Assembly: GCA_903911145.1 (NCBI GenBank) | Contig: CAIWCD010000023.1 | Span: forward strand, 1-64,000 | DNA: 64,000 nt | Source: an uncultured delta proteobacterium | Lineage (GTDB): Bacteria; Myxococcota; Myxococcia; Myxococcales; 40CM-4-68-19 | Direction: 5' to 3' | Translations under genes and position numbers: made by a program | The notes under the pieces: generated by a model | Databases searched by the model: none | The model's input: only the letters and a program-made list of their open reading frames with translations | What the model was told of the DNA's origin: nothing | Part shown: one piece after another, positions 1-64,000 of the stretch | How the letters are laid out: each line of letters starts with the position of its first letter | Numbering within the stretch: position 1 is the stretch's first letter

Positions 1-120
1 CGAGACATTGCGCTCGGTGAGCTTGATCGTGTTCCCGTCCTGGCGACCGATCGTCATTTCGTCGCGCACAACTGGGACGACTGTTTTCCGGCCTTCGTCG
101 TCCTCGATGATGAGCTTCAT
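1..120 (-). CDS. FHA-domain protein, N-terminal 40 residues only
   Basis: The gene reads leftward off the window edge. The visible N-terminus starts MKLIIEDDEG and continues with a GR turn followed by an RNVS segment, which matches the start of a forkhead-associated (FHA) phosphothreonine-binding domain. Such domains read Thr phosphorylation and are common in myxobacterial kinase networks. The start is supported by an AGAGGA ribosome-binding site four bases upstream of the ATG. It lies downstream of, and on the same strand as, the PQQ lipoprotein and the TPR protein, with a 180-base gap that holds nothing I recognise. The downstream architecture cannot be seen. Confidence 0.75.
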   Translation of the reverse strand, partial: MKLIIEDDEGRKTVVPVVRDEMTIGRQDGNTIKLTERNVS

Positions 121-300
121 TTCTTCCTCTGCCGTCTCGAGCGATGGGCGTTCACGCCGCAGCAACGCCACAGAATGCAAGTCCTGAGGACACCGTCACG
201 GGCGTCCCAATCATAGAACAGATCTGCGCTCGCGCGATAGGAGGCGGGAGTAGGTTTTTTCCCGTGCCCCTTCTGTGGGGTTCTGCCTCGCTCGGTGCGG

Positions 301-2223
301 CTACTCCAGGCAGCCGCCGTCCGCGTCCCTCAAGGGCCTGCGCGAATCCCCGGTTCCCCGGACGTCGTGGCCACCCATCGGCCAGAGGCTGCTTGCGAGG
401 CCGGGCGCGTCGGCGGCGAGCGAGATGACCTCGCCTGATCTGGTCCCGAAATAGAGGGCGCTGTCGCAGCCTGGGGAGGGTGCGGTGGTGATGGGCGAGG
501 TCGCCGAGAAGCTCCAGATGAGTCCGCCGTCAGCGGTTGAGAAGGAGGAGAGTGTGCCGTCGGTTCCTGCCGAATAGATGATGCCCGCGGCGCCGACGAC
601 AGGGCCCGCCGCGGCGATGGCCGAGAGCGTGGTGTTCCATCTCGGTGTGCCATCCAGAGCGATGGCTGCCAGCCTCTGATCGCGCGTGGAGACGAACGCC
701 GTGCCGTCCGCAGCGAGCACGGGTGTGCTGGAGGCGGCCGCTCCGATCGCAGTCGAGGAGATCGACGTCGGTGCAGCCGGGAGCGCCAAAGCCGCGCTGG
801 GCGCGGGGAAGAGCAGATCCTCGAGTTCGCCAGTGTCGGTGCCGAAGAGCACGCGCTGCATTCCGGGCTCATCTCCGAGGAGTGGCTCCGCGAAGGCAGG
901 CTGGCCGATCGCGTTCGTCGCGCGCGCAAATGCCTGCGCTGTCCAGGCCAGTCCGTCGAACCGCCCGACAGCGACGCTCAGGGTCGCGCCCGCGTAGACC
1001 GATCCGTCGGGCGCGATGGCCGGCCCGCTGTCGAGGAAGTGAGCGAGCGGCGTCGACGCGCGGAAATCGCACGCAGCGCCGATGCCCTCGCGGATGGCGT
1101 AGAGGCGTCCTTCACTGGCCGCGGCGTGGCTCGCGATCAGCACGGTCGAGATCGCGGGAGAAGCGCCATCTGCCTGTGGCATCGGACCGAGCGCGAGAGG
1201 GCCGGCGATGCCGAAGTCCATGCTGCAGCACCAGACGACCCCTCCGTCGAGGTCGAGCTTGCAGACGCTGCCGTCTGCGCGCGCGGTGAAGATCGAGGTG
1301 CCGTCGTTGACGAGATTTCCGGTCGGGAGAAACGCTGCGGGCGCTCGATCTGTGCGGCTCCCGGTTGCGCGATCGATGATCGCGACGACTCCCGATTGCG
1401 TGGTTGCAATGACCAGATGATCCGTCAGCGTCATGCCGACGATCGCGTCCGCGTGCTGCGAGCCCGCGCGCCAGCGGACCCGCGTGAGGGGCATGGCCAC
1501 TGGGCTGCGGGAGCTGTTTCCCAGCGCGTCCGTTGCGAGCAGTTCCACCTCGACAGCCGTCGATGCTGCGGGGCTGCGCGCACTGTCGACCTCGACGCGG
1601 AAGCTGCCGTCGAGTTGCTGCTGCGCCATCGTCCACGGGCCGCCGGAAATCGATGATTGCAGCGACGAAGACGCCTCATCCGTGAGCAGCACGCGCAGTG
1701 CGACAATCGTCCCGCGCAGGACTGGCGCGGTCGGGAGTGAATCCTGCGCAACGGTGATGCGCGGACCCTCGTCGTCAACGAACACCGAACCGGGCAGCGT
1801 CGTCTCGTGGCCAAGGTCGTCGGAGACGATCACCACGAACGGCGTCGGGCCTTCTGCGTTGGCTGGCGCGAACGCGAGTGGCGCGTTGATGTGCAACGTT
1901 CCATCGACGTCTTGCGTTCCCGGAACGCGCGCGCCGTTGGCCTCAAGGCGAACATGGGCGCCCGCAAACCCGCCGTGGGCGCGGATGAGATGAACCCGGA
2001 TGCCGAGCGTGGCGTTGCGCGCGACGGGACCGGCGGGGATCTCGAGCGTTCCCTGCGGCGCTCCCTGGCAGATCCCCTCGGCGCAGAATGAGCCGGGCTC
2101 GCCGTGTGCACAGTCGGCGTCGCGTGCGCACTCGCCATCTGGCGACGGGATGCAAGCCGTGCTCGCGAGAAATCCCGCCGAGCAGAGGAGAGCGATTGCG
2201 CAGCGTCGGCCTTGCTTCACCAC
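301..2223 (-). CDS. Lipoprotein with Cys-rich head and PQQ-type beta-propeller
   Basis: This 640-residue protein has a lipoprotein signal peptide ending in the lipobox STAC, so it is probably anchored in the outer or inner membrane. Next comes a short Cys-rich stretch with the CARDADC and FCAEGICQ spacing often seen in myxobacterial lipoproteins, then Ig-like beta segments. From roughly residue 250 onward there are repeated blades such as GxIYSAGTDGTLSSF, where the IYxGxxDGxLxAxxxxxG pattern is typical of PQQ-like (YWTD/BamB-type) propellers. It starts with GTG and overlaps the end of the upstream TPR gene by 7 bases, which implies translational coupling. A substrate-binding or scaffolding role is likely. 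I see no catalytic motif. Confidence 0.8.
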   Translation of the reverse strand: MVKQGRRCAIALLCSAGFLASTACIPSPDGECARDADCAHGEPGSFCAEGICQGAPQGTLEIPAGPVARNATLGIRVHLIRAHGGFAGAHVRLEANGARVPGTQDVDGTLHINAPLAFAPANAEGPTPFVVIVSDDLGHETTLPGSVFVDDEGPRITVAQDSLPTAPVLRGTIVALRVLLTDEASSSLQSSISGGPWTMAQQQLDGSFRVEVDSARSPAASTAVEVELLATDALGNSSRSPVAMPLTRVRWRAGSQHADAIVGMTLTDHLVIATTQSGVVAIIDRATGSRTDRAPAAFLPTGNLVNDGTSIFTARADGSVCKLDLDGGVVWCCSMDFGIAGPLALGPMPQADGASPAISTVLIASHAAASEGRLYAIREGIGAACDFRASTPLAHFLDSGPAIAPDGSVYAGATLSVAVGRFDGLAWTAQAFARATNAIGQPAFAEPLLGDEPGMQRVLFGTDTGELEDLLFPAPSAALALPAAPTSISSTAIGAAASSTPVLAADGTAFVSTRDQRLAAIALDGTPRWNTTLSAIAAAGPVVGAAGIIYSAGTDGTLSSFSTADGGLIWSFSATSPITTAPSPGCDSALYFGTRSGEVISLAADAPGLASSLWPMGGHDVRGTGDSRRPLRDADGGCLE

Positions 2224-3248
2224 GCGAGCACCAGCGCGGTCGCCCCCGCCAGCGCGGCCGCGACGAGCAGCGCTGTGCCCGAAGCACCCTCAGCGGACAC
2301 GCGCGAGTAGCGGGGCAGGTCCGCGCGCGTGAGCGAGCCTTGCGTGAATCGGGTGTCGAGATCCTGGGCGATCTGGTGGGCATTGACGCAGAGCCCGATG
2401 CCCGCGCCCGCAAGCACAACGGCACTGCCCGCAAGCCACGGTGCGGATGATTTCCATCGGGCGCGCAGACCGTCCTGGGCAGGAGGTTCGATGCGCAAAG
2501 CCGCGGCTGGTGCGGGTCTGCTCGCTTCGTGTTCATTTGACACGATCCCCGGAGCAGAACCCTGTTGAGTGCCAGCGATCGGCTCATCTCTCCCTGCGGC
2601 TTGCACTGGCTCGCTCTCGGCAGCAGGCGTTTTCGGTGCTGGCCCATTCGGTGCTGGTGCAGGTGTCGGAGCCGCTGTCCGCGCGGTCGGGGCAGATGTC
2701 TGCGCACTTGCAGAACTGTCGTGCGTCGCGCTGGTTTCAGACGCGGGCTGCGCATCGATCGGCAGGACGGCGCTGCTGGCTGGTGCGCTCGCTGCTGGCC
2801 GGTTCGAAGCGGGCGCGCTCGGTGCCCGCTCTCGCTTTCGGCTCTTCGCTGGTTTCTGGTTGAGCAGGCCGCGCGCTTCAATGAGGACAGCGAGCTGCGC
2901 GAGTTGTCGCTCGACCTCATCGCGCAGCGGCCCGTCCGGCGACTCGCGCAGGTAGCCACGCAGCGCCTCGCGAGCGGCCGCGTAATCTCCGAGTGCGCGC
3001 CGACAGAGCGCGAGGCGATAGAGCAGTTCGGGAGCGCGGCTCTTCGCGAACGCGGCTTCGTATTCGCGCGCGGCCTCCTCTGTCTTGCCGAGCTCCTCGA
3101 GAAACTGGGCGTGTGCGGCGCCGTCTGCCGCCGCTGCGCTCTCCGCCTTGCTCTCCTCGCGGGGAGTGCCGGCCCCGGCAGCTTGCGCGGTCGGTGCCGT
3201 CTGCATCGCGGCGATCCCGACCAGCGCCAGCAGAGTCGAACGTCGCAT
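2217..3248 (-). CDS. TPR protein with Pro/Ala-rich linker and C-terminal membrane segments
   Basis: This 343-residue protein has a signal peptide at residues 1-24. A TPR-like helical pair follows at about residues 45-115 (EELGKTEEAAREYEAA, LCRRALGDYAAAREAL). Residues 120-250 form a long low-complexity Ala/Pro/Ser region, and two hydrophobic segments lie near 262-285 and at the extreme C-terminus. This fits an envelope scaffold of the kind common in Myxococcota, with the TPR in the periplasm and the tail in the membrane. It is the first gene of the leftward group with the PQQ lipoprotein. It is divergent from the glycosyltransferase gene, and the 136-base gap between them should hold both promoters. 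Function unknown. Confidence 0.75.
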   Translation of the reverse strand: MRRSTLLALVGIAAMQTAPTAQAAGAGTPREESKAESAAAADGAAHAQFLEELGKTEEAAREYEAAFAKSRAPELLYRLALCRRALGDYAAAREALRGYLRESPDGPLRDEVERQLAQLAVLIEARGLLNQKPAKSRKRERAPSAPASNRPAASAPASSAVLPIDAQPASETSATHDSSASAQTSAPTARTAAPTPAPAPNGPAPKTPAAESEPVQAAGRDEPIAGTQQGSAPGIVSNEHEASRPAPAAALRIEPPAQDGLRARWKSSAPWLAGSAVVLAGAGIGLCVNAHQIAQDLDTRFTQGSLTRADLPRYSRVSAEGASGTALLVAAALAGATALVLAW

Positions 3249-3384
3249 ATCCCCCCAGTACCCGCGTCTCGGCCAGATGGTCGCGTCCCGCGCGTGCCCG
3301 CGTCAAGAGATTGGAAGGCAACTCTGCTGGCCGTTGCCGCTCGAGCGGACGCGTGCTACCCGACACGCGCGCACTGCGCACACC

Positions 3385-5589
3385 ATGGCCCGCCCCAATC
3401 GTTCCCCATCCTCCGCTGCGCTCGCCGTCGAGACAGCATCCTCGTCCACCGCGACCGCGCAGTCGTCCAATGCGCCGGATTCCGACGCGCCTGCGTTCGG
3501 CGATGTGCTGCCGAAGTTCGTCGCGCGCACGCCCTGGTTGCGCTGGCTGATTCCTCTCTCGGGAGAGAAGCGCATCGTGCTGCTGCTGGCGGCCTTCGCC
3601 GCTCTCGTGGCCGTGCCGTGGCTCGGCGCGACCGGCTTCTGGGATCCATGGGAAGGCCACTACGGCGAGGTCGGGCGCGAGATGATCGCGCGCGGCGACT
3701 ACCTCAATCCGTGGTGGGAGTCGGTCTGGTTCCTCTCCAAGCCCGCGCTCGATCTCTGGTTGATGGTCATCGGGATGCTGGCCGCGAACACCAACGGTGC
3801 CGAGCGCCACGTCAGCGTCTTCACTGAGTGGTGCGTCCGCTTTCCCTTCGCGTTCATCGCCGCGACGGGCGCGATCCTTCTCTTCGTCGCCGCGAGCCGC
3901 ACCATCGGCCGCCGGGCCGCGCTCTTCGGCGGCGTCGCGCTGATCACCTCGCCGCTCTTCGTCTTCCTCTCGCGACAAGCTGTGCCCGACCCGGTCTTCG
4001 TCGGTCTGCTCACAGGAGCGATGGCCTGCCTTGGGATCGTGTTGTTTGAACACGAACCCCCAGCCGGAACGGTCTTCGCTCCGGGCGAATCGATCAGCCA
4101 GCGCGACGGCTGGGTCATCGCGTTCTACGCCTTCGTCGGCCTCGGCACGCTCTCGAAGGGCATGCTCGCGTTCGCGATCCCCGGCGCGGTCGTGCTCGTC
4201 TACTGCATCGCCACCGGCGAGTGGTTCCGCCTGCGCCGCCTGCGCCTGCTGATGGGTACGCTGATTGTCCTCGCCATCTGCGCGCCCTGGTACGGCCACA
4301 TGTTCGCGTTCGATGGCCGCGACGAAGAGGGCAAGAACTTCTTCGAGCGCTTTATCATCCACGATCACTTCAAGCGACTCGCGGTTGGCGTGCACACCAC
4401 GACGCCGGGCGGCACGTTCATCTACTTCATCGAGCAGATCGGCTTCGACACCTTCCCGTGGGTCTTCGCCTTCCCTGGCGCGTTCGCGAAGATGGGCCGC
4501 TCGCGCGTGCGTCCGAAGACGCGCCGGGAGCGGATGGAACTCTTCCTCTTCCTCTGGGTCATCATCGGCTTCGCGGTCTTCGCGTTCAGCGCGACGAAGT
4601 TCCACCACTACTGCTTCCCCGTGCTGCCGCCGCTCCTGATGTTCTGCGGAATCTGGCTCGACGACCTGCTCAACGACGGACTGCGCGCGCATGCGGGCGA
4701 GCTGTTTGCGGGCGCTGTCTTCTATGGACTCATCGCGCACGATCTCTCGGTTCCTGCCGAGGCGAACGCGAACTATCCGGGGCCGAAGCACCTCACCGAC
4801 ATGTTTGTCTACAACTACGATCGTCCCTACCCGACGAAGGAGGTCGATCCGCGCGAGACGTTCGATATTCTTTTCACCGCTGCGCCGCTCGTCGTCTTGT
4901 CGCCGTGGCTGTTTGACCGCGTCGGCCAGTTGATGGGTCTCATCAAGGCCCTCTTCAGCGGCGAGGCGCGCAAGGCGCTCAAGAGCACGGTGGCCGCGCG
5001 CATGAATGGTTCGGCGCTCACGGGAGAAGAGGCCCCGCAGGATCGCAAGGTGATGGTCGCGGGAGTTCTCGCTCTCTCGATCACGCTCGCGATCTTCCTC
5101 GGCTGGTTCCACTGGCGCAGGCTGTCGGTGCACTGGACGCAGCGCGATCTCTTCTGGACCTACTACGAGCAGTCGCAGCCTGATGAACCGATCGCGGCGT
5201 TCCAGATGAACTGGCGCGGCGAGACGTTCTACTCGCGCAACACGGTCACGCAGATCGGCCGCTCGAACGATCCGATGGTTCCGCTCGCCGACTATGTGAA
5301 CGGACCGGGCCGTCGCAAATGGTTCCTTGTCGAGCAGGCCCGTCTGCAGAGCCTGAGGCAGGCGATCGGGGCAGCGGCGCGGTTGCGCGTGGTCGAAGGG
5401 CGCAACATCAAGTTCGCGCTTGTCGTCGCCGAGCCGCCGCAGATGAGTGGAGCGCCTTCTGGCGCGGCACCGCAAGCGCCCGGGCCATACGCTCCAGCGC
5501 CGCAGCGACCGCCCGAGCAGTCGGGTGGCGCGCCAGCGATGCCCAACGGAGCGATGGCGCCTCCGGGGAGCGTCGGCGCGCCTCCATGA
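3385..5589 (+). CDS. PMT/ArnT-family (GT39-like) membrane glycosyltransferase
   Basis: This 734-residue polytopic membrane protein transfers a sugar from a polyprenyl-phosphate donor to a lipid or protein acceptor on the outer face of the inner membrane. The first periplasmic loop carries FWDPWEGHYGEVGREM followed by GDYLNPWW and KPAL, the acidic loop plus KP signature of the ArnT/PMT superfamily. Many hydrophobic helices follow, including ISQRDGW-bounded and KFHHYCFPVLPPLL segments. Residues 1-50 are a polar cytosolic extension, and the last 60 residues are Pro/Gly/Ala-rich, probably disordered. The ATG at 3385 is chosen because upstream codons lack coding character. Acceptor unknown; neither lipid A nor protein mannosylation can be told from sequence alone. 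Confidence 0.85.
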   Translation: MARPNRSPSSAALAVETASSSTATAQSSNAPDSDAPAFGDVLPKFVARTPWLRWLIPLSGEKRIVLLLAAFAALVAVPWLGATGFWDPWEGHYGEVGREMIARGDYLNPWWESVWFLSKPALDLWLMVIGMLAANTNGAERHVSVFTEWCVRFPFAFIAATGAILLFVAASRTIGRRAALFGGVALITSPLFVFLSRQAVPDPVFVGLLTGAMACLGIVLFEHEPPAGTVFAPGESISQRDGWVIAFYAFVGLGTLSKGMLAFAIPGAVVLVYCIATGEWFRLRRLRLLMGTLIVLAICAPWYGHMFAFDGRDEEGKNFFERFIIHDHFKRLAVGVHTTTPGGTFIYFIEQIGFDTFPWVFAFPGAFAKMGRSRVRPKTRRERMELFLFLWVIIGFAVFAFSATKFHHYCFPVLPPLLMFCGIWLDDLLNDGLRAHAGELFAGAVFYGLIAHDLSVPAEANANYPGPKHLTDMFVYNYDRPYPTKEVDPRETFDILFTAAPLVVLSPWLFDRVGQLMGLIKALFSGEARKALKSTVAARMNGSALTGEEAPQDRKVMVAGVLALSITLAIFLGWFHWRRLSVHWTQRDLFWTYYEQSQPDEPIAAFQMNWRGETFYSRNTVTQIGRSNDPMVPLADYVNGPGRRKWFLVEQARLQSLRQAIGAAARLRVVEGRNIKFALVVAEPPQMSGAPSGAAPQAPGPYAPAPQRPPEQSGGAPAMPNGAMAPPGSVGAPP

Positions 5590-5617
5590 GCGGGTCGTCG
5601 ACGAGCGTTGGAGCGCG

Positions 5618-6373
5618 ATGAGCCCCGCCGCGCCGCGCGTGCTCGTCGTCGATGACGAGCCTGCAATCCGCGAGGCGCTCTGCTTCGCGCTCGAGCGCGA
5701 TGGTTGCGAGATCGCGACGGCGGGAAGTCTGCGCGAAGCGCGCAAGGCCGCACCTGGCGTGGATTTGATCGTGCTCGATCTCGTGCTCCCTGACGGCGCG
5801 GGCCTCGATTTTCTGCGCGAGCTTCGTACCACCAGCGACGTGGCGGTCATCGTGCTGACGAGCCGCGACGACGAGCAGGATCGTGTGCTCGGTCTGACGC
5901 TCGGTGCGGACGACTATGTGGTCAAGCCATTCTCTCCTCGAGAAGTGGCGGCCCGTGTGCGGGCGGTGCTGCGCCGCGTGCGCCCTGTCGTCGGCGAGCC
6001 CTCCGTTGATGGCGTCGTCGATGCGCACGCGACGACCGCGTTGGTGCTCGAGGGGCCGCGCGGCCTTTGCCTCGATCTGCGCGCCCGGCGTGCATCGCTC
6101 TCGGGCGCACAGCTCTCGCTCTCTCGCACCGAGTTCAATCTGCTCGCGACGCTGCTGCGCGAGCCGGACAAGGTGTTCGAACGCCAGGCGCTGCTTGATG
6201 CAGTCTGGGGCCAGGATGTCGTCGTCGGTGAGCGCACGGTCGATGTGCACATCAAGGCGCTGCGCAGAAAGCTCGAGGAGGCGTCGTCGGCGGGCGAGCT
6301 GATCGAGACGGTGCGCGGCGTCGGCTATCGGCTGCGGCAGGAGTCGCGCGCTCGAACGGTTGAGCTCAAATGA
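5618..6373 (+). CDS. OmpR/PhoB-family response regulator
   Basis: This 251-residue regulator has a receiver domain at residues 6-120 with the acidic pair D12-D13, phospho-acceptor D54 in IVLDLVLPDG, the switch Thr in VIVLTSRDD and the conserved Lys in DDYVVKPFS. A C-terminal winged-helix DNA-binding domain (about 145-245) contains LSRTEFNLLATLLREP and the terminal RGVGYRL signature. The stop codon overlaps the start of the sensor kinase gene in an ATGA junction, so the two are translationally coupled and surely work as a pair. The preceding glycosyltransferase gene ends only 28 bases upstream and may be co-transcribed, which hints at envelope stress or surface modification as the output. Regulon unknown. 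Confidence 0.95.
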   Translation: MSPAAPRVLVVDDEPAIREALCFALERDGCEIATAGSLREARKAAPGVDLIVLDLVLPDGAGLDFLRELRTTSDVAVIVLTSRDDEQDRVLGLTLGADDYVVKPFSPREVAARVRAVLRRVRPVVGEPSVDGVVDAHATTALVLEGPRGLCLDLRARRASLSGAQLSLSRTEFNLLATLLREPDKVFERQALLDAVWGQDVVVGERTVDVHIKALRRKLEEASSAGELIETVRGVGYRLRQESRARTVELK

Positions 6374-7848
6374 TCGCGGCCCTCTTTGCGTTCGCCATTC
6401 CTCGCGAGGTGTGGCTGGCGCTCTTCGGGACACTCTTTCTCCTCGGCGTCGCGGCGACCGCCGAGCGGATTCTGCGCGCGCGTCGTCACGGCTACTCGGT
6501 GCGTCTGCAGATCTTCGTGCCGCTGGCTGCGACGACGCTCGCGCTCTCAGCGTCGTTCGCGGCGATCGTGATCGATCGCATGCAGGCGCGCGCGGCCGTC
6601 TTCGCGCAGCGGGCGGCCGAAGATGAAGCGCGCGTGGTCGCGGCGCTCGTGTCGCGCGCGCTCGAGGTGGCGCCGAATGGGGACGCAAGAGCTCACGCGC
6701 AGGTTCTCGAGCATGCGGCGCAGGAGCTGCAGCGCACGGGCGTCGTACAGGCATTCTCTCGAGGGCAGAGCGATACGCAGGTGCAGCTGATCGATGCAGA
6801 GGGACGCACGCTGCTCGATGTCGGGACGGTCTCGGCGTCGCGGCTCTTGCCTCCACGCGTCGGCGCAACGGTCGTGGTGGCGGAGGCCGAGGTGGCGCTC
6901 GGCGCGCGCGTGCGCGTGCGCAAGGGAACGTTCGGCATGGCGCAGCTTCTCTCTGACGTCGCGCCGAAGGTGGCGCTGCTCGCGCTCATCTTCGCGGTCG
7001 CGAGCGCAGTGGTGGCGGGACTGATCGGAGGCGCGATTGCGATTCCCATCGAGCGGCTCACGCGCGCGGCGGAGGCGGTGGCGGCAGGCGAGAGGCAGGC
7101 GGCGCTGCCTGAGCCGCGCGGGCGAGAGGTGCGTCTGCTCACGCGCGCGCTCGAATCGATGCGGCGCGAACTCGAGGAGCGGCATGCGCTCGAGGCATTC
7201 GTTGCGGACCTGTCGCACGAGCTGAAGAATCCGATCGCGTCGGTGCGCGCGTCGGCCGAGGTTCTCGAAGAGGGCGCCGCCGATGATCCGAAGATTGCGC
7301 GGCAGTTCGCGGCGCGCATCCGCGAGAGCGCGCTGGTGATGCAGGCGCTCACGTCCGATCTGCTCTCGCTCGCTCGCCTCGAGGCGCGCGGCCTCGAGGG
7401 CGAGCGCATGCTGGTCGACCTCGTCGCGCTCACGCAGGAGGCTGCACGGGCGCTGCATCCGCTCGCGGAGCAGGGCGGCGTCGTGGTCGATGTGTCCGGA
7501 GTGAGTGCAGCGACGGTGCGCGGAGAGGCGCGCTGGCTGCGTCGCGCGACGGAGAACCTGATCGCGAATGCGCTCCAGCACGCGCCGCGCGGGAGCCGCG
7601 TTCGCGTCGAGCTGTCGGAGAGCGCGCTCGGCTGGTCGCTCGCCGTCTCCGATCAAGGAGCAGGAGTTGATGCGTCGATTCGCGATCGGCTCTTCTCTCG
7701 ATTCGCAACGACGAGACATGGTCGAGGCGGAACCGGGCTGGGGCTTGCAATCGTGCGCGCCGTCGCGGAGCAGCATGGCGGCCGGGCGCTGCTGCGCGAG
7801 ACGGGGGCCGCGGGCTCGACGTTTGAGCTCCTGCTACCGCGTGCCTGA
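6370..7848 (+). CDS. Membrane sensor histidine kinase
   Basis: This 492-residue kinase has two N-terminal hydrophobic segments (residues 1-30 and 45-65), a periplasmic sensor region of about 140 residues, another membrane helix near residue 205, a HAMP linker (PIERLTRAAEAVAAGE), and a HisKA domain with phospho-acceptor H283 in FVADLSHELKNP. The HATPase domain shows the N box (ENLIANALQHAP), G1 (DQGAGVD) and G2 (GRGGTGLGLAIV). All motifs needed for autophosphorylation are intact. It overlaps the response regulator stop by four bases. Its own last 15 bases overlap the end of the convergent lipoprotein gene. The sensor domain is not recognisable, so the signal is unknown; general layout resembles CreC-type kinases. 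Confidence 0.95.
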   Translation: MIAALFAFAIPREVWLALFGTLFLLGVAATAERILRARRHGYSVRLQIFVPLAATTLALSASFAAIVIDRMQARAAVFAQRAAEDEARVVAALVSRALEVAPNGDARAHAQVLEHAAQELQRTGVVQAFSRGQSDTQVQLIDAEGRTLLDVGTVSASRLLPPRVGATVVVAEAEVALGARVRVRKGTFGMAQLLSDVAPKVALLALIFAVASAVVAGLIGGAIAIPIERLTRAAEAVAAGERQAALPEPRGREVRLLTRALESMRRELEERHALEAFVADLSHELKNPIASVRASAEVLEEGAADDPKIARQFAARIRESALVMQALTSDLLSLARLEARGLEGERMLVDLVALTQEAARALHPLAEQGGVVVDVSGVSAATVRGEARWLRRATENLIANALQHAPRGSRVRVELSESALGWSLAVSDQGAGVDASIRDRLFSRFATTRHGRGGTGLGLAIVRAVAEQHGGRALLRETGAAGSTFELLLPRA

Positions 7849-9714
7849 GCTCTTCTTCTTGTGCTTCTTGCGGCGGCCACCGCGGTCGCCCTGCATGAAC
7901 TTGTAGTCGGGGCGCGGCGCTGCCGGTGGCTTCTCCGGAGCGCGATAGGCGAGCCGTTGATCCATGAGCTTCACGAACGCATCGGGGCCCAGCGCGCCGC
8001 CGATCTGTCTGGCTGCCTCCTCCGCTGGGAGCGCGCGGCCTTGCGCCGCGAGCTTGCGCAGGCTGTCTGCGGGAGGCGCCGCGTGCCACCACGTCTGAGG
8101 CGTGCTCTGCGCCGCGGCCGAGATGCTTGGTGTTCCAATGATTGGCGTAGCAACCATCGATGATTCGAAGGAGAGCGCGAGTTGTGCGCCGAGGAGGGCT
8201 GCGCGCAACGAGACAGCGGCCTTCAACCAGCTGTCGGTCTCCAGCGCCCAGCGGGCGCCTTCGGCGTGGGCGTGTTGGGCGAGCGTCGCCCGCGAGAGCA
8301 GTCCGCGGTAGAGCGCATTGGTCGACTCCGCGCTCTGTGGACCTGTCCGCCGCTGCACTTCAAAGAGCACCAGCGCGGCCGAGCGCCGGACCGCGAGAAG
8401 CCGCCGCGTCGCCTCGGTGTGCACGAGATCATCGAGAGGCTCGCCACGAAGCGCCGTGCGCTCGCGCAGCCACGCCGGATCGCCCGAGAGACTCTCGGCC
8501 AACCAGGCAAGCCCTTCCGCCGCCGAGCCATCGCCGAGTTGCGCGAGCTCCCAATGCGCACTCTGCGCGAGCGCGCCACCCAGCGCGCGCGCCGTCTCAT
8601 GGAGCAGCGCGCGCTGCTCCTCGAATCCTCCTGCGTTCTTGATCGACAGCCGGACATCGGACGGAGGATCGACAAGCAGCGCCAGAGGACGTGCCGCCTT
8701 GGCTGGCAAGGGTTCGCTGTCGATGCGCAACGCGCTGCCCGCTGCGCCGAGCGCGGCTGGATCGATGCCGAGTGCGGCGAAGGTCGCGCGCACGTTCTCC
8801 CAGCCGCGTCCTGCAGAGAGTTCGGCGTCCAGCTCGCTCGCCCGCACCAGGCGCGGGAGATCGGCGCGCACCAGGCGATCGAGCGTCTCTCCGAGGTTTC
8901 GCTCGGCGGTCGCGGTCACTGCGCGCGTCGCCACGTCCTGCGTCGCCTGCAGCGTTGCTTCCGCGAGCGCTGCCAGATCCTGCGGCGAGCTGCCGTGCAG
9001 CAACGCGATCAACTCCGGCCAGGCGGGGAGTCCAAGCCTGGCGCGCGAATCCTCCTCGGCGCGATCGCGGGCGAGCGCCAAGTCGGCCAAGGGCGCGGCC
9101 TGCGTTGCCTCGGCCGCAGCGATCGCGGCGCGCTTGCTGGCCGAAGGTTCGTCCGTGAGGAGCCGGTCGAGATCGCGTTCGGCATGCTCGGCCTTCGTCT
9201 CACCCGGAGTCGCGAAGGCGAGCAGCGCCCGTCCTTGCTCGAGTGCGCTCTCGGCCGCACCGGCGCCTGACGCGACGGCCTGTGGCGCGAGCGAGGCGAA
9301 GAGCAGCGAATCGGCTCGCGCTTGCTCTGCGTGCGAGGAATCTTCACGCCCCTTCGCAGCGAGCAGCGCGTCGAGTGAGCTCTTCGCGAGAAGTCGCTCG
9401 TGGCCCGCCAGCGCCGATGATGGCGCTGCGCCGTTTCCACTCGTCCAGCGCTTCCAGAGCAGTTCACCCTCAGCCCGCAGCAGTGCTCTCGTTTCATCCG
9501 AGAGCGAGGCGGCAACTGCACGCGGATCTCCCTCTGGCGCTGCCTCGTTCGCAGGTTCAGGTTGCCGCGAGGATGTCGACGAAGGAGCGCGCGAGGCCGT
9601 CGCGGCCGCATGCGAGCAGGCGAGTGTCCCGACGAGGAGAGGCGCGAACGCGAGCGCGCGCGAGAGTCGTGCGCCACGGACCGCTGCTCGATCCCTGCGC
9701 TGCCCGGATGTCAT
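7834..9714 (-). CDS. Lipoprotein with degenerate gluzincin (M3/M32-like) peptidase fold
   Basis: This 626-residue lipoprotein has the lipobox GTLAC at residues 29-33. The start at 9714 is supported by a perfect AAGGAG site five bases upstream, which beats an ATG 78 bases further out. Most of the protein is Ala/Leu-rich helix. Around residue 372 the sequence ALLHETARAL, followed about 25 residues later by AAEGLAWLAESL, mirrors the HEXXH...E zinc site of M3/M32-type metallopeptidases. However, the second His is Arg376, so zinc binding should be lost. The C-terminus is a very basic RRKKHKKK tail. I infer a pseudo-peptidase that binds rather than cleaves peptides. The fold assignment rests on motif spacing only. 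Confidence 0.7.
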   Translation of the reverse strand: MTSGQRRDRAAVRGARLSRALAFAPLLVGTLACSHAAATASRAPSSTSSRQPEPANEAAPEGDPRAVAASLSDETRALLRAEGELLWKRWTSGNGAAPSSALAGHERLLAKSSLDALLAAKGREDSSHAEQARADSLLFASLAPQAVASGAGAAESALEQGRALLAFATPGETKAEHAERDLDRLLTDEPSASKRAAIAAAEATQAAPLADLALARDRAEEDSRARLGLPAWPELIALLHGSSPQDLAALAEATLQATQDVATRAVTATAERNLGETLDRLVRADLPRLVRASELDAELSAGRGWENVRATFAALGIDPAALGAAGSALRIDSEPLPAKAARPLALLVDPPSDVRLSIKNAGGFEEQRALLHETARALGGALAQSAHWELAQLGDGSAAEGLAWLAESLSGDPAWLRERTALRGEPLDDLVHTEATRRLLAVRRSAALVLFEVQRRTGPQSAESTNALYRGLLSRATLAQHAHAEGARWALETDSWLKAAVSLRAALLGAQLALSFESSMVATPIIGTPSISAAAQSTPQTWWHAAPPADSLRKLAAQGRALPAEEAARQIGGALGPDAFVKLMDQRLAYRAPEKPPAAPRPDYKFMQGDRGGRRKKHKKKSSGTR

Positions 9715-9843
9715 CCGCGCTCCTTCGAGGCGCCGCTCGCGATCTGCGAAGCGTGAGCGCATGCAATCGCAAGAGGCGCCCGCCGAATGCAAGCGGATTC
9801 ACCGCGCTCTCGTCACTCGGCGCGTCGATGCTACATAGGCGCG

Positions 9844-10881
9844 ATGGCGGCGACGGCAGAGATGGCCAGGATGCGAGCGAAGCTCTTGAGCACGCTGCGC
9901 GCGGAGTTGGGCGCGCTCGGATCTCTCGAGGTGGAGACGCCGATCGCCGTGCCGGTGGCCGGCCAGGAGCCTCATCTGCGGCCGTTCGCGACCCGCTTCA
10001 CGCCCGATCTCCCGGTCCCGCCAGGAGCGGTCGAGCGCGCGCGGAGGCTGCATCTGCACACCAGTCCCGAGTACGCGATGAAGCGGCTGCTCGCGCGGCC
10101 CGGATTTTCGAGCATCCACCAGTTCGCGCGCGTCTTCCGCGATGGCGAAGTCTCGCGCACGCACAATCCCGAGTTCACGCTGCTCGAGTTCTATGTCGCG
10201 CCCGGCGATGCCGAGCTGATCATGCGGCAACTCGAGACGATGATTGCTTCCTGCGCCCGCGCGCTGCGGACAGATGCTTTGCATACCAACGATCTGCCGC
10301 CGTGCGAGCTGCGCGCGCCCTACGAGCGGCTCACCTGCCAGCAGGCCTTTCTGCGCTTCGCTGGATTCGATCCGCTCGCGATGCCAGCGAGCGCTCTGGT
10401 GGCGGCTGCGAGGCAATGCGGAGTGAGAGTCCCCGATGGAACGAACTGGGACGACGCGTTCACGCAGGTGCTGCTGGAGAAGATCGAGCCGCAGCTTGGC
10501 ATCGAGCGGCCGGTCTTTCTCTGCGACTACCCGAGTTCGCAGGCCGCGCTCGCGAAGCGCCGCGAGAGCGATCCGCGCGTCGCCGAACGATTCGAGCTCT
10601 ATGCTGCAGGCCTTGAGCTCTGCAACGGCTTCTCCGAGTTGACCGACGCGGTCGAGCAGCGTGCGCGCCTGGTGGAGGAGCAGCAGCTCCGTGCCCAGCT
10701 TGGTCGGGAGCAGTTTCCGCTCGACGAAAAGTTTCTCTCCGCGCTCCCGTCGATCCGCTCCGCGGGAGGAGTCGCGGTCGGCGTCGATCGTTTGCTGATG
10801 CTGCTCACGGGTGCTCGCACGATCGCGGACGTGCTTCTCTTCCCGGCCTGCGAAGAGTATCCGCACGCGCCGCTCGTCTGA
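9844..10881 (+). CDS. epmA: EF-P lysine ligase EpmA (GenX/PoxA family)
   Basis: This 345-residue class II aaRS-like enzyme resembles the catalytic core of lysyl-tRNA synthetase but has no anticodon-binding domain. In the known family it attaches beta-lysine to a conserved Lys of elongation factor P, which relieves ribosome stalling at polyproline. Motifs seen are VETPIAVPV (motif 1 region), LHTSPEYAMKRLL, then FRDGEVSRTHNPEFTLLEFY (motif 2) and GGVAVGVDRLLMLLTG (motif 3). Length fits the family (about 325). Neither efp nor epmB (lysine 2,3-aminomutase) is in the window, so whether the pathway is complete cannot be judged. It is divergent from the lipoprotein gene at 9714 and converges with the methyltransferase gene 13 bases downstream. 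Confidence 0.93.
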   Translation: MAATAEMARMRAKLLSTLRAELGALGSLEVETPIAVPVAGQEPHLRPFATRFTPDLPVPPGAVERARRLHLHTSPEYAMKRLLARPGFSSIHQFARVFRDGEVSRTHNPEFTLLEFYVAPGDAELIMRQLETMIASCARALRTDALHTNDLPPCELRAPYERLTCQQAFLRFAGFDPLAMPASALVAAARQCGVRVPDGTNWDDAFTQVLLEKIEPQLGIERPVFLCDYPSSQAALAKRRESDPRVAERFELYAAGLELCNGFSELTDAVEQRARLVEEQQLRAQLGREQFPLDEKFLSALPSIRSAGGVAVGVDRLLMLLTGARTIADVLLFPACEEYPHAPLV

Positions 10882-10894
10882 CGCGCGCCGCGCT

Positions 10895-12316
10895 CTAGAG
10901 AACGCGCAGGATCAGGCACTTCAAGTAGCGCGTCTCCGGAACGCCGAGGAGCGTCGGATGATCGCGACCCGCGCCTCTGCGCTCGACGACCTGCACTGCG
11001 CGATTGGCGTCTGCCGCCGCCGCAAGGACCGTCCGCTCGAAGAGCGCGTCGTCGACGTGAAACGAGCAGCTCGCGGTCACCAGAACGCCGCCCGGATTGA
11101 GCATCTGGAAGGCGCGAAGATTGATCTCCTTGTATCCGCGCAGTGCCGGCTCGAGCGCGCCTCGGCTCTTCGCAAAGCCAGGCGGGTCAAGGACGATCGT
11201 GTCGTAGCGCGCGCCGGCGTCGGCCTCGTCGCGGAGGAAATCGAACGCGTTCGCGCAGACCCACTCGAGCTTGCCGGAGAGGGAATTGCGCTCAGCGGCA
11301 GCGCGACCCTCGGCGAGCGCGCGCTCGCTCTGATCGACGGCGCGCACGCTCGCTGCGTTGCGCGCCAACTGCAGCGCGAACCCTCCCGCATAGGAGAACG
11401 CATCGAGCGCGCGACCGAACGCATAGCGACCCGCCTCGACATGATTCTCCGCTTGATCGAGAAACGCGCCGGTCTTCTGTCCCGCGAGCAGATCGGCCGT
11501 GAGCTGCACGTCTCCTTCGAGATACGCAACCGGTCCCGGCAGCGTGCCAGCGAGCAGCCCCGTCTTCTGTTCAAGCCCTTCGTGCTCCCGGCTGCGCACG
11601 TCGTTGCGCTCTACGATTGCTCGCGGCGAGAGAATGCGCTGCAGCAGCTCGACGATCAGCTCCTTGCGCGCATCGGTCGCCTCGGTGAGCGTCTGCAGAG
11701 AGAGGCAATCGGCGTAGCGATCGACGACGAGACCGGGGAGCAGATCGGCCTCGCCGTGCACGAGGCGAACGCCCTTGCGGCGCTCCGGATCGGGCCGCAC
11801 CGTCTCGCGCAGCGCGATCGCTGCGCGCAGTCGCCGCTCGAGAAATGCGCTGTCGATCGCCTCGTCCTCGCGCGTGAGCAGGCGCAGCGCGATCTGGCTC
11901 TCCTTGCCGTAGAAGGCCTTGCCGACGAACCAGCCGCGCTCGTCGACGACGCGCACTGCGGCGCCGCCCTCGAGAGCGGGGTGGGCCTCCATGTCGCTGC
12001 GGTAGACCCAGAGGTGTCCGGCTTTGAGGCGCGCAAGTCCGTGCGCGCGGACCACGACCGTGGCCTCGCCGTCGTCGCCTGAAGTGCAGAGTGCGCTCGC
12101 GTGCGCGCTGATTCTCGCGGCGTGTCCGGAGTGTCCGCGAACGCGAGATGGGGTCGCGAGCACGGGAGTGTGCTTGATGACCTCGCGTGCCGCCGGAGCA
12201 GGCTGGGCGCGGCCTTGCGCTGCTTTCTCCATCCGGCGCTGGTGCGGGCCGGGGCGCTTCTGGCCGCTGCCGCTTGCGTCGAATCGCTTCTCTTTGCCGC
12301 GCCGCTCGTCGCTCAT
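10895..12316 (-). CDS. RlmI-type class I SAM-dependent rRNA methyltransferase
   Basis: The family methylates 23S rRNA cytosine (m5C1962 in E. coli RlmI). The 473-residue product begins with a basic, low-complexity extension of about 90 residues, then a PUA-like RNA-binding domain (VRAHGLARLKAGHLWVYRSD), an EEHAD-like linker (RRKGVRLVHGEADLLPGLVV) and a Rossmann methyltransferase. In the last, FLDQAENH and LDAFSYAGGFAL form the SAM-binding region, LDPPGFAKSR is the catalytic DPP motif, and TASCSFHV carries the catalytic Cys region. The start at 12316 has a GAGG site six bases upstream. A GTG at 12421 is possible but would add a non-coding-looking leader. Family members are about 395 residues; the extra length is the N-terminal tail. 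Confidence 0.9.
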   Translation of the reverse strand: MSDERRGKEKRFDASGSGQKRPGPHQRRMEKAAQGRAQPAPAAREVIKHTPVLATPSRVRGHSGHAARISAHASALCTSGDDGEATVVVRAHGLARLKAGHLWVYRSDMEAHPALEGGAAVRVVDERGWFVGKAFYGKESQIALRLLTREDEAIDSAFLERRLRAAIALRETVRPDPERRKGVRLVHGEADLLPGLVVDRYADCLSLQTLTEATDARKELIVELLQRILSPRAIVERNDVRSREHEGLEQKTGLLAGTLPGPVAYLEGDVQLTADLLAGQKTGAFLDQAENHVEAGRYAFGRALDAFSYAGGFALQLARNAASVRAVDQSERALAEGRAAAERNSLSGKLEWVCANAFDFLRDEADAGARYDTIVLDPPGFAKSRGALEPALRGYKEINLRAFQMLNPGGVLVTASCSFHVDDALFERTVLAAAADANRAVQVVERRGAGRDHPTLLGVPETRYLKCLILRVL

Positions 12317-12417
12317 TGCCGCCTCGAATCGAGCGCACGCCCAAGGAGGCGCACGCGCTGCTCGAGTAGCACATCTGCGCGCTGCCGCCGCTGCGCGACC
12401 GACCGGTTGCATGCACT

Positions 12418-12696
12418 TCACGCGGCCAGCCGCGCAGCCTCTGCTCTCGCCTGCGCGCTGTGCAGCGAGTCCCGCGCGAGCTGAAATTCCATTCGCGCGA
12501 TCTCCAGCTCCTGCTCGATGCCCGCGATGCGCTCCTGCCTCGGCCGCAACGGGAACGCGAGAATCCGCGTCCAGAGCCGGTGGGCCTGCTTGAGATCGAG
12601 CGGGCGCCGCAGCTCGTCCGCGATCGACTCGAGCGCACGCATGCGGGAGTGGGCGATCGCAAAGTCATCCTGTGCAAGCTCAAGCTGCTTCATCAT
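12418..12696 (-). CDS. Small coiled-coil protein, unknown function
   Basis: The 92-residue product is almost entirely charged amphipathic helix (for example [22 protein letters not shown]) and is predicted to form a coiled coil. It has no signal peptide or membrane segment. The start at 12696 (ATGATG) is supported by a GGAGG site five bases upstream. The stop lies about 100 bases before the rRNA methyltransferase start on the same strand, so the two may share a transcript. I do not recognise a family. It is divergent from the acyl-CoA dehydrogenase gene. Confidence 0.65.
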
Positions 12697-12806
12697 CGCT
12701 GCCTCCGCGAATCGATGTCCGCTGGCTGGAGAACGGTTGCACGCGCTGTGCCGCTCCTGGCGCGGCTCTCCGCTCTCTGTGGAATTCGCCATGACACGTT
12801 CGACTT

Positions 12807-12819
12807 CGACAAATTGTCG
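12807..12819. promoter_or_regulatory. 13-bp palindrome in divergent intergenic region
   Basis: CGACAA-A-TTGTCG is a perfect inverted repeat in the 232-base gap between the divergent small coiled-coil gene and the acyl-CoA dehydrogenase gene. Its symmetry and position fit an operator for a dimeric repressor, for instance a TetR-type regulator, but no regulator gene is adjacent. The link to either gene is inference. Confidence 0.35.
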
Positions 12820-12928
12820 TCGTGACATGAACGAAACCGACAGTTCGTCGCTCCTGTTGCGTCCTCGTTGCGACTGCGTCGACTCGATTGCGAATGCATG
12901 CGCGCGCGTTGCAGTAGGCTCCCGCGCC

Positions 12929-14125
12929 ATGAGCCAGACGATGATCCACGAGGCCGCTTCGATCACCCGTCGCTTCGCCCGCGAAGTGCTGCTCGAGAAG
13001 CGATCTCTGCTCGAGAAGCAGGGAGGGGCTCCTGCTGCGGAGGGAGTGCCGCTCGTCGCCGCGATGCGCGCGCTCGCCTCCAGCCTGGGTTTGCGCGATC
13101 TCGCGCAGGACATTGCGCTCGATCCCTCCGCGCACGACGGACTCTTCGCCGGCCCCGCTCTCGGCGCCGCGCTGCTCGGCGAGCTGACCCGCGTGCTCCC
13201 CGGATTCGCGCTCTCCTTCGGTGCGTCGTTCGGTCTCTGCGGGCAGAGCATTCTTCGCCGTGGCACCGAAGCGCAGCGCACGCAATGGGCGCGGCCGGTG
13301 CTCGCTTTCGAGCGAATCGGCTGCTGGGCGCTCACCGAACCGGAGGCGGGCAGCGACGCGTTCTCGCTGCGCACCCGCGCGGAACGCACGAGTGATGGCT
13401 GGGTTCTCTCGGGAGAGAAGAGCTTCATCACCAATGCGCCGATCGCCGATACGTTCGTGATCTTCGCGCGCGTTCACGACACGGCGAGCGCTTCGTCGGG
13501 GCCGGCGCTGCACGGGCAGATCCGTCCGTTTCTCCTCGAGCGCAGCGATCGCGGGCTCACCACATCGGCGCCGCTGGACAAGATGGGCATGCGCTGCTCG
13601 CCCACCGGATCGATCGCGCTCGATGCGGTGCACATCCCTCTCGATCGTCTGCTTGGAGATCCCGAGGAGAGTGGCAAGCGCGCGGCCCTCGAGACGCTGC
13701 TGTTCGAGCGCGCGGGCCTGTCCGCGATGGCGCTGGCGATCGTCGAGGAGTCGCTGCAACTCGCGCTGGCGTGGGCGAAGGAGCGCAAGCAGTTCGGCCA
13801 ACCCATCGCGCAGTTTCAGGCGGTGCAGCTACGGCTCGCGCGCGTCTACGCGGCGCAGGAGACGATCCGAGCGCTGGTCGAGCAGGGCACGCGGCTCTTC
13901 GAGAGCGGCGAGACGTCGCTCGCATGGCTCTGCGCGGCGAAGTACACCGCGAGCACATTGGCGACGGAGTCCGCGATGGAGGCCGTGCAGATCCTTGGCG
14001 GCACGGGCTATTGCACCGACGCGCGCGTCGAGGGGCTCGCGCGCGATGCCAAGCTGCTTGAGATTGGCGGCGGCACCAGCGACATCCAGTTGCTCGCCGT
14101 CGCGCGCGAGCTGCTCAAAGGATGA
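12929..14125 (+). CDS. Acyl-CoA dehydrogenase
   Basis: This 398-residue flavoprotein catalyses alpha,beta-dehydrogenation of an acyl-CoA with electron transfer to ETF. Typical motifs are [14 protein letters not shown] (FAD/substrate), [30 protein letters not shown], and the C-terminal [20 protein letters not shown] and [12 protein letters not shown]. At the usual catalytic Glu position (YEGT in MCAD) the sequence reads [10 protein letters not shown], so that Glu is Gly. A Glu in LLFERAGLS sits where isovaleryl-CoA and long-chain dehydrogenases keep their catalytic base on helix G. The start at 12929 puts the N-terminal helix in the usual register; an in-frame ATG at about 12827 exists. Substrate chain length cannot be inferred. 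Confidence 0.92.
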
Positions 14126-14139
14126 AGGTGAATTCAGAA

Positions 14140-14176
14140 CATGAATCAGAGTTCAGCGATTGAAGAGTGATTCATG
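14140..14176. terminator. Stem-loop between convergent genes
   Basis: CATGAATCA and TGATTCATG form a perfect 9-bp inverted repeat separated by 19 bases, just after the acyl-CoA dehydrogenase stop and before the end of the convergent membrane-protein gene. There is no clear T-run on either side, so it may be a weak or factor-assisted terminator rather than a classical intrinsic one. Confidence 0.4.
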
Positions 14177-14198
14177 CAGGAGCCGACAACCCCCGCGT

Positions 14199-14798
14199 TC
14201 ACCCGCGCAGAGCGGCCCAGAGCGCGTTGTGCAGTGACGGCGCGCAGGCATCGAGCAGCGGCTGGAGCGTCGCCTTGTGGCTGCGGACGATCTCGGCGCA
14301 ACTCGGAACGACGACGCCGTTCGCTGCGAGCGCTACCTTCGTTGGCTCGGGAATGAAGAGTCCGGCGCGGCCGCCGTTCGAGGTTGCGCCAAGCGCTTCC
14401 GACTCGAGGCAGCTTCCGATCCAGAGCAGAAGGTCCTCGTGGTGCGCCGCCTTCGTCTTCGGCAGGACGCGCAGCACTTCGTCGATCGCGAACGGCGTCG
14501 CAGCGTAGATCGTCCCCTGGTGCCAGAACTTGTCGAGCAGCTCGCCGAGAAGCAGCTCGTCGAATCCATCGTCGTCGAGCGAAGGCAGTTTGCGAATCGA
14601 CGCCGGCGCGCCCCCGATGCCGTTGCCGGTGCCGAAGAGATATCGCCAGGGAATTTCCAGATGCGCGGCCGCCCGACGAATCTCTCGCGCGCGCAAGCGC
14701 TGCGGAACGTGTCGCACGAATATAAACAGCAGCGCCCCAATCAGCGAGAGCACCCCGATCGCGATGAGGCTCCCGATCCATTGAAGCAGCGAATGCAT
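14199..14798 (-). CDS. Membrane-anchored protein of unknown function
   Basis: The 199-residue product has one N-terminal hydrophobic helix (residues 5-28) followed by a basic stretch (RLRAREIRR) and a soluble, mostly helical domain that the positive-inside rule places in the cytoplasm. The soluble part contains LPSLDDDGFDELLLGELLDKF and an ILP-like IDEVLRVLPKTK segment but no motif I can name. It lies 12 bases after the end of the cystathionine gamma-lyase gene on the same strand, so it may be co-transcribed with it as the last gene. No functional link is evident. Confidence 0.65.
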   Translation of the reverse strand: MHSLLQWIGSLIAIGVLSLIGALLFIFVRHVPQRLRAREIRRAAAHLEIPWRYLFGTGNGIGGAPASIRKLPSLDDDGFDELLLGELLDKFWHQGTIYAATPFAIDEVLRVLPKTKAAHHEDLLLWIGSCLESEALGATSNGGRAGLFIPEPTKVALAANGVVVPSCAEIVRSHKATLQPLLDACAPSLHNALWAALRG

Positions 14799-14810
14799 CG
14801 CAAAGCCGCT

Positions 14811-15971
14811 CTAGGCGCGGGCGAGCGCCTGCGCGAGATCGTCGACGAGGTCCTGCCCGTTCTCGATTCCGACGCTGAGGCGGATGAAGCCGTCATCGAT
14901 GCCAAGCAGCTTGCGCGTCTCTGCTGGCACGCTCGCATGCGTCATGATCGCCGGATGCTCGACGAGCGACTCGACGCCACCGAGCGACTCGGCGCAGGCG
15001 AAGATGCGCACGTTCTTGAGGAACGTCCGCGCCGCCGGCAGGCCGCCCTTGATGACGAAGGTGACCATTCCGCCGAAGCCGCTCATCTGCCGCTTGGCGA
15101 GCGCGTGCTGGGGATGTGACAGAAGGCCCGGCCATGTCACACGCTCGACCTTCGCGTGAGCGGAGAGAGCCTCGACGACGCGGCGTGCGTTCTGCTCGTG
15201 CCGCTCCATTCGTACGTGCAGCGTCTTCAATCCGCGCAGCACGAGAAAGCTGTCCATCGGGCCCGGGATCGCGCCCACGGCGTTCTGGAGAAACGCGAGC
15301 CGCTGGTGCAGATCGGTATTCGAGGTCACCAGCGCGCCGGCGACGACGTCGGAGTGGCCGTTGAGATACTTCGTCATCGAGTGGGCGACGATATCGATGC
15401 CGAGCGCCAGCGGCTTCTGGAAGAACGGCGTCGCGAAGGTGTTATCGCAGACCGAGATGACGTTGCGCTTCCTGCAGATCGCCGCGACCGCTTCGAGGTC
15501 GCAGATCTTCAGCATCGGGTTGGTCGGCGTCTCGGCCCAGAGCAGCCTGGTATTGGGCTTGATTGCCGCTTCAATTGCCTTGAGGTCGGTCAGGTCGACA
15601 TAGCTCTGCTCGATCCCGTGCCGCTTGAAGACCTTGTCGGCGAGGCGATAGGTGCCTCCATAGAGATCGTCGCTCAAGATGACGTGATCGCCAGCGGAGA
15701 GCAGATGGAAGACCGCGTCCTGCGCGGCGAGGCCTGATGCGAAGCAGAGGCCGTGCTTTCCGCCCTCGAGCGCGGCGAGGCAATCCTGGAGCGCGTCGCG
15801 CGTGGGGTTGCGCGTGCGCGAATATTCGAAGCCCTTATGCTCGCCCGGACCGTCCTGCACATAGGTGGACGTCATGTAGACCGGGGTCATCACCGCGCCC
15901 GTGGTCGGGTCGGGCCGCTGGCCTGCGTGAATGGCGAGGGTCTCAAACTTGTCGGTATCGCGAGTGGACAT
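14811..15971 (-). CDS. Cystathionine gamma-lyase / gamma-synthase family PLP enzyme
   Basis: This 386-residue Cys/Met-metabolism PLP enzyme has the PLP lysine K201 in HSMTKYLNGHSDVV, the aromatic stacking region GLCFASGLAAQDA, the PLP-aspartate region CDNTFATPFFQKPL and the C-terminal SLGGVESLVEHPAIMTHAS. The family includes gamma-lyase (cystathionine to cysteine) and MetB-type gamma-synthase, which are hard to tell apart by sequence. The nearby cystathionine beta-synthase gene favours the lyase reading and a reverse-transsulfuration route from homocysteine to cysteine in the cytosol. The start at 15971 gives a family-typical length; a longer in-frame extension exists upstream but is not protein-like. 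Confidence 0.92.
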   Translation of the reverse strand: MSTRDTDKFETLAIHAGQRPDPTTGAVMTPVYMTSTYVQDGPGEHKGFEYSRTRNPTRDALQDCLAALEGGKHGLCFASGLAAQDAVFHLLSAGDHVILSDDLYGGTYRLADKVFKRHGIEQSYVDLTDLKAIEAAIKPNTRLLWAETPTNPMLKICDLEAVAAICRKRNVISVCDNTFATPFFQKPLALGIDIVAHSMTKYLNGHSDVVAGALVTSNTDLHQRLAFLQNAVGAIPGPMDSFLVLRGLKTLHVRMERHEQNARRVVEALSAHAKVERVTWPGLLSHPQHALAKRQMSGFGGMVTFVIKGGLPAARTFLKNVRIFACAESLGGVESLVEHPAIMTHASVPAETRKLLGIDDGFIRLSVGIENGQDLVDDLAQALARA

Positions 15972-16051
15972 AGCCGCGCGGTGTACGACGGACGTTGCCT
16001 TGCGGGCAAGTTCGCAGGTTCGGATCATTCGACTGCTGGTAACGTCGGGCA

Positions 16052-16357
16052 ATGGCCAACAACGACTCTGCTCGATCCTCTCGCCCTCTTGCCTGGACGA
16101 TTCTTCACTGGGTGATCCTCATCCACTTCACGATTGAGATCATCTATGCGGGATATATGACGATGGTTGTCCTGCGGCCGCCCGGTGCGGGGATCGGGCC
16201 GTTGGGAAATGCCGCGCTGACGATATCTCCGGAGCTTTTCCTCAAGCGGCGCGCCTATGCGATCGAGAACTGGATCGCGACGGGCGGGCTGGTCGTGTAT
16301 CTCGCGATCACCGAAATCGGCCCGCGCTTCTGGTCGCGGCGCGAGCGTGCGGAGTGA
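16052..16357 (+). CDS. Small two-helix membrane protein
   Basis: The 101-residue product has two hydrophobic helices, at about residues 14-40 (WTILHWVILIHFTIEIIYAGYM) and 70-90 (WIATGGLVVYLAITEIG), and a short basic tail. Its stop overlaps the start of the ATC-hydrolase-like gene in a GTGA junction, so the two are translationally coupled. I do not recognise a family. The coupling suggests it anchors, or supplies a membrane partner for, the downstream enzyme. The pair is on the strand opposite to, and lies between, the two transsulfuration genes. Confidence 0.65.
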   Translation: MANNDSARSSRPLAWTILHWVILIHFTIEIIYAGYMTMVVLRPPGAGIGPLGNAALTISPELFLKRRAYAIENWIATGGLVVYLAITEIGPRFWSRRERAE

Positions 16358-17061
16358 GCGCGGATTCGATCCCGACCGCTACTGGCGCGGCCGCGCGGCA
16401 TCCGCTGCCCATTCTCACGCCGATCGGCAAGCTGCAGATGATCGGCTTTGAAATGGCCGAATCGACGCCCGTCTCGCTGGTGAAGTTGCGGGAGCGATTG
16501 GGGACCTGGCGCGCGCTGCGCGTGATTGGAAGTCTCGTCTGGAGATCGGTATTGCGCGATCCAACGCGCAAGCTTCCTTCCCCGAAGACGAACGACGAGT
16601 GGCTGACCTTCCGGCAGCTGCGACCGGTGATTCTCCTCGAGGATGCAATGGTGCTGGGCCTCGGACTCTCTCGCGAAGAGGCCTATCCGATCCTGCGCGA
16701 TGTGGTGCTCGCGAGTGGGACGCGCTTTCTCGCCGCGTTCATGCCCGCGATCTCCTCGACCGATTGGCGCGCATCGAGCACGGCGGAGCGCGACGCGTTT
16801 GCGGCCGGATTAATCACCCGACTTTTTAATGCCCGCATTGCTCGCGTGGCGACCAGCAATGACGCGCTCACCTTCGATGTCGGGCAGTGCCGCTTCGCCG
16901 ATGCCGTGCGCATCCTCGACCGGAAGCATCTCGGACCCCTCTTCTGCGAGGTCGACGCGGCGTTTGTCGAGCGAGAGGGTTCGACGCTGACGCTCAAGCG
17001 CGCCAATACCATCGCCAATGGTGCGCGCGAGTGCGATTTCCGCTGGGAGATGAAGCAGTGA
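16354..17061 (+). CDS. L-2-amino-thiazoline-4-carboxylate hydrolase-like protein
   Basis: This 235-residue protein starts with GTG overlapping the preceding stop. The C-terminal part, with RANTIANGARECDFRW, carries the GxxxCDFR-type ending, and the helical core LSREEAYPILRD resembles the ATC hydrolase family (PF14196). The named family member opens the thiazoline ring on a route to L-cysteine, but most homologues are uncharacterised. The location between two cysteine-biosynthesis genes gives mild support for a sulfur-amino-acid role. Assignment rests on motif memory, not on an alignment. Confidence 0.65.
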   Translation: MSADSIPTATGAAARHPLPILTPIGKLQMIGFEMAESTPVSLVKLRERLGTWRALRVIGSLVWRSVLRDPTRKLPSPKTNDEWLTFRQLRPVILLEDAMVLGLGLSREEAYPILRDVVLASGTRFLAAFMPAISSTDWRASSTAERDAFAAGLITRLFNARIARVATSNDALTFDVGQCRFADAVRILDRKHLGPLFCEVDAAFVEREGSTLTLKRANTIANGARECDFRWEMKQ

Positions 17062-17155
17062 TGATTCGCCGGGAGTCGATGTAATGGATCCCGAACGGGT
17101 CCAGGGCGACCTGCTAGAGCAGCGTGCGCTCGTGGTCGAATATAGACGCTGATAT

Positions 17156-17176
17156 CGATACCAGCTCGATACCAGC
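17156..17176. repeat. Tandem 10-bp direct repeat
   Basis: CGATACCAGC occurs twice, one base apart, in the 137-base gap between the ATC-hydrolase-like gene and the convergent end of the cystathionine beta-synthase gene. Spacing of 11 bases is one helical turn. There is no promoter-like context for either gene because both end here, so it is probably a chance or mutational duplication. Confidence 0.4.
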
Positions 17177-17198
17177 GCTATCGACTCGAATGGACCAA

Positions 17199-18584
17199 CT
17201 ATCGAACGGCCACGCGCGTCCCAAGCCAATCGATCAGATCGATCTTGGTGAGAATCGCGGCCAGCTTGTCGCCCTCTTTAACAATCGCGACGTGGTCGGT
17301 CGCGAAGAGTTCCTTCAATCGCGAGACCGGTGTGCGCAGCGTGACCACGCCTGCGAGCGGCTTCATGACGGCGCGAATCGAGTCGTCCATCTTGTGCCGG
17401 CCATCGAGGAGCGCTTGCAGCAGATCGACCTCGTGGAGCATCGCGATTGGCTTATTGCCCGGTTCGATGACCGGCAGCTGCGAGATGCCGTGCTTCTTCA
17501 TTAACTCCACTGCCACGCGGGCCTTGTCGTCCGCCTGCACGGTAAACAGTTCGGGCCGCCGTCCCGCGAGCAGATCTGCGACGGTGCCAAGCCGATCCGC
17601 CGGGTCGAGGAAGCCGTTATCCTTCATCCACTCGTCGTTATAGAACTTCGAGATATATCGGCTACCGGAGTCGGGCAGAACGACGAGGATGTTCTTCCCC
17701 TTGCCGAGCTCCTTGGCCAGCTCGACCGCGACGTGAACGGCGGCGCCCGATGATCCGCCGGCGAAGATTCCCTCTTCGCGAGCGAGGCGCCGGGCTGCGG
17801 TGAACGATTCCTTATCGTCGACGCGGCGGATATCGTCGATTACCGAAAGGTCGAGCGCGCCGCAGAGCATATCCTCGCCGATACCTTCAACCTTATAGAC
17901 GTGCGGAGTAATCAACTTCCCCGTCTTGAAGTAGTCGAGATAGACCGAGCCTTCCGGGTCGACGCCGACGTTTTTAATCGACGGATACTTCTCCTTCAGC
18001 AGCTTGCCCGCGCCGCTCATCGTCCCGCCAGTGCCCAATCCTGCGACGAAGAAGTCGGGCTTGATATTGGCCTTCGCGCAGTCGTCGGCCAGCTCTGTGC
18101 CGGTCGAGAGGTAATGGGCCGCGATATTATCCTTGTTATGATACTGGTTGAGCATGAACGAGCCCGGCGTCTCGCGGTGGATGCGCTTGGCGGTCTCGTA
18201 ATAGCTGCGTGGATCCTCGGCGGGCACGTTGGTCGGCGTCACCACGACTTCAGCGCCGAGCGCCTTGAGCGCATTGATCTTCTCGCTCGACATCTTGTCC
18301 GGCATCGTGAAGACGCAGCGATATCCCTTCACCGCGGCCCAGAGCGCGACGCCCATTCCGGTATTGCCCGAAGTATTCTCGACGATGGTCGCGCCCGGCT
18401 TGATCGTGCCTTCGCGCACGGCCTTCTCGAGGATATGCAGCGCCATTCGATCTTTAATCGCGCCGCCCGGATTCATGAACTCGCACTTCGCATAGACGGC
18501 AGCGTCCTCAGGACCCGCGAGGCGATTGAGCCGCACGAGCGGCGTGTTTCCGATGGCGTCGAGGATGTTGGCGAAGACCGGCAT
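17199..18584 (-). CDS. cbs: Cystathionine beta-synthase with C-terminal CBS pair
   Basis: The enzyme condenses homocysteine and serine to cystathionine. The 461-residue product has a PLP fold-type II core with K44 in NPGGAIKDRM, the substrate loop ENTSGNTGMG, the glycine loop GLGTGGTMSGAG and EGIFAGGSSGAAV. Two CBS motifs follow at about residues 345-395 and 403-455, the regulatory module that in eukaryotic CBS binds S-adenosylmethionine and in other proteins binds adenine nucleotides. The start at 18584 has a GGAG site six bases upstream; an in-frame ATG 21 bases earlier is less well supported. With the gamma-lyase gene it forms the reverse-transsulfuration pair. A bacterial O-acetylserine sulfhydrylase is less likely given the CBS pair. 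Confidence 0.92.
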   Translation of the reverse strand: MPVFANILDAIGNTPLVRLNRLAGPEDAAVYAKCEFMNPGGAIKDRMALHILEKAVREGTIKPGATIVENTSGNTGMGVALWAAVKGYRCVFTMPDKMSSEKINALKALGAEVVVTPTNVPAEDPRSYYETAKRIHRETPGSFMLNQYHNKDNIAAHYLSTGTELADDCAKANIKPDFFVAGLGTGGTMSGAGKLLKEKYPSIKNVGVDPEGSVYLDYFKTGKLITPHVYKVEGIGEDMLCGALDLSVIDDIRRVDDKESFTAARRLAREEGIFAGGSSGAAVHVAVELAKELGKGKNILVVLPDSGSRYISKFYNDEWMKDNGFLDPADRLGTVADLLAGRRPELFTVQADDKARVAVELMKKHGISQLPVIEPGNKPIAMLHEVDLLQALLDGRHKMDDSIRAVMKPLAGVVTLRTPVSRLKELFATDHVAIVKEGDKLAAILTKIDLIDWLGTRVAVR

Positions 18585-18745
18585 GTGCGCTCCGAAATGC
18601 CGCATGCGCCTTGAACGCGGGGGAAGCGGCCACCCTTGCGCGCGGCGACTGTATAGACCGAGCGGCGGCTCGCGGGGGAGTCGATTGACCGACCGATGGA
18701 GCGCACCGCTCTCCTTGGCCGGGTTCTGCTACTCTCCGCGCCGCG

Positions 18746-19837
18746 ATGACTGAGACCGAATTGCGAGAGGCCTGCGCAAGCGCCGTCGGGCGCGATGCGA
18801 GCAGCACCCTGGTGACGCGCCTCGCTGGCGGCGCGGGCAACCGCGTCTATTGGCGCATCGAATGGCCGACCCCCTCGGTGACCGTGCGCGCCGTCGAGGG
18901 CGACGCGCTTGACGCCGAGCCCGCGGGCCCGCGTTCGCTCGTCGTGATGGAGCTGCCGCCGGAGCCGGGCAAGAGCGAGGAGGCGAGCCACGAGGTTGCG
19001 CCGGTCGAGTTGCCGTTTCTCAACGTGCATCGCTATCTGAGTGGCATCGGCGTGCGCGTGCCGCGAATCTTTCTCGATGCGCACCAGCGCGGACTGGTGG
19101 TTCTCGAGGACCTGACCGATCGCACGATCGAGCAGGCGCTCCTTGATGGCGGCGATCGCCGCGCGATCTACTCCCGCGCCGTCGAGCAGCTCGCCCGCCT
19201 GCGCGCGCACGCCGAGACGCATCCGGACAACAGCTGCCTCGCCTGGTCTCGCGCCTTCGATTTCGATCTCTACCAGTGGGAGTTCGAGCATTTCATCGAG
19301 TGGGGCCTGCTCGCCCGCCAGGCCACGCCCAGCGCGGCCGAGCTGCTTGAGCTGCGCGCAATCTTCACCGAGGTCAGCCGCGAACTGGCCGCCGCCCCCC
19401 GCTCGTTCACGCACCGCGATTACCAGAGCCGCAACATCATGGTGCTCGACTCGGGTGACCAGGTGGTCATCGACTTCCAGGACGCACTGCAAGGGCCGCG
19501 GCAGTACGACCTGGTGGCGCTGCTTCGCGACAGCTACATCGAGGTCGATCGGCCGCTCATCGACGAGATGCTTTCGCTCTACCAGCAGCGCTTTGCGGAG
19601 GCGGGCGGCGAACATCTCGACCTCGGCGCCTTCAGCACGTTCTTCGATCTGCTCACCGTGCAGCGCAAGCTCAAGGACGCGGGCCGATTCGTCTTCATCG
19701 ATCAGGTGAAGAAGAATCCCGGCTTCCTCAAGCACATTCCGGCGAGCCTCGGTTACGTCAAGGCCGCGCTCGCCCGACTGCCGCAGTTGAAGCGCGCGGC
19801 GGAGATCCTTGCGCGGCACGTACCGGAGCTTCGGTGA
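18746..19837 (+). CDS. AmgK-like aminoglycoside-phosphotransferase-fold sugar kinase
   Basis: This 363-residue kinase of the APH fold has catalytic motif FTHRDYQSRNIMV (H223, D225, N230) and metal-binding motif IDFQDALQGPRQYDLVALLRDSY (D243). The DFQDAxxGPxxYDLxxLLRD pattern is that of AmgK, the kinase that phosphorylates N-acetylmuramate and N-acetylglucosamine at C1 during cell-wall recycling in pseudomonads. AmgK is normally followed by the nucleotidyltransferase MurU, which is absent here; instead a TPR gene is coupled by a GTGA overlap. The N-terminal half (residues 50-85) carries an extra acidic insert. Substrate is inferred, not shown. Confidence 0.8.
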   Translation: MTETELREACASAVGRDASSTLVTRLAGGAGNRVYWRIEWPTPSVTVRAVEGDALDAEPAGPRSLVVMELPPEPGKSEEASHEVAPVELPFLNVHRYLSGIGVRVPRIFLDAHQRGLVVLEDLTDRTIEQALLDGGDRRAIYSRAVEQLARLRAHAETHPDNSCLAWSRAFDFDLYQWEFEHFIEWGLLARQATPSAAELLELRAIFTEVSRELAAAPRSFTHRDYQSRNIMVLDSGDQVVIDFQDALQGPRQYDLVALLRDSYIEVDRPLIDEMLSLYQQRFAEAGGEHLDLGAFSTFFDLLTVQRKLKDAGRFVFIDQVKKNPGFLKHIPASLGYVKAALARLPQLKRAAEILARHVPELR

Positions 19838-21144
19838 GCCTTCGGCGCCTCGCGCTGTTGCCGATCGCGGTTTCGGCCGAAGCCCCCGATGATTCGCTCG
19901 AGCAGGCTGGGAGCGGACTTCCGGATTCCGGGCTGCTCGCGGGATCTGATCGGGCGGCGCTTGCGGAGTGGATCAACTCGGACCTTGCGCAGTGGCTCGC
20001 TTCGTCGGGCGCGCTCGAGGTGCTGCGCATCGAACTCGAAGACAGCGGCGGGGGCGATGCGCAAGAGGATGCCGCGCCGAGCGACGCAGAGGGGGAGGGC
20101 GATTTGCGAGAAGGCGAAGAGCTCTTCTCTCTTGAGTCGATCGCGGAGGCGGCCCGAGCCGTGAATGCCGATCTGGTGCTTGCCTGCGCGTTGGCGGCGG
20201 ACCCGAACGCCGTCGAGTTGACGGGCCTGCTCGTCGATGCCTCGGGAGAAGAGCGCCTGCGTCTGACGCTGGGAGGCGCACTGGGCGCGGCCCATCTGCT
20301 TGCGCAGCGGCTCACGCGCGAGCTGTTGCTCTCGCTCGGTGAGGATGGGTCTGCTCCTGAGCCAGCGGGCGACGAGCAGGTCGATGCAGCCGCGCTGCTT
20401 GCGCTCTGCCGTGGTGCACGCGCGCTCGCCGACGCGGCGCGGGCGCCGGAGAGCGACGATGCGCAAACCCTTGCGCAGAGCGGGCGCGCGCGTTCTCTGC
20501 GCGATCCGTCGACGGGCATCGCCGAGCTGCTCGAGGCGATCACGCTCGCACCGTCGCTGGTCGCGGCGCGCGACCTTCTGCTGCGTGGAGCAGAGGAGGC
20601 TGCGCGTGGCGCGTGGATGCCCTCGTGGCTTTCTGCGCTCGAGCGGCTCACGCTCCTGCTTCCCGGCGACGTCGATGTTCTGGCTGCGCTCGCCGATTAT
20701 CGGCTTCTCCATGACGATCACGATGGCGCCCACGAGCTGCTCCTGCAGGCTCGAGACCTCGCCGATGGCGGAGATGAAGAGGCGCAACTGCTCGCTCGGC
20801 TCGCGTCGCTTGCGGAACATGCGCGCAGATACGACGAGGCCGAGCAGCATCTGCGCGCGGCCACGCGGCTCGCCGACGATCCTGAACTCCACTTGCGCCT
20901 CGGCCTTCTGCTCGCGGCGCACGATCCGGCCGAGTCGGTCCGCTCCCTCCAGCGCGCTGTCGTGTTGGCGCCCGACCACGCGGGTGGCCGGCTGGCGCTT
21001 GCTCGGCAGCTTCGCGCGCAAGGTGAACTCGGGCGGGCCGCGACAGAGGCCGCTCGCGCCGTGCAGCTTTCTCAGGGTGATCCGTCCCTCGCGCAATCGG
21101 CGGCCGCGCTGCTGCGGGAGCTGATCGAGAGCGCGCAACCGTAG
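19834..21144 (+). CDS. TPR-repeat protein, translationally coupled to the kinase gene
   Basis: The 436-residue product starts with GTG inside the kinase stop. Residues 1-170 form an alpha/beta region (LRRLALLPIAVSAEAP, LVLACALAADPNAV, LLVDASGEERLRLTLGG) reminiscent of the nucleotide-free domains found in front of TPR arrays. The C-terminal half holds at least four TPR units (LARLASLAEHARRYDEAEQHL, LHLRLGLLLAAHDPAESVRSL, GRLALARQLRAQGELGRAATEA). No signal peptide is visible, so it is probably cytosolic. The coupling suggests a partner for the sugar kinase. Function unknown. Confidence 0.7.
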   Translation: MSLRRLALLPIAVSAEAPDDSLEQAGSGLPDSGLLAGSDRAALAEWINSDLAQWLASSGALEVLRIELEDSGGGDAQEDAAPSDAEGEGDLREGEELFSLESIAEAARAVNADLVLACALAADPNAVELTGLLVDASGEERLRLTLGGALGAAHLLAQRLTRELLLSLGEDGSAPEPAGDEQVDAAALLALCRGARALADAARAPESDDAQTLAQSGRARSLRDPSTGIAELLEAITLAPSLVAARDLLLRGAEEAARGAWMPSWLSALERLTLLLPGDVDVLAALADYRLLHDDHDGAHELLLQARDLADGGDEEAQLLARLASLAEHARRYDEAEQHLRAATRLADDPELHLRLGLLLAAHDPAESVRSLQRAVVLAPDHAGGRLALARQLRAQGELGRAATEAARAVQLSQGDPSLAQSAAALLRELIESAQP

Positions 21145-21225
21145 GCGTCCTGTCCCCGAAGCAGACGAGCCGCCCCGCTTTCGCAGGACGGCCCGAAGGC
21201 ACATCGATACACGCGTCCGGTTCGG

Positions 21226-23385
21226 CTAGGGAACCGGCTTGGAGTCGATGTTCAGCGAGTTCTTGGCCTGCTCCGCCGTCGCCGCCTTGATGGTGGCGCT
21301 CGACAGATACGCAGTCGTCGCATCGATCACCACGCGCGGATAGAAGCCCGCCGCCGTGACGTGATCGTTTCCGCGAAGAATCGACGGCGCCGCAGTGACC
21401 GTGCTCGCGCTCGGATCCCACTGGGCGAACTTCAGCGAGACCTGCGTGCCATCCTGGTACGCGACCGCGACCTTGCCGGAGTTGGTGAACGCGATCCCGC
21501 TCTGCACGCCGGGGAACGTCTGCGGATGCCAGGCTGCACCCGCGGCCGCGAGGCCGTTGTCGATGACGTGGATGTTGTTGTGCGTCGAGCCCACGTCGTG
21601 CTTCGCATGCGCGATGAGTGTGTCGGCCTGGTAGAGCAGGAACTGCTGCGTCGTCAGGTCCTGGAATCCGATCGCGATGCGTCCACCGGCAGACCCCGCC
21701 GGCCCGATCGCGAGCGACGGGAAGCGGCCCGTGTCGCGCTTGGGCGCAGGGGCGAGGTCGATGCCATCGAGGACGACGGGAGCAGCGAACCCGGGCGTCG
21801 TGACGGTGCCGCCCGACGCGATGTTGCCGCCGATGACCGCCTTGAGCGCCTGGTTGATCGAGTCGTAGTACGCGATGACCGGGAGGTCGTCCTTGAACTT
21901 CAACGACGGCATCAGGCCCGTTCCCTGCGGAACGTCGGTCTGCGCGGCCGTCTGCACCGAGGGATCACAGACAGGCGTCTGGTTTGTATCGGTCCCCTTC
22001 ACGCAGGTGTTCTGGCCGGTGCATGCAGGAGTGCAGGTCGGCGCGGGAACGGCGCAGCGGCTTCCACCTGGCGCGTTCGGGTCCGCGACGCAGACGGTCG
22101 AGGCGCTGCAGCCGCCACCGCACGGAGGCGCGGGGCGAACGAGCTGCTCGACGAGGATGGGCGAGGACCAGTCTGCGCGAGACGTCGGCTGCGCCTTGGT
22201 CGCGACGATGTAATAGAGCGCCGTGGTCGGCCCCGTCTCCGTGTTCGCGTTCGTGTCGAGGCTCGCGCGCTGGAAGTAGGCGATGGCCGGAATGTTCTGC
22301 GACGTCAGCGCGATCGACGTGAAGAGACCGACGTCGCCCGTCATGCCGCCGCCAACGCCAGCGCTGGTTCCGTCGAGCGTGACCGGCGCCGACCAGTTCG
22401 CGTTCGCGCCACCGTAGCGGGCGATGAACTTCAGGTCGCCGTTGTCGACATCGTAATACGAAATGTAGAGGTCTCCGGTCAGCGACGCCGCGATCGAGCT
22501 GTACTGGCCGACGTTCGGACCCGGATTGGTGATGCCGTTGCGCGGGCCGTTCGGATCGCCGCCGAGCGTGCCGGTCGCGGGAACGCCGTCGATCCACTGG
22601 CGCTTGGTCGGCGTGGTCAGGTTGCTCTTGTCGTACGAGTAGACGACGAGGTCGCCGTACTCACCGTCATACGCGCTGACATACAGCGACGTGCCGGCCT
22701 GCGCGAGGCTCGAGTGGCGCGCGACATCGTGCACCACCAGCGGCGGCAGCTCGATGCAGTCGCACGTCTCGGTGGCGAGGTCGCAGGTGTCGAAGATGTT
22801 GGTCGGGTTGTGCAGCACGAGCATCTGCCCGACGGGGCAGGTGCGCTGGCAGGTCGGCGAGGTCTTCGGCGCCGGCGAGCAGTAGTTCGTCTCCGTGATG
22901 CAGACCTGGTCTTCGCCGTTCTTCATCGGGCAGCCGCCGTTGCAGGGAGGCGCGCCCACGCAGAAGTTGTTGAAGCAGACGGTGCTCGGGTCGGTGCAGG
23001 CGCCCGAGGGCGAGCAGGCCGCGAACGTGCAACCGAGGCCGCTCGGACGCACGCCGATGGTCTGGCAGACTTCGCCCTGGACGGGGCACGAACCCGGGCC
23101 GGTGCACGAGGTGAACTTGTCAGCGCAGAAGTGGCCCTGGAGGTTGCAGATCTGCGAGGGGCAGCAGTCGTCCGCCGTGTCGCAGGTGCGCGCCGCTTCG
23201 ACGCAGGCCGGGATCGGGACGGCGGTCGTGTCGCAGTACCAGCGTGTATCGCCACCGTGCAGGTTGATGCAGTCCTGTGTCGATTGGCATCCGGCCGTCT
23301 GCGTCCTGTCGTTCTTGCACGCGGAGAGCGCGGCGGCGGCGATGAGAGCGGCAACCAGGCTGCTGCGAAGGGTACACGACGTCAT
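21226..23385 (-). CDS. Large Cys-rich lipoprotein with propeller-like repeats
   Basis: The 719-residue lipoprotein has lipobox LSAC and then a dense Cys-rich region through about residue 195, with repeated C-x5-C and CC pairs (CDTADDCCPSQIC, CNGGCPMKNGEDQVC) of the kind annotated as dickkopf- or EGF-like in myxobacteria. The rest shows repeats such as YSSIAASLTGDLYISYYDVDNGDLKF and FPSLAIGPAGSAGGRIAIGFQD, about 70-90 residues apart, interrupted by a second Cys patch (CGGGCSASTVC) near residue 400. This resembles a beta-propeller on the cell surface. No enzyme motif was found. It converges with the TPR gene and is divergent from the M1 peptidase gene. Confidence 0.75.
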   Translation of the reverse strand: MTSCTLRSSLVAALIAAAALSACKNDRTQTAGCQSTQDCINLHGGDTRWYCDTTAVPIPACVEAARTCDTADDCCPSQICNLQGHFCADKFTSCTGPGSCPVQGEVCQTIGVRPSGLGCTFAACSPSGACTDPSTVCFNNFCVGAPPCNGGCPMKNGEDQVCITETNYCSPAPKTSPTCQRTCPVGQMLVLHNPTNIFDTCDLATETCDCIELPPLVVHDVARHSSLAQAGTSLYVSAYDGEYGDLVVYSYDKSNLTTPTKRQWIDGVPATGTLGGDPNGPRNGITNPGPNVGQYSSIAASLTGDLYISYYDVDNGDLKFIARYGGANANWSAPVTLDGTSAGVGGGMTGDVGLFTSIALTSQNIPAIAYFQRASLDTNANTETGPTTALYYIVATKAQPTSRADWSSPILVEQLVRPAPPCGGGCSASTVCVADPNAPGGSRCAVPAPTCTPACTGQNTCVKGTDTNQTPVCDPSVQTAAQTDVPQGTGLMPSLKFKDDLPVIAYYDSINQALKAVIGGNIASGGTVTTPGFAAPVVLDGIDLAPAPKRDTGRFPSLAIGPAGSAGGRIAIGFQDLTTQQFLLYQADTLIAHAKHDVGSTHNNIHVIDNGLAAAGAAWHPQTFPGVQSGIAFTNSGKVAVAYQDGTQVSLKFAQWDPSASTVTAAPSILRGNDHVTAAGFYPRVVIDATTAYLSSATIKAATAEQAKNSLNIDSKPVP

Positions 23386-23573
23386 CAGACGACCTCTGAA
23401 GCAACCCGAAGGGAGAATCCCGTCCGGACAGGGAATAGACAGTCGGGCAGTTTACCAGCCCCTTCGGCGGCGCAGCAACGGCGTGGGCCTCGGGCAGACG
23501 ACCGATGAGACGGCTGGGCGTCGGCGCCGCTCTGGGCGCGCCTCTACGCGATAGAGTGCCGCCTCGGACGCTG

Positions 23574-25523
23574 ATGATTGCTCTCGCCCTCGCTGCCACG
23601 CTGCACGCTGTTCTCGCCGCGCCCCCCCTGGCGGCAGAGGCCGCGCCGTCGCCGCGAATCTCCGCGGATGAGCTCGAGCTGCTGCGCCGATCGCTGCGCC
23701 CGGACGGTCTCGCCGAGCTGTTGTCCCACGCCGCACCGCTTGCGCAGCTGCCTCTCTCTGAGGTCGATGCCCAGCTCGATCTCGACAACGCGCGCATCGA
23801 CGGCCACCTGCGGCTGCTCTTCACCAATCGGGAGCGCGCGCCCATCTCCGATCTGGTGCTGCGGCTGATCCCCAACGCGCCATCGCTCAAGTCTGGCAGT
23901 GCGATGCGGGTGGATGAAGTGCGGGTCGATGGGCGGCCGCTCAGCGCGCGATCGCACGGCTCGGTCGTCGAGATCCCACTTGGGTTGCCGCTGGCGCCGA
24001 ATGCGACGCTCGTGTTGACGCTGGTCTTCCACGGCAAGCTGTCCAGAGTGAAACCGGGAGAGGATCTGCTCGCGCCGTCGGCAGAGCTTCTCGCGCAGCT
24101 TGCACCCGGGCTCGGGACGATGGGCGGCTCCTCGTCGCGCGCGGCAGAGGCTGGCGCGCGTCGGGGATATGCGACCTTCGCGGTCAGCCAGGCGGGCGCG
24201 CTGCTGCTCGACTGGTATCCGCAGCTCGCTGCGCGCGTGGGCTCGGCCTGGGACGTTCGCGAGACGGGGCCTCTTGGCGATTCGCTGCACGCGGATGTCT
24301 CGTCGGCGCTCGTGTCGCTCTCGGTGGCGCGCGGCCTCCGCGTCGAGGGGGCGGGAGTTGCGCTCGGCCAGCATGAGAGCGGTGCGGGCGAGGTCGCGAC
24401 GTTCGCGCTCGCTGGCCTGCGCGGTGCGCTGGGCGTCGCGGTGCTGCGCGCGCCCGAGGAGCTCTCCGACGAGGTGCATCCAGAGGGGGATCTGCGCCTG
24501 CCTCCGATTCGTCTGCGCGCTGCCTCTCTCCACGGGCCGGCCGGGGCGCGAGCGCTGCTTGCGTGCGCACGCGATGCTCTCGGCGAAATTTCTCCTCGCT
24601 GGGGCGCCTATCCGTGGGCCGATCTGCTGCTGCTCGAAGCGCCGCTCACAGGAGGTGCCGGCGGCGTCGAGCAGTCTGGGCTCGTGGTGCTCTCACGCGG
24701 ACTGGGAGGCGGCGTCGCGAGTCCGCTCTCGGGCGCAACCTCGGCGAGCGATCCGCTCCCGGACGGCCCGGGACTCTTCTCCTTCACCTGTCACCACGAG
24801 GTCGCGCACCAGTGGTTCCCCAGCGTCGTCGGCAGCGATCCGCGTCGCGCACCCTGGCTCGACGAGGCCCTCGCTCAGGATGCTGCGGTGCGGGTCGCCC
24901 AGTCCGTCGCTGGCGGCGGCGATGCGGGAAAGTTCGCGGCCCAGACAGCTTCGCGCCGCTTCGTCACGCTCAACTACCAGGCGATGCGCCGGCTCGGCCA
25001 TGCCGATGGACGCGTCGATCGCGCAGCAGATGAATTCCACTCACCCGTCGCCTACTCCGGTCTGATCTACGGAAAGGCGCCGCTCTATCTCGCGGCGGTG
25101 CGCGCGCTGATCGGAGACGAGCGATTCGACGAGGCGCTGCGAACTCTGCGCGGGCAGCGCGCGTTTCGCGAGGGGAGCGCGGCGGATCTTCTCGGCGCCT
25201 TCGCGAAGGCCGACCCCGCGAGGACAGAGCAGCTCGAGGCCCTCGCCGCGCGATGGCTGCGCGAGAAGCACGGCGACGAGGACATCGCCCCTCTCGATGC
25301 CTCCGATCTCCTCGACAGTCTGGGCGGCGGCGCGCCGTCGGTGGAAAGCCTGGCGCAGTTGGTGCGTCTGCTGGGCGCTGCGGGGAAGGGCGCAAACAGC
25401 GGGACCGCGCCAGTGCTCGACGATCGCTCGCTGCGGCGGGCCCTGCGTGAGCTGGAGAAGTCGATGCCGGAACTGCGGGAGTTGCTGCAGCAGGGCAATG
25501 GAGGGAGCGGGCTGCCGCCGTAG
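23574..25523 (+). CDS. Secreted M1-family zinc aminopeptidase-like protein
   Basis: The 649-residue product has a signal peptide over the first 25 residues. The zinc site is complete: H408-E409-V-A-H412, followed by E431 in WLDEALAQ with the exact 18-residue spacing of M1 peptidases. The upstream beta-sandwich (residues 60-200) and the helical C-terminal domain fit the M1 layout. The GAMEN exopeptidase motif of classical aminopeptidases is not evident, so the specificity may differ. A longer start 69 bases upstream exists, but the signal peptide favours 23574. It probably acts in the periplasm or is secreted, which fits a predatory or proteolytic lifestyle. The gene stands alone on its strand. 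Confidence 0.85.
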   Translation: MIALALAATLHAVLAAPPLAAEAAPSPRISADELELLRRSLRPDGLAELLSHAAPLAQLPLSEVDAQLDLDNARIDGHLRLLFTNRERAPISDLVLRLIPNAPSLKSGSAMRVDEVRVDGRPLSARSHGSVVEIPLGLPLAPNATLVLTLVFHGKLSRVKPGEDLLAPSAELLAQLAPGLGTMGGSSSRAAEAGARRGYATFAVSQAGALLLDWYPQLAARVGSAWDVRETGPLGDSLHADVSSALVSLSVARGLRVEGAGVALGQHESGAGEVATFALAGLRGALGVAVLRAPEELSDEVHPEGDLRLPPIRLRAASLHGPAGARALLACARDALGEISPRWGAYPWADLLLLEAPLTGGAGGVEQSGLVVLSRGLGGGVASPLSGATSASDPLPDGPGLFSFTCHHEVAHQWFPSVVGSDPRRAPWLDEALAQDAAVRVAQSVAGGGDAGKFAAQTASRRFVTLNYQAMRRLGHADGRVDRAADEFHSPVAYSGLIYGKAPLYLAAVRALIGDERFDEALRTLRGQRAFREGSAADLLGAFAKADPARTEQLEALAARWLREKHGDEDIAPLDASDLLDSLGGGAPSVESLAQLVRLLGAAGKGANSGTAPVLDDRSLRRALRELEKSMPELRELLQQGNGGSGLPP

Positions 25524-25597
25524 ACAGACCAAGGAGGAAGCGACTTTCTTCTGGCGTGTAACTTCCTAATCAGCAGTCACTTGCCAAAGACAAGTAA

Positions 25598-26374
25598 CTA
25601 TCTGGCTGGGAAATCTCCGAGCAGAAGTGCGACGCTGCGATCGAGGTCGGCGAAGTTCTCGACGACGATCTCGGCTCCGTGCACGCCCAGATCGTGCGCT
25701 GTGAAGCGGCCGGTCGCGACGCCGCAGGCCGGCAGCCCTGCCTCGTGTGCGGCAAGGATCCCGCGCGGCGTGTCGTCGATGACGAGCGCCTCGGTGGCGC
25801 CCCGCGCCCTCGCGCGCTCCCAGGCCTTCCTGACGATCTCGGGTCGCGGCTCTGCGTCGCTGCCGTAGCCGCCGAACGAAAAGTGGCTCCAGAGTCCGGC
25901 GCTGCCGAGCTTGAGCTCTGCGCCGCGCTCGAGATTTCCCGTGCACAGGCCAAGAAGAATCCCGTCGCGCGTCGCGAGATGCGGGATGAGCGCGTCGATT
26001 CCCGGCTGAGGTGCAAACGCACCCTGCGCACACTCGACGGAGAGCGCTGCGAGATAGCCCTCGAGGACCGCTTCAATCTCGCTCTCGCGCACGAGCTGCA
26101 TCCGCTCCTGGATCGGCAAGGCGGCAAGCTTCACCGCCTCGTCGGGATCGCGGAAGATCACGCCCTGCGCGGGCGCGCGCTCCTCTCGAAGGTGGCCGAG
26201 CTCCGCCGCGAGCAGAATCCGCACGATCGCCCGATCGGTCATTCCGTCGAGCCGCATCTTGCGCAACTCCTCGAGTGCGGCCGGCCGCGCATGCAGCGTC
26301 GCCGCGAGCGCGCGCGTGCCTGCTCCCTTGCTGCGGGTCAGCGTGCCGTCGATGTCCCAGAGCAGCGCGCGCAT
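25598..26374 (-). CDS. HAD-superfamily phosphatase
   Basis: The 258-residue product has HAD motif I WDIDGTLT with nucleophile D7 and acid/base D9, motif II in LGLCTGN, and motif III/IV in KAWERARARG...VIDDTPRGI. The helical cap at residues 15-90 makes it a C1-cap phosphatase of the phosphoglycolate phosphatase/beta-phosphoglucomutase group. Substrate cannot be told. It lies about 12 bases after the Gly-linker lipoprotein gene on the same strand and is probably the last gene of that transcript. A GTG six bases earlier is an alternative start. Confidence 0.88.
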   Translation of the reverse strand: MRALLWDIDGTLTRSKGAGTRALAATLHARPAALEELRKMRLDGMTDRAIVRILLAAELGHLREERAPAQGVIFRDPDEAVKLAALPIQERMQLVRESEIEAVLEGYLAALSVECAQGAFAPQPGIDALIPHLATRDGILLGLCTGNLERGAELKLGSAGLWSHFSFGGYGSDAEPRPEIVRKAWERARARGATEALVIDDTPRGILAAHEAGLPACGVATGRFTAHDLGVHGAEIVVENFADLDRSVALLLGDFPAR

Positions 26375-26386
26375 CGCCACGAGCCG

Positions 26387-27265
26387 TCAATGCACGCAGG
26401 TGTCTGTGCTCTGCTGGCCGGCGCAGTAGGTGAGCTGCGACACGCCACAATCGGGCGCGTCGAACGTGCCGCTGAGGGCATCGCCGCCGAACTGCAGGTT
26501 GAACGAGCCGGTCAGTCCTCTGCTGGCGATCGTGTCGACCGTGATCGAGCCGCTGCTCGCCGAGACGTCGGCGGTCACGCCGCACTGTGCGTCGGTGCGG
26601 GAGAGGTTGGCGACCGCCGTCGCGAGCAGGCCGTTCACGGGGGTCAGGTTGTTGATCGTGTAGCTCCCCGGCGTGATCGCGACTGCGCTGGTGGAGCCAT
26701 TGAGTGCGACCGCTCCGATGCTCAGTCGCAGCACGGTGTTGCTCGCTGGATCGACGTGGCTGGTGAACGACGCGCAGAGACCGGCCTGGGTGTCGAGGAT
26801 CACCAGCGCGAGCACGCTCGGCAACGTCTGGGTACCCGAGCAGTTTGGATCGACCACCAGCGACGTCGCCTCGGCGACCGTGGGGATGCTGATTCCGTGA
26901 ACTCCTCCATCGACTTCATTCGCGCTACCGCCGCCCGCGCCGCCCGCAGACCCGCCACCAGCGCCGCCGCCCGCACCGCCGCCGCTTCCTCCGGCGCCGC
27001 CGTCACTCTCTGTCACGCTGCTTGGCGCGCAGAAGGTCGCGAGCGCAGCATTGCACGACAGGCTCGCGGCGCTCGCGGTGTGGTTCGCATCGATCTCGCA
27101 GATGAGCGACCCGAACGTCCACGTCGTGATCGGCGAGTTTCCGTCGGTGCACGACTGCGCGCGCATGGTCTGGCCCGGGCACTCCCAGGTCTGGCAGGTG
27201 CGGCTCGAACTCGTGCAGGCGAGCGCGCCCAGACAGAGCGCGGCGATCAGGATGAAGGCTCTCAT
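26387..27265 (-). CDS. Lipoprotein with Cys-rich head, Gly/Ser linker and C-terminal beta domain
   Basis: The 292-residue lipoprotein has lipobox LGALAC at about residue 17. It then has a Cys-rich head of about 65 residues (CQTWEC, then QSCTDG, FGSLIC, SLSCNAALATFC), followed by a Gly/Ala/Ser linker of about 30 residues and a 170-residue beta-rich domain with four Cys. The head matches the head of the lipoprotein at 58874-60097 Cys for Cys, and both are followed by the same type of linker, so they share a module. The C-terminal domains differ. Surface display is inferred. It sits 9 bases downstream of the permease gene on the same strand. Confidence 0.75.
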   Translation of the reverse strand: MRAFILIAALCLGALACTSSSRTCQTWECPGQTMRAQSCTDGNSPITTWTFGSLICEIDANHTASAASLSCNAALATFCAPSSVTESDGGAGGSGGGAGGGAGGGSAGGAGGGSANEVDGGVHGISIPTVAEATSLVVDPNCSGTQTLPSVLALVILDTQAGLCASFTSHVDPASNTVLRLSIGAVALNGSTSAVAITPGSYTINNLTPVNGLLATAVANLSRTDAQCGVTADVSASSGSITVDTIASRGLTGSFNLQFGGDALSGTFDAPDCGVSQLTYCAGQQSTDTCVH

Positions 27266-27274
27266 CGTCTCTCC

Positions 27275-29320
27275 TTATTCGAGCACGCGCACCGGCAGGA
27301 TCACCATCGCGATCCCGGTGAACTGCAAACGGCGTTGGATGGCGTAGGCGGTCTCGTTGTGCAGCAGCTTGTCGAACCAGCGCTCGCGCTCGAAGATCAG
27401 CTTCCCGGCGAAGAACATCGCGCGCGGAAACTCCTTCGCGACGTCGGTCGCAAGCCGCGAACACTCCGCGACCGCTTCGGTTCCCACGCTCATCCGCGAC
27501 TCGGCGGGCATGCCCATCCGGTGCGCGAGCGCGACGTACTTTTCGAGGCCGGCCTCGGTCTGCGCGCGCACGCGATCGACCTCTTCGACGCCCTGGAACG
27601 TGGCGCTGTCGACGACGCCGACGCCCATGAAGACGACGTTCGAGTAGTAGCGCGGGAAGAGTCGCAGGACCGTGAGCAGCGAGTGGATGCCGAGGCCCGA
27701 GTAGCCGCCGACGAGCAGCACCGCAGTGGGCTTCAAGCGATCGATCGCGAGCTCTTTCGTCTGGTCTGCGCCCGGCAGAGCGCCGAGGATTTCGTCGAGC
27801 CGCTGCAGCCGCTTGAGCACTCCGTTGTAGTGCTTCTTGATGAGCAGGCAGATCGTCACCAGCGTGCCCGTCACGACCACGGTCAGCCACGCGCCCTCGG
27901 TAAATTTCTCGAAGACGTTGACCACGAGGATGCCGAAGCAGAGGACAAATCCGACGATGTGGATCTGGATCTGCTTCCACCAGTCGGTGTGCTTTGTGCG
28001 CGTGTCGGCCATCAGCCAGTAGCGGATCATGCCCGCCTGGCTGAGCGAGAACGTGACGAAGACGTTGATCGAGTACATCACGACCAGCGCGTCGACCGAG
28101 CCGCCCGTGTAGAGGAGCATCCCGAGGCTGGTGAAGCCCATCAGCATGACGCCGTTCTGCATCGTGAGACGATCGGAGAGCGCGCTGAACTGGTGCGGCA
28201 ACCACGAGTCGTGCGCCATGTTCGCCATCACTCGCGGGCCGTCGATGAAGCCCGCTTGCGCCGCGACGAAGAGGAGCAGCGCTTCCGACATCAGCGTGAT
28301 GATGACGAAGCCCTTGCCCACCGGTACGCCGAGGAGGGTGACCGAGCCCGCGAGGTTGTTCGCGAGCACGTAGTTCATCGTCTGGCCTTCAGTGTGGTGC
28401 ACGCCGACGAGCAGGTACGCGATGATGATGCCGCCGGCCGTGATGGCGAGGCTGATGGCCATGTAGACCATCGTCCGCTTCGCCGTCTTCACGCGCGGCT
28501 CGCGCATGATCTGCAGACCGTTGGAGACCGCTTCGATGCCCGTGTACGTGCCCGCGCCGAGTGAGTAGGCCTTGAGGAACATCAGCATCAGACCGATCGC
28601 GCCCATCGTGCCGAGGTCGTGGTGCAAGCCCGTGGGGACGCTCTGCAGCACCGCGGGGATGTGACCGAGGTGGAGGACGATCGCGCCGCCGATGACGATG
28701 GCGTGCGTGGCGAGGAAGATAAGGAAGATGGGGACCAGCGCGGTCACCGACTCCTTCACTCCGCGGATGTTCATCGCCATCAGGACGAGAAGGGCCGTGA
28801 CCTCGACCGGCATCTTCAGCGCCATCACCCACGGCGGGAGGTTGCTGAAGATGGAGAAGATCGCATCTCCGCCGGCCGCGATCGAAGTCGTGATGGTGAG
28901 GATGTAATCGATGAGCAGCGCCGAGCCGGAGACGACGCCTGCCTTGGGGCCGAGCAGCCTTGTGGCGACGACGTAGCCGCCGCCACCGAACGGGAAGTGC
29001 TCGATGATCTTGCTGTACGCCGCCGCGATGATGAGGACGGTGAGCGCGGTGAGCAGTGCGAGGAAGACGGCGAGGTACTGGCTGTCGCCGAGGTTCTTGA
29101 ACGCCTCTTCGGGACCGTACGAGGACGACGACAGTCCGTCTGCGCCGAGGCCGACCCAGGCAAGGAATGCGACCAGCGAGATGTGCTCGAAGAGATGCGG
29201 ATCGAGCACGTCGCGCTTCTCGCCGAAGACGGCGCGGCGCAGGCGTTGCGAGACGGAGAGCTCAGCGGCCGGCGAAGTCTTCTCGCCGTCGGGAGGAGTA
29301 GACGGACTGGGGTTGTCCAT
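27275..29320 (-). CDS. APC-superfamily permease, KimA-like
   Basis: This 681-residue transporter has a hydrophobic core of about twelve helices (residues 45-470). It opens with GLGADGLSSSSYGPEEAF, the unwound first-helix signature found in the KimA-type group of the APC superfamily. A soluble C-terminal domain of about 200 residues follows. B. subtilis KimA is a proton-coupled potassium importer controlled by cyclic di-AMP; other group members carry amino acids. The diadenylate cyclase gene two genes upstream on the same strand makes a potassium role attractive. Substrate is inferred, not shown. The gene ends 9 bases before the Gly-linker lipoprotein gene begins. Confidence 0.82.
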   Translation of the reverse strand: MDNPSPSTPPDGEKTSPAAELSVSQRLRRAVFGEKRDVLDPHLFEHISLVAFLAWVGLGADGLSSSSYGPEEAFKNLGDSQYLAVFLALLTALTVLIIAAAYSKIIEHFPFGGGGYVVATRLLGPKAGVVSGSALLIDYILTITTSIAAGGDAIFSIFSNLPPWVMALKMPVEVTALLVLMAMNIRGVKESVTALVPIFLIFLATHAIVIGGAIVLHLGHIPAVLQSVPTGLHHDLGTMGAIGLMLMFLKAYSLGAGTYTGIEAVSNGLQIMREPRVKTAKRTMVYMAISLAITAGGIIIAYLLVGVHHTEGQTMNYVLANNLAGSVTLLGVPVGKGFVIITLMSEALLLFVAAQAGFIDGPRVMANMAHDSWLPHQFSALSDRLTMQNGVMLMGFTSLGMLLYTGGSVDALVVMYSINVFVTFSLSQAGMIRYWLMADTRTKHTDWWKQIQIHIVGFVLCFGILVVNVFEKFTEGAWLTVVVTGTLVTICLLIKKHYNGVLKRLQRLDEILGALPGADQTKELAIDRLKPTAVLLVGGYSGLGIHSLLTVLRLFPRYYSNVVFMGVGVVDSATFQGVEEVDRVRAQTEAGLEKYVALAHRMGMPAESRMSVGTEAVAECSRLATDVAKEFPRAMFFAGKLIFERERWFDKLLHNETAYAIQRRLQFTGIAMVILPVRVLE

Positions 29321-29351
29321 GCGTTGGGGTCAAGCTCCTAGCACGAAACTT

Positions 29352-30392
29352 CTACGTCAGACCGCGGTGGACGAACTCGACGAGCGCCCGGGCCGCCTCG
29401 ACTGGCGCGGCCGGCGTGATGCCGTGGCCGAGGTTGAAGATGTGTCCGCCGCCCGCCGCCTTCGCTTCCCGCAGCACGTGCTGCACGCGCGCCGCGAGAA
29501 TATCGTGCGGCAGGAAGAGCGAAGTCGGATCGAGGTTTCCCTGCAGCGCGACCTTCGGGCCGACACGCGTGCGCGCGACGGAGAGCGGCACGCGCCAATC
29601 GACGCCGACGACGTCCGCGCCCGTGCGGGACAAGGGCGCGAGCAGCTCGCCCGTCTCGACGCCGAAGACGATCACGGGCTGCGGATTCACTGGATCGCGC
29701 TTGAGTCCCGCGATGACGCGCTCGATCCACGGCGCGCCGAGCTTCGCGTAGTCCTCGGGCGAGAGAGCCCCGGCCCACGAGTCGAAGATCTGCAGCGCCT
29801 GCGCTCCGGCGGCGAGCTGCGCGTTCAAATAGAGAATGATCGAATCGGTAATTTTCGATAACAGCGCTTCGGCGAGCTTCTCGTCCGAGAGCAGGAGCGC
29901 CTTGGCCTTCTCGAAGGAGCGCGAGGTCTTGCCCTCGATCATGTAGGCCGCGAGCGTCCACGGTGCGCCCGAGAAGCCGATGAGCGGAACCTTCCCGTCG
30001 AGGCTGCGCTTGATCTTGCGCACCGCCTCCATCACGTAGCCGAGCTTTTCTTCCGGGTCGGGCACGATCAGCGCATCGACATCGGCGCGCGTGCGGACGG
30101 GCGTCGGGAACTGCGGTCCGCCGTCGTCGAGGACCAGCGGGCAGCCCATCGAATCGCAGATGAGGAGGATGTCGGAGAAGAGGATCGCGGCGTCGACGCC
30201 GAGGATCTCGACGGGCTGCAGCGTCACCTCGCAGGCGGCGTCGGGAGTCCGGCAGAGCTCGAGGAACGAGTAGTTCGCGCGCACGGCGCGGTACTCGGGA
30301 AGGTAGCGGCCGGCCTGGCGCATGATCCAGATCGGCGTGGCATCGACAGGGAGACCGCGGCAGGCGCGGAGGAATCGGTCGGCTCGTGACAT
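29352..30392 (-). CDS. hemE: Uroporphyrinogen III decarboxylase
   Basis: The 346-residue enzyme removes four carboxyl groups from uroporphyrinogen III to give coproporphyrinogen III in heme biosynthesis, in the cytosol. Family signatures are complete: PIWIMRQAGRYLPEYR, ILFSDILLICDSMG with the catalytic Asp, GFSGAPWTLAAYM, QIFDSWAG, GVDWRVPL, and GHIFNLGHGITPAAP with the active-site His. The ATG at 30392 gives the family's usual length and start; an upstream GTG at 30410 is possible. It lies between the diadenylate cyclase gene and the permease gene, all leftward with short gaps. No other heme gene is nearby. Confidence 0.97.
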   Translation of the reverse strand: MSRADRFLRACRGLPVDATPIWIMRQAGRYLPEYRAVRANYSFLELCRTPDAACEVTLQPVEILGVDAAILFSDILLICDSMGCPLVLDDGGPQFPTPVRTRADVDALIVPDPEEKLGYVMEAVRKIKRSLDGKVPLIGFSGAPWTLAAYMIEGKTSRSFEKAKALLLSDEKLAEALLSKITDSIILYLNAQLAAGAQALQIFDSWAGALSPEDYAKLGAPWIERVIAGLKRDPVNPQPVIVFGVETGELLAPLSRTGADVVGVDWRVPLSVARTRVGPKVALQGNLDPTSLFLPHDILAARVQHVLREAKAAGGGHIFNLGHGITPAAPVEAARALVEFVHRGLT

Positions 30393-30471
30393 AGAGCGGG
30401 TCGATATCACGGACGCGGCGGCGATTCAGCAGTGCCGCGTGCGCTCGAGGCAGGCGATTGCTCCAGCAGCT

Positions 30472-31359
30472 TCAGCTGCGACGCGAGACCTGCTGAAGCT
30501 CGAGCACCGACTTTCCGTTCTGGTAGACGCGCACGCTGCCCGACGATTGAGAGACGCTGATGGCGACCGCCTTCGTCTCCATCGTGATGCCGGCGGCGGC
30601 AGCGTGACGTGCGCCGAGACCGAGCTGGAGCTGCACGGTGGTCTTCGGATCGCCGACTTGCAGGTAGCGGCCCGCTGCGAGAACGACGCCGTCCTCTCGG
30701 ATGATGAAGGCGCCGTCGAGCACCGCGAAGTTCTTCACCGCCTCGCGGATCTTCGGGTCGAGGACGTTGCGCTCCGCCTCCGAGATGCCGCCGAACGGAT
30801 TGATGGTCAGCTGCTTGCTGTGCTCCATCACCGCGGTCGAATCGCCGAGCACGAAGATGGTGCCGATGGGGTGGCCCTCGAACCCTTCGTGGCCAATTGC
30901 CATCGCGAGCGAGACGATCGCTTCGACGACCTGCGAGCTGAACTCCGCGCCCAGCGTGACTGTGTCGATCGCGACCTTCTCCTCGAAGCCGCGCCCGATC
31001 TGCAGCTTCACGAGCGTGTCAGGACTCTTCGCGCCCGAGCGGCCAGTGAGGCAGATCACCGATTCACCGTCGGTGAAGACGTTCGCGGTCATCGCCGCGA
31101 CGAGAGCCACTTTGACTTTTTCGACGCGCGAGTAGTCGTAGGGCGGCACCGTTACGCAGACGTAGCCCTGCTTGCGCAGATTCTGGGCGAGCCGCTCCTC
31201 GGTGACGGCGTAGACAAGCTTCTTCTTCAGCGGGCGCCCGCGCAGATCGGCCGGCGAGACGGGCACGTCGCTGACGTAGAGGAGATGATCGACTTCGGGC
31301 CGTCCGGCGAGGGAGAGCACGGCCTTCATGAACGTGCGGTCGAACTTGAGGTCGGCCAA
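30472..31359 (-). CDS. Diadenylate cyclase, archaeal DacZ-like
   Basis: The 295-residue product has a C-terminal DAC (DisA_N) domain that makes cyclic di-AMP from two ATP. It carries the DGA motif D215-G216-A217 and the RH motif R251-H252, followed by AAAAGIT and ISVSQSSGSVRVY. The third position of the usual RHR is Ala253; as I recall this variant, together with the VSxSSGxVRV ending, it is that of archaeal DacZ enzymes. The N-terminal 150 residues look like the pyruvate-kinase-C-like alpha/beta domain of DacZ. No membrane helix or DisA DNA-binding region is present, so it should be cytosolic. A TTG start with an AAAGG site nine bases upstream is chosen; an ATG at 31404 is an alternative. 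Confidence 0.85.
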   Translation of the reverse strand: MADLKFDRTFMKAVLSLAGRPEVDHLLYVSDVPVSPADLRGRPLKKKLVYAVTEERLAQNLRKQGYVCVTVPPYDYSRVEKVKVALVAAMTANVFTDGESVICLTGRSGAKSPDTLVKLQIGRGFEEKVAIDTVTLGAEFSSQVVEAIVSLAMAIGHEGFEGHPIGTIFVLGDSTAVMEHSKQLTINPFGGISEAERNVLDPKIREAVKNFAVLDGAFIIREDGVVLAAGRYLQVGDPKTTVQLQLGLGARHAAAAGITMETKAVAISVSQSSGSVRVYQNGKSVLELQQVSRRS

Positions 31360-31410
31360 GTTTGTGCGCCTTTCTTCGCTCGGCAGCGCGATGCGGCACG
31401 CCATCCTTGC

Positions 31411-31440
31411 TTGACGCCACGATACTGGCCTCCCTACACT
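31411..31440 (+). promoter_or_regulatory. Sigma70-type promoter for the DksA/TraR-like gene
   Basis: TTGACG and TACACT are separated by 18 bases, a good match to -35 and -10 elements. Transcription would start near 31447, leaving a leader of about 57 bases before the TTG start at 31504. It lies in the divergent gap with the diadenylate cyclase gene. Confidence 0.6.
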
Positions 31441-31503
31441 GCCGCCTCTTTTTTGCCTCGTCGTCCTCCTCACGCCACCGCAACACTGCACGGGGGTTCT
31501 CCC

Positions 31504-31866
31504 TTGAATCAGAAAGACCAGAAGCGCTTCAAGAAGATCCTCGAGGAGAACAAGAAAGCGCTGCTCAGCAGCGCGACCAAGACCCTCAAGGAGGAAGCGA
31601 CGTTCGACACCGACGATCTGCCGGATGAGATCGACCTGGCGTCGAGCGAGTACACGCAGAGCATGGTGTTCCGCCTGCGCGATCGCGAGAAGTTCCTCCT
31701 CAAGAAGATCGACGACGCGCTCGCGCGCATCGAGACGAACACCTACGGCATCTGCGAGATCTGCGAAGAAGAGATCTCGATCAAGCGGCTTGAGGCGCGT
31801 CCGGTGACGACGATGTGCATCCGGTGCAAGGAGGAGCAGGAGAAGCAGGAGAAGTCGTACGGGTGA
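31504..31866 (+). CDS. DksA/TraR-family zinc-finger transcription regulator
   Basis: The 120-residue protein has a helical coiled-coil region (residues 1-75) and a four-Cys zinc finger, C84-x2-C87 and C105-x2-C108, in the order YGICEICEEEI...MCIRCKEEQE. DksA/TraR proteins insert the coiled coil into the RNA polymerase secondary channel and, often with ppGpp, retune promoters. The start is TTG with a GGGGG site seven bases upstream, and the codons before it are not coding. It has a promoter at 31411 and a strong terminator at 32020. The 3-prime untranslated region of about 150 bases between stop and terminator is unusually structured. Confidence 0.92.
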   Translation: MNQKDQKRFKKILEENKKALLSSATKTLKEEATFDTDDLPDEIDLASSEYTQSMVFRLRDREKFLLKKIDDALARIETNTYGICEICEEEISIKRLEARPVTTMCIRCKEEQEKQEKSYG

Positions 31867-31871
31867 TGGGC

Positions 31872-32001
31872 GCGCGGTGCGGCCGGTGGTGTCGGCCGTG
31901 CTCAAACATGCATCCGCGGCCGATGTAGAAGCCTGCTCATCCAGCGCTGTGTAGGGCCGCTCCTGAACTGCGCGCGGCCGTCACCACCGGCCACACCGCG
32001 C
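31872..32001. repeat. Long imperfect inverted repeat (30-bp stem, 70-base loop)
   Basis: Bases 31872-31901 pair with 31972-32001 with only two mismatches and one G-T pair, giving a 30-bp stem that begins five bases after the stop of the DksA/TraR-like gene. The loop is 70 bases. In RNA it would be a very stable hairpin in the 3-prime untranslated region. In DNA it looks like a small element with terminal inverted repeats, but no target-site duplication is obvious. It may act in RNA stability, be processed into a small RNA, or be the remnant of a MITE-like insertion. Confidence 0.7.
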
Positions 32002-32019
32002 TCGATCAGCGTGAGAAAT

Positions 32020-32068
32020 AAGAAGAGGAGCAGCGCCTTTCGAGTGCGCTGCTCCTCTTTTTCTTTTC
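32020..32068. terminator. Strong intrinsic terminator, probably bidirectional
   Basis: GAGGAGCAGCGC (32025-32036) and GCGCTGCTCCTC (32046-32057) form a perfect 12-bp stem with a 9-base loop, followed on the plus strand by TTTTTCTTTT. On the minus strand the stem is followed by a TTCTTATTT run, so it can also stop leftward transcription from the lipase-like gene. It closes the DksA/TraR-like transcript. Confidence 0.9.
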
Positions 32069-32079
32069 GTCCGGTTCAA

Positions 32080-32112
32080 GCTGAGGACCACCGCATCCCG
32101 GTGGTCCTCAGC
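32080..32112. terminator. Perfect 13-bp hairpin just after the lipase-like gene
   Basis: GCTGAGGACCACC and GGTGGTCCTCAGC are perfect inverted copies separated by 7 bases, starting six bases beyond the stop of the leftward lipoprotein gene. There is no T-run directly behind it on the minus strand, so it probably protects the 3-prime end or helps termination together with the hairpin at 32025-32057. Confidence 0.65.
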
Positions 32113-32117
32113 ACCGA

Positions 32118-34049
32118 TCACTCCGGATCGCAGGGGCCGGTGCAGGTCTGCGCGATGGTTCCGGTGCGGAAGAAGGCGTCGGCCATCTGCTGTGCGTCGG
32201 GCTCGGTGCGCAGCGTGTCGTGTGGATCGTCGCCGTACTGGGCGCCGTCCGGCGGCAGATTCACCGTCGGCATCGCGGGCAGGCCGAAGGAGAATTCGAC
32301 GATGGTCGAGCCGGTGGTCTGCGCGCCGGTGACGTCGTCGATGCCGTAGATCTCGCGGTTGACGGGCCCGAGATTCTTCGCGCCGATCGTGTTGGCGAGA
32401 ATGTGCGCGCCGAGTGTTGTGACTTGATGGTCACCAATTGCGGCGTGGATGAGGACGCGGTGCGCGGGAGTGTTTGCGCCGTCGCCATTGGTGAGAAGCG
32501 GCACGAAGCCGGTCGGCTCGACGCGATCCCAGAACTGCTGGATCAGGTTCAGATAGAGCTGCTCGTCGCGCGCGTCGGGGAGCGAGTTGACGAGCAGGTG
32601 GCGGTACTGCTGGAAGTCGACGCTGCGATCGAGCAGCAGGTTGTACGGCATGCCCGGCTCGCCGAGCAGCCCGCGCGTGACGTCGGTGGAGATCGCCATG
32701 TACGTCGCGCCGAAGACGCCGCCCTGGCTGTCGCCTCGATAGAACGCCAGCGACGGATCGTAGACGGGCACGCCGCCAACCTGAACGGCCGGGTCGCGCG
32801 CGAAGCGGCCCTTCATCATGCGCATCGCGAGAAGCGAGTTGACCATGCCCTGCTCCTGGTGCTCGACGAGCGTGGGGAACGAGCCGACGTCGTCGACGAC
32901 CGAGTTGATCACCGCGCCGAGATCGCCTGCCGCGAAGCCCCACCAGTTCACGGCGAACGAGACGTAATGGAACTGCTCGGAGAACTGCGCGAGGTAGCTG
33001 TCCTCGCCTTCGCTCATGTCACCGAGGAGGCCGTGGCCGTTCTGCACGACGGCGCAGGCGTGTCCGGTGTTGCACGAATTGGGGACATGGACGAGGAAGC
33101 CGAACGTGGCCGTGCCGTTCTGCTTCGGCTTGCCATTCGCGTCGCGCACGAGCGTGTCCGCACTGGCGGTGCCGGTGAGGAACAAGGGGACGGTCATCGT
33201 GCCGTGGATGCGCTGCGCGATGTACGGATTGGGATTGGTCTCGATGCTGTTGATGACGTACGTCGGGCCGTCCGCGCCAACGGCCGCGAGCGCCTGGTCG
33301 CGCATCGAGAGGAGCGTCGACTGCGTGTTGGCCGTGCTCGCCGTCGTGAAATCCCACGCGAGCTGAAGATCTGCGCGCGGGATCCCGTGCGCGGCGAGCG
33401 TCGTGAAGATCTCCTCGTAGAGCGAGCGCCGCAGCGCCACCGAGCCGTCGGTCGAGCTGCTCTTGTCGCGCAGCGCGACGAAGGCAGGCGAGGGCGCCAC
33501 CGCCGCACCGCTCGCGTTCTGCACGTGGCGGATCGCGGCGATGTAGCGCGTGCCGTCCTCGAGCCGATGCATCGGATGGATGAGCAGCAGCCGCTGATCG
33601 TCGGTCGTCGCCCAGCCGTCGAGCTCGGCGATGTGAGGGATCAGCTCGCCCGTGGTCGCGTTCATCAAGATGGTCGGCGAGCTGGTCGTGATGCTGTCCG
33701 CGAGATGGTTCTCGTCGGGCAGGCCCGCAGCGGTCGCGCCGGGCAGCTGAGCGAGCAGGGCAGCCATCGGCGAGAAGCCGTCGCGGTTCTCCCAGAGCGT
33801 CGGATCGGTGGCCTGCGTCCCTTTCAGATTCGGCAGCGTCGTCACGCCGAAGTGCAGCTCGTACGCGTGGGTCGTCTTGTTCTGCACGCGCCAGACGTTC
33901 GAGGGGAAGGGCAGGCCGCAGTGCGTGGGCACGAGCGGATCGCAGTCACTCACCAGCAGGTCAAAGCCGTTCGCACCGGTGGGCGCGGCGGTTTTGCTGC
34001 AAGAGGCGAAGGCGCAGAGCGCGAGAAGTGTCAGAGCGCGGGTGTTCAT
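32118..34049 (-). CDS. Lipoprotein with alpha/beta-hydrolase (lipase-like) domain
   Basis: The 643-residue lipoprotein has lipobox FASC at about residue 17. The segment YRGDSQGGVFGATYMA carries the nucleophile elbow G-D-S-Q-G with the Ser flanked as in esterases. The preceding VVQNGHGLLGDMSEG holds the oxyanion-type NGHG loop, and IHAAIGDHQVTT near the C-terminus offers the catalytic His after the Asp. The N-terminal 200 residues (SDCDPLVPTHCGLPFPSNVW) match the front of a family of large myxobacterial lipoproteins I know only by pattern. It is probably surface-bound and acts on esters in the surroundings. The start at 34049 is chosen for the signal peptide. Confidence 0.75.
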   Translation of the reverse strand: MNTRALTLLALCAFASCSKTAAPTGANGFDLLVSDCDPLVPTHCGLPFPSNVWRVQNKTTHAYELHFGVTTLPNLKGTQATDPTLWENRDGFSPMAALLAQLPGATAAGLPDENHLADSITTSSPTILMNATTGELIPHIAELDGWATTDDQRLLLIHPMHRLEDGTRYIAAIRHVQNASGAAVAPSPAFVALRDKSSSTDGSVALRRSLYEEIFTTLAAHGIPRADLQLAWDFTTASTANTQSTLLSMRDQALAAVGADGPTYVINSIETNPNPYIAQRIHGTMTVPLFLTGTASADTLVRDANGKPKQNGTATFGFLVHVPNSCNTGHACAVVQNGHGLLGDMSEGEDSYLAQFSEQFHYVSFAVNWWGFAAGDLGAVINSVVDDVGSFPTLVEHQEQGMVNSLLAMRMMKGRFARDPAVQVGGVPVYDPSLAFYRGDSQGGVFGATYMAISTDVTRGLLGEPGMPYNLLLDRSVDFQQYRHLLVNSLPDARDEQLYLNLIQQFWDRVEPTGFVPLLTNGDGANTPAHRVLIHAAIGDHQVTTLGAHILANTIGAKNLGPVNREIYGIDDVTGAQTTGSTIVEFSFGLPAMPTVNLPPDGAQYGDDPHDTLRTEPDAQQMADAFFRTGTIAQTCTGPCDPE

Positions 34050-34120
34050 GGCGCGCAACATCGCAGAGAGCGGGCGCGCTCGCATCAGCGATCTGCTCGA
34101 TGCGCGCAGGCCTCCTCGCG

Positions 34121-35299
34121 CTACCGCACAGGCACCGCGCAGGCCGCCTCGCTGTAGTCCGCGAGCAGCGCCGTCATCGGATGGTCGCCGCACGCAGGGC
34201 AGGAGGGATCGCGCGCGTACTTCACCTCGCGGAACCGCTGCTCGAGCGCGTCGTAGAGCAAGAGGCGGCCGACGAGCGGCTCGCCCACGCCCAGCAGGAG
34301 TTTCAGCGTTTCGATCGATTGGAGCACACCGATGATTCCCGGCAGCGCGCCGAGCACTCCGGCCTCCTGGCAGCTCGGCGCAAGTTCAGGCGGAGGCGGC
34401 TCGGGGAAGAGGCAGCGATAGCAGGGGTTCGTCCCTCCCGGCACGAAGGTCGTCGCCTGTCCGTCGAAGCGGAAGATCGAGCCGTGTACGTTGGGCTTCT
34501 TGAGCAGCACGCACGCGTCATTGACGAGATAGCGCGTCCCGAAGTTGTCGCTGCCGTCGACGATGACGTCGTACTTCGAGAAGAGCTCGAGAGCGTTGTC
34601 GCGCACGAGGCGCAGGCGATGCTCGATCACTTCGACGTCGGCGTTGAGTCCGCGGATGGCGATCTTCGCCGACTCGGTCTTCGGCATCCCCACGCGCTCG
34701 GTCGAGTGCAGCACCTGCCGCTGGAGGTTCGACGCGTCGACCACGTCGTCATCGACGATCCCAAGATGTCCGACGCCCGCGGCGGCGAGATAGAGCGCAG
34801 CAGGCGAGCCGAGACCGCCCGCGCCGATGAGCAGCACGCGGCTTGCGAGCAGCTTTGCCTGCCCTTTCTCGCCGACCTCGGGGATGAGCAGGTGGCGGCT
34901 GTAGCGTGCGCGCTGCGCGTCGGTGAGGCGCTGCGGGATCTCGACGGGCAGGCCAGCCGACTTCCACGCGTCGAACCCGCCGGCGAGCGAGCGCAGGTTT
35001 GTGTAGCCCATCTCGCGCAGCGTCCGTCCCGCGAGCAGCGAGCGCGTGCCGCCCTGGCAGTAGAGAACGATCGGCGCATCGTGCGCGGGCACGGCCTGCT
35101 CGATGCGCAGCTCGAGATATCCGCGCGGGATCTGCTGCGCGCCCGGCAGGAGCCCCGCATCGCCTTCGCTCTTCTCGCGCACGTCGATGAGCGTCGCGCG
35201 ATCCGCGCCAGTGAGGCGGGCGAACTCCGCGGGCGTCACCTCGGGGATCTCCGCGCGCGCCGCCTTGATCAGATCGCTCTTGCTCTTCGCGTTGCTCAT
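34121..35299 (-). CDS. Rhodanese-MoeB/ThiF fusion (sulfur-carrier adenylyltransferase)
   Basis: The 392-residue product has an N-terminal rhodanese domain (residues 15-118) with the catalytic Cys in VLYCQGGTRS. A MoeB/ThiF E1-like domain follows, with GAGGLGSPAALYLAAAGVGHLGIVDDD (ATP site), SNLQRQVLH, and two zinc-binding CxxC pairs, CYRC and CPAC. MoeB-type enzymes adenylate the C-terminus of small sulfur carriers (MoaD, ThiS, CysO). The fused rhodanese then supplies the sulfur. In eukaryotic MOCS3/Uba4 the rhodanese is C-terminal, so this order is the reverse. A GGGAG site seven bases upstream supports the start. It may serve molybdopterin for the xanthine dehydrogenase encoded 13 kb away. 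Confidence 0.9.
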   Translation of the reverse strand: MSNAKSKSDLIKAARAEIPEVTPAEFARLTGADRATLIDVREKSEGDAGLLPGAQQIPRGYLELRIEQAVPAHDAPIVLYCQGGTRSLLAGRTLREMGYTNLRSLAGGFDAWKSAGLPVEIPQRLTDAQRARYSRHLLIPEVGEKGQAKLLASRVLLIGAGGLGSPAALYLAAAGVGHLGIVDDDVVDASNLQRQVLHSTERVGMPKTESAKIAIRGLNADVEVIEHRLRLVRDNALELFSKYDVIVDGSDNFGTRYLVNDACVLLKKPNVHGSIFRFDGQATTFVPGGTNPCYRCLFPEPPPPELAPSCQEAGVLGALPGIIGVLQSIETLKLLLGVGEPLVGRLLLYDALEQRFREVKYARDPSCPACGDHPMTALLADYSEAACAVPVR

Positions 35300-35384
35300 C
35301 GATGGGCTCCCTCATGCTGCGCGTGGTGCGCGGTGCAGGCATTAGACGATGCCTGAGCGCGGCGTGCGGTGCGGCACGTTGCGG

Positions 35385-35413
35385 TTGACACGAACGGTCC
35401 CCTGCGCTAAACG
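35385..35413 (+). promoter_or_regulatory. Candidate promoter of tRNA-Ala
   Basis: TTGACA (35385-35390) and TAAACG (35408-35413) are 17 bases apart, upstream of the tRNA by about 70 bases. The -35 element is perfect and the -10 is a weak match with the important T and A positions kept. Confidence 0.5.
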
Positions 35414-35482
35414 CTCGCGCCCGCTCGAAGGATTGAGTCGGCCGCAGCGCGCTCCCCAGAGTGCAACGCGAGGAAAAAGTTC

Positions 35483-35558
35483 GGGGCATTAGCTCAGCTG
35501 GGAGAGCGCCGCAATGGCATTGCGGAGGTCGACGGTTCGATCCCGTCATGCTCCACCA
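35483..35558 (+). tRNA. tRNA-Ala(GGC)
   Basis: The 76-base gene folds as a full cloverleaf. The acceptor stem GGGGCAT pairs with ATGCTCC and has the G3-U70 pair that defines alanine tRNA. The D-stem is GCTC/GAGC. The anticodon stem CCGCA/TGCGG encloses loop ATGGCAT with anticodon GGC. The T-stem GACGG/CCGTC encloses TTCGATC. The terminal CCA is encoded. It stands alone with its own terminator. Confidence 0.98.
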
Positions 35559-35564
35559 ATCACG

Positions 35565-35606
35565 AAGCCCCGGACACCAACTGGTTCCGGGGCTTTTGTT
35601 TTTCCG
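35565..35606 (+). terminator. Intrinsic terminator of tRNA-Ala
   Basis: AAGCCCCGGA and TCCGGGGCTT form a perfect 10-bp stem (35565-35574 with 35586-35595) followed by TTTGTTTTT, seven bases after the tRNA CCA. Confidence 0.92.
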
Positions 35607-35758
35607 GTGCTCGGCGCGCGTGGGCCCGCGACAAGACGGCCCAGGCCTTCGCGGTTGTTGACATTCGGCAGATCTGCTCTGGTGCCTTCGTGCCCTCGAG
35701 TGTTGTGCGCATCTTTGCCGCGACCGATTCAATCAACCATCAAACAACAGGTGTGACC

Positions 35759-38700
35759 GTGCTGATTAAACCCCTCCTGCGCGCTGCTTCGCTGGCTGCC
35801 GCGTGCCTTCTTGCCGCATGCAGCCCTGCCTCGAGCAGCGGCAAAGACGGAACCAACGGCGTCAACGGCGTCAATGGCACCAACGGCACCAACGGGACCA
35901 ACGGGACCAACGGCACCAACGGGGCGAGCGGCGCCAACGGGTACAGCACGCTGGAAATCACCACCAGCTTCGCGGCGGGCGATGGCTCTGCGGCTGCCAA
36001 CGCGAGCTGCCCGAACGGTGGCACGCGGGTCCAGACGGGGCTTGATGACGGCGCCAACGGCGGGATTCCGAACAACGGGATCCTCGAGCCCGGAGAAGTC
36101 ACCAGCACCACCTACGTCTGCAACGGCGCTCCCGGTGCGACGGGCGCAACCGGCGCGATTGGGGCGACCGGCGTGTCGGGTATCAACGGAAGCAATGGCA
36201 GCACCGGAGCGACCGGTGCGACTGGCAACAGCGGAACCAACGGCGCCACGACGTTGATTGCGTTCCAGAGCTATGCGGCAGGCAAGGGCACGACCGCGGA
36301 GAACAGCGCCTGCCCCAATGGTGGAGATCGAGTCCAGGCGGGACTCGACAATGGAGCTGGCGGCGGTATCGCCGACGACGGAATTCTTGAGCCTGGCGAA
36401 GTGACCAGCACCAGCTACATCTGCAACGGGGCGACGGGCGCGACGGGATCGACCGGCGCAACTGGTGCCACCGGTGCGACGGGCAGCGGCGCGACTGGCG
36501 CGACAGGCTCGACCGGTTCGACGGGAAGCACGGGTGCAGTTGGCGCGACGGGCTCGACTGGAGCGACTGGCGCGAACGGATATGCCTCTCTCGTCGTGAC
36601 GACAACGTTCGGCGCGGGCCGCGGCACTGACGCGCAGAACGCCAACTGTCCGACCGGCGGCGAGCAGATCAGCTCCGGTCCCGACAACGGCGCCAACGGC
36701 GGCACGGCCAATGACGGCGTCCTCGAGAAGGGCGAGATCACCTCCATCAGCTTCATCTGCAACGGAGCGACGGGAGCCACGGGCGCGACGGGAGCCACGG
36801 GTGCGATCGGGTTCAGCTCGCTGGTTGTGACGACGAGCTTTGGCGCGGGCGCCGGGACGAGCAGTGACAACGCCAGCTGCGTGAACGGTGGACAGCGCAC
36901 GGACACCGGTCTCGACAACGGCGCGGGCGGCGGCACTGCGGGCGATGGAATCCTTCAGGCCGGCGAAATCACCAGCACGAGCTACGCGTGCAACGGCAGT
37001 GGCGGCATGAACATCGGGTCGGTCGCTCCTCCGGGCGGAGCCGATGGCACCTCGACGATTAGAGCAATCGGCGGCGCGAGCAGCGGTGACGACGGCGCCC
37101 AGGGCGGCGTCATTAGTATCCAGATGAACAACGGCAGCGAGGGCGGCCACGTCAAGGTCTTCAAGACCGGCGCGGCCGACGCGAGCTTCAAGTTCCCCGC
37201 CAAGCCGGTCGCGGACCTCGGCGATTACCCGGCCGTCATTGCGATGAATACGACCATCGAGAATTCGAACACCCTCTCCGGCAATGCGCCGATCGGTTCG
37301 CTCTACACCGATGGAAATGGGAATCTGTTTGCGGTTGCCAATGGTGGCCCGATTCAGATTACGGGGCTCTCGATCGCTGCCAACGTGACGCTCTCGCTTC
37401 GTCCGACGGATCCCAATCAGAACGGCACCTCGTTTCTCCGCATCGCTGGCCCCTGCGTGAACTCCGGGACGATTGCGCTCGCGACGTTGAATGGCAATCC
37501 GGTGACCACGCAGCTCAACATCTCCTGTGACTCCTATTCCGGAGATCCCGGCTCGCAGATCACGAACAAGGGCACCAATGGGGATATCAACAATGACGGT
37601 ATGAGCAGCGGTGGGATTACGCTGTACGCATCCTCGATCTGGAACCAAGGAGCGATGCGGGCCAGCGGAGGCAAGGGCGCGAATGGAGGCAATGGCGGCG
37701 ATATCTTTCTCTCCACGAACCAGAAGTCGGTCTGCTGCGCCGGGCCTGGTGGTCAGAACACGGTGTCGACGACCATCTTCAACGCGGGGAGCCTGGTTGC
37801 CGGCGGAGGCTCCGGTCTCAACGGCCAGGGAGGACAGGGCGGAAACGTATCGATTCACGGGATCAGCGACGTCAACAATTCCGGTCTCCTCGATGCGAAC
37901 GGCGGCCTCGGGACGACGACTGGTGGCAGTGCAGGCGCCGTCACTATCTCCGCGGGCGAGGGAGGGAGCGGCTCGCTGCATAACTCAGGACCGCTCTCGG
38001 CATCGGGCGGGAGCGTCTCGTCGAATTGCCACAGCAACTGCAGCGCGGGGTCAGGTGGCGAGATCGGGCTGCTTGCGCAGGGAGGCGCGCTGGTGGGAAG
38101 CGGATCGCTGCTTGCCGCAGGAGGGGCCTCCCCGGTTGGCACGGGTGGCCAGGGTGGCCGCCTGAAGATCGTCAACAGCCTGCTCGGCGACATCGTCATG
38201 TCCGGCAGCATGGACGTCTCTGGCGGGGCCGGCTCGACCGGCTCGTCGGCGGGAGGAATCGATATCTCGGACGACCCGAGCGCCGTGCCGAACGGGCAGG
38301 AGATCATCCTCTACGGATATGCCTCGCTCGACGTGAGCGGTGGGGCCGGAACGGGCTATGGAGGCAATGCTGGAAATCTATGGTTGGCGAATACCTTCTA
38401 TGTGAACCAGAAGCTTTGCAAAGAGTGCTACGCCGGCCCCGGCGGCAGCGTGGTGAACTATGCCGATCTCGCGGCGCGTGGCGGGACCGGAGGACTCACC
38501 GGATCGATGAATGGCGGTCAGGGTGGCAGGATCAATCTCACGACCTCTCCTAAGGCGACGAAGCTGCGCAGCGTGCCCGCGGCGGATGGGAACTCATTCG
38601 AGCGCGTGATCAATGCGGGCGCGATTGATGCGTCGGGCGGAGCATCGGTCAGGGGCGGTGAGGCCGGACAGATCCAGCTCGTCGGTACCAGCGGCGTGGT

Positions 38701-39127
38701 GAACAGCGGGACCTTGTCGGCGCGAGGAGGCGCGGGCAGTGACATCGGTGGCGACGCCTCGGACAACGGGTACATCTGGTTCAGTTCAGCTGGCCCGGTG
38801 AGCAACTCGAATCTCATCGATGTCAGCGGTGGTGCAGGTGTCAACACCGGAGGAGACAGCGGCGGGATCAACCTCATTGGATCGCTCATCAGCGACTCCG
38901 GTGGAATCCTCGCGCAGGGCGGCGCGGCGAGCGACCAGCAGGGCACAGGAGGCCAGGGCGGATCCATCAGACTGCTGAGCACGAATGGGCTGACCTCGAT
39001 CACCGTCGCGCAACCCGCGGGCCTTTCCGTCGCGGGTGGCTACGCCTCGATTGATACGGGCACGCCAGGCGTGGGCGGGCAGCTCTTCATCGACGGCTGG
39101 GATGTGACGACAAGCTGGACGCATTAA
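35759..39127 (+). CDS. Giant collagen-like modular surface lipoprotein
   Basis: This 1122-residue lipoprotein has lipobox LLAAC. A run of GTNG/GANG collagen-type triplets follows, then four copies of a module of about 60 residues with the pattern GGxRxxxGxDNGAxGGxxxxGILExGEVTSTxYxCNG. Each copy has one Cys in xxCPNGG and one in the CNG end. The modules are joined by GATGATG collagen-like triplets of variable length. I believe this module is the one called DUF7151 in myxobacteria. From about residue 420 to the end it is a Gly/Ser/Asn-rich, beta-helix-like region with repeated NSGxLxAxGG units. The start is GTG with an AGGTG site upstream; TTGACA near 35658 may belong to its promoter. A surface adhesin or stalk is likely. 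Confidence 0.85.
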   Translation: MLIKPLLRAASLAAACLLAACSPASSSGKDGTNGVNGVNGTNGTNGTNGTNGTNGASGANGYSTLEITTSFAAGDGSAAANASCPNGGTRVQTGLDDGANGGIPNNGILEPGEVTSTTYVCNGAPGATGATGAIGATGVSGINGSNGSTGATGATGNSGTNGATTLIAFQSYAAGKGTTAENSACPNGGDRVQAGLDNGAGGGIADDGILEPGEVTSTSYICNGATGATGSTGATGATGATGSGATGATGSTGSTGSTGAVGATGSTGATGANGYASLVVTTTFGAGRGTDAQNANCPTGGEQISSGPDNGANGGTANDGVLEKGEITSISFICNGATGATGATGATGAIGFSSLVVTTSFGAGAGTSSDNASCVNGGQRTDTGLDNGAGGGTAGDGILQAGEITSTSYACNGSGGMNIGSVAPPGGADGTSTIRAIGGASSGDDGAQGGVISIQMNNGSEGGHVKVFKTGAADASFKFPAKPVADLGDYPAVIAMNTTIENSNTLSGNAPIGSLYTDGNGNLFAVANGGPIQITGLSIAANVTLSLRPTDPNQNGTSFLRIAGPCVNSGTIALATLNGNPVTTQLNISCDSYSGDPGSQITNKGTNGDINNDGMSSGGITLYASSIWNQGAMRASGGKGANGGNGGDIFLSTNQKSVCCAGPGGQNTVSTTIFNAGSLVAGGGSGLNGQGGQGGNVSIHGISDVNNSGLLDANGGLGTTTGGSAGAVTISAGEGGSGSLHNSGPLSASGGSVSSNCHSNCSAGSGGEIGLLAQGGALVGSGSLLAAGGASPVGTGGQGGRLKIVNSLLGDIVMSGSMDVSGGAGSTGSSAGGIDISDDPSAVPNGQEIILYGYASLDVSGGAGTGYGGNAGNLWLANTFYVNQKLCKECYAGPGGSVVNYADLAARGGTGGLTGSMNGGQGGRINLTTSPKATKLRSVPAADGNSFERVINAGAIDASGGASVRGGEAGQIQLVGTSGVVNSGTLSARGGAGSDIGGDASDNGYIWFSSAGPVSNSNLIDVSGGAGVNTGGDSGGINLIGSLISDSGGILAQGGAASDQQGTGGQGGSIRLLSTNGLTSITVAQPAGLSVAGGYASIDTGTPGVGGQLFIDGWDVTTSWTH

Positions 39128-39191
39128 CGCAGTCGATACTCTCCGCCAGCAGCAGCGAAGGCCTCGCGGGATGCACTCCGCGGGGCCTTCG

Positions 39192-40010
39192 TCATTTATC
39201 GAGCTGCACATTTCCCTCGGCAGAGAAGCGAAGATCGAGGTTGGTGAAATGCGCCACGCCCTCGAGTTTCCAACTGAGCGAGGCCTGATTATCCATCGCG
39301 CGGAGCGCCTTGCCGTGCGTCTCCTCTGTCGCGTGTTGATTCAACGTGTATTCCGTATGCGACGACGGCCGCAGCTTCTCGTAGACCGGTAGCTGTGCTT
39401 GCGCGACGAGCTTGCCTCCGAGGAAGCAGGTGTAATCAATTCCGGAAAGCTTGAGCGAGTAGGGGTTCGTGCTGTCGATGACGAGTTGATAGGCCAGCGC
39501 GATATTGCCGCCTTTCTGCACCGTCGCTTCTACAGCAGGAATCCTGAAGCTCGGCAACCGGGGGCTTCGCATATGCAGCGAGCGCGAGGCCGTTGCATCG
39601 CCGAGCGTGGCTTCGAGCGTCACGTCGATGAACTCTTCCTTCTCGTAGGCCGCGAGCTCTTGCAGATCCTTCGCGAGGGAGACGGGAATCGACACGCTGA
39701 ACGACTGATCGGCCGCGGGCTCGAGCGGCACGGTGCCTGTTCCGAGCGGGCCGAGATCGCTCTTCGCCGTCCACGAAAGCTCGGCGCCTCTCGCGCCCGG
39801 ACCGAGCGAGCCGTTCGCGTGCAGCACGAACGAGAGCGGCGTGAAATCATCCGCGGAGAGCGTCGCGATCGCCAGCGGCGCAATCCCGCTCGACACGGTC
39901 GGTTCCGCTTCTGCGACCTGCGGAGTTGCCTGCTGGACTGCCTGCGGAGTTGCACAGCCATTCACCGCCACAACGAAGAGCGAGATCAGCGAGAGGGAAG
40001 AACGACGCAT
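39192..40010 (-). CDS. LEA14/WHy-type lipoprotein
   Basis: The 272-residue lipoprotein has signal peptide and lipobox VNGC at about residue 19. It appears to hold two copies of an LEA_2-like beta-sandwich; the second reads IALAYQLVIDSTNPYSLKLSGIDYTCFLGGKLVAQAQ, in which the D-S-T-N-P-Y pattern and the short hydrophobic strand match LEA14/water-stress proteins. Such periplasmic lipoproteins are widespread in Gram-negative bacteria, with no established reaction. The start at 40010 is chosen because it begins directly at the signal peptide. It converges with the collagen-like gene and is divergent from the esterase gene. Confidence 0.75.
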   Translation of the reverse strand: MRRSSLSLISLFVVAVNGCATPQAVQQATPQVAEAEPTVSSGIAPLAIATLSADDFTPLSFVLHANGSLGPGARGAELSWTAKSDLGPLGTGTVPLEPAADQSFSVSIPVSLAKDLQELAAYEKEEFIDVTLEATLGDATASRSLHMRSPRLPSFRIPAVEATVQKGGNIALAYQLVIDSTNPYSLKLSGIDYTCFLGGKLVAQAQLPVYEKLRPSSHTEYTLNQHATEETHGKALRAMDNQASLSWKLEGVAHFTNLDLRFSAEGNVQLDK

Positions 40011-40186
40011 GGGGGTCCTCACTTGGAGCTGCGAGCCCAAGGCAACCAGATCCCAGGCTCGAACTTGCGCCTCTCTTATCTCTTCTGCGCGATCGCGTCG
40101 CCAGTTCTGGTCTCGCAGGCTGTAATCTCAGAGTTCGTCTCAGATGAAAGCGGCGCGACTCTGAATTCCACCTTTCCTGGCGGACC

Positions 40187-41272
40187 ATGCTCTCCTTGAT
40201 GCTGCTCGTGCCGTCTCTGATTCTGGTTGTGATGATGTGGCTGCCACCGCAGTCCTGGACACTCTGGCTCGCGCGTTTCGTCGCACTCGAGACCAGCCTT
40301 GTGGCGAGTGGACTCGGCCTCGCGGCGCTGCTCTGCGGGCGCGGGCATTTCACAATTCAGGGATTGGCATTCGGAAGTCTGATGGCCGGCCTTGTTCCTC
40401 TCCTGTCTGCGCTTCCGGTCTACGCACGCGAGCGTCAACGGTTCTCGCTGCTCGCTTGGTGCACAGGAGGCGCAACTCCCTCCGTCGCGATCGACCGGGA
40501 CATCGAGCTTGCGCCTGGCCTTCGCGCAGATCTCTACCGCGCACCGGGAAATGGCCCGCACCCGTTTGTCATGGTTGTTCACGGCGGCAGTTGGCGTTCG
40601 GGTGACAAGGGCGTCGCCGATCGGGAGTCGCGCGCATTCGCAGCGGCGGGAACGACAGTCATCGACGTCCAGTATCGACTCGCGCCGCAGCATCCATTTC
40701 CAGCCGCGGTCGAGGACGTTCGGTTGCTCCTTCGTGCGGTGCGCGCGCGCGCCGACTCCCTGCAGATCGATCCCGACCGAGCGGCGCTGTTGGGGCGTTC
40801 AGCCGGTGCGCAGATCGCACTATTGGCCGCGCACAGCGCGGGCGAGGTGGTCGCTGCCCATCCCGACAATATCGTCGTGCGTGCAGTGATCTCTCTCTAC
40901 GGCCCGACCGATCTTGCCTGGTCTCATTCCCATCCCTTTCTTCCTGACGTCGTCGACGGAACAGCCGCGCTCGAGCAGTATCTTGGTGGTTCACCCGAAC
41001 AGAATCCCGATGCATACCGCCGCGCGACGCCGATGACCTGGGCCGCGCATGCGACGGCGGCGACGCTGATTCTCCATGGCACGGCGGAGCGCTGTGTCCG
41101 CGTCGCCAATGCCGAGCGCCTGCGCGACGCGCTCTCCTCCGCGGGCAAGAGCGTCAAGCTCGTGCTGGTCCCCTTCGCTGAGCATGGGTTCGACGTGCGG
41201 CCCGGAGGCATCGGCGCGCAGCTCTCACGCGGCCTGATCCTCGACTTCCTCCGGACGTCGCTTGCGCGCTGA
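40187..41272 (+). CDS. Membrane-anchored alpha/beta-hydrolase (esterase)
   Basis: The 361-residue product has about three N-terminal hydrophobic segments (residues 1-85), then an alpha/beta-hydrolase domain of the hormone-sensitive-lipase/BD-FAE type. It has the oxyanion motif VVHGGSWRSG, nucleophile elbow GRSAGAQ, a catalytic Asp in LILHGTAERCV and His in FAEHGFDV. Carboxylester hydrolysis is likely; the substrate is unknown. It ends 86 bases before the P450-cNMP fusion gene on the same strand and may be the first gene of that cluster. Confidence 0.88.
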   Translation: MLSLMLLVPSLILVVMMWLPPQSWTLWLARFVALETSLVASGLGLAALLCGRGHFTIQGLAFGSLMAGLVPLLSALPVYARERQRFSLLAWCTGGATPSVAIDRDIELAPGLRADLYRAPGNGPHPFVMVVHGGSWRSGDKGVADRESRAFAAAGTTVIDVQYRLAPQHPFPAAVEDVRLLLRAVRARADSLQIDPDRAALLGRSAGAQIALLAAHSAGEVVAAHPDNIVVRAVISLYGPTDLAWSHSHPFLPDVVDGTAALEQYLGGSPEQNPDAYRRATPMTWAAHATAATLILHGTAERCVRVANAERLRDALSSAGKSVKLVLVPFAEHGFDVRPGGIGAQLSRGLILDFLRTSLAR

Positions 41273-41358
41273 GTTGTTCCTGATGATGGCCAGTCCAGAA
41301 TCCTTGTAGTAGGAAATCCGCGCTCGAATATCCGGAAATTCTGACCGCGGAGTTGTTC

Positions 41359-43542
41359 ATGTCGTCGCAGCCTGTCGCGCCCTCGTCGCTCCGTCCCGTT
41401 CCCCGCGTCAAAGGTCGTCGACTGCTCGGCAACCTGCTTGAGTTCTGGCAACGCCCGGTTGGTTTCATGGTCGATGCATTCCAGACCTATGGATCGGTGT
41501 TCCGATTCGATCTTCCCACCAGCCACTCCATTGTCGTCGCGGGCCAGGATGCGCGGGCGTTCCTCCTCGAGCAGGAGCGCAAGAGCGCAGAGACCTCCCG
41601 CTGTCCGATGAGCCGCCTCGGCCTCTTCAAGCCGTTCACCACCGAGGTCGGCCTCGCTGTCTTCGACGCGGAGGGAGAGCAGCACGAGCACCTGCGCGAC
41701 CTGCTCAAACTTCCCTATTCGCGCCAACTCACTGCGCAGTTCGCTCCTGAAATGGAACAGGTGGTGGCCGACGTCGTCTCTGATTGGCCGGCCGGGCAGA
41801 CGGTCGATCTGTTCGCCACCAGTTGCCAGTTGGCACTCCACGCGATGATGTCGGTGGTGACGCCAATCCAGATGCGGGAATACTCAGACGACTTCCACAA
41901 GGCCGGCAACCGCGTGATGTATGCGCAGTTCCGTCTCCTGCCGGAGAGTTCCCTCAAGACTCCGGACTATCTCAAAGCGCGCGGCCGGATGCAGGCGGTC
42001 ATCGACGAAGCTGTCGCAAGGCACGCCGCTGGCGAGTTCAAAGGAGAGTCCCGGGTTCATATGATTGACGCTTGCCTGCAGGCGACCAATCGCAAGGGAG
42101 AAAAGATGAGCAAGGAGGCGGTGCGCGCCACCTGTTTCTATGCGCTCGCCGGGACTGAGATCTACATGGGAAGGTTGATCTGCTTTCTGGTCTACGAGCT
42201 GATCAGGAATCGAAGCTATCTGCAGCGGGTCCTCTCCGAGATCGATTCGACAGAGTCTGAGAAGGATCTCTCCAACGCCTTCCGCCGGATGCCGAATCTG
42301 CGCGCTGCCTATCTGGAAGCATTGCGCTGCTATCCTCTGATTCCTGGTTATTCCTATCTTGCGAACGAAGACCTGGATGTCCTCGGCCATTCAGTACAGA
42401 GCGGGGAACAGGTGGTATTCGCGCCCTACCTCGGACATTACGCGCACGAGCAGTATCCCAATCCAATGGCATTCGATCCGGATCGCCATGCGCTTCCGCG
42501 CAGGGAGTTTGCCCGCTCTGGAATGTTCGTTCCATTCGGGGTTGGACAGCACTCCTGCGCCGCTCCTGGCCTGGTCGAGATGCTGGTGCTCACGTTGACC
42601 ACCGCGCTTCTGCGCCGCACCGATCTGCAACTTGAGCGGCCGACCTATCAGATGAACCTGCGGCTCAATCCGCTGATTACTCCGACGGAACCGCTGCTGG
42701 TGCGCGTGATGGGGTCGCGCACGCCGAAACCGAAGCACGCAGTCGACACACACCTCTCAGAGTCTGCCGATTTTCATCGCGCACATGAGAGCGAAGATTG
42801 GATTGAGACGCTGCCGGCGAAGCAGTCGATCGAAGTCAAGAAAGGGGAGGAGATCATCACGCAGGGGGCGCGTGCTGACGCGTTCTATGTGGTGTTGGAG
42901 GGGACGCTGGCCGTCTGGAAACGAGAGGGCGCTGGAGGCTCTGAGACTCACATAGCGAACAAGGAACCTGGCTCCTGCGTTGGCGAGATCGGCCTGCTCA
43001 AGAATGTCCCGCGCACTGCGAGTGTGCGGGCCGAAACCGAAGCACGCGTGCTTCGATTTGACGAAGCGGAATACAGAAATCTGGTCGGCGAGCACGACCT
43101 GACGTTTGATGACGTGCGCTCGATCTACTATGCGCGCCATATCAAGGCGCTGTTGCATTCCACTCTCCACGGACTCGGCGAAGCGGTGGCGCCGGAGTTG
43201 CTGCAATGGAGAACGCTCGCGGCGGGCGAGTACATGTTCCGGCAGGGTGAGATCTCAGACGCATTCTATATTGTCGTCTCAGGGAGTGCAGAGGTTCTCT
43301 CTGAGACCTCAGATGGTCCGAAGCTTGTGGCCAGACTCGGCCCGGGTTCATTCTTCGGGGAGATGGGCATTCTCAAGTCCCAGCCCCGCGGTGCGTCGGT
43401 GCGTGCAGAGTCGGCGCTCAAGACGCTCCGCATGGAGCGTGCTGCGTTCCTGGCGACCATCAAGGAAGATCCGGCGGCCCTCTCGGATCTGGCACTGATC
43501 ACCTGCCAGCGATTGATCGCGCAAGTCCAGGCGGAGGCATAA
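41359..43542 (+). CDS. Cytochrome P450 fused to two cyclic-nucleotide-binding domains
   Basis: The 727-residue protein has a P450 domain at residues 1-460: I-helix ALAGTEIY (G265, E267), ExxR motif E320-A-L-R323, and heme loop F393-G-V-G-Q-H-S-C400-A-A, which fits the family pattern with His in place of the usual Arg. A linker of about 30 residues leads to two cNMP-binding domains, at about 485-585 and 605-725. Each has the phosphate-binding cassette: VGEIGLLKNVPRTASV (residues 541-556) and FGEMGILKSQPRGASV (666-681), with the Glu and Arg that grip cyclic nucleotide. No reductase domain is fused. The ATG at 41359 has a GGAG site six bases upstream. It is 5 bases from the next P450 gene, so both are surely co-transcribed. 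A cyclic-nucleotide-gated monooxygenase is the plain reading. Confidence 0.9.
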   Translation: MSSQPVAPSSLRPVPRVKGRRLLGNLLEFWQRPVGFMVDAFQTYGSVFRFDLPTSHSIVVAGQDARAFLLEQERKSAETSRCPMSRLGLFKPFTTEVGLAVFDAEGEQHEHLRDLLKLPYSRQLTAQFAPEMEQVVADVVSDWPAGQTVDLFATSCQLALHAMMSVVTPIQMREYSDDFHKAGNRVMYAQFRLLPESSLKTPDYLKARGRMQAVIDEAVARHAAGEFKGESRVHMIDACLQATNRKGEKMSKEAVRATCFYALAGTEIYMGRLICFLVYELIRNRSYLQRVLSEIDSTESEKDLSNAFRRMPNLRAAYLEALRCYPLIPGYSYLANEDLDVLGHSVQSGEQVVFAPYLGHYAHEQYPNPMAFDPDRHALPRREFARSGMFVPFGVGQHSCAAPGLVEMLVLTLTTALLRRTDLQLERPTYQMNLRLNPLITPTEPLLVRVMGSRTPKPKHAVDTHLSESADFHRAHESEDWIETLPAKQSIEVKKGEEIITQGARADAFYVVLEGTLAVWKREGAGGSETHIANKEPGSCVGEIGLLKNVPRTASVRAETEARVLRFDEAEYRNLVGEHDLTFDDVRSIYYARHIKALLHSTLHGLGEAVAPELLQWRTLAAGEYMFRQGEISDAFYIVVSGSAEVLSETSDGPKLVARLGPGSFFGEMGILKSQPRGASVRAESALKTLRMERAAFLATIKEDPAALSDLALITCQRLIAQVQAEA

Positions 43543-43547
43543 AGCCG

Positions 43548-44867
43548 ATGTCCATGACCCAGAAGTTGCTCCTGTCCTCCTATCCGAATCTCAAAGACAT
43601 TCCAGGTCCTGTCCCGAGCTTCCCTCTGGGCAATCTGCGCGATCTGAGCAGCCAGTCGATCTGGAAGGTCTCAGAGGATGTGTCGGCGCGGTATGGTCCT
43701 TACGCGCTGCTCTGGGTCTTGAATCAGCCAGTGGTGTTCGTTCACGATCCGAAAGCGATCGACGAGATCCTGGGTGCAAAATCGGCGGCGTTCTTCAAGG
43801 ATGAGCCGCTCGCGGCGATGCGGCCCGCTCTCCGCACCGACACTGCGTTCACGGCCAATGGACCCGAATGGCAACAGTTGCGGCGCACAAGCTTCCTCTC
43901 TGAGTCGATGATGGGGGAGTGGTTGACGAGCGGGTTTGAGCCGGGTCTGAGATTCCTGCGTGCCCGGATCGCGCGCGATCTTCCCCTGCGCAAGGGAGCG
44001 AATCTGGAGGCCTGGCTCTACCGTCTGGTCTTTGATTTCAACAGCCAGATGTGGCTCGGACGTACGGTCAGTGAGACTGCGTTTGGCGCCTATAACAAGA
44101 TCATGGACGCGATCAATGTTCGCTTGACGACCGCGCTTCCCGTGCTGCCTCCGCGCTTCAATCACTATAAGAACATCTGGTATGGCGCGCTCGAGGAGAT
44201 CGTCGAGCAGGTGCGCCATGAACCAGACGGTCATTCGATGGCGCATCACCTCGCCAGGCACAGTCACTTCACGCTGGCCGATCAGGTCAACCATCTCTCC
44301 AATGCCTTTCCAGGCGGCGTCTGGTCCGTGACTGCTGCGATCGGAGACACGCTTGCGCATCTCTGTGCGCAGCCTCGGTTGCTCGCCGATCTGAAAGCGC
44401 AGTTGGCGACGGCTACCCATTCGTATGAAACGGTGGTTGACCCACTGGAACCCAGCATCCGGGAGACCTTTCGACACTCCGCCCCGGTGCCGACATTCAT
44501 GCGCCGCGTGAAGGAGAATCCCGTTACGGTCGGTCAGGTCACACTCGATGGCGGAGTCCGTGTCATGATCGGTGTCTACCCACTCCATCGCAGCGCTGCG
44601 CACTGGTCTGAGCCTGAGACCTACCGACCGGAACGCTGGACGCGGCAGTTGCTGCAGGAGAATCCCTACGGAAGCGACTATCTGTTTCCGTTCGGCCGCG
44701 GACCGAGAGCCTGCCTCGGCTCGGATGTCGCGCTCTTCCAGATCCGTTCAATTCTCACTGCCCTGCTCGGAGATCCGGCGCGGCGGGTCAGCATCGATCC
44801 GGTGAAGGACTACTCATTCTACTTCGGCTGCCGGATGCCCACGGGCCTGCGCGGTTCGATCGCCTGA
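43548..44867 (+). CDS. Cytochrome P450
   Basis: This 439-residue P450 has the complete heme loop FPFGRGPRAC389LG, ExxR motif E306-T-F-R309, and the PERW motif (YRPERWTRQ). At the I-helix oxygen-activation site the sequence is P255-G-G-V-W-S260. The usual acid-alcohol pair (D/E-T) is therefore replaced by V-W, as in some P450s that do peroxide-driven or non-hydroxylating chemistry. There is no N-terminal membrane anchor. It begins 5 bases after the P450-cNMP fusion gene, with a GGAGG site 10 bases upstream of the ATG. The tyrosine-catabolism genes follow 48 bases later. Substrate unknown. Confidence 0.9.
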   Translation: MSMTQKLLLSSYPNLKDIPGPVPSFPLGNLRDLSSQSIWKVSEDVSARYGPYALLWVLNQPVVFVHDPKAIDEILGAKSAAFFKDEPLAAMRPALRTDTAFTANGPEWQQLRRTSFLSESMMGEWLTSGFEPGLRFLRARIARDLPLRKGANLEAWLYRLVFDFNSQMWLGRTVSETAFGAYNKIMDAINVRLTTALPVLPPRFNHYKNIWYGALEEIVEQVRHEPDGHSMAHHLARHSHFTLADQVNHLSNAFPGGVWSVTAAIGDTLAHLCAQPRLLADLKAQLATATHSYETVVDPLEPSIRETFRHSAPVPTFMRRVKENPVTVGQVTLDGGVRVMIGVYPLHRSAAHWSEPETYRPERWTRQLLQENPYGSDYLFPFGRGPRACLGSDVALFQIRSILTALLGDPARRVSIDPVKDYSFYFGCRMPTGLRGSIA

Positions 44868-44915
44868 CAAACGAGGCTGTTGACACTGCGTCCCGAGTGG
44901 GATTCTTGGGCGCGC

Positions 44916-45893
44916 ATGAAGCTTGCGACTTTCAATGACGGTACGCGCGATGGGCGGCTGTTGCTCGTGCGGCGCGATCTCTCCTCGTGGACCGAGGCCA
45001 GGGATATCGCGCCCACGCTGCAGTCCGCGCTCGACGGCTGGGACACGCTCGGGCCGCAGTTGTTCGCGCGCGCCGCAGAGTTGGAGGCAGGTCGGACCAG
45101 CGCCACGCCCTTCGATGCGCACAGGCTCATGGCGCCGCTGCCTCGCGCATATGAATGGATCGACGGCAGCGCCTATCTCAATCACGTCATTCTCGTGCGA
45201 AAGGCCCGCAAGGCCGAGCCGCCGGCGACGCTGCGCACCGATCCGCTCGTCTATCAAGGCGGCAGCGGACACCTGCTCGGCCCCACGGAGAAGATCTCGC
45301 TGCGGGACGAATCGATGGGCTGCGACTTCGAGAGCGAGGTCGTCGTGGTGCTCGGCGATGTTCCGATGGGCGTGCAGGCCGCTGATGCGAGCCGATATAT
45401 CCGATTGATTGGAATCGCCAACGACGTGAGCTTGCGCAACTTGATTCCAGACGAGCTCGCCAAGGGATTCGGATTCCTCCAGGGAAAGCCGGCGACGGCA
45501 TTCTCGCCGGTATTCGTTACGCCCGATGAATTGGGCGCGCATTGGCAGGACGGCCGCGTGCATCTGCGCTTGCAGAGCACTCTGAATGGCTCGGTCGTCG
45601 GCGATTGCGACGCCGGGCCGGCAATGCATTTCTCGTTCTACGAACTGCTCCAGCACGTGGCGCGCACGCGCCGCCTTACCGCGGGAACCATTCTCGGCAG
45701 CGGCACCGTATCCAATGAAGATCGCGCGCGCGGAATCAGCTGCCTCGCCGAGCGGAGAATGATCGAGACGATTGAAGAGGGCGCACCGCGCACGCCCTTC
45801 ATGAAGTATGGCGACCGGATTGCCATCGAAATGAAGCTGCCCTCTGGCGAGAGTCTTTTCGGTCGAATCGAACAGGAGGTCGCTGCTCCATGA
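44916..45893 (+). CDS. Fumarylacetoacetase-family hydrolase
   Basis: The 325-residue enzyme belongs to the FAH family. In the tyrosine pathway it cleaves fumarylacetoacetate to fumarate and acetoacetate. Family motifs include DFESEVVVVLGD with the metal-binding Glu, RYIRLIGIANDVSLRNL, GFGFLQGKPATAFSPVFV, and TAGTILGSGTVSNEDR. The length fits the short bacterial branch. The start at 44916 begins directly at MKLATF, and the codons before it are not coding. Its stop overlaps the start of the isomerase gene in an ATGA junction, so the last two steps of the pathway are translationally coupled. Confidence 0.92.
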   Translation: MKLATFNDGTRDGRLLLVRRDLSSWTEARDIAPTLQSALDGWDTLGPQLFARAAELEAGRTSATPFDAHRLMAPLPRAYEWIDGSAYLNHVILVRKARKAEPPATLRTDPLVYQGGSGHLLGPTEKISLRDESMGCDFESEVVVVLGDVPMGVQAADASRYIRLIGIANDVSLRNLIPDELAKGFGFLQGKPATAFSPVFVTPDELGAHWQDGRVHLRLQSTLNGSVVGDCDAGPAMHFSFYELLQHVARTRRLTAGTILGSGTVSNEDRARGISCLAERRMIETIEEGAPRTPFMKYGDRIAIEMKLPSGESLFGRIEQEVAAP

Positions 45894-46528
45894 AGCTCTA
45901 TAACTATTGGCGCTCGGGCGCGTCGTGGCGCGTACGCAATGCGCTCGCGCTCAAAGGTCTCTCCTTCGAATATGTCGCGGTCAATCTGCTCAGCGGCGAG
46001 CAGCACGCCACAGCGCACCGCGCGCGAAATCCGGCCGGATATGTCCCGGTATTGGAAATCAGCGAGGAAGGACGTGTCGAGCAGCTGACGCAATCGGTGG
46101 CGATCCTCGAATATCTCGAAGAGATGCATCCTGCGCCGCCTCTGTTGCCTGAGAACCCGGTCGCGCGCGCGAAGGTGCGGGGCCTGGTTGAGTTGATGAA
46201 CTCCGGTATCCAGCCTTTTCATAACCTCTCGACGATCAATTCCGTCAAGGAGCTGGGCGGAGATCCGAAGCTCTGGGCGCAGAAGTATCTGCGCAGTGGC
46301 CTTGCCGCGCTCGAGCAGCTCGCCGGGCCGGTCGCGGGGCAATTTCTCTTTGGCGAATCCCCGACCTTTGCCGACTGCTGCCTGGTGCCGCAGCTCTATG
46401 GCGCGCGTCGATTCGGCGTCGAGGCGCAGGAGTTTCCGCTGCTCGCCCGCATCGAAGCGGCCTGTCTTTCGCGCGAGCCGTTCAAGCGGGCCCACGCCGA
46501 TGCGCAGCCTGACGCGGTCCCCGTTTAA
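45890..46528 (+). CDS. maiA: Maleylacetoacetate isomerase (zeta-class GST)
   Basis: The 212-residue enzyme isomerises maleylacetoacetate to fumarylacetoacetate using glutathione. The N-terminal thioredoxin-fold domain has the zeta-class signature SGASWRVRNAL (active-site Ser/Cys region) and the cis-Pro in GYVPVLEI, then QSVAILEYLEE for the glutathione gamma-Glu. The C-terminal helical domain has PTFADCCLVPQLYGARRF. The start overlaps the FAH stop by four bases. It converts the product of homogentisate dioxygenase, encoded two genes downstream, into the substrate of the preceding gene product. Confidence 0.95.
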   Translation: MKLYNYWRSGASWRVRNALALKGLSFEYVAVNLLSGEQHATAHRARNPAGYVPVLEISEEGRVEQLTQSVAILEYLEEMHPAPPLLPENPVARAKVRGLVELMNSGIQPFHNLSTINSVKELGGDPKLWAQKYLRSGLAALEQLAGPVAGQFLFGESPTFADCCLVPQLYGARRFGVEAQEFPLLARIEAACLSREPFKRAHADAQPDAVPV

Positions 46529-46579
46529 TCATTCTTTAATTTCCTGATTCTATTCGCCCCGAAGCACGGAGAGACGAAC

Positions 46580-47737
46580 ATGGCACGTGAGCCGCTTGGA
46601 ATCATTGGATTGGAACTTGCGCATTGGTATGTGACCGATCTTGAGCGCACGCGCCGCTTCTATACGGAGCTGCTCGATTTCGCTGAGCTCGGCGAATCAG
46701 ACGAGGCGCGCACGGCGTCGGGCAAGCAGAAGTCGCTTCTCTTTCAGGCCGGCGACGTGCGCCTGCTCTGCAGCCAGCCGATCGGTGAGGGCGGCAGGGC
46801 GCACCGCTGGCTCGCAAAGCACCCCGAAGGAGTCGGCACGCTCGTTTTCCAGGTTGCGGACATCGAGCAGACCTGGCGCCTGCTCGAGCAGCGCGGCGGC
46901 ACGATGATCGACGAGATCCAGCGCGACACCGACGCGCGCGGCGGAAAGCTCGCCTGGTTCTCGATTACAACTCCATTCGGCAATACCACCTTCCGATTCG
47001 TCCAGCGGGACGGGTATACGAATCTATTCCCGGGGTTCCGCTATTACGACACGCCGCGGGGCGGGAAGAATCGATTCGGATTCGATAAGGTCGATCACGT
47101 CACCTCGAACTTCCGCACGCTCAAGCCGATGGAGCTGTGGATGAAGGAGGTCATGTCCTTCGAGGAGTTCTGGTCGATCGAATTCCATACCCAGGATGCG
47201 ATTGAACGCGGCAACCAGCACGGCTCTGGACTCAAGAGCATTGTGCTCTGGGACCCGCACAGCGGCGTGAAGTTCGCGAACAACGAGCCAGCGCGGCCGA
47301 ATTTCAAACGTTCCCAGATCAACGTCTTCGTCGAAGATCACCGCGACGCTGGCATCCAGCATCTGGCGCTGACGGTGAAGGATATCGTCGCGTCAGTGCG
47401 CGCGATGAAGGCACAGCCGGGCGTTGATTTCCTCAATACCCCAGGCTCCTATTACGACTATATGCCGGAGCGGTTGGTGAAGTCGGGCGTCGGCCAGATC
47501 GACGAGAAGATCGAGGACCTGCGGCAGCTCGGTATCCTCGTCGATGGGGGCAAGCCGCACAGCTATCTGCTGCAGATCTTCATGAAGGAGGCGGGGCACC
47601 TGCTCAACGATCCGAAGGCCGGTCCGTTCTTCTATGAGATCATCCAGCGCAAGGGCGACCCCGGCTTCGGCGGCGGTAACTTCCGCGCGCTCTTTGAGTC
47701 GATTGAACGGGCGCAGCGCGAGTCGGTCCGCGGGTAA
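46580..47737 (+). CDS. hpd: 4-Hydroxyphenylpyruvate dioxygenase
   Basis: The 385-residue non-heme iron enzyme converts 4-hydroxyphenylpyruvate to homogentisate. It has two VOC-fold halves. The catalytic C-terminal half shows the iron ligands His in FDKVDHVTSNF, His in AGIQHLALTVKDI and Glu in GPFFYEIIQRKGDPGFGGGNF, with the product-side FGGGNF ending typical of the family. Length and motif order match family members. A GGAG site lies eight bases upstream of the ATG. The gene follows the isomerase after 51 bases. Confidence 0.97.
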   Translation: MAREPLGIIGLELAHWYVTDLERTRRFYTELLDFAELGESDEARTASGKQKSLLFQAGDVRLLCSQPIGEGGRAHRWLAKHPEGVGTLVFQVADIEQTWRLLEQRGGTMIDEIQRDTDARGGKLAWFSITTPFGNTTFRFVQRDGYTNLFPGFRYYDTPRGGKNRFGFDKVDHVTSNFRTLKPMELWMKEVMSFEEFWSIEFHTQDAIERGNQHGSGLKSIVLWDPHSGVKFANNEPARPNFKRSQINVFVEDHRDAGIQHLALTVKDIVASVRAMKAQPGVDFLNTPGSYYDYMPERLVKSGVGQIDEKIEDLRQLGILVDGGKPHSYLLQIFMKEAGHLLNDPKAGPFFYEIIQRKGDPGFGGGNFRALFESIERAQRESVRG

Positions 47738-47759
47738 TCAACGCAACCAGGAGGTTCCC

Positions 47760-48920
47760 ATGTTTGAACGTACTGCAGTTGGTTCAATTCCCCGCAAGCA
47801 CCATATCCAGCACCGCGGCGCGGGAGGGAATCTCCTTCACGAGGAGTGCATCACGCAGGATGGATTCGATGGGCCATATACCATCGCCTATCACCTCCGC
47901 GCGCCGCACCTCCAATCGTTGGCACCGGTGGCGGAGCAGTTTCTTGCTCCCGCGGCAACGCCGCCGCAGCCGATGGCCAAACGCCATTACCGTTCACTGC
48001 AGTTGACGCACGCGGGAGGAACGGCGCTCTCGAATCGCACGCCTCTCCTGTTCAACGCCGACGTCACGCTCGGCCTCTGCCGTCCCGATCGCGCGGATAT
48101 CGCCTACTTCAACAACGCTGATGGCGACGAGCTGTTCTACGTGCAGACCGGCGGCGGAATGCTCCGCACCATGTTTGGCGATCTCCGCTTCAATGCCGAG
48201 GATTACGTCTATATCCCGCGCGGGACCGTGCATCGCTTCATCCCGGATGCGAACGCGAAGCAGGAGTGGCTCTGGATGGAGCTGCGCGGCGGGCTGCATA
48301 TCCCGAAGCAGTGGCGCAATCCGGTCGGCCAGTTGCGCATGGACGCGCCGTATAGTCACCGCGATTTCCGCAAGGTCGAGTTCGTCGGTCCGCTCGATGA
48401 AGGGCTGCGCCAGTTGGTAATTAAGCGCGGCGATGCCTTTCACGGCTTCACCTATCCCGATTCACCGCTCGATATCGTCGGCTGGGACGGTTCGGTCTAT
48501 CCCTGGGCCTTCCCCATCCTGAATTTCCAGCCGCGCGTGGGGCTCGTTCATCTCCCGCCGACCTGGCACGGTACGTTCGCCTCACGCGGTTCGCTCGTCT
48601 GCAGCTTCGTACCGCGGCTCACGGACTTCCATCCCGAGGCGATCCCCTGCCCGTATCCGCATAGCAGCGTCGATATGGACGAGTTCATCTTCTATTGCCG
48701 CGGCAACTTCACCTCGCGGCGCGGCGTCGGGCCGGGAAGCATCAGCCATCATCCGGCAGGGATCGCGCACGGGCCCCATCCGGGGGCATATGAGGCAAGT
48801 ATCGGTGCTGCTTCGACGAGCGAGCTGGCGGTGATGCTCGATACGACGCTGCCGCTTATACCAACCGCGGCGGCGCTCTCGGTGGAAGACCCCGATTACC
48901 ACCAGAGCTTTATTCCCTGA
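47760..48920 (+). CDS. hmgA: Homogentisate 1,2-dioxygenase
   Basis: The 386-residue cupin-type iron dioxygenase opens the homogentisate ring to maleylacetoacetate. It carries ADGDELFYVQTGGG, the catalytic-His motif PRGTVHRFIPD, the FVPRLTDFHPEAIP stretch, and HHPAGIAHGPHPGAYEAS with the iron-binding His pair. The start has a perfect AGGAGG site five bases upstream. Length is on the short side of the family (about 390-440). With the three genes before it, it completes the route from 4-hydroxyphenylpyruvate to fumarate and acetoacetate. It ends 12 bases from the convergent xanthine dehydrogenase gene. Confidence 0.96.
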   Translation: MFERTAVGSIPRKHHIQHRGAGGNLLHEECITQDGFDGPYTIAYHLRAPHLQSLAPVAEQFLAPAATPPQPMAKRHYRSLQLTHAGGTALSNRTPLLFNADVTLGLCRPDRADIAYFNNADGDELFYVQTGGGMLRTMFGDLRFNAEDYVYIPRGTVHRFIPDANAKQEWLWMELRGGLHIPKQWRNPVGQLRMDAPYSHRDFRKVEFVGPLDEGLRQLVIKRGDAFHGFTYPDSPLDIVGWDGSVYPWAFPILNFQPRVGLVHLPPTWHGTFASRGSLVCSFVPRLTDFHPEAIPCPYPHSSVDMDEFIFYCRGNFTSRRGVGPGSISHHPAGIAHGPHPGAYEASIGAASTSELAVMLDTTLPLIPTAAALSVEDPDYHQSFIP

Positions 48921-48932
48921 TCGGTTCGCCTG

Positions 48933-51900
48933 CTAACTGCGCAGGCGCGCACGCACGGCGTGGAAGATCGCCTCGTGCGTTGCCGGCGAGGGCAGGGGGA
49001 TATCTCCGCCGGGATTTCCAAACGCCGCGATTGCATCGCGAATCGCCTCGCGCGCTGATATCGCGAGCATCAACGGCGGCTCTCCAACCGCTTTGCTGCC
49101 GTGCACGACATTCGCCTGCGTCGCGCGCGTGAGCAGCTTGACGCGCATTTCGTACGGCGCGTCTCCAATCGTCGGGATCTGATAGGTGCTCGCCGAGTGG
49201 GTCAGGAGCTTTCCCTCGGGCGTCCATTTCAGCTCCTCGCTCGTCAGCCAGCCAACGCCCTGCACGAACGCGCCCTCGACCTGCCCGCGATCGATGCGCG
49301 GATTCAGTGAGTCGCCAACGTCCTGCAGAATATCAACGCGGCGCAGGCGCTTCATTCCCGTCAATCCGTCGATCTCGACCTCGCTGACCGCGGCGCCATA
49401 GGAGAAGTAATGAAAGGGTCGGCCTGTTCCTGTCGCCTTGTCATAGGCGAGGTCCGGCGTTCGATAGTATCCCGTGCTCGATAAGCTGATTTGACCGAAA
49501 TAGGCCCGCTCCGCGAGTTGGTTGAACGCAAGCTTCGTCGCGGGCGACTGCTGCGACCAGAAGAGACCGTCCTCGAGTGCAATCGACTCGGGCGCGACGG
49601 GCCGCGAGAGCGTCTCGCTGAGCATCCGCGCTGCCACTGGGCGTAGACGCTCACGCAGCGTGGCGCAGGCCGCCTGCACTGCAGCGCCGTTCAGGTCAGC
49701 GCCGCTTGAGGCGGCCGTTGCCGACGTATTCGGAACTTTATCGGTCTGCGTCTTCATCGCCCGCACGTGCTCGGTGCGCACGCCGAGTTCGCGCGAGACC
49801 ACACCGACCACCTTGCTATGCAGTCCTTGCCCCATCTCCGTGCCGCCGTGGTTCACCTGCACCGTTCCATCGCGATAGATGAGAACGAGCGCACCGGCCT
49901 GGTTGAGGAACGACGCAGTGAACGAGATGCCGAATTTCAATGGCGTGATCGCAATCCCGCGCTTGCACCATTCATTCGACCGATTAAACGCTGCGATCTC
50001 CGCGCGGCGCGATTTCAATTCCGCGCTCTCGACCAACTCGCTCCAGATCCGCTCAATGCGGTTGTCGTCAAGATGCTGCCCGTAATGCGTCGTGTTCGTC
50101 TCGGGCCGCGCTGCGCGATAGAGATTCCGCTCGCGGACTACCTCGGGCGCAAGCGAGAGCGCGCGGGCGACGCGGTCGAGGATCTCCTCGATGACCACCA
50201 TCCCCTGCGGTCCTCCGAATCCACGAAAGGCGGTATGTGAGACCACATTGGTATTGCAGACCCGCCCTTCGAAACGCAGCGCGGGCAGGTGATAGGAATT
50301 ATCGAGATGAAAGAGTGCGCGATCGAGGATTGATTCCGAGAGATCGAGCGCATATCCGCCGTCGGAGAAGAGCGCGACCTTCACTCCCTGGATCGCGCCC
50401 GCGTCGTCGAAACCGACCTCATATCTGGCATAGAACGGGTGGCGCTTTCCCGTCGTCACCATATCGATATCGCGATCGAGCTGGATGCGCGCGGGCTTTC
50501 CGGTGCGCATGGCGGCGAGCGCGCAGAGTGCGGCAAAAGCGTTCCCCTGCGTCTCCTTGCCTCCGAATCCACCGCCCATTCGCGGCGACTGCACCACGAC
50601 CTTGTTGCTCGGCAGATGCAGCACGTGCGAGACGACCGCCTGGATCTCCGACGGGTGCTGTGTCGAGGAGACGACGAAGACATCTCCATCATCGCCGCGC
50701 TCGGCCCAGGCCGATTGGCTCTCGAGATAGAAATGCTCCTGGCCGCCAATATTGAGCTCGCCCGCGACGCGATGCGGACTGCCTCGCAGCGCGCTCTCGA
50801 CGTCGCCGCGCTGGATCACGTGGGGATTGGTATGGAAGCGATTGGCCGCGATGGCAGCGGATATGCCGATGATCGCGGGCTTCGGCGCATATTCGACGAC
50901 GATCGTCGCTGCGGCCGCGCGCGCCTGCGCAAGCGTCTGTGCGACCACCATTGCAACCATCTGTCCGACGAAGAGAACCTCGTGGGCAGCCAGCAGCGGC
51001 TCGTCTTTTCGAATCGCGCCGATCTCGTTCTCGCCGGGGATCTCTGCGGCCGTAATGATATCGACAACGCCCGGCATTGCCCGTGCGGCCGACGTATCGA
51101 GCTTTGTAATGGCGGCGTGTGCGTGCGGCGAGAGCAGTGGCCAGAGTTCGAGCATTCCGCCGCGTTGGCTCGCCTGATCGTCGACGTAGAGCGCGCTGCC
51201 GGTCACGTGTCCCCAGGCGCTGTCGTGCCGCATCGCGCGTGAGGGCTCGTTGTCGACGAGCTGCTCCACGTGCGGAAGAAAGTCGAGCGCACCGTCCTGC
51301 GGCGGGCTTTCGAGACCGAGGAGATACTTGCGCAGCAGAGAGGAGACGAGCGCGCGACGCACTTCGGCGCTTCCGCGGACGTCGCTGATGGGGTTGAACT
51401 CGCGTGCGATCGAGGACTCGGCGAGCGCGACCGTCTCTTCGTCGAGCAAGCGACCGACGAGGAGCGCCTCGGTGTTCTTCGCGCGAATTGGCGTTGCCGC
51501 GACACCGCCGAATCCGAGACGCGCATGGCGCACGCGATTGTCCGGATCGAGCTCGAGCAGCATTCCCGCTGCGACGATGGAGATATCGAGTTCGCGCCGC
51601 TTGCTCACCTTGAAACTCGTCGCGCGCACCAACCCGTCGGTCGGCAGCGAGAGCGGAACGTGTATGGCCGTGACGATCTCGTCCGCGCCCAGCAAGGTCT
51701 TGCGATATCCGACGAAGAACTCCGCAAGTGGAACGCGTCGCTCTCCGCGCACGGAGCGCAGCGCGAGCGACGCATCGAGCGAGAGAAGGACCGGCGCGAG
51801 ATCGCCGATTGGAGATGCCGTGACGAGGTTGCCGGAGACGGTGGCGCGGTTGCGGATCGCGCGCGCGGCGAAGACCTTGAGCATCTTGCGCAGGCCGTGC

Positions 51901-52808
51901 AGGCGGTCAGCGCGTGGATCCCCGGCCGGCTGCGCGATCGTCTCTTCGAGCTGTGTGAGCGTCGCAGCGCCGCCGATGATCAGCTCGTCCGCGCTGCGCG
52001 TGATCCGGCGCAATTCGGGAACGCCTTCGGTCGAGATCAGCCGCGGGAGCGCACGCAGCTTCTTGTTGCGCTCGACGCCCAGCTCGGTCGCGCCAGCGAT
52101 GAGCAGTGCCGTCGGATCTGCCGCACGCAGTTCACAGAGCTCGGTGAGCGTCGTCGGTCGTTGAAATCGATCTCCGTGTGCCGAGATATCGACCGGGGCG
52201 AGCTGCGTGCGCGCATCCGCGCCGAGCGGCACCAGGAGCGGATCTCCGGCGACGCCACCGTGGTCGTGGACCTCGCGCGCCTGCAGCATCGCGTCGCGGA
52301 TCGGTCGATAACCAGTGCAGCGGCAGAGGTTCCCCGCGAGCTGATCGGCAAGCTCGACGCGGCGATTGGCGCACGCGGCCGGTGAACTTCCCCGATCAAT
52401 ATCGGCGCGGTAATAGCCTTCGACCATCGACGCGACGAATCCGGGAGTGCAGAAACCGCACTGCGAGCCGCACTGTTCGACCATCGCTGATTGCACAGGG
52501 TGCGGATGCTCGCGCGAGCCGACGCCCTCGACGGTTACCAATTCGCGCCCGGCGATCGCGCCGAGAAACGTGATGCACGAATTGACTGCGCGATAGGTCG
52601 GTCGATCCTGCGCGTCGGTGTCGACGAGCAGCACGGTGCAGGCGCCGCAATCTCCCTCAGCGCAGCCCTCCTTGCTGCCGGTCAGTCCGCTGGAGCGGAG
52701 ATATTCGAGAAGCGTCGTCGTCGGCGAGGCGTCGCGCACCTCGCGGGTGGCGCCGTTGAGCGTGAACGTGATCGACGAGAGGGTCTGGGTCGGCGTGCCG
52801 TTGCGCAT
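48933..52808 (-). CDS. Single-chain xanthine dehydrogenase
   Basis: This 1291-residue molybdo-flavoenzyme oxidises hypoxanthine and xanthine to urate. All parts are in one chain. The [2Fe-2S] cluster I ligands are C49, C54, C57 and C78. Cluster II uses CGFC (C117, C120) and CRC (C162, C164). The FAD domain at about 210-500 has LLIAGATELGVERN and the TVSGNLVTASPIGDL stretch. The Moco domain fills about 530-1290, with GGGFGGKETQ, FRGFGGPQ and the catalytic-Glu motif KAVGEPPL near residue 1240. Most bacteria split this into XdhA and XdhB; one chain is the eukaryotic layout. The start at 52808 is an ATG. The neighbouring tyrosine catabolism genes converge on it. Confidence 0.93.
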   Translation of the reverse strand: MRNGTPTQTLSSITFTLNGATREVRDASPTTTLLEYLRSSGLTGSKEGCAEGDCGACTVLLVDTDAQDRPTYRAVNSCITFLGAIAGRELVTVEGVGSREHPHPVQSAMVEQCGSQCGFCTPGFVASMVEGYYRADIDRGSSPAACANRRVELADQLAGNLCRCTGYRPIRDAMLQAREVHDHGGVAGDPLLVPLGADARTQLAPVDISAHGDRFQRPTTLTELCELRAADPTALLIAGATELGVERNKKLRALPRLISTEGVPELRRITRSADELIIGGAATLTQLEETIAQPAGDPRADRLHGLRKMLKVFAARAIRNRATVSGNLVTASPIGDLAPVLLSLDASLALRSVRGERRVPLAEFFVGYRKTLLGADEIVTAIHVPLSLPTDGLVRATSFKVSKRRELDISIVAAGMLLELDPDNRVRHARLGFGGVAATPIRAKNTEALLVGRLLDEETVALAESSIAREFNPISDVRGSAEVRRALVSSLLRKYLLGLESPPQDGALDFLPHVEQLVDNEPSRAMRHDSAWGHVTGSALYVDDQASQRGGMLELWPLLSPHAHAAITKLDTSAARAMPGVVDIITAAEIPGENEIGAIRKDEPLLAAHEVLFVGQMVAMVVAQTLAQARAAAATIVVEYAPKPAIIGISAAIAANRFHTNPHVIQRGDVESALRGSPHRVAGELNIGGQEHFYLESQSAWAERGDDGDVFVVSSTQHPSEIQAVVSHVLHLPSNKVVVQSPRMGGGFGGKETQGNAFAALCALAAMRTGKPARIQLDRDIDMVTTGKRHPFYARYEVGFDDAGAIQGVKVALFSDGGYALDLSESILDRALFHLDNSYHLPALRFEGRVCNTNVVSHTAFRGFGGPQGMVVIEEILDRVARALSLAPEVVRERNLYRAARPETNTTHYGQHLDDNRIERIWSELVESAELKSRRAEIAAFNRSNEWCKRGIAITPLKFGISFTASFLNQAGALVLIYRDGTVQVNHGGTEMGQGLHSKVVGVVSRELGVRTEHVRAMKTQTDKVPNTSATAASSGADLNGAAVQAACATLRERLRPVAARMLSETLSRPVAPESIALEDGLFWSQQSPATKLAFNQLAERAYFGQISLSSTGYYRTPDLAYDKATGTGRPFHYFSYGAAVSEVEIDGLTGMKRLRRVDILQDVGDSLNPRIDRGQVEGAFVQGVGWLTSEELKWTPEGKLLTHSASTYQIPTIGDAPYEMRVKLLTRATQANVVHGSKAVGEPPLMLAISAREAIRDAIAAFGNPGGDIPLPSPATHEAIFHAVRARLRS

Positions 52809-52878
52809 CGAGGGCGCACCCTACGAAACAAATCACGCTCCGACCACAGAACTCCTCTCGACATCTTACCGCTGCGGT

Positions 52879-53829
52879 TCAGCGATTGGCGGCCTGCGGC
52901 TCTGGTTCGCGCAGCAGGATGACCTCGACGCGGCGATTGTTGGCCCGGCCCTCTGCGGTGGCGTTGTCGGCCACGGGCCGCGATGCGCCGAGTCCGACTG
53001 CGGTGATGCGCGCTGCGGGCACGTTGTGCGCAACCAGTTCGGCCATCACGGCCTCAGCACGACGTTGAGAGAGGAGTTGGTTGGTTTCAACCGAGCCGCG
53101 GGAATCGGTGTGGCCCTCTACCCGAATGTCTCTCGGGCTGTCTCGAAGTGCCGCGGCAAGATCTCCCAACCTGCGCTCCGCCGAGGGGAGCAACGCGCTC
53201 TTGTTGGAGGCGAAGATCACACTTCCTGAGAGCGTCAATACCAACCCGCGCGCGTCGGTCTTGACGGCCCCGAGTTTTTCCAACGCATCAAACGCGCGCT
53301 GTTCGGCCGCCATGCGGGCGTCATGTTCCGTCTGGAATTGCTGATCGGAAATCACCTGCTGCTGGTTCGCCGTCGCGAGTTTGTCCTGGCTCTCTGCCAG
53401 TGCCCCTCGGACTTTCTGATTCTGCTCCTTGCTTGCTGCAAGGCGACCCTGGGTGATCGCGAGGAGCTGATCCTTCAAGACCAGTTCCTGTGCGGAATCG
53501 CGATCCCGGGCCTGGGTTGCAGCTGCAGTCTTGCCCTGCGCATCGGCGAGCTCGGCGCGGCGCAACGCAAGGTATGCCCGCTGGCGCGCATCGAATGATT
53601 GCGGATCACTGGTGGCCGCGTCCTCCGCTGCGTCGAGTGCGACGCGCGCTTCATGCAGGTCGGCCGGATCCAGCGCGGTCGCGGGACCATTCTCTGCATT
53701 GGAATATGCCGCGCGCGCTTTGACGAGTTCGTCAGAGGGCGCCGCATGGGCACAGGCAAGAACGCCTGGAAGGAGTGCACAGATCAGAGCAGGAAGATTC
53801 CGGACAAGATGTTTGGAATTGATCGTCAT
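52879..53829 (-). CDS. OmpA-family lipoprotein with helical DUF4398-like N-terminus
   Basis: The 316-residue lipoprotein has lipobox GVLAC at about residue 25. Residues 30-205 are helical and coiled-coil-like (ADLHEARVALDAAEDAAT, ARQRAYLALRRAELADA), resembling the DUF4398 region. A C-terminal OmpA domain follows, with the peptidoglycan-binding signature LSGSVIFASNKSALLPSAE, EGHTDSRGSVETNQLLSQRRAEAV and ANNRRVEVILL. It ties the outer membrane to the cell wall. The start at 53829 is the first ATG before the signal peptide. The shorter DUF4398 lipoprotein gene lies 105 bases upstream on the same strand, and the two probably work together. Confidence 0.92.
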   Translation of the reverse strand: MTINSKHLVRNLPALICALLPGVLACAHAAPSDELVKARAAYSNAENGPATALDPADLHEARVALDAAEDAATSDPQSFDARQRAYLALRRAELADAQGKTAAATQARDRDSAQELVLKDQLLAITQGRLAASKEQNQKVRGALAESQDKLATANQQQVISDQQFQTEHDARMAAEQRAFDALEKLGAVKTDARGLVLTLSGSVIFASNKSALLPSAERRLGDLAAALRDSPRDIRVEGHTDSRGSVETNQLLSQRRAEAVMAELVAHNVPAARITAVGLGASRPVADNATAEGRANNRRVEVILLREPEPQAANR

Positions 53830-53934
53830 ATGAGTCTCATTGGATTGCAGATTGAATGCAGCAGCGCGCGCTGCGCACGGCTGCGCAGACGTTGCGATCG
53901 TGTTCATTCCACCGTTGCGTGATCCCAGAGATCG

Positions 53935-54288
53935 TCAGGGAACCGAGGCGCGCAGCGTGGCGACAGACTGCGCGGCCTGCTCGGCGGAGCGCTCCATCTG
54001 TGCCTCGCGGGAGAGGCCGATGGCGAGCTCAGCATCGGCACGCGCGCGGTCGTAGAGCGCGGCTGCCTGCTCGTTCTTCCCCTCGAGCACGAACTGGTTA
54101 CCCTGCGCGTTTTCATCCTGCGAGAGCTGCATCGCAAGCCTCGCTTGAGGCGCCGCTTCAGCTCCGGCCTCTCTCGCTCCACGATAGGCAGCCTCAGATG
54201 CACTCTTCTGCTCGTTGGGAACAGGAACAGACGCACACGCTGTACAGAGCACGAGTGCCAGCGGTGGGAACATGATGAGGTTCTTCAT
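53935..54288 (-). CDS. Small DUF4398-type helical lipoprotein
   Basis: The 117-residue lipoprotein has lipobox CTAC at about residue 18 and then one helical hairpin of about 85 residues (AAYRGAREAGAEAAPQARLAMQ, KNEQAAALYDRARADAELAI). This is the TPR-like DUF4398 module often found next to OmpA-domain lipoproteins. The start has GGAG five bases upstream (ATG at 54288). It is the first gene of the leftward pair and is divergent from the lipoprotein gene at 54532. The function of DUF4398 is not established. Confidence 0.85.
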   Translation of the reverse strand: MKNLIMFPPLALVLCTACASVPVPNEQKSASEAAYRGAREAGAEAAPQARLAMQLSQDENAQGNQFVLEGKNEQAAALYDRARADAELAIGLSREAQMERSAEQAAQSVATLRASVP

Positions 54289-54422
54289 GAGGTCTCCGAG
54301 GTGGGGTGCAGCGTAAATCTCAGACGAGTGGAATCTGAGATCTGCACTGCACCGTCCGTGCCTGAGAGTGCCTGTACAAACCGCCCCGACAACGCAGCGA
54401 GGCCCTGTGACAAACGAATAGA

Positions 54423-54441
54423 AAACGTATCGCGAACGTTT
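54423..54441. promoter_or_regulatory. Inverted repeat in the divergent region
   Basis: AAACGT and ACGTTT flank a 7-base spacer that contains TCGCGA, in the 243-base gap between the leftward DUF4398 gene and the rightward lipoprotein gene. It is a candidate operator for both. No regulator gene is adjacent. Confidence 0.35.
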
Positions 54442-54531
54442 GCCTCCAACCCCCGCGCGTCTCCAGCCGTCGACAGCAGCGGATTGGTGTACGCTCAACC
54501 GGTTCGCATTTGCGCGAGGCAGGGGACGTTC

Positions 54532-55443
54532 ATGGCACACCGTTCGGCGAGCGGCTTTCGGTTCCTCCACTGGGCGAGCATTGTCGCGACACTGGGCTGC
54601 CACCGCATTCCAGGCGAAGTGCCCGATGGACTGCGGCGCGACTGGTTGCGCCGCGACATCGGCGTGGTTGAGCGCGTGCTCGCCGGTCTGCCGATCGCGG
54701 AGGGCGATACCGTCGATGCTGTTGTTGCGCGACTTGGAGGTGTTGGCCGCGCCGACACTGATCTTGGTTTCGGCGGGCAGTCGACGTTCGCGAGCATTGC
54801 AGGGGGATATTCGAGCTGCTCGTTCTCCCTCTTGTCATTGGAGCGGCGAATCATCGAAGCGACGGTGACGTGCAGTGCGGGAGCGGAGGGCGGGAGCGCG
54901 ATGGTTGTCCTGCGGCGCATCGTCAAGCCACCACTCGTCGAGAGCACCGACGGATCGAAGTTCACCTATTCCTATGCGGTCGATGGCGGAAAAGGATTGC
55001 TCGTCGCGGCCGTGCATCAAGCGCTCGGCACGCCGGTCGTACCCGCCGCGCCTGAACCTCTGATGGCCGCGCTCAATGTCCTGCTCTCCGGTCCGCTCAC
55101 GCTTGGCTTCGCCTGTGGCGCTGCTGGATCCCCGCCGCCGGGCAGGCGCCAGACCGATCTGCTGGTTGGCGAGAAACGAGCCGATCTGCTTCGCGTCGCT
55201 CTGCGCGGCACCAGCCCGGTCGGTCGCGTCTATGCCGCCGAGGGATTGATGACGCTCGCGCACGATGGCATCGAGATGGTGGAGGCCGACCGCGACGCCA
55301 TCGCGAAGCTGCGCGCGATGCCGATCCCGCTGAGCGCCTGCGAAGGATGCATGCCGACCTCGACGACCGCGGAGCAATATCTCCGCGGTTTGCCTCCGCG
55401 CGCGGCACAAGGCGCGCAAGGCGCTCCGGACGCTGGCAGATAA
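54532..55443 (+). CDS. Lipoprotein of unknown function
   Basis: The 303-residue product has a lipoprotein signal with lipobox ATLGC at about residue 22. It continues with a region of alpha/beta character (DWLRRDIGVVERVLAGLPIAEGDTVDAVVARLGG) and a C-terminal helical part with two Cys (ACEGCMPT). I do not recognise a family. The ATG at 54532 has AGGGGA six bases upstream, which decides the start over a much longer in-frame extension. It converges with the propeller gene ten bases further on. Confidence 0.75.
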   Translation: MAHRSASGFRFLHWASIVATLGCHRIPGEVPDGLRRDWLRRDIGVVERVLAGLPIAEGDTVDAVVARLGGVGRADTDLGFGGQSTFASIAGGYSSCSFSLLSLERRIIEATVTCSAGAEGGSAMVVLRRIVKPPLVESTDGSKFTYSYAVDGGKGLLVAAVHQALGTPVVPAAPEPLMAALNVLLSGPLTLGFACGAAGSPPPGRRQTDLLVGEKRADLLRVALRGTSPVGRVYAAEGLMTLAHDGIEMVEADRDAIAKLRAMPIPLSACEGCMPTSTTAEQYLRGLPPRAAQGAQGAPDAGR

Positions 55444-55453
55444 TCAGCGGCGA

Positions 55454-56188
55454 CTACTTCGCGACCGCTTCATAGAGCGTCGTATCACCGACGATATAGA
55501 GCTTGCCGTCGAGCGCAGCGGTCCCCGTCACGTGTGCCCAGCCATTGCCGTGATTCTCTGACTTCCCGTCGTTGCCGACGAGAAAGAGCGTGCCTTCGCT
55601 GACGATATAGAGCTTGCTTCCAACGGCAGCGATCCCCGCTGTATGCGTCCAGCCATTGCCGAGCCCCTTATACTTTCCGTCCTTCTCTGCGGCATAGAGC
55701 GTTCCTCCGCTGACGATATAAAGCCTACCGTCATGCGCGGCCATTCCCGCCGTATCGGTCCAGCTATCGGAGAGCGTCGCATACTTGCCGGCCTTGTCGA
55801 CGGAATAGAGCGTGCCGTCGTTGATGATATAGAGCTTCCCGTCGAGCGCGGTCATTCCAGTGACGGCGTTCCAACTGTCGCTCAGCTGGGTATATTGACC
55901 GGCCTTATCGACGCCATACAGTGAGCCGCCGCTGACGATATAGAGCTTGCCGTCGAGCGCGGCCATTCCGGTGACGCCGTTCCAGCTCGGCGTCAATGCG
56001 CGAGACTTGCCATCCTTGGCCACCTCGAAGAGCGTGCCACCGCTGACGATATAGAGCTTGCCGTCGAGCGCTGTGGCGCCGGTGACATCGTGCCAGCTGT
56101 TTCCCAGCGAGGTCGGGCCGGCGGACTTTGCGTCAACCGCAGTTGCGAGGAGGACGGCTGCGCCGAAGAAGAAAAGGAAATGGTGCAT
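55454..56188 (-). CDS. Secreted six-blade propeller-like protein built of 37-residue repeats
   Basis: After a signal peptide (residues 1-20) the 244-residue protein is made of six consecutive 37-residue units, each of the form LxxSWxxVTGxxALDGKLYIVSGGTLYxVxKxGKY. The units are so alike that the DNA shows a 111-bp tandem repeat. DGKLYIVSGGTLY resembles the inner strands of Kelch and tachylectin-type propellers, so a six-bladed propeller with a binding role is likely. The start at 56188 has GGAG seven bases upstream. It ends ten bases from the convergent lipoprotein gene. Substrate unknown. Confidence 0.85.
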   Translation of the reverse strand: MHHFLFFFGAAVLLATAVDAKSAGPTSLGNSWHDVTGATALDGKLYIVSGGTLFEVAKDGKSRALTPSWNGVTGMAALDGKLYIVSGGSLYGVDKAGQYTQLSDSWNAVTGMTALDGKLYIINDGTLYSVDKAGKYATLSDSWTDTAGMAAHDGRLYIVSGGTLYAAEKDGKYKGLGNGWTHTAGIAAVGSKLYIVSEGTLFLVGNDGKSENHGNGWAHVTGTAALDGKLYIVGDTTLYEAVAK

Positions 56189-56229
56189 TGGATATCTCCA
56201 CAAGAGGGAACTGAACAACAGCGTATCGC

Positions 56230-56242
56230 AGGCGTTACGCCT
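56230..56242. promoter_or_regulatory. 13-bp palindrome upstream of the propeller gene
   Basis: AGGCGT-T-ACGCCT is a perfect palindrome about 42 bases before the start of the propeller gene, in its likely promoter or leader. Candidate operator; the rest of the 257-base gap up to 56445 holds only the hairpin after the small-protein gene. Confidence 0.35.
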
Positions 56243-56404
56243 CGTCGCGGATTGGGCGTGCGATTCTCTATGGAGATCCTGGCGAAGATATTCGTGAACC
56301 CAGGCCGATGCTCTTGGGTCGTCTCTCCCGCAAGTGTGAGCTCGATGGCCGTCGCGCGCGGGCGCGAGACTGTTTCACGGTGACGTTATCGCTGGCGCAG
56401 AGAT

Positions 56405-56435
56405 GCCGGTTCGACCCCGAGGGAGACGAACCGGC
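56405..56435 (-). terminator. Hairpin after the 58-residue gene
   Basis: GCCGGTTCG and CGAACCGGC form a perfect 9-bp stem with a 13-base loop, starting 11 bases beyond the stop of the leftward small gene. There is no long T-run after it on the minus strand, so termination may be weak. Its placement supports the small gene being real. Confidence 0.5.
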
Positions 56436-56445
56436 CACCTCGTCA

Positions 56446-56622
56446 TTAATGCTGGTCGCCGTCGTGGTCGACGTCGCCTCCCGACGCCTTCTTGGCCTCC
56501 GCAGAGATCGAAACGCGGTCCACCGGCATTGCGCCGGAGACCTCATGCGGTGGCGACTTGGGCTGCGGGGAGGTGTCGATGGACGACACGGGGCTATTGC
56601 TACCGACGGGACCAACACTCAT
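56446..56622 (-). CDS. 58-residue hydrophilic small protein
   Basis: The product begins MSVGPVGSNSPVSS and ends DVDHDGDQH. It is hydrophilic, without Cys or a membrane segment; the N-terminal half is Ser/Pro-rich and the C-terminal part has AEAKKAS. The ATG at 56622 has GGAG five bases upstream, and a hairpin follows the stop. The reading frame is far more protein-like than the competing frames, which give only Arg-rich text. I do not recognise a family. It lies on the same strand as the cytochrome c and propeller genes. Confidence 0.65.
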   Translation of the reverse strand: MSVGPVGSNSPVSSIDTSPQPKSPPHEVSGAMPVDRVSISAEAKKASGGDVDHDGDQH

Positions 56623-56636
56623 GACGACTCCATTCC

Positions 56637-56661
56637 GATTGAAACCAGTTCGGCTTCAATC
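56637..56661. promoter_or_regulatory. Inverted repeat upstream of the small-protein gene
   Basis: GATTGAA and TTCAATC flank 11 bases, 15 bases before the start of the leftward 58-residue gene, in its leader. Two more inverted repeats lie at 56703 and 56743. Confidence 0.35.
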
Positions 56662-56702
56662 GCGGGTTTGGGTACGTCACGTTCATCGACACCATGGGCT
56701 CC

Positions 56703-56717
56703 ACCCGATAATCGGGT
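56703..56717. promoter_or_regulatory. 15-bp perfect palindrome
   Basis: ACCCGAT-A-ATCGGGT is a perfect palindrome in the 168-base gap between the cytochrome c gene and the small-protein gene, both leftward. It fits an operator for a dimeric regulator or a short stem-loop after the cytochrome c gene. Confidence 0.45.
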
Positions 56718-56742
56718 AGGACCCATGTTATCTGCGAAATCA

Positions 56743-56759
56743 GATAGGTCGTTCCTATC
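56743..56759. terminator. Short hairpin after the cytochrome c gene
   Basis: GATAGG and CCTATC flank 5 bases, about 30 bases beyond the stop of the leftward cytochrome c gene. It is short and lacks a T-run, so its role as a terminator is only possible. Confidence 0.3.
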
Positions 56760-56790
56760 GCCGGATATCACCTACCCATCGCGCAGCGAG

Positions 56791-57159
56791 CTACTTGCCG
56801 ATGGAGAGGATATACGCGAGGACGGCGTCGACCTGCTCCTCCGTGAGCGCATCCTTCCAGGCTGGCATCGCGCGCGATGCACCGACCGCTTTTCCGCCCT
56901 GCAGGATCGCCTTGCGCAGCGCCGGTCCGGGAATCTTCGCCATATGCTCGAGGTCGGTGAAGTTCGCGGGCTTGGGCCGCAGCGCCCACGAGCCAACGCC
57001 GTTTCCCTTGCCCTGCTCGCCGTGGCAGAAGATGCAATTGTCTTCGAAGATCAGTCGACCCTCTTTTGTGTCTGGCGGCGGCGCATTGCCTTCTGCACGG
57101 GCGGCGAGGGGCAGCAGGGAAACCAATGCTGCCGCGGCGATCGCAATCCATCGAGTCAT
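56791..57159 (-). CDS. Periplasmic class I cytochrome c
   Basis: The 122-residue product has a signal peptide (residues 1-22), then a single heme-attachment site C42-I-F-C45-H46 and the axial Met98 in RAMPAWKDALTEEQ. The ending VDAVLAYILSIGK is typical of small cytochrome c proteins. It carries electrons in the periplasm; the partner is unknown, and no oxidase is nearby. The start at 57159 has GGAG six bases upstream. Confidence 0.92.
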   Translation of the reverse strand: MTRWIAIAAAALVSLLPLAARAEGNAPPPDTKEGRLIFEDNCIFCHGEQGKGNGVGSWALRPKPANFTDLEHMAKIPGPALRKAILQGGKAVGASRAMPAWKDALTEEQVDAVLAYILSIGK

Positions 57160-57389
57160 TGGAAGCTCCAGCGAGAGGAAACAAACGGGAACGAATATCA
57201 AGAGGGTAGTCCCGGTCGCTCGCGCGCGCATTGTGACATGGTGTCGCGAGTGGCGAGCACAGCTCCAGCGCGTATCCTCCGCGGCGACGCGTTCCGCATC
57301 AGACGGAAAATGGCCCGGCGGTGAACGTCCTGGGTGCAGCGTCCAGGCGGGAAGGCTGCTCGCTGCGTGCGCGCTCGACGTGAAGTGCT

Positions 57390-57626
57390 ATGCGCGATTA
57401 TATGTCCGATATGTCGCTCCTCTCGCTCTGGACCTGGCTGCGTTTGCAGAAGGCCCGCGCACAGAGCGGCCTGCCCGGGTTTGTTCCCGACTTCACCGAA
57501 TTTGAGGCGCACCCCGACGGCTTTGCGAAGCAGGTGACGTTCAATCAATCGTCGAGGAGCTTTGTTCTGGAGAGCGCACAGGTCCGGACGCGCAGAGCGA
57601 TTGGGTGGCGCTGGATGAACGATTGA
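57390..57626 (+). CDS. Doubtful 78-residue open frame, possibly a decayed gene
   Basis: The frame begins MRDYMSDMSLLSLWTWL and runs to a stop at 57626. The first 65 residues are protein-like (GFVPDFTEFEAHPDGFAKQV). Near 57580 the coding quality drops, and another frame carries SDWVALDERLMRLRAG up to a TAA, which suggests a frameshift. There is no convincing ribosome-binding site. If it is not a gene, the 602 bases between the cytochrome c start and 57762 hold nothing else that I recognise. Confidence 0.25.
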   Translation: MRDYMSDMSLLSLWTWLRLQKARAQSGLPGFVPDFTEFEAHPDGFAKQVTFNQSSRSFVLESAQVRTRRAIGWRWMND

Positions 57627-57761
57627 TGCGCCTTCGCGCCGGATAACCAGGCCACCCAGACCTGAGGTTCGAACGGAAGCTGCGTAGTGCGCGGCAGCAA
57701 GTCGCAGCCCCATCGATTCGCGACGCTCGACAGCGGCAGGCGGCTTTGCCAATCTGCGCGC

Positions 57762-58310
57762 ATGAAAAAACTCATCTGCGCAATGTTCTTGCTGGCATCC
57801 CTCTCTGCGTCGGCGAAGAAGGATCAGCCCGCCGATACTCTCTCGGTATTCAAGCTGACGATTCAACCTCGCGGCGCGGGCGCGGCCTATATCAGCCTGC
57901 ATGACGGCAAGGCCTATGACGAGAAGGCCGCCGCTGCGCACAAGGCTGATCTCGATTTCGTCTATCTCGTCGCACGCGACGCGACCTCGATTAAGCGCGA
58001 TCTCTATAATCTCAGCGGTAAGGATACCCAGCTTCCCGCGGAGATCCTCGGGACGCAGGCCGGTATCGTCGCATTAAGCTGGGATGACGATCTGGTCGCC
58101 AAGTGCAAGACCGTGGCGGACCTGAAGCGGATGACCAGCACCTATACGGCCAATTCGTTCTCGTTCTATGGAAACCTCGCCAACAGCGCCTCGGGTGAGC
58201 TCGAGAACAAACGATATATCTTCCTCGATGCGCACGGGCGTATGGGGATCTTCACTGCGAAGCTCGGTGCCAACGATGAGCTGACACTCGAGATCAAGAT
58301 CACGCCTTGA
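57762..58310 (+). CDS. Secreted protein of unknown function
   Basis: The 182-residue product has a signal peptide (MKKLICAMFLLASLSASA), then a beta-rich domain (LSVFKLTIQPRGAGAAYISLHDG, SASGELENKRYIFLDAHGRMGIFTAKL) of no recognised family. It has a single Cys after the signal region. The ATG at 57762 begins directly at the signal peptide. It is followed after 86 bases by another unknown gene on the same strand. Confidence 0.75.
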   Translation: MKKLICAMFLLASLSASAKKDQPADTLSVFKLTIQPRGAGAAYISLHDGKAYDEKAAAAHKADLDFVYLVARDATSIKRDLYNLSGKDTQLPAEILGTQAGIVALSWDDDLVAKCKTVADLKRMTSTYTANSFSFYGNLANSASGELENKRYIFLDAHGRMGIFTAKLGANDELTLEIKITP

Positions 58311-58396
58311 TTGTCGCGCGGCCGGCGCGTCGTTCATTGATACCAGGCTGGATAGTTCAACGATTGAATCACCGGCGCACGAGCCGGGAGGCGACG

Positions 58397-58789
58397 ATGG
58401 GTCTCAATGAGCGACGCAAGGTCAAGGAGCTGCAGGAGGTCGTCTTCCCCGCGCGGGTGAAGGAGATCCAGGAGATCTGCGGCAAGGAGATCCCATATGA
58501 GGTCGATTGGGAGAGCCTCGCCGACGATGCGGAGGGCTTGAACTTCATCGACAACATCTCCTGCCACCGCTTGAATATGGCTCTGCGCGTGATCTGCCAG
58601 GACGAGCTCGGCAAAGCGGCGGTGCGCGATGGGCTCAAGCGGATCAAGCTCAAGAACGTCAAGCTGCCCTCGGCGAGGAAGCTGCATTTCGAGGCCGGCG
58701 CGCTGGAGATGAGCTGCCAATATGCGCTGAAGCTTGATGGCGCGTTCAGCGATGGGGAGATTCGGGAGCTGTTGGTGAGCAAGCTGTAG
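58397..58789 (+). CDS. Cytosolic protein of unknown function
   Basis: The 130-residue product is charged and has mixed alpha/beta character without a signal peptide (LNERRKVKELQEVVFPARVKE, LPSARKLHFEAGALEMSCQY). The N-terminus is a helix; the middle has NFIDNISCHRLNMALRVIC. I recognise no family. A GGGAGG site five bases upstream firmly supports the ATG at 58397. Confidence 0.75.
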   Translation: MGLNERRKVKELQEVVFPARVKEIQEICGKEIPYEVDWESLADDAEGLNFIDNISCHRLNMALRVICQDELGKAAVRDGLKRIKLKNVKLPSARKLHFEAGALEMSCQYALKLDGAFSDGEIRELLVSKL

Positions 58790-58873
58790 CGCTCCAGCGC
58801 ATGGCGGCGCTGCATCGGTCAGTTGTCGTCTGATGAGTCGGACAGAGTTGACTCATTGGCTGCGCCCATCAAC

Positions 58874-60097
58874 ATGCGCACCATGAATCAGACGTCGAAT
58901 GGCATTCGCGAAACCGGCCTCGTTGCACGCCACCTGGTGCGGGCTGCATTGATCGTCCCGCTGCTCCTCGCCGCGCTTTCGGGTTGCGGCTCAGGAGTCG
59001 GGGCCTGCCGGAACGTCAACTGCACGTCGGCGCCGAGCCAGACATTCCAGATCTGCCCGACCGGCGACGGCGCGATTGTGTCGGAAGAGTTCACGACGGG
59101 CAGCTGCCTGTTCGATCCGAACAACTCGACGAGCGCTGCGAGCGCGGCCTGCGAGCAGGCGGTCAACACGTGGTGCTCTGGCGGCTCCGGAGGCGGCAGC
59201 GGCGGCGGATCTGCAGGTGGACACGGCGGCGGATCTGCAGGTGGTAGCGGCGGCGGCTCTGCCGGTGGCTCTGGTGGCGGCTCGGCAGGTGGCTCCGCAG
59301 GAGGTAGTGGCGGCGGTTCTGCGGGTGGCTCAGGCGGCGGTTCCGCGGGTGGCTCAGGCGGCGGTTCCGCGGGTGGCTCTGGCGGCGGTTCTGCGGGTGG
59401 CTCTGGTGGCGGCTCGGCAGGTGGCTCTGCGGGCGGCTCTGGCGGCGGCTCGGCGGGTGGCTCTGGCGGCGGCTCCGCGGGTGGCTCTGGCGGCGGCTCG
59501 GCGGGTGGCTCGGGTGGCGGCTCGGCGGGTGGTAGCGGCGGCGGAGCGAGCGATGGAAACCCGACGCACGCGAGCTCCTGCACCCCGACGACCGGTTCTG
59601 CGCTCAGCGGATCGCATGGCCGCCTCGATGGCTTCGTGACCTACGTGAGCGTCGAGAATGCCTCGTCGTCGTGCAGCAACAATCCGACCCACGTTCATAT
59701 CGAAGTGACTGCGGGCGGTAAGACCTACGATGTCGCGGTTGATGTCGGCACCAGCAGCACGGACGAGGTGTTTCAGTATGTCTCCAACAGCATCGCGATG
59801 CCGGACGGTGCCTGGTCCGAGGGGTGGCACAGCGGCTATTCGCTGACCTATACGGGGCTGGGACTTACCTCGTCCCAATTCACTTCGGAGAGCCCGTCTG
59901 CGCGCACGACAGACCTCGAGGCCTCGCTCGCGAACGCGAACCATATTTCGATCTTCTGCGTGCCCTATAGCTCGGGCAATGGTTGCCACTACGTTCATTA
60001 TTACAATGGCGGCGGCAACGATGGCGCGATCGTGGTCGACCCGCTCTCGGCGACTCCGCAGATGATGTTCTTCCGCTTCTCGACCGCTTCGTTCTGA
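58874..60097 (+). CDS. Lipoprotein with Cys-rich head and long (GGSGGGSA)n linker
   Basis: The 407-residue lipoprotein has lipobox LSGC. A Cys-rich head of about 65 residues follows (CRNVNC, FQICPTGDG, TGSCLFDPN, SAACEQAVNTWC), which matches the head of the lipoprotein at 26387-27265. Next is a Gly/Ser/Ala linker of about 120 residues made of GGSGGGSA units, then a 180-residue beta-rich domain with several Cys (SSCTPTTGSALSGSHGRLDGF, IFCVPYSSGNGCHYVHYYNGG). The linker should hold the C-terminal domain away from the membrane. A second ATG at 58883 is an equal start choice. Function unknown; a surface binding role is likely. Confidence 0.8.
   Translation: MRTMNQTSNGIRETGLVARHLVRAALIVPLLLAALSGCGSGVGACRNVNCTSAPSQTFQICPTGDGAIVSEEFTTGSCLFDPNNSTSAASAACEQAVNTWCSGGSGGGSGGGSAGGHGGGSAGGSGGGSAGGSGGGSAGGSAGGSGGGSAGGSGGGSAGGSGGGSAGGSGGGSAGGSGGGSAGGSAGGSGGGSAGGSGGGSAGGSGGGSAGGSGGGSAGGSGGGASDGNPTHASSCTPTTGSALSGSHGRLDGFVTYVSVENASSSCSNNPTHVHIEVTAGGKTYDVAVDVGTSSTDEVFQYVSNSIAMPDGAWSEGWHSGYSLTYTGLGLTSSQFTSESPSARTTDLEASLANANHISIFCVPYSSGNGCHYVHYYNGGGNDGAIVVDPLSATPQMMFFRFSTASF
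59180..59544 (+). repeat. 24-bp tandem repeat encoding GGSGGGSA
   Basis: About 14 imperfect copies of a 24-bp unit (two 12-bp halves, GGSG and GGSA) lie in frame within the lipoprotein gene. Two extra 12-bp GGSA half-units occur. Third-codon positions vary between copies, so it is not a fresh expansion, but slippage could change the linker length. Confidence 0.85.
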
Positions 60098-60170
60098 CCC
60101 AGGGCGGTCAGTCGCCTGGGTGAACAGTCGTTGGTGCGGTGAGCCAGCCGCATCGACGCTTCGAGCGCGT

Positions 60171-60464
60171 TCACACCTCGTCGAACATCCGGGCGGTGCA
60201 GTCAGGGCAGATGCTGTGCGTCTGCCGCGCCGCCATCGTTTCCTCGAGGGAAGCCTCGACGCGCCTCCAGCGTCCCGCGCGGTCGCGGGCCCGCTTGCAC
60301 CAGGCGCAGATTGGCAGGAGCCCATCGAATACAGCTGTTCCGTCGAGCGAAGGCTCCTGGAGCGCGTGACGCCGCCGCAGCCGCAGATGCCACGAGATTG
60401 AGACGACGAGGATCGCTGCGCAGAGAGCGCCGAGTTCGACGAGCAGCCGATCGAGGGTCTGCAT
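60171..60464 (-). CDS. Membrane-anchored CxxC/CPxC domain protein
   Basis: The 97-residue product has one N-terminal hydrophobic helix (residues 6-28). The soluble part has LLPICAWCKRARDRAGRWRR, then about 15 residues later HSICPDCTARMFDEV. The LPICxxCKxxRDxxGxW...HxICPxC pattern is the four-Cys module usually found at the C-terminus of PAS/receiver/cyclase signalling proteins. Here it stands alone behind a membrane anchor. It probably binds a metal ion. An ATG at 60539 is an alternative start; neither has a strong ribosome-binding site. Confidence 0.6.
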   Translation of the reverse strand: MQTLDRLLVELGALCAAILVVSISWHLRLRRRHALQEPSLDGTAVFDGLLPICAWCKRARDRAGRWRRVEASLEETMAARQTHSICPDCTARMFDEV

Positions 60465-60673
60465 CTGCACGCAGATCAAGACCTGCCGATCGCCGTCCCG
60501 GCCACAGGCTCGGCGCGCGCAGAGATCGCTTTCGTTCATTGCGGTCCGATTGCAACCCGGTAGCTCGCCACTTGGCATGGCGCTGATGCGCGCTGTCGAG
60601 TAGCGTCACTCACTGCGCCGCGTCGGGAGTTTGTCGCGCGCTGCGCTGATTTGGAACAGCACCGGGAGCGACC

Positions 60674-63600
60674 GTGACGATTCAGCGTGCATTGCCCGTG
60701 TTGGCAATCCTCTTCTTCGCGTGCTCGAGCACACGGCAGACCAGCTCGCCGTCGGTCGACCCGGTGAAGTCCACGGTCGTGAGCGATCGCGCGTCAGGGG
60801 TCTTCGCGAATGGCTCCGACAATGCGCTGATCACGGTGACGCTGCTCAATCCGCAGGGCAAGCCTCTGTCGGGCGTGCAGATCGTGCTCGCGGCGGTGGG
60901 GGCGGGAGCTGCGCTGACTGCGCCGCAGCTCACAGACGCGGCCGGAAAGTCGACGGTCCGCCTGAGCGCGACGGCCTCGGGCGTGAAGACGGTGAGCGCC
61001 ACGGTCGTCGGCGGTTCGACGCTGACGCACACCGCGTTGGTCGCGTTCGAGGCAGGTCCGGCAGCGAAGCTTGCGTTCACGATTCCTCCGTCAAATACGC
61101 AGGCGGGCACTGCCATCGCGCCTCCTGTGCAGCTGGCGGTCGAGGATGCGTTCGGCAATCTCGTCCTTGATGCCGGCTCGCCGATCGCGTTGGCGGTCTC
61201 GTCGGACGGTGGCAGCGGGGCGCTCTCCGGTACGACCACAGCGTCGGCGGTGAATGGCATCGCGACCTTCGATGACATCTCTGTCGCGCAGGCTGGGCGC
61301 GGCTTTGCGCTCACGGCCACCTCCAGCGGACTCGCTCCGGCATACAGCGCGACGTTCGATGTCACCGCGGGTCCTCCCGCCGCGCTCTCCTTTGCGGCGC
61401 AGCCGAGCGTTGTCGTCACTGGCACAGCGATCGTGCCCGCCGTGCAGGTTGCGCTCAACGATGCGTCCGGCCACGTCGACCCAGGCGCGCGCGCGCTGGT
61501 GACCCTCGCGCTCGGCGCCAACTGCGACAGTGCTGCAGGGACGCCGCTGCTCTCGGGAACGCTCACTGCGGCGGCGGTCTCCGGCATTGCGACCTTCAGC
61601 GATCTCTCGGTGAACCTCGCTGCGCGCGGCTGCAGGCTGGTCGCGACCGCGCCTGGCTTTGGCGGCGCAGTCAGCGCGGCGTTCGATGTGAATCCGGGCG
61701 CACCCTGCGTGGCCCAATCGACGCTCACTGCGACTCCGGAAAGCATCGAGGCAGATGGCCTCGCGGCGCTCAAACTCTCCGTCTCGGTGCGCGACTGCGT
61801 CGGCGATCTGCTCAGCAGTGAGCCGATCAGACTCTCGGCGACGGGCACGGGAAATCTTCTCGGCACAAGCAGCGGCACGACGAGCAGCGGGGGAGCGTTC
61901 ACCACCACGATGAGCTCGACCGTCGCCGAGACGAAGACGATCACGGCAGTCGTCGGGAGCGGCACAGACGCGATCGCATTGACGGCGGCGGTGAACTTCA
62001 CGCCCGTCGCTGCGAGCGCCAGCATCTCGACGATGACAGTCGCGCCCGGTTCGGTGATCGCGGACGGCGTGACGACGACGACGATCGTGATTCTCGCCAA
62101 TGACGTCGACGGCAATCCCATTCCCGGCGAGGCAGTGGCGGTCTCCGTCTCGGGGAATGAAAATCTGCTGGTTGTGCCGGGCGCGGCTCCGAGCGCAGTC
62201 GCGAGCGGTGCGACGGGCCCCGATGGTTCGTTCACTGCAGTGCTCTCGTCGACGCGGGCCGAGACGAAAATCATCACGGCGACGCTGGGTGCGGATGGTG
62301 TGAGCGCGACGCTCAGCGGTTCGGTCCTCTTCGTCGCGGGGCCCCCGAGCGCAATCGGTTCCATTCTGGTGGCGAGCCCCAATGTGGTCGCGGCAGATGG
62401 CAACGCCACGTCGTCGCTCTTCGTGCTCGCGGCCGACGCGAGCGGAAACCCGCTCTCCGCGCTGCCCATCGCGTTTTCCTCGACGGGCAGCGGCAATCAT
62501 TTCTCGGCCGCGATCGGCATGACCAACGCGAGCGGCAGCTTCTCCTCGACGCTTTCGTCGACGCAGGCGGAGCAGAAGACGGTGAGCGCGAAGCTCGGCA
62601 CGGGCGACTCGAGCATCACACTCACGGCCCCCGTCTCGTTCGGCTCGAACGCGGCGGTGGCGACGCGCGTGACGTTGACGGCCAGCCCGACGACAGTCAT
62701 CGCCGACGGCACCGCGACGACCATGCTCACCGCCACGGTTGTCGACGCGAATGGAGTCGGCCTGCGCGGCCAGCCGATCACGCTGGGCGCGACCGGCAGC
62801 GCGTATGCCTTCTCGCATGGCGGCAACAGCGGGCAGACCGCGAGCGGCACGACGGACGTCGACGGGATGTTCACCGCGACGCTCTCCTCAAGCCGCAGCG
62901 GCACGGTCGTCGTGACCGCGACCTCGGGGACGCTCACCGCGTCGACGGGCGTCTCGTTCGTCGCCGGCCCTGCGAGCGCGGCGCAGTCATCGCTCTCGGC
63001 AAGCCCGTCGACCGCGGGCCTCGGCGGTAGCATCACGCTGCTGATCGCGCTCGCAGACGCGCAGGGAAATCCGATCGCGGGTCAGGCCTTCACGCTCTCG
63101 GCGGACGGAACGAACAACACGTTCTCTGCTTCTGGCGCGACCAGCGGCAGCACCCTCGCTGCAACAACCAGCGCGACAGGGATCTTCATCGCGCAGCTCT
63201 CCTCGAGCAAAGCGCAGAGCGAGACGATCAGCCTGACGCTCGCCGGTGGAGGGGGCCCGCTGCTCACGTCATCCGTCACGTTCAGCAACACGACACTGGT
63301 GCTGGCTCTCTCTCTCTCCGCGTCGCCGACGCAGATCACCGCCGATGGCGCGACGACCACCACGCTGACGGCGAAGGTCGTGGATCAGAACGGCAGCGGT
63401 GTCTCGAACAAGACGGTCAGCTTGAGCGCGAGTGGCAGCGGCAACACGTTCACGCACGCGCTGAGCTCGGGCTCGACCGTGAGCGGAACGACTGCCGCGG
63501 ATGGCACGTTCATCGCCACGCTCTCCTCGACGCACGCAGCGACGGAGGTGGTCACGGCGACGCAGGGCGCGCTGTCCGCCTCGACGGCAGTCACGTTCAT

Positions 63601-64000
63601 CGCAGGTGCTCCGAGCGTGCCGAACTCGACGCTCACGGCCACCCCCTCGAGCGTCGGCGTCGGCAGTGCGAGCGCGCTCATCGTGCTGCTCGTCGATGCG
63701 AAGGGAAACCCGGTCGGTGGCCAGTCGTTCACGCTCTCGGCGAGCGGCACGGGTAACACCTTCTCGGCGCCCGGGATGACCAGCGGGGGCGCGCTCACGG
63801 GCACGACCGACGCGCGCGGGATCTTCCTGGCGCAGCTCACTTCGAGCGACGCACAGAGCGAGACTGTCAGCGTGACTCTCGTTGGTACGCGAGGCGTGCT
63901 GCTCAACGCGACAGTCGTGTTCGTCGCCCCAACGGTCGTCCCGCAGTTGGCGCTCGTGGCCTCACCGACCTCGCTCGTCGCCGATGGCAGCGCGACGACA
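60674..64000 (+). CDS. Giant Big-1/Ig-like repeat lipoprotein, C-terminus beyond the window
   Basis: The frame is open from the GTG at 60674 to the window edge (over 1100 residues). A GGGAG site six bases upstream supports the start. The N-terminus is a lipoprotein signal with FFAC. The rest is about ten Ig-like units of roughly 100 residues, of the pattern LTASPTxVxADGxATTxLTxxVxDANGxxLxGQPITLxA ... TxxDGxFTATLSSTxAxTxxVTAT, typical of bacterial Ig-like group 1 (invasin/intimin) domains. The DNA repeats visibly. This type of protein makes long surface stalks for adhesion. The C-terminal part is unseen. Confidence 0.9.
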   Translation, partial: MTIQRALPVLAILFFACSSTRQTSSPSVDPVKSTVVSDRASGVFANGSDNALITVTLLNPQGKPLSGVQIVLAAVGAGAALTAPQLTDAAGKSTVRLSATASGVKTVSATVVGGSTLTHTALVAFEAGPAAKLAFTIPPSNTQAGTAIAPPVQLAVEDAFGNLVLDAGSPIALAVSSDGGSGALSGTTTASAVNGIATFDDISVAQAGRGFALTATSSGLAPAYSATFDVTAGPPAALSFAAQPSVVVTGTAIVPAVQVALNDASGHVDPGARALVTLALGANCDSAAGTPLLSGTLTAAAVSGIATFSDLSVNLAARGCRLVATAPGFGGAVSAAFDVNPGAPCVAQSTLTATPESIEADGLAALKLSVSVRDCVGDLLSSEPIRLSATGTGNLLGTSSGTTSSGGAFTTTMSSTVAETKTITAVVGSGTDAIALTAAVNFTPVAASASISTMTVAPGSVIADGVTTTTIVILANDVDGNPIPGEAVAVSVSGNENLLVVPGAAPSAVASGATGPDGSFTAVLSSTRAETKIITATLGADGVSATLSGSVLFVAGPPSAIGSILVASPNVVAADGNATSSLFVLAADASGNPLSALPIAFSSTGSGNHFSAAIGMTNASGSFSSTLSSTQAEQKTVSAKLGTGDSSITLTAPVSFGSNAAVATRVTLTASPTTVIADGTATTMLTATVVDANGVGLRGQPITLGATGSAYAFSHGGNSGQTASGTTDVDGMFTATLSSSRSGTVVVTATSGTLTASTGVSFVAGPASAAQSSLSASPSTAGLGGSITLLIALADAQGNPIAGQAFTLSADGTNNTFSASGATSGSTLAATTSATGIFIAQLSSSKAQSETISLTLAGGGGPLLTSSVTFSNTTLVLALSLSASPTQITADGATTTTLTAKVVDQNGSGVSNKTVSLSASGSGNTFTHALSSGSTVSGTTAADGTFIATLSSTHAATEVVTATQGALSASTAVTFIAGAPSVPNSTLTATPSSVGVGSASALIVLLVDAKGNPVGGQSFTLSASGTGNTFSAPGMTSGGALTGTTDARGIFLAQLTSSDAQSETVSVTLVGTRGVLLNATVVFVAPTVVPQLALVASPTSLVADGSATT

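Follow-up and report, generated by a model that had tools for sequence, protein, structure and literature searches.

Cytochrome P450 enzymes are usually controlled through their transcription, their substrate or their redox partner. P450s of the CYP74 clan (allene oxide synthase, hydroperoxide lyase) and the fungal DOX-CYP proteins work downstream of a lipoxygenase or dioxygenase and do so without normal O2 activation. The animal enzymes thromboxane synthase (CYP5A1) and prostacyclin synthase (CYP8A1) isomerise a peroxide without a reductase and have been termed self-sufficient; the I-helix of the former reads IAGYEI(345)ITNT, Ile345 standing at the place of Asn287 in prostacyclin synthase (Oliw, PMC13049297). 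Tandem cyclic-nucleotide-binding (CNB) domains are found in the RI regulatory subunit of protein kinase A (PKA). CNB domains are also joined to an enzyme in one chain in the cAMP-regulated mycobacterial Pat acetyltransferase, and they occur in the shells of Family 2B encapsulins.

The window, by which we mean the whole stretch of 64,000 nucleotides analysed here, encodes a P450 followed by two CNB domains in a single chain (Table 1). The first-pass annotation had described this arrangement, and the uninterrupted 727-aa frame, the Pfam matches and the recurrence in relatives all bear it out; the residues that it had named, E320xxR323, Cys400 and the phosphate-binding cassettes VGEIGLLKNVPRTASV (E543, R552) and FGEMGILKSQPRGASV (E668, R677), are exact. 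The P450 domain matches the Pfam p450 model at 8e-34 (117.6 bits against a cutoff of 22.8), and the two cNMP_binding stretches match at 2.3e-42 (143.3 bits against 27.5). A GGAG lies about 7 nt 5' of the ATG at 41359, and the TTG at 41353 is a less likely start. AlphaFold2 predicts a P450 fold and two CNB beta-rolls with a mean pLDDT of 84 and a pTM of 0.74, from an input alignment built only from the loci collected in this analysis and in which the tails of non-fused P450s were wrongly aligned onto CNB2. The P450 part has the fold, the Cys heme loop, the ExxR motif and the second Arg of the superfamily, and each CNB domain combines a beta-roll with a Gly-Glu...Arg cassette.

Table 1. Features of the P450-CNB-CNB fusion gene and of the adjoining P450 gene in the window.
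Feature	Position	Strand	Evidence
P450-CNB-CNB fusion gene, 727 aa	41359..43542	+	Open frame; Pfam PF00067 and 2x PF00027; AF2 model pLDDT 84
P450 domain, aa 21-445	41419..42693	+	Pfam 8e-34; Foldseek best 6mcw, Methylococcus CYP51, 1.1e-19
I-helix, aa 264-272 (AGTEIYMGR), without the acid-alcohol Thr	42148..42174	+	Alignment of 31 P450s
ExxR (EALR), aa 320-323	42316..42327	+	Alignment
Heme loop VPFGVGQHSCAAPG, Cys400, CxA in place of CxG	42529..42570	+	Alignment
P450-CNB1 linker, aa 456-485, low confidence, probably disordered	42724..42813	+	pLDDT <50 at 460-484
CNB domain 1, about aa 494-578	42838..43092	+	Pfam; PDB PKA-R alignment from 491-494; AF2 beta-roll
Phosphate-binding cassette 1, VGEIGLLKNVPRTASVRA, E543 and R552	42979..43032	+	Sequence
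CNB domain 2, aa 618-703	43210..43467	+	Pfam
Phosphate-binding cassette 2, FGEMGILKSQPRGASVRA, E668 and R677	43354..43407	+	Sequence
Partner P450 (P450_2), 439 aa, 5 bp past the fusion	43548..44867	+	Pfam 5e-38

The likeness to the PKA regulatory tandem that had been proposed for this protein is supported by searches of the PDB, in which aa 491-698 align to type I regulatory subunits over the whole length of the tandem at about 1e-21, with equal cassette residues. Unlike the PKA subunit, however, the fusion carries a P450 at its N-terminus and has neither a dimerisation/docking domain nor an inhibitor (pseudosubstrate) sequence there. The CNB part also matches NF058543, as in Pat, but the enzyme joined to the CNB domains is a P450 in the window. 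A weak match to the CNB module of Family 2B encapsulins (NF041163, 2.8e-12) is far below the cutoff, and the fusion has no capsid domain, its CNB domains being attached directly to the P450. The nearest solved relative of the P450 domain in both sequence and fold is the Methylococcus capsulatus CYP51-ferredoxin protein (6mcw), likewise a bacterial C-terminal P450 fusion, although the identity is about 22% and a ferredoxin is attached rather than CNB domains.

A search for such fusions and their neighbours yielded comparable P450-CNB chains at eight further loci in myxobacteria, nine with the window, from two phylum-level groups; these counts are lower bounds, few candidates having been scored per genome. 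Within the window's own family (12 genomes) the fusion is absent outside the window genome. The 195 genomes of its phylum-level group hold one further fusion, that of G025, which belongs to another family, is 733 aa long and is 29% identical over the whole length, and a non-fused P450 (G153) that is 42% identical to the window P450 by BLAST. A scan of genome contigs gave L009 (Myxococcales MAG nzgw256), whose contig starts within the fusion, so that all that can be seen is CNB2 and the last part of CNB1, 67% identical to the window's. A search of 379 genomes in the phylum of this MAG, together with reading of the loci, added G561, G263, G287, G308, G564 and G550. Two CNB domains are present in the fusions of G025 (L012), G263 (L127), G287 (L129), G308 (L130), G564 (L138) and G550 (L139). 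In G561, a P450 49% identical to the window's is followed by a single CNB domain without the cassette Arg; this orthologue (L126:9467-11230, + strand) has lost CNB2 along with the Arg of CNB1, and what is left of its CNB part seems to be in decay or to have taken on another use. Neither G153 nor G295, both members of the window's P450 clade, has a CNB domain. A plasmid search returned only weak matches to non-fused P450s, and a scan of viral contigs gave no match. Because independent genomes carry the same joint and the same domain order, an assembly or frame artefact, a chimera and a chance joint are ruled out, and a split into two separate genes was not seen in any relative. The earlier statement that no P450 of this kind had been described agrees with the open-access literature searched, in which no P450-CNB fusion was found, although this does not prove its absence elsewhere. 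The fusion may thus be a so far unreported second-messenger-controlled P450.

In an alignment of 31 P450s, the window clade consists of the window, G561, G153 and G025 together with a branch formed by G287, G308, G564, G550 and G295, and its support in the tree is 97/92. The O2-activation motif AGx(D/E)T of the I-helix is replaced by (G/N)xx(I/V/F)YxxR in this clade. Every clade member for which the I-helix could be read, nine in all, lacks the Thr and has a CxA heme loop, whereas AGx(D/E)(T/S) is kept in 21 of 21 outgroup P450s. Because the Thr is replaced throughout the clade (by Ile, Val or Phe, with Ile the window's residue) and kept throughout the outgroup, ordinary O2 activation by window-type P450s appears doubtful, and the word oxygenase in the first-pass annotation probably does not stand as written. 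The genomic context of the relatives, which points to lipoxygenase/hydroperoxide chemistry, also speaks against it.

With AGTEIY in its I-helix, the window P450 lacks the acid-alcohol pair of a conventional monooxygenase. It has instead the pattern of self-sufficient P450s, which have no acid-alcohol Thr and present a nonpolar residue or Asn toward the heme: Ile268 is at the Thr position by alignment, and the window I-helix LAGTEIYMG places an Ile at the position corresponding to thromboxane synthase Ile345. The resemblance to CYP5A1 and CYP8A1 lies in the P450 fold and in the replaced Thr (AGYEI-I against AGTEI-Y in the window), but those are animal enzymes of distant sequence without CNB domains. 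P450eryF is a monooxygenase even though it has no I-helix Thr, so loss of this residue is by itself no proof of redox independence. The fusion of G263, which is independent of the window clade, retains AGMDT in its I-helix, and hence a CNB fusion does not need the loss of O2 activation. The clade's second branch has an Asn (KNMG) that recalls prostacyclin synthase, but this likeness was set aside, since the Asn aligns at the Gly and not at the Thr position. A CYP51 or sterol function was rejected as well: CYP51 is simply the nearest solved structure and retains the Thr of the I-helix, which the window P450 lacks. Membership in CYP74 was rejected because the heme loop is of ordinary length and PDB profile searches lend no support, CYP74 not being among the best 60 PDB matches listed for either P450 of the window pair.

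P450_2, the second member of this pair, was absent from the earlier annotation. Its I-helix, SNAFPGGVWSVT, is also without the acid-alcohol pair (AFPGGVWSVT; VYPGGVFSMT in the G561 counterpart). The pair is conserved in three genomes, namely the window, L009 and G561 (L126): the second P450 is 52.5% identical to the window P450_2 in L009 and 43% in G561, and the intergenic gaps are 3 and 9 bp, respectively. No P450_2 lies near the other fusions. The fusion and P450_2 are probably co-transcribed. Close behind them, on the + strand (44880-48920), are genes for an FAA hydrolase, a maleylacetoacetate isomerase, an HPPD-like protein and a very divergent HgmA-like protein (45.7 bits against a cutoff of 510). 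A part of the pair in this tyrosine/homogentisate pathway (FAAH/MaiA/HPPD/HGO) was rejected; because homogentisate-pathway genes are absent at the L009 and G561 loci, the unit is taken to be the two P450s. An alpha/beta hydrolase gene (BD-FAE/lipase-like; 40187-41272) ends 86 bp upstream of the fusion on the same strand, and its product could be a source of free fatty acids. No redox-partner gene was found among the scanned neighbours of the fusion.

Of the 49 P450_2 homologues from a phylum search, 46, spread over 45 myxobacterial genomes, have a lipoxygenase gene no more than 300 bp away, and two more have one at about 5 kb. P450_2 and the lipoxygenase-adjacent P450s form one clade (support 100/100). 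The arrangement of a lipoxygenase gene and an adjacent P450 without the I-helix acid-alcohol pair is itself conserved in 45 myxobacterial genomes (loci L016-L045 and L078-L091), and the opposite strand often carries, at a distance of about 2 kb, another gene with weak similarity to lipoxygenases. The G025 fusion is preceded, on its own strand, by a 471-aa lipoxygenase-like protein with HxxxxH and HxxxH motifs, which matches PF00305 at E 3e-5 (23.1 bits, just under the cutoff of 23.6) and a 12S-lipoxygenase in the PDB at 2.4e-8. This protein (L012:14430-15845, - strand) ends in SVSI-QF, two residues past the usual C-terminal iron-ligand Ile. PF00305 had no match in the window genome, nor in the incomplete MAG of L009, though both carry the P450 pair; control genomes in that search were also without a match, and the same model matched 56 genomes in another search. 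Nor was there a lipoxygenase match in the DNA read around the fusions of G263, G287, G308, G564 and G550 or around the G561 pair. Lipoxygenases of Myxococcus xanthus yield hepoxilin-type products (PMC5760719), and no paper on P450 genes beside such myxobacterial lipoxygenases was found in the literature searched. The window clade hints at a bacterial set of peroxide-rearranging P450s connected with myxobacterial lipoxygenases. The analogy with CYP74 and DOX-CYP extends to the Gly-Gly I-helix of P450_2 and to the lipoxygenases next to its relatives, but the fusion has neither the enlarged heme loop of CYP74 nor a fused dioxygenase and carries the CNB tandem instead.

Both CNB domains of the window, G025, G263, G308, G564 and G550 retain the Glu and Arg of the cassette, as does CNB2 of L009. 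CNB1 of G287 has lost the Glu and is degenerate; in G561, CNB1 is damaged and CNB2 is missing. The conservation of both cassettes in fusions that have diverged so far suggests selection for nucleotide binding. Since G153 and G295 have no CNB domain and G561 has one degenerate CNB domain, the chemistry cannot depend on nucleotide control. In the window, the cassette Arg is followed by Thr in CNB1 and by Gly in CNB2, and in PKG a Thr at this place favours cGMP. Five class III cyclases are encoded in the window genome, and the adenine-type Lys is present in two.

We favour, with a probability of about 0.4, a reading in which the fusion is a cyclic-nucleotide-regulated, redox-partner-independent P450 that processes hydroperoxides in the manner of oxylipin enzymes. 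The substrate, a peroxide (hydroperoxide or endoperoxide) that is probably derived from a fatty acid, would bring its own O-O bond, which the P450 domain would break and rearrange without electrons from a reductase, like thromboxane synthase and the CYP74 enzymes. P450_2, likewise without the O2-activation residues, would act alongside it. Once the CNB tandem has bound cAMP (or cGMP), the CNB module would take up another position against the P450, whose activity would rise or fall as a result. If so, a receptor for cyclic nucleotides built into a P450 would add a new principle to the control of these enzymes and would offer engineering a ready-made switch. The most far-reaching version would be an oxylipin synthase that rearranges lipid hydroperoxides independently of a redox partner and is switched directly by cAMP or cGMP at its CNB domains. 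This is a tentative proposal whose chances we put on the low side; it would mean that bacteria control how much oxylipin they make at the level of the enzyme itself.

A conventional monooxygenase under cyclic-nucleotide control, close to what the first-pass annotation proposed, is rather unlikely. In such an enzyme the substrate would help to deliver protons in the absence of the Thr, and ferredoxin and reductase would be separate proteins. The heme Cys, the ExxR motif and the PERF-like Arg are intact in the alignment, the nearest solved relatives are CYP51 monooxygenases, and the G263 fusion with its AGMDT would fit such an enzyme. However, the clade-wide loss of a Thr that all 21 outgroup relatives keep, the scanned neighbourhood without a redox-partner gene and the lipoxygenase context of the relatives argue against it. 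Improbable, to our judgement, is a heme or lipid sensor or scaffold that has lost turnover, the P450 serving as a ligand-binding regulatory subunit for P450_2 and the CNB domains integrating the nucleotide signal. Such a role would suit the non-canonical I-helix, the CxA heme loop and the pairing with P450_2 in three genomes, and it has a parallel in the P450-derived activator proteins of glycosyltransferases, with a weak TIGR04515 match here; but the residues for heme ligation and for the fold are all kept, and P450_2 is not near the other fusions.

The P450 might also process peroxides ungated, with CNB domains that merely localise or oligomerise the protein or bind another ligand. The absence or degeneration of CNB domains in G153, G295 and G561 and the degenerate CNB1 of G287 are in line with this, but we consider it unlikely in view of the conservation of both cassettes in the window and in the fusions of G025, G263, G308, G564 and G550.

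Two further genes of the window were noted. On the - strand, 48933-52808 encodes XdhA and XdhB (the small and molybdopterin subunits of xanthine dehydrogenase) fused into one protein of 1291 aa, as in eukaryotic XDH. On the + strand, 35690-39127 encodes a 1145-aa protein with long collagen-like repeats (NGTNGTN/GATGATG) and a lipoprotein-type signal.
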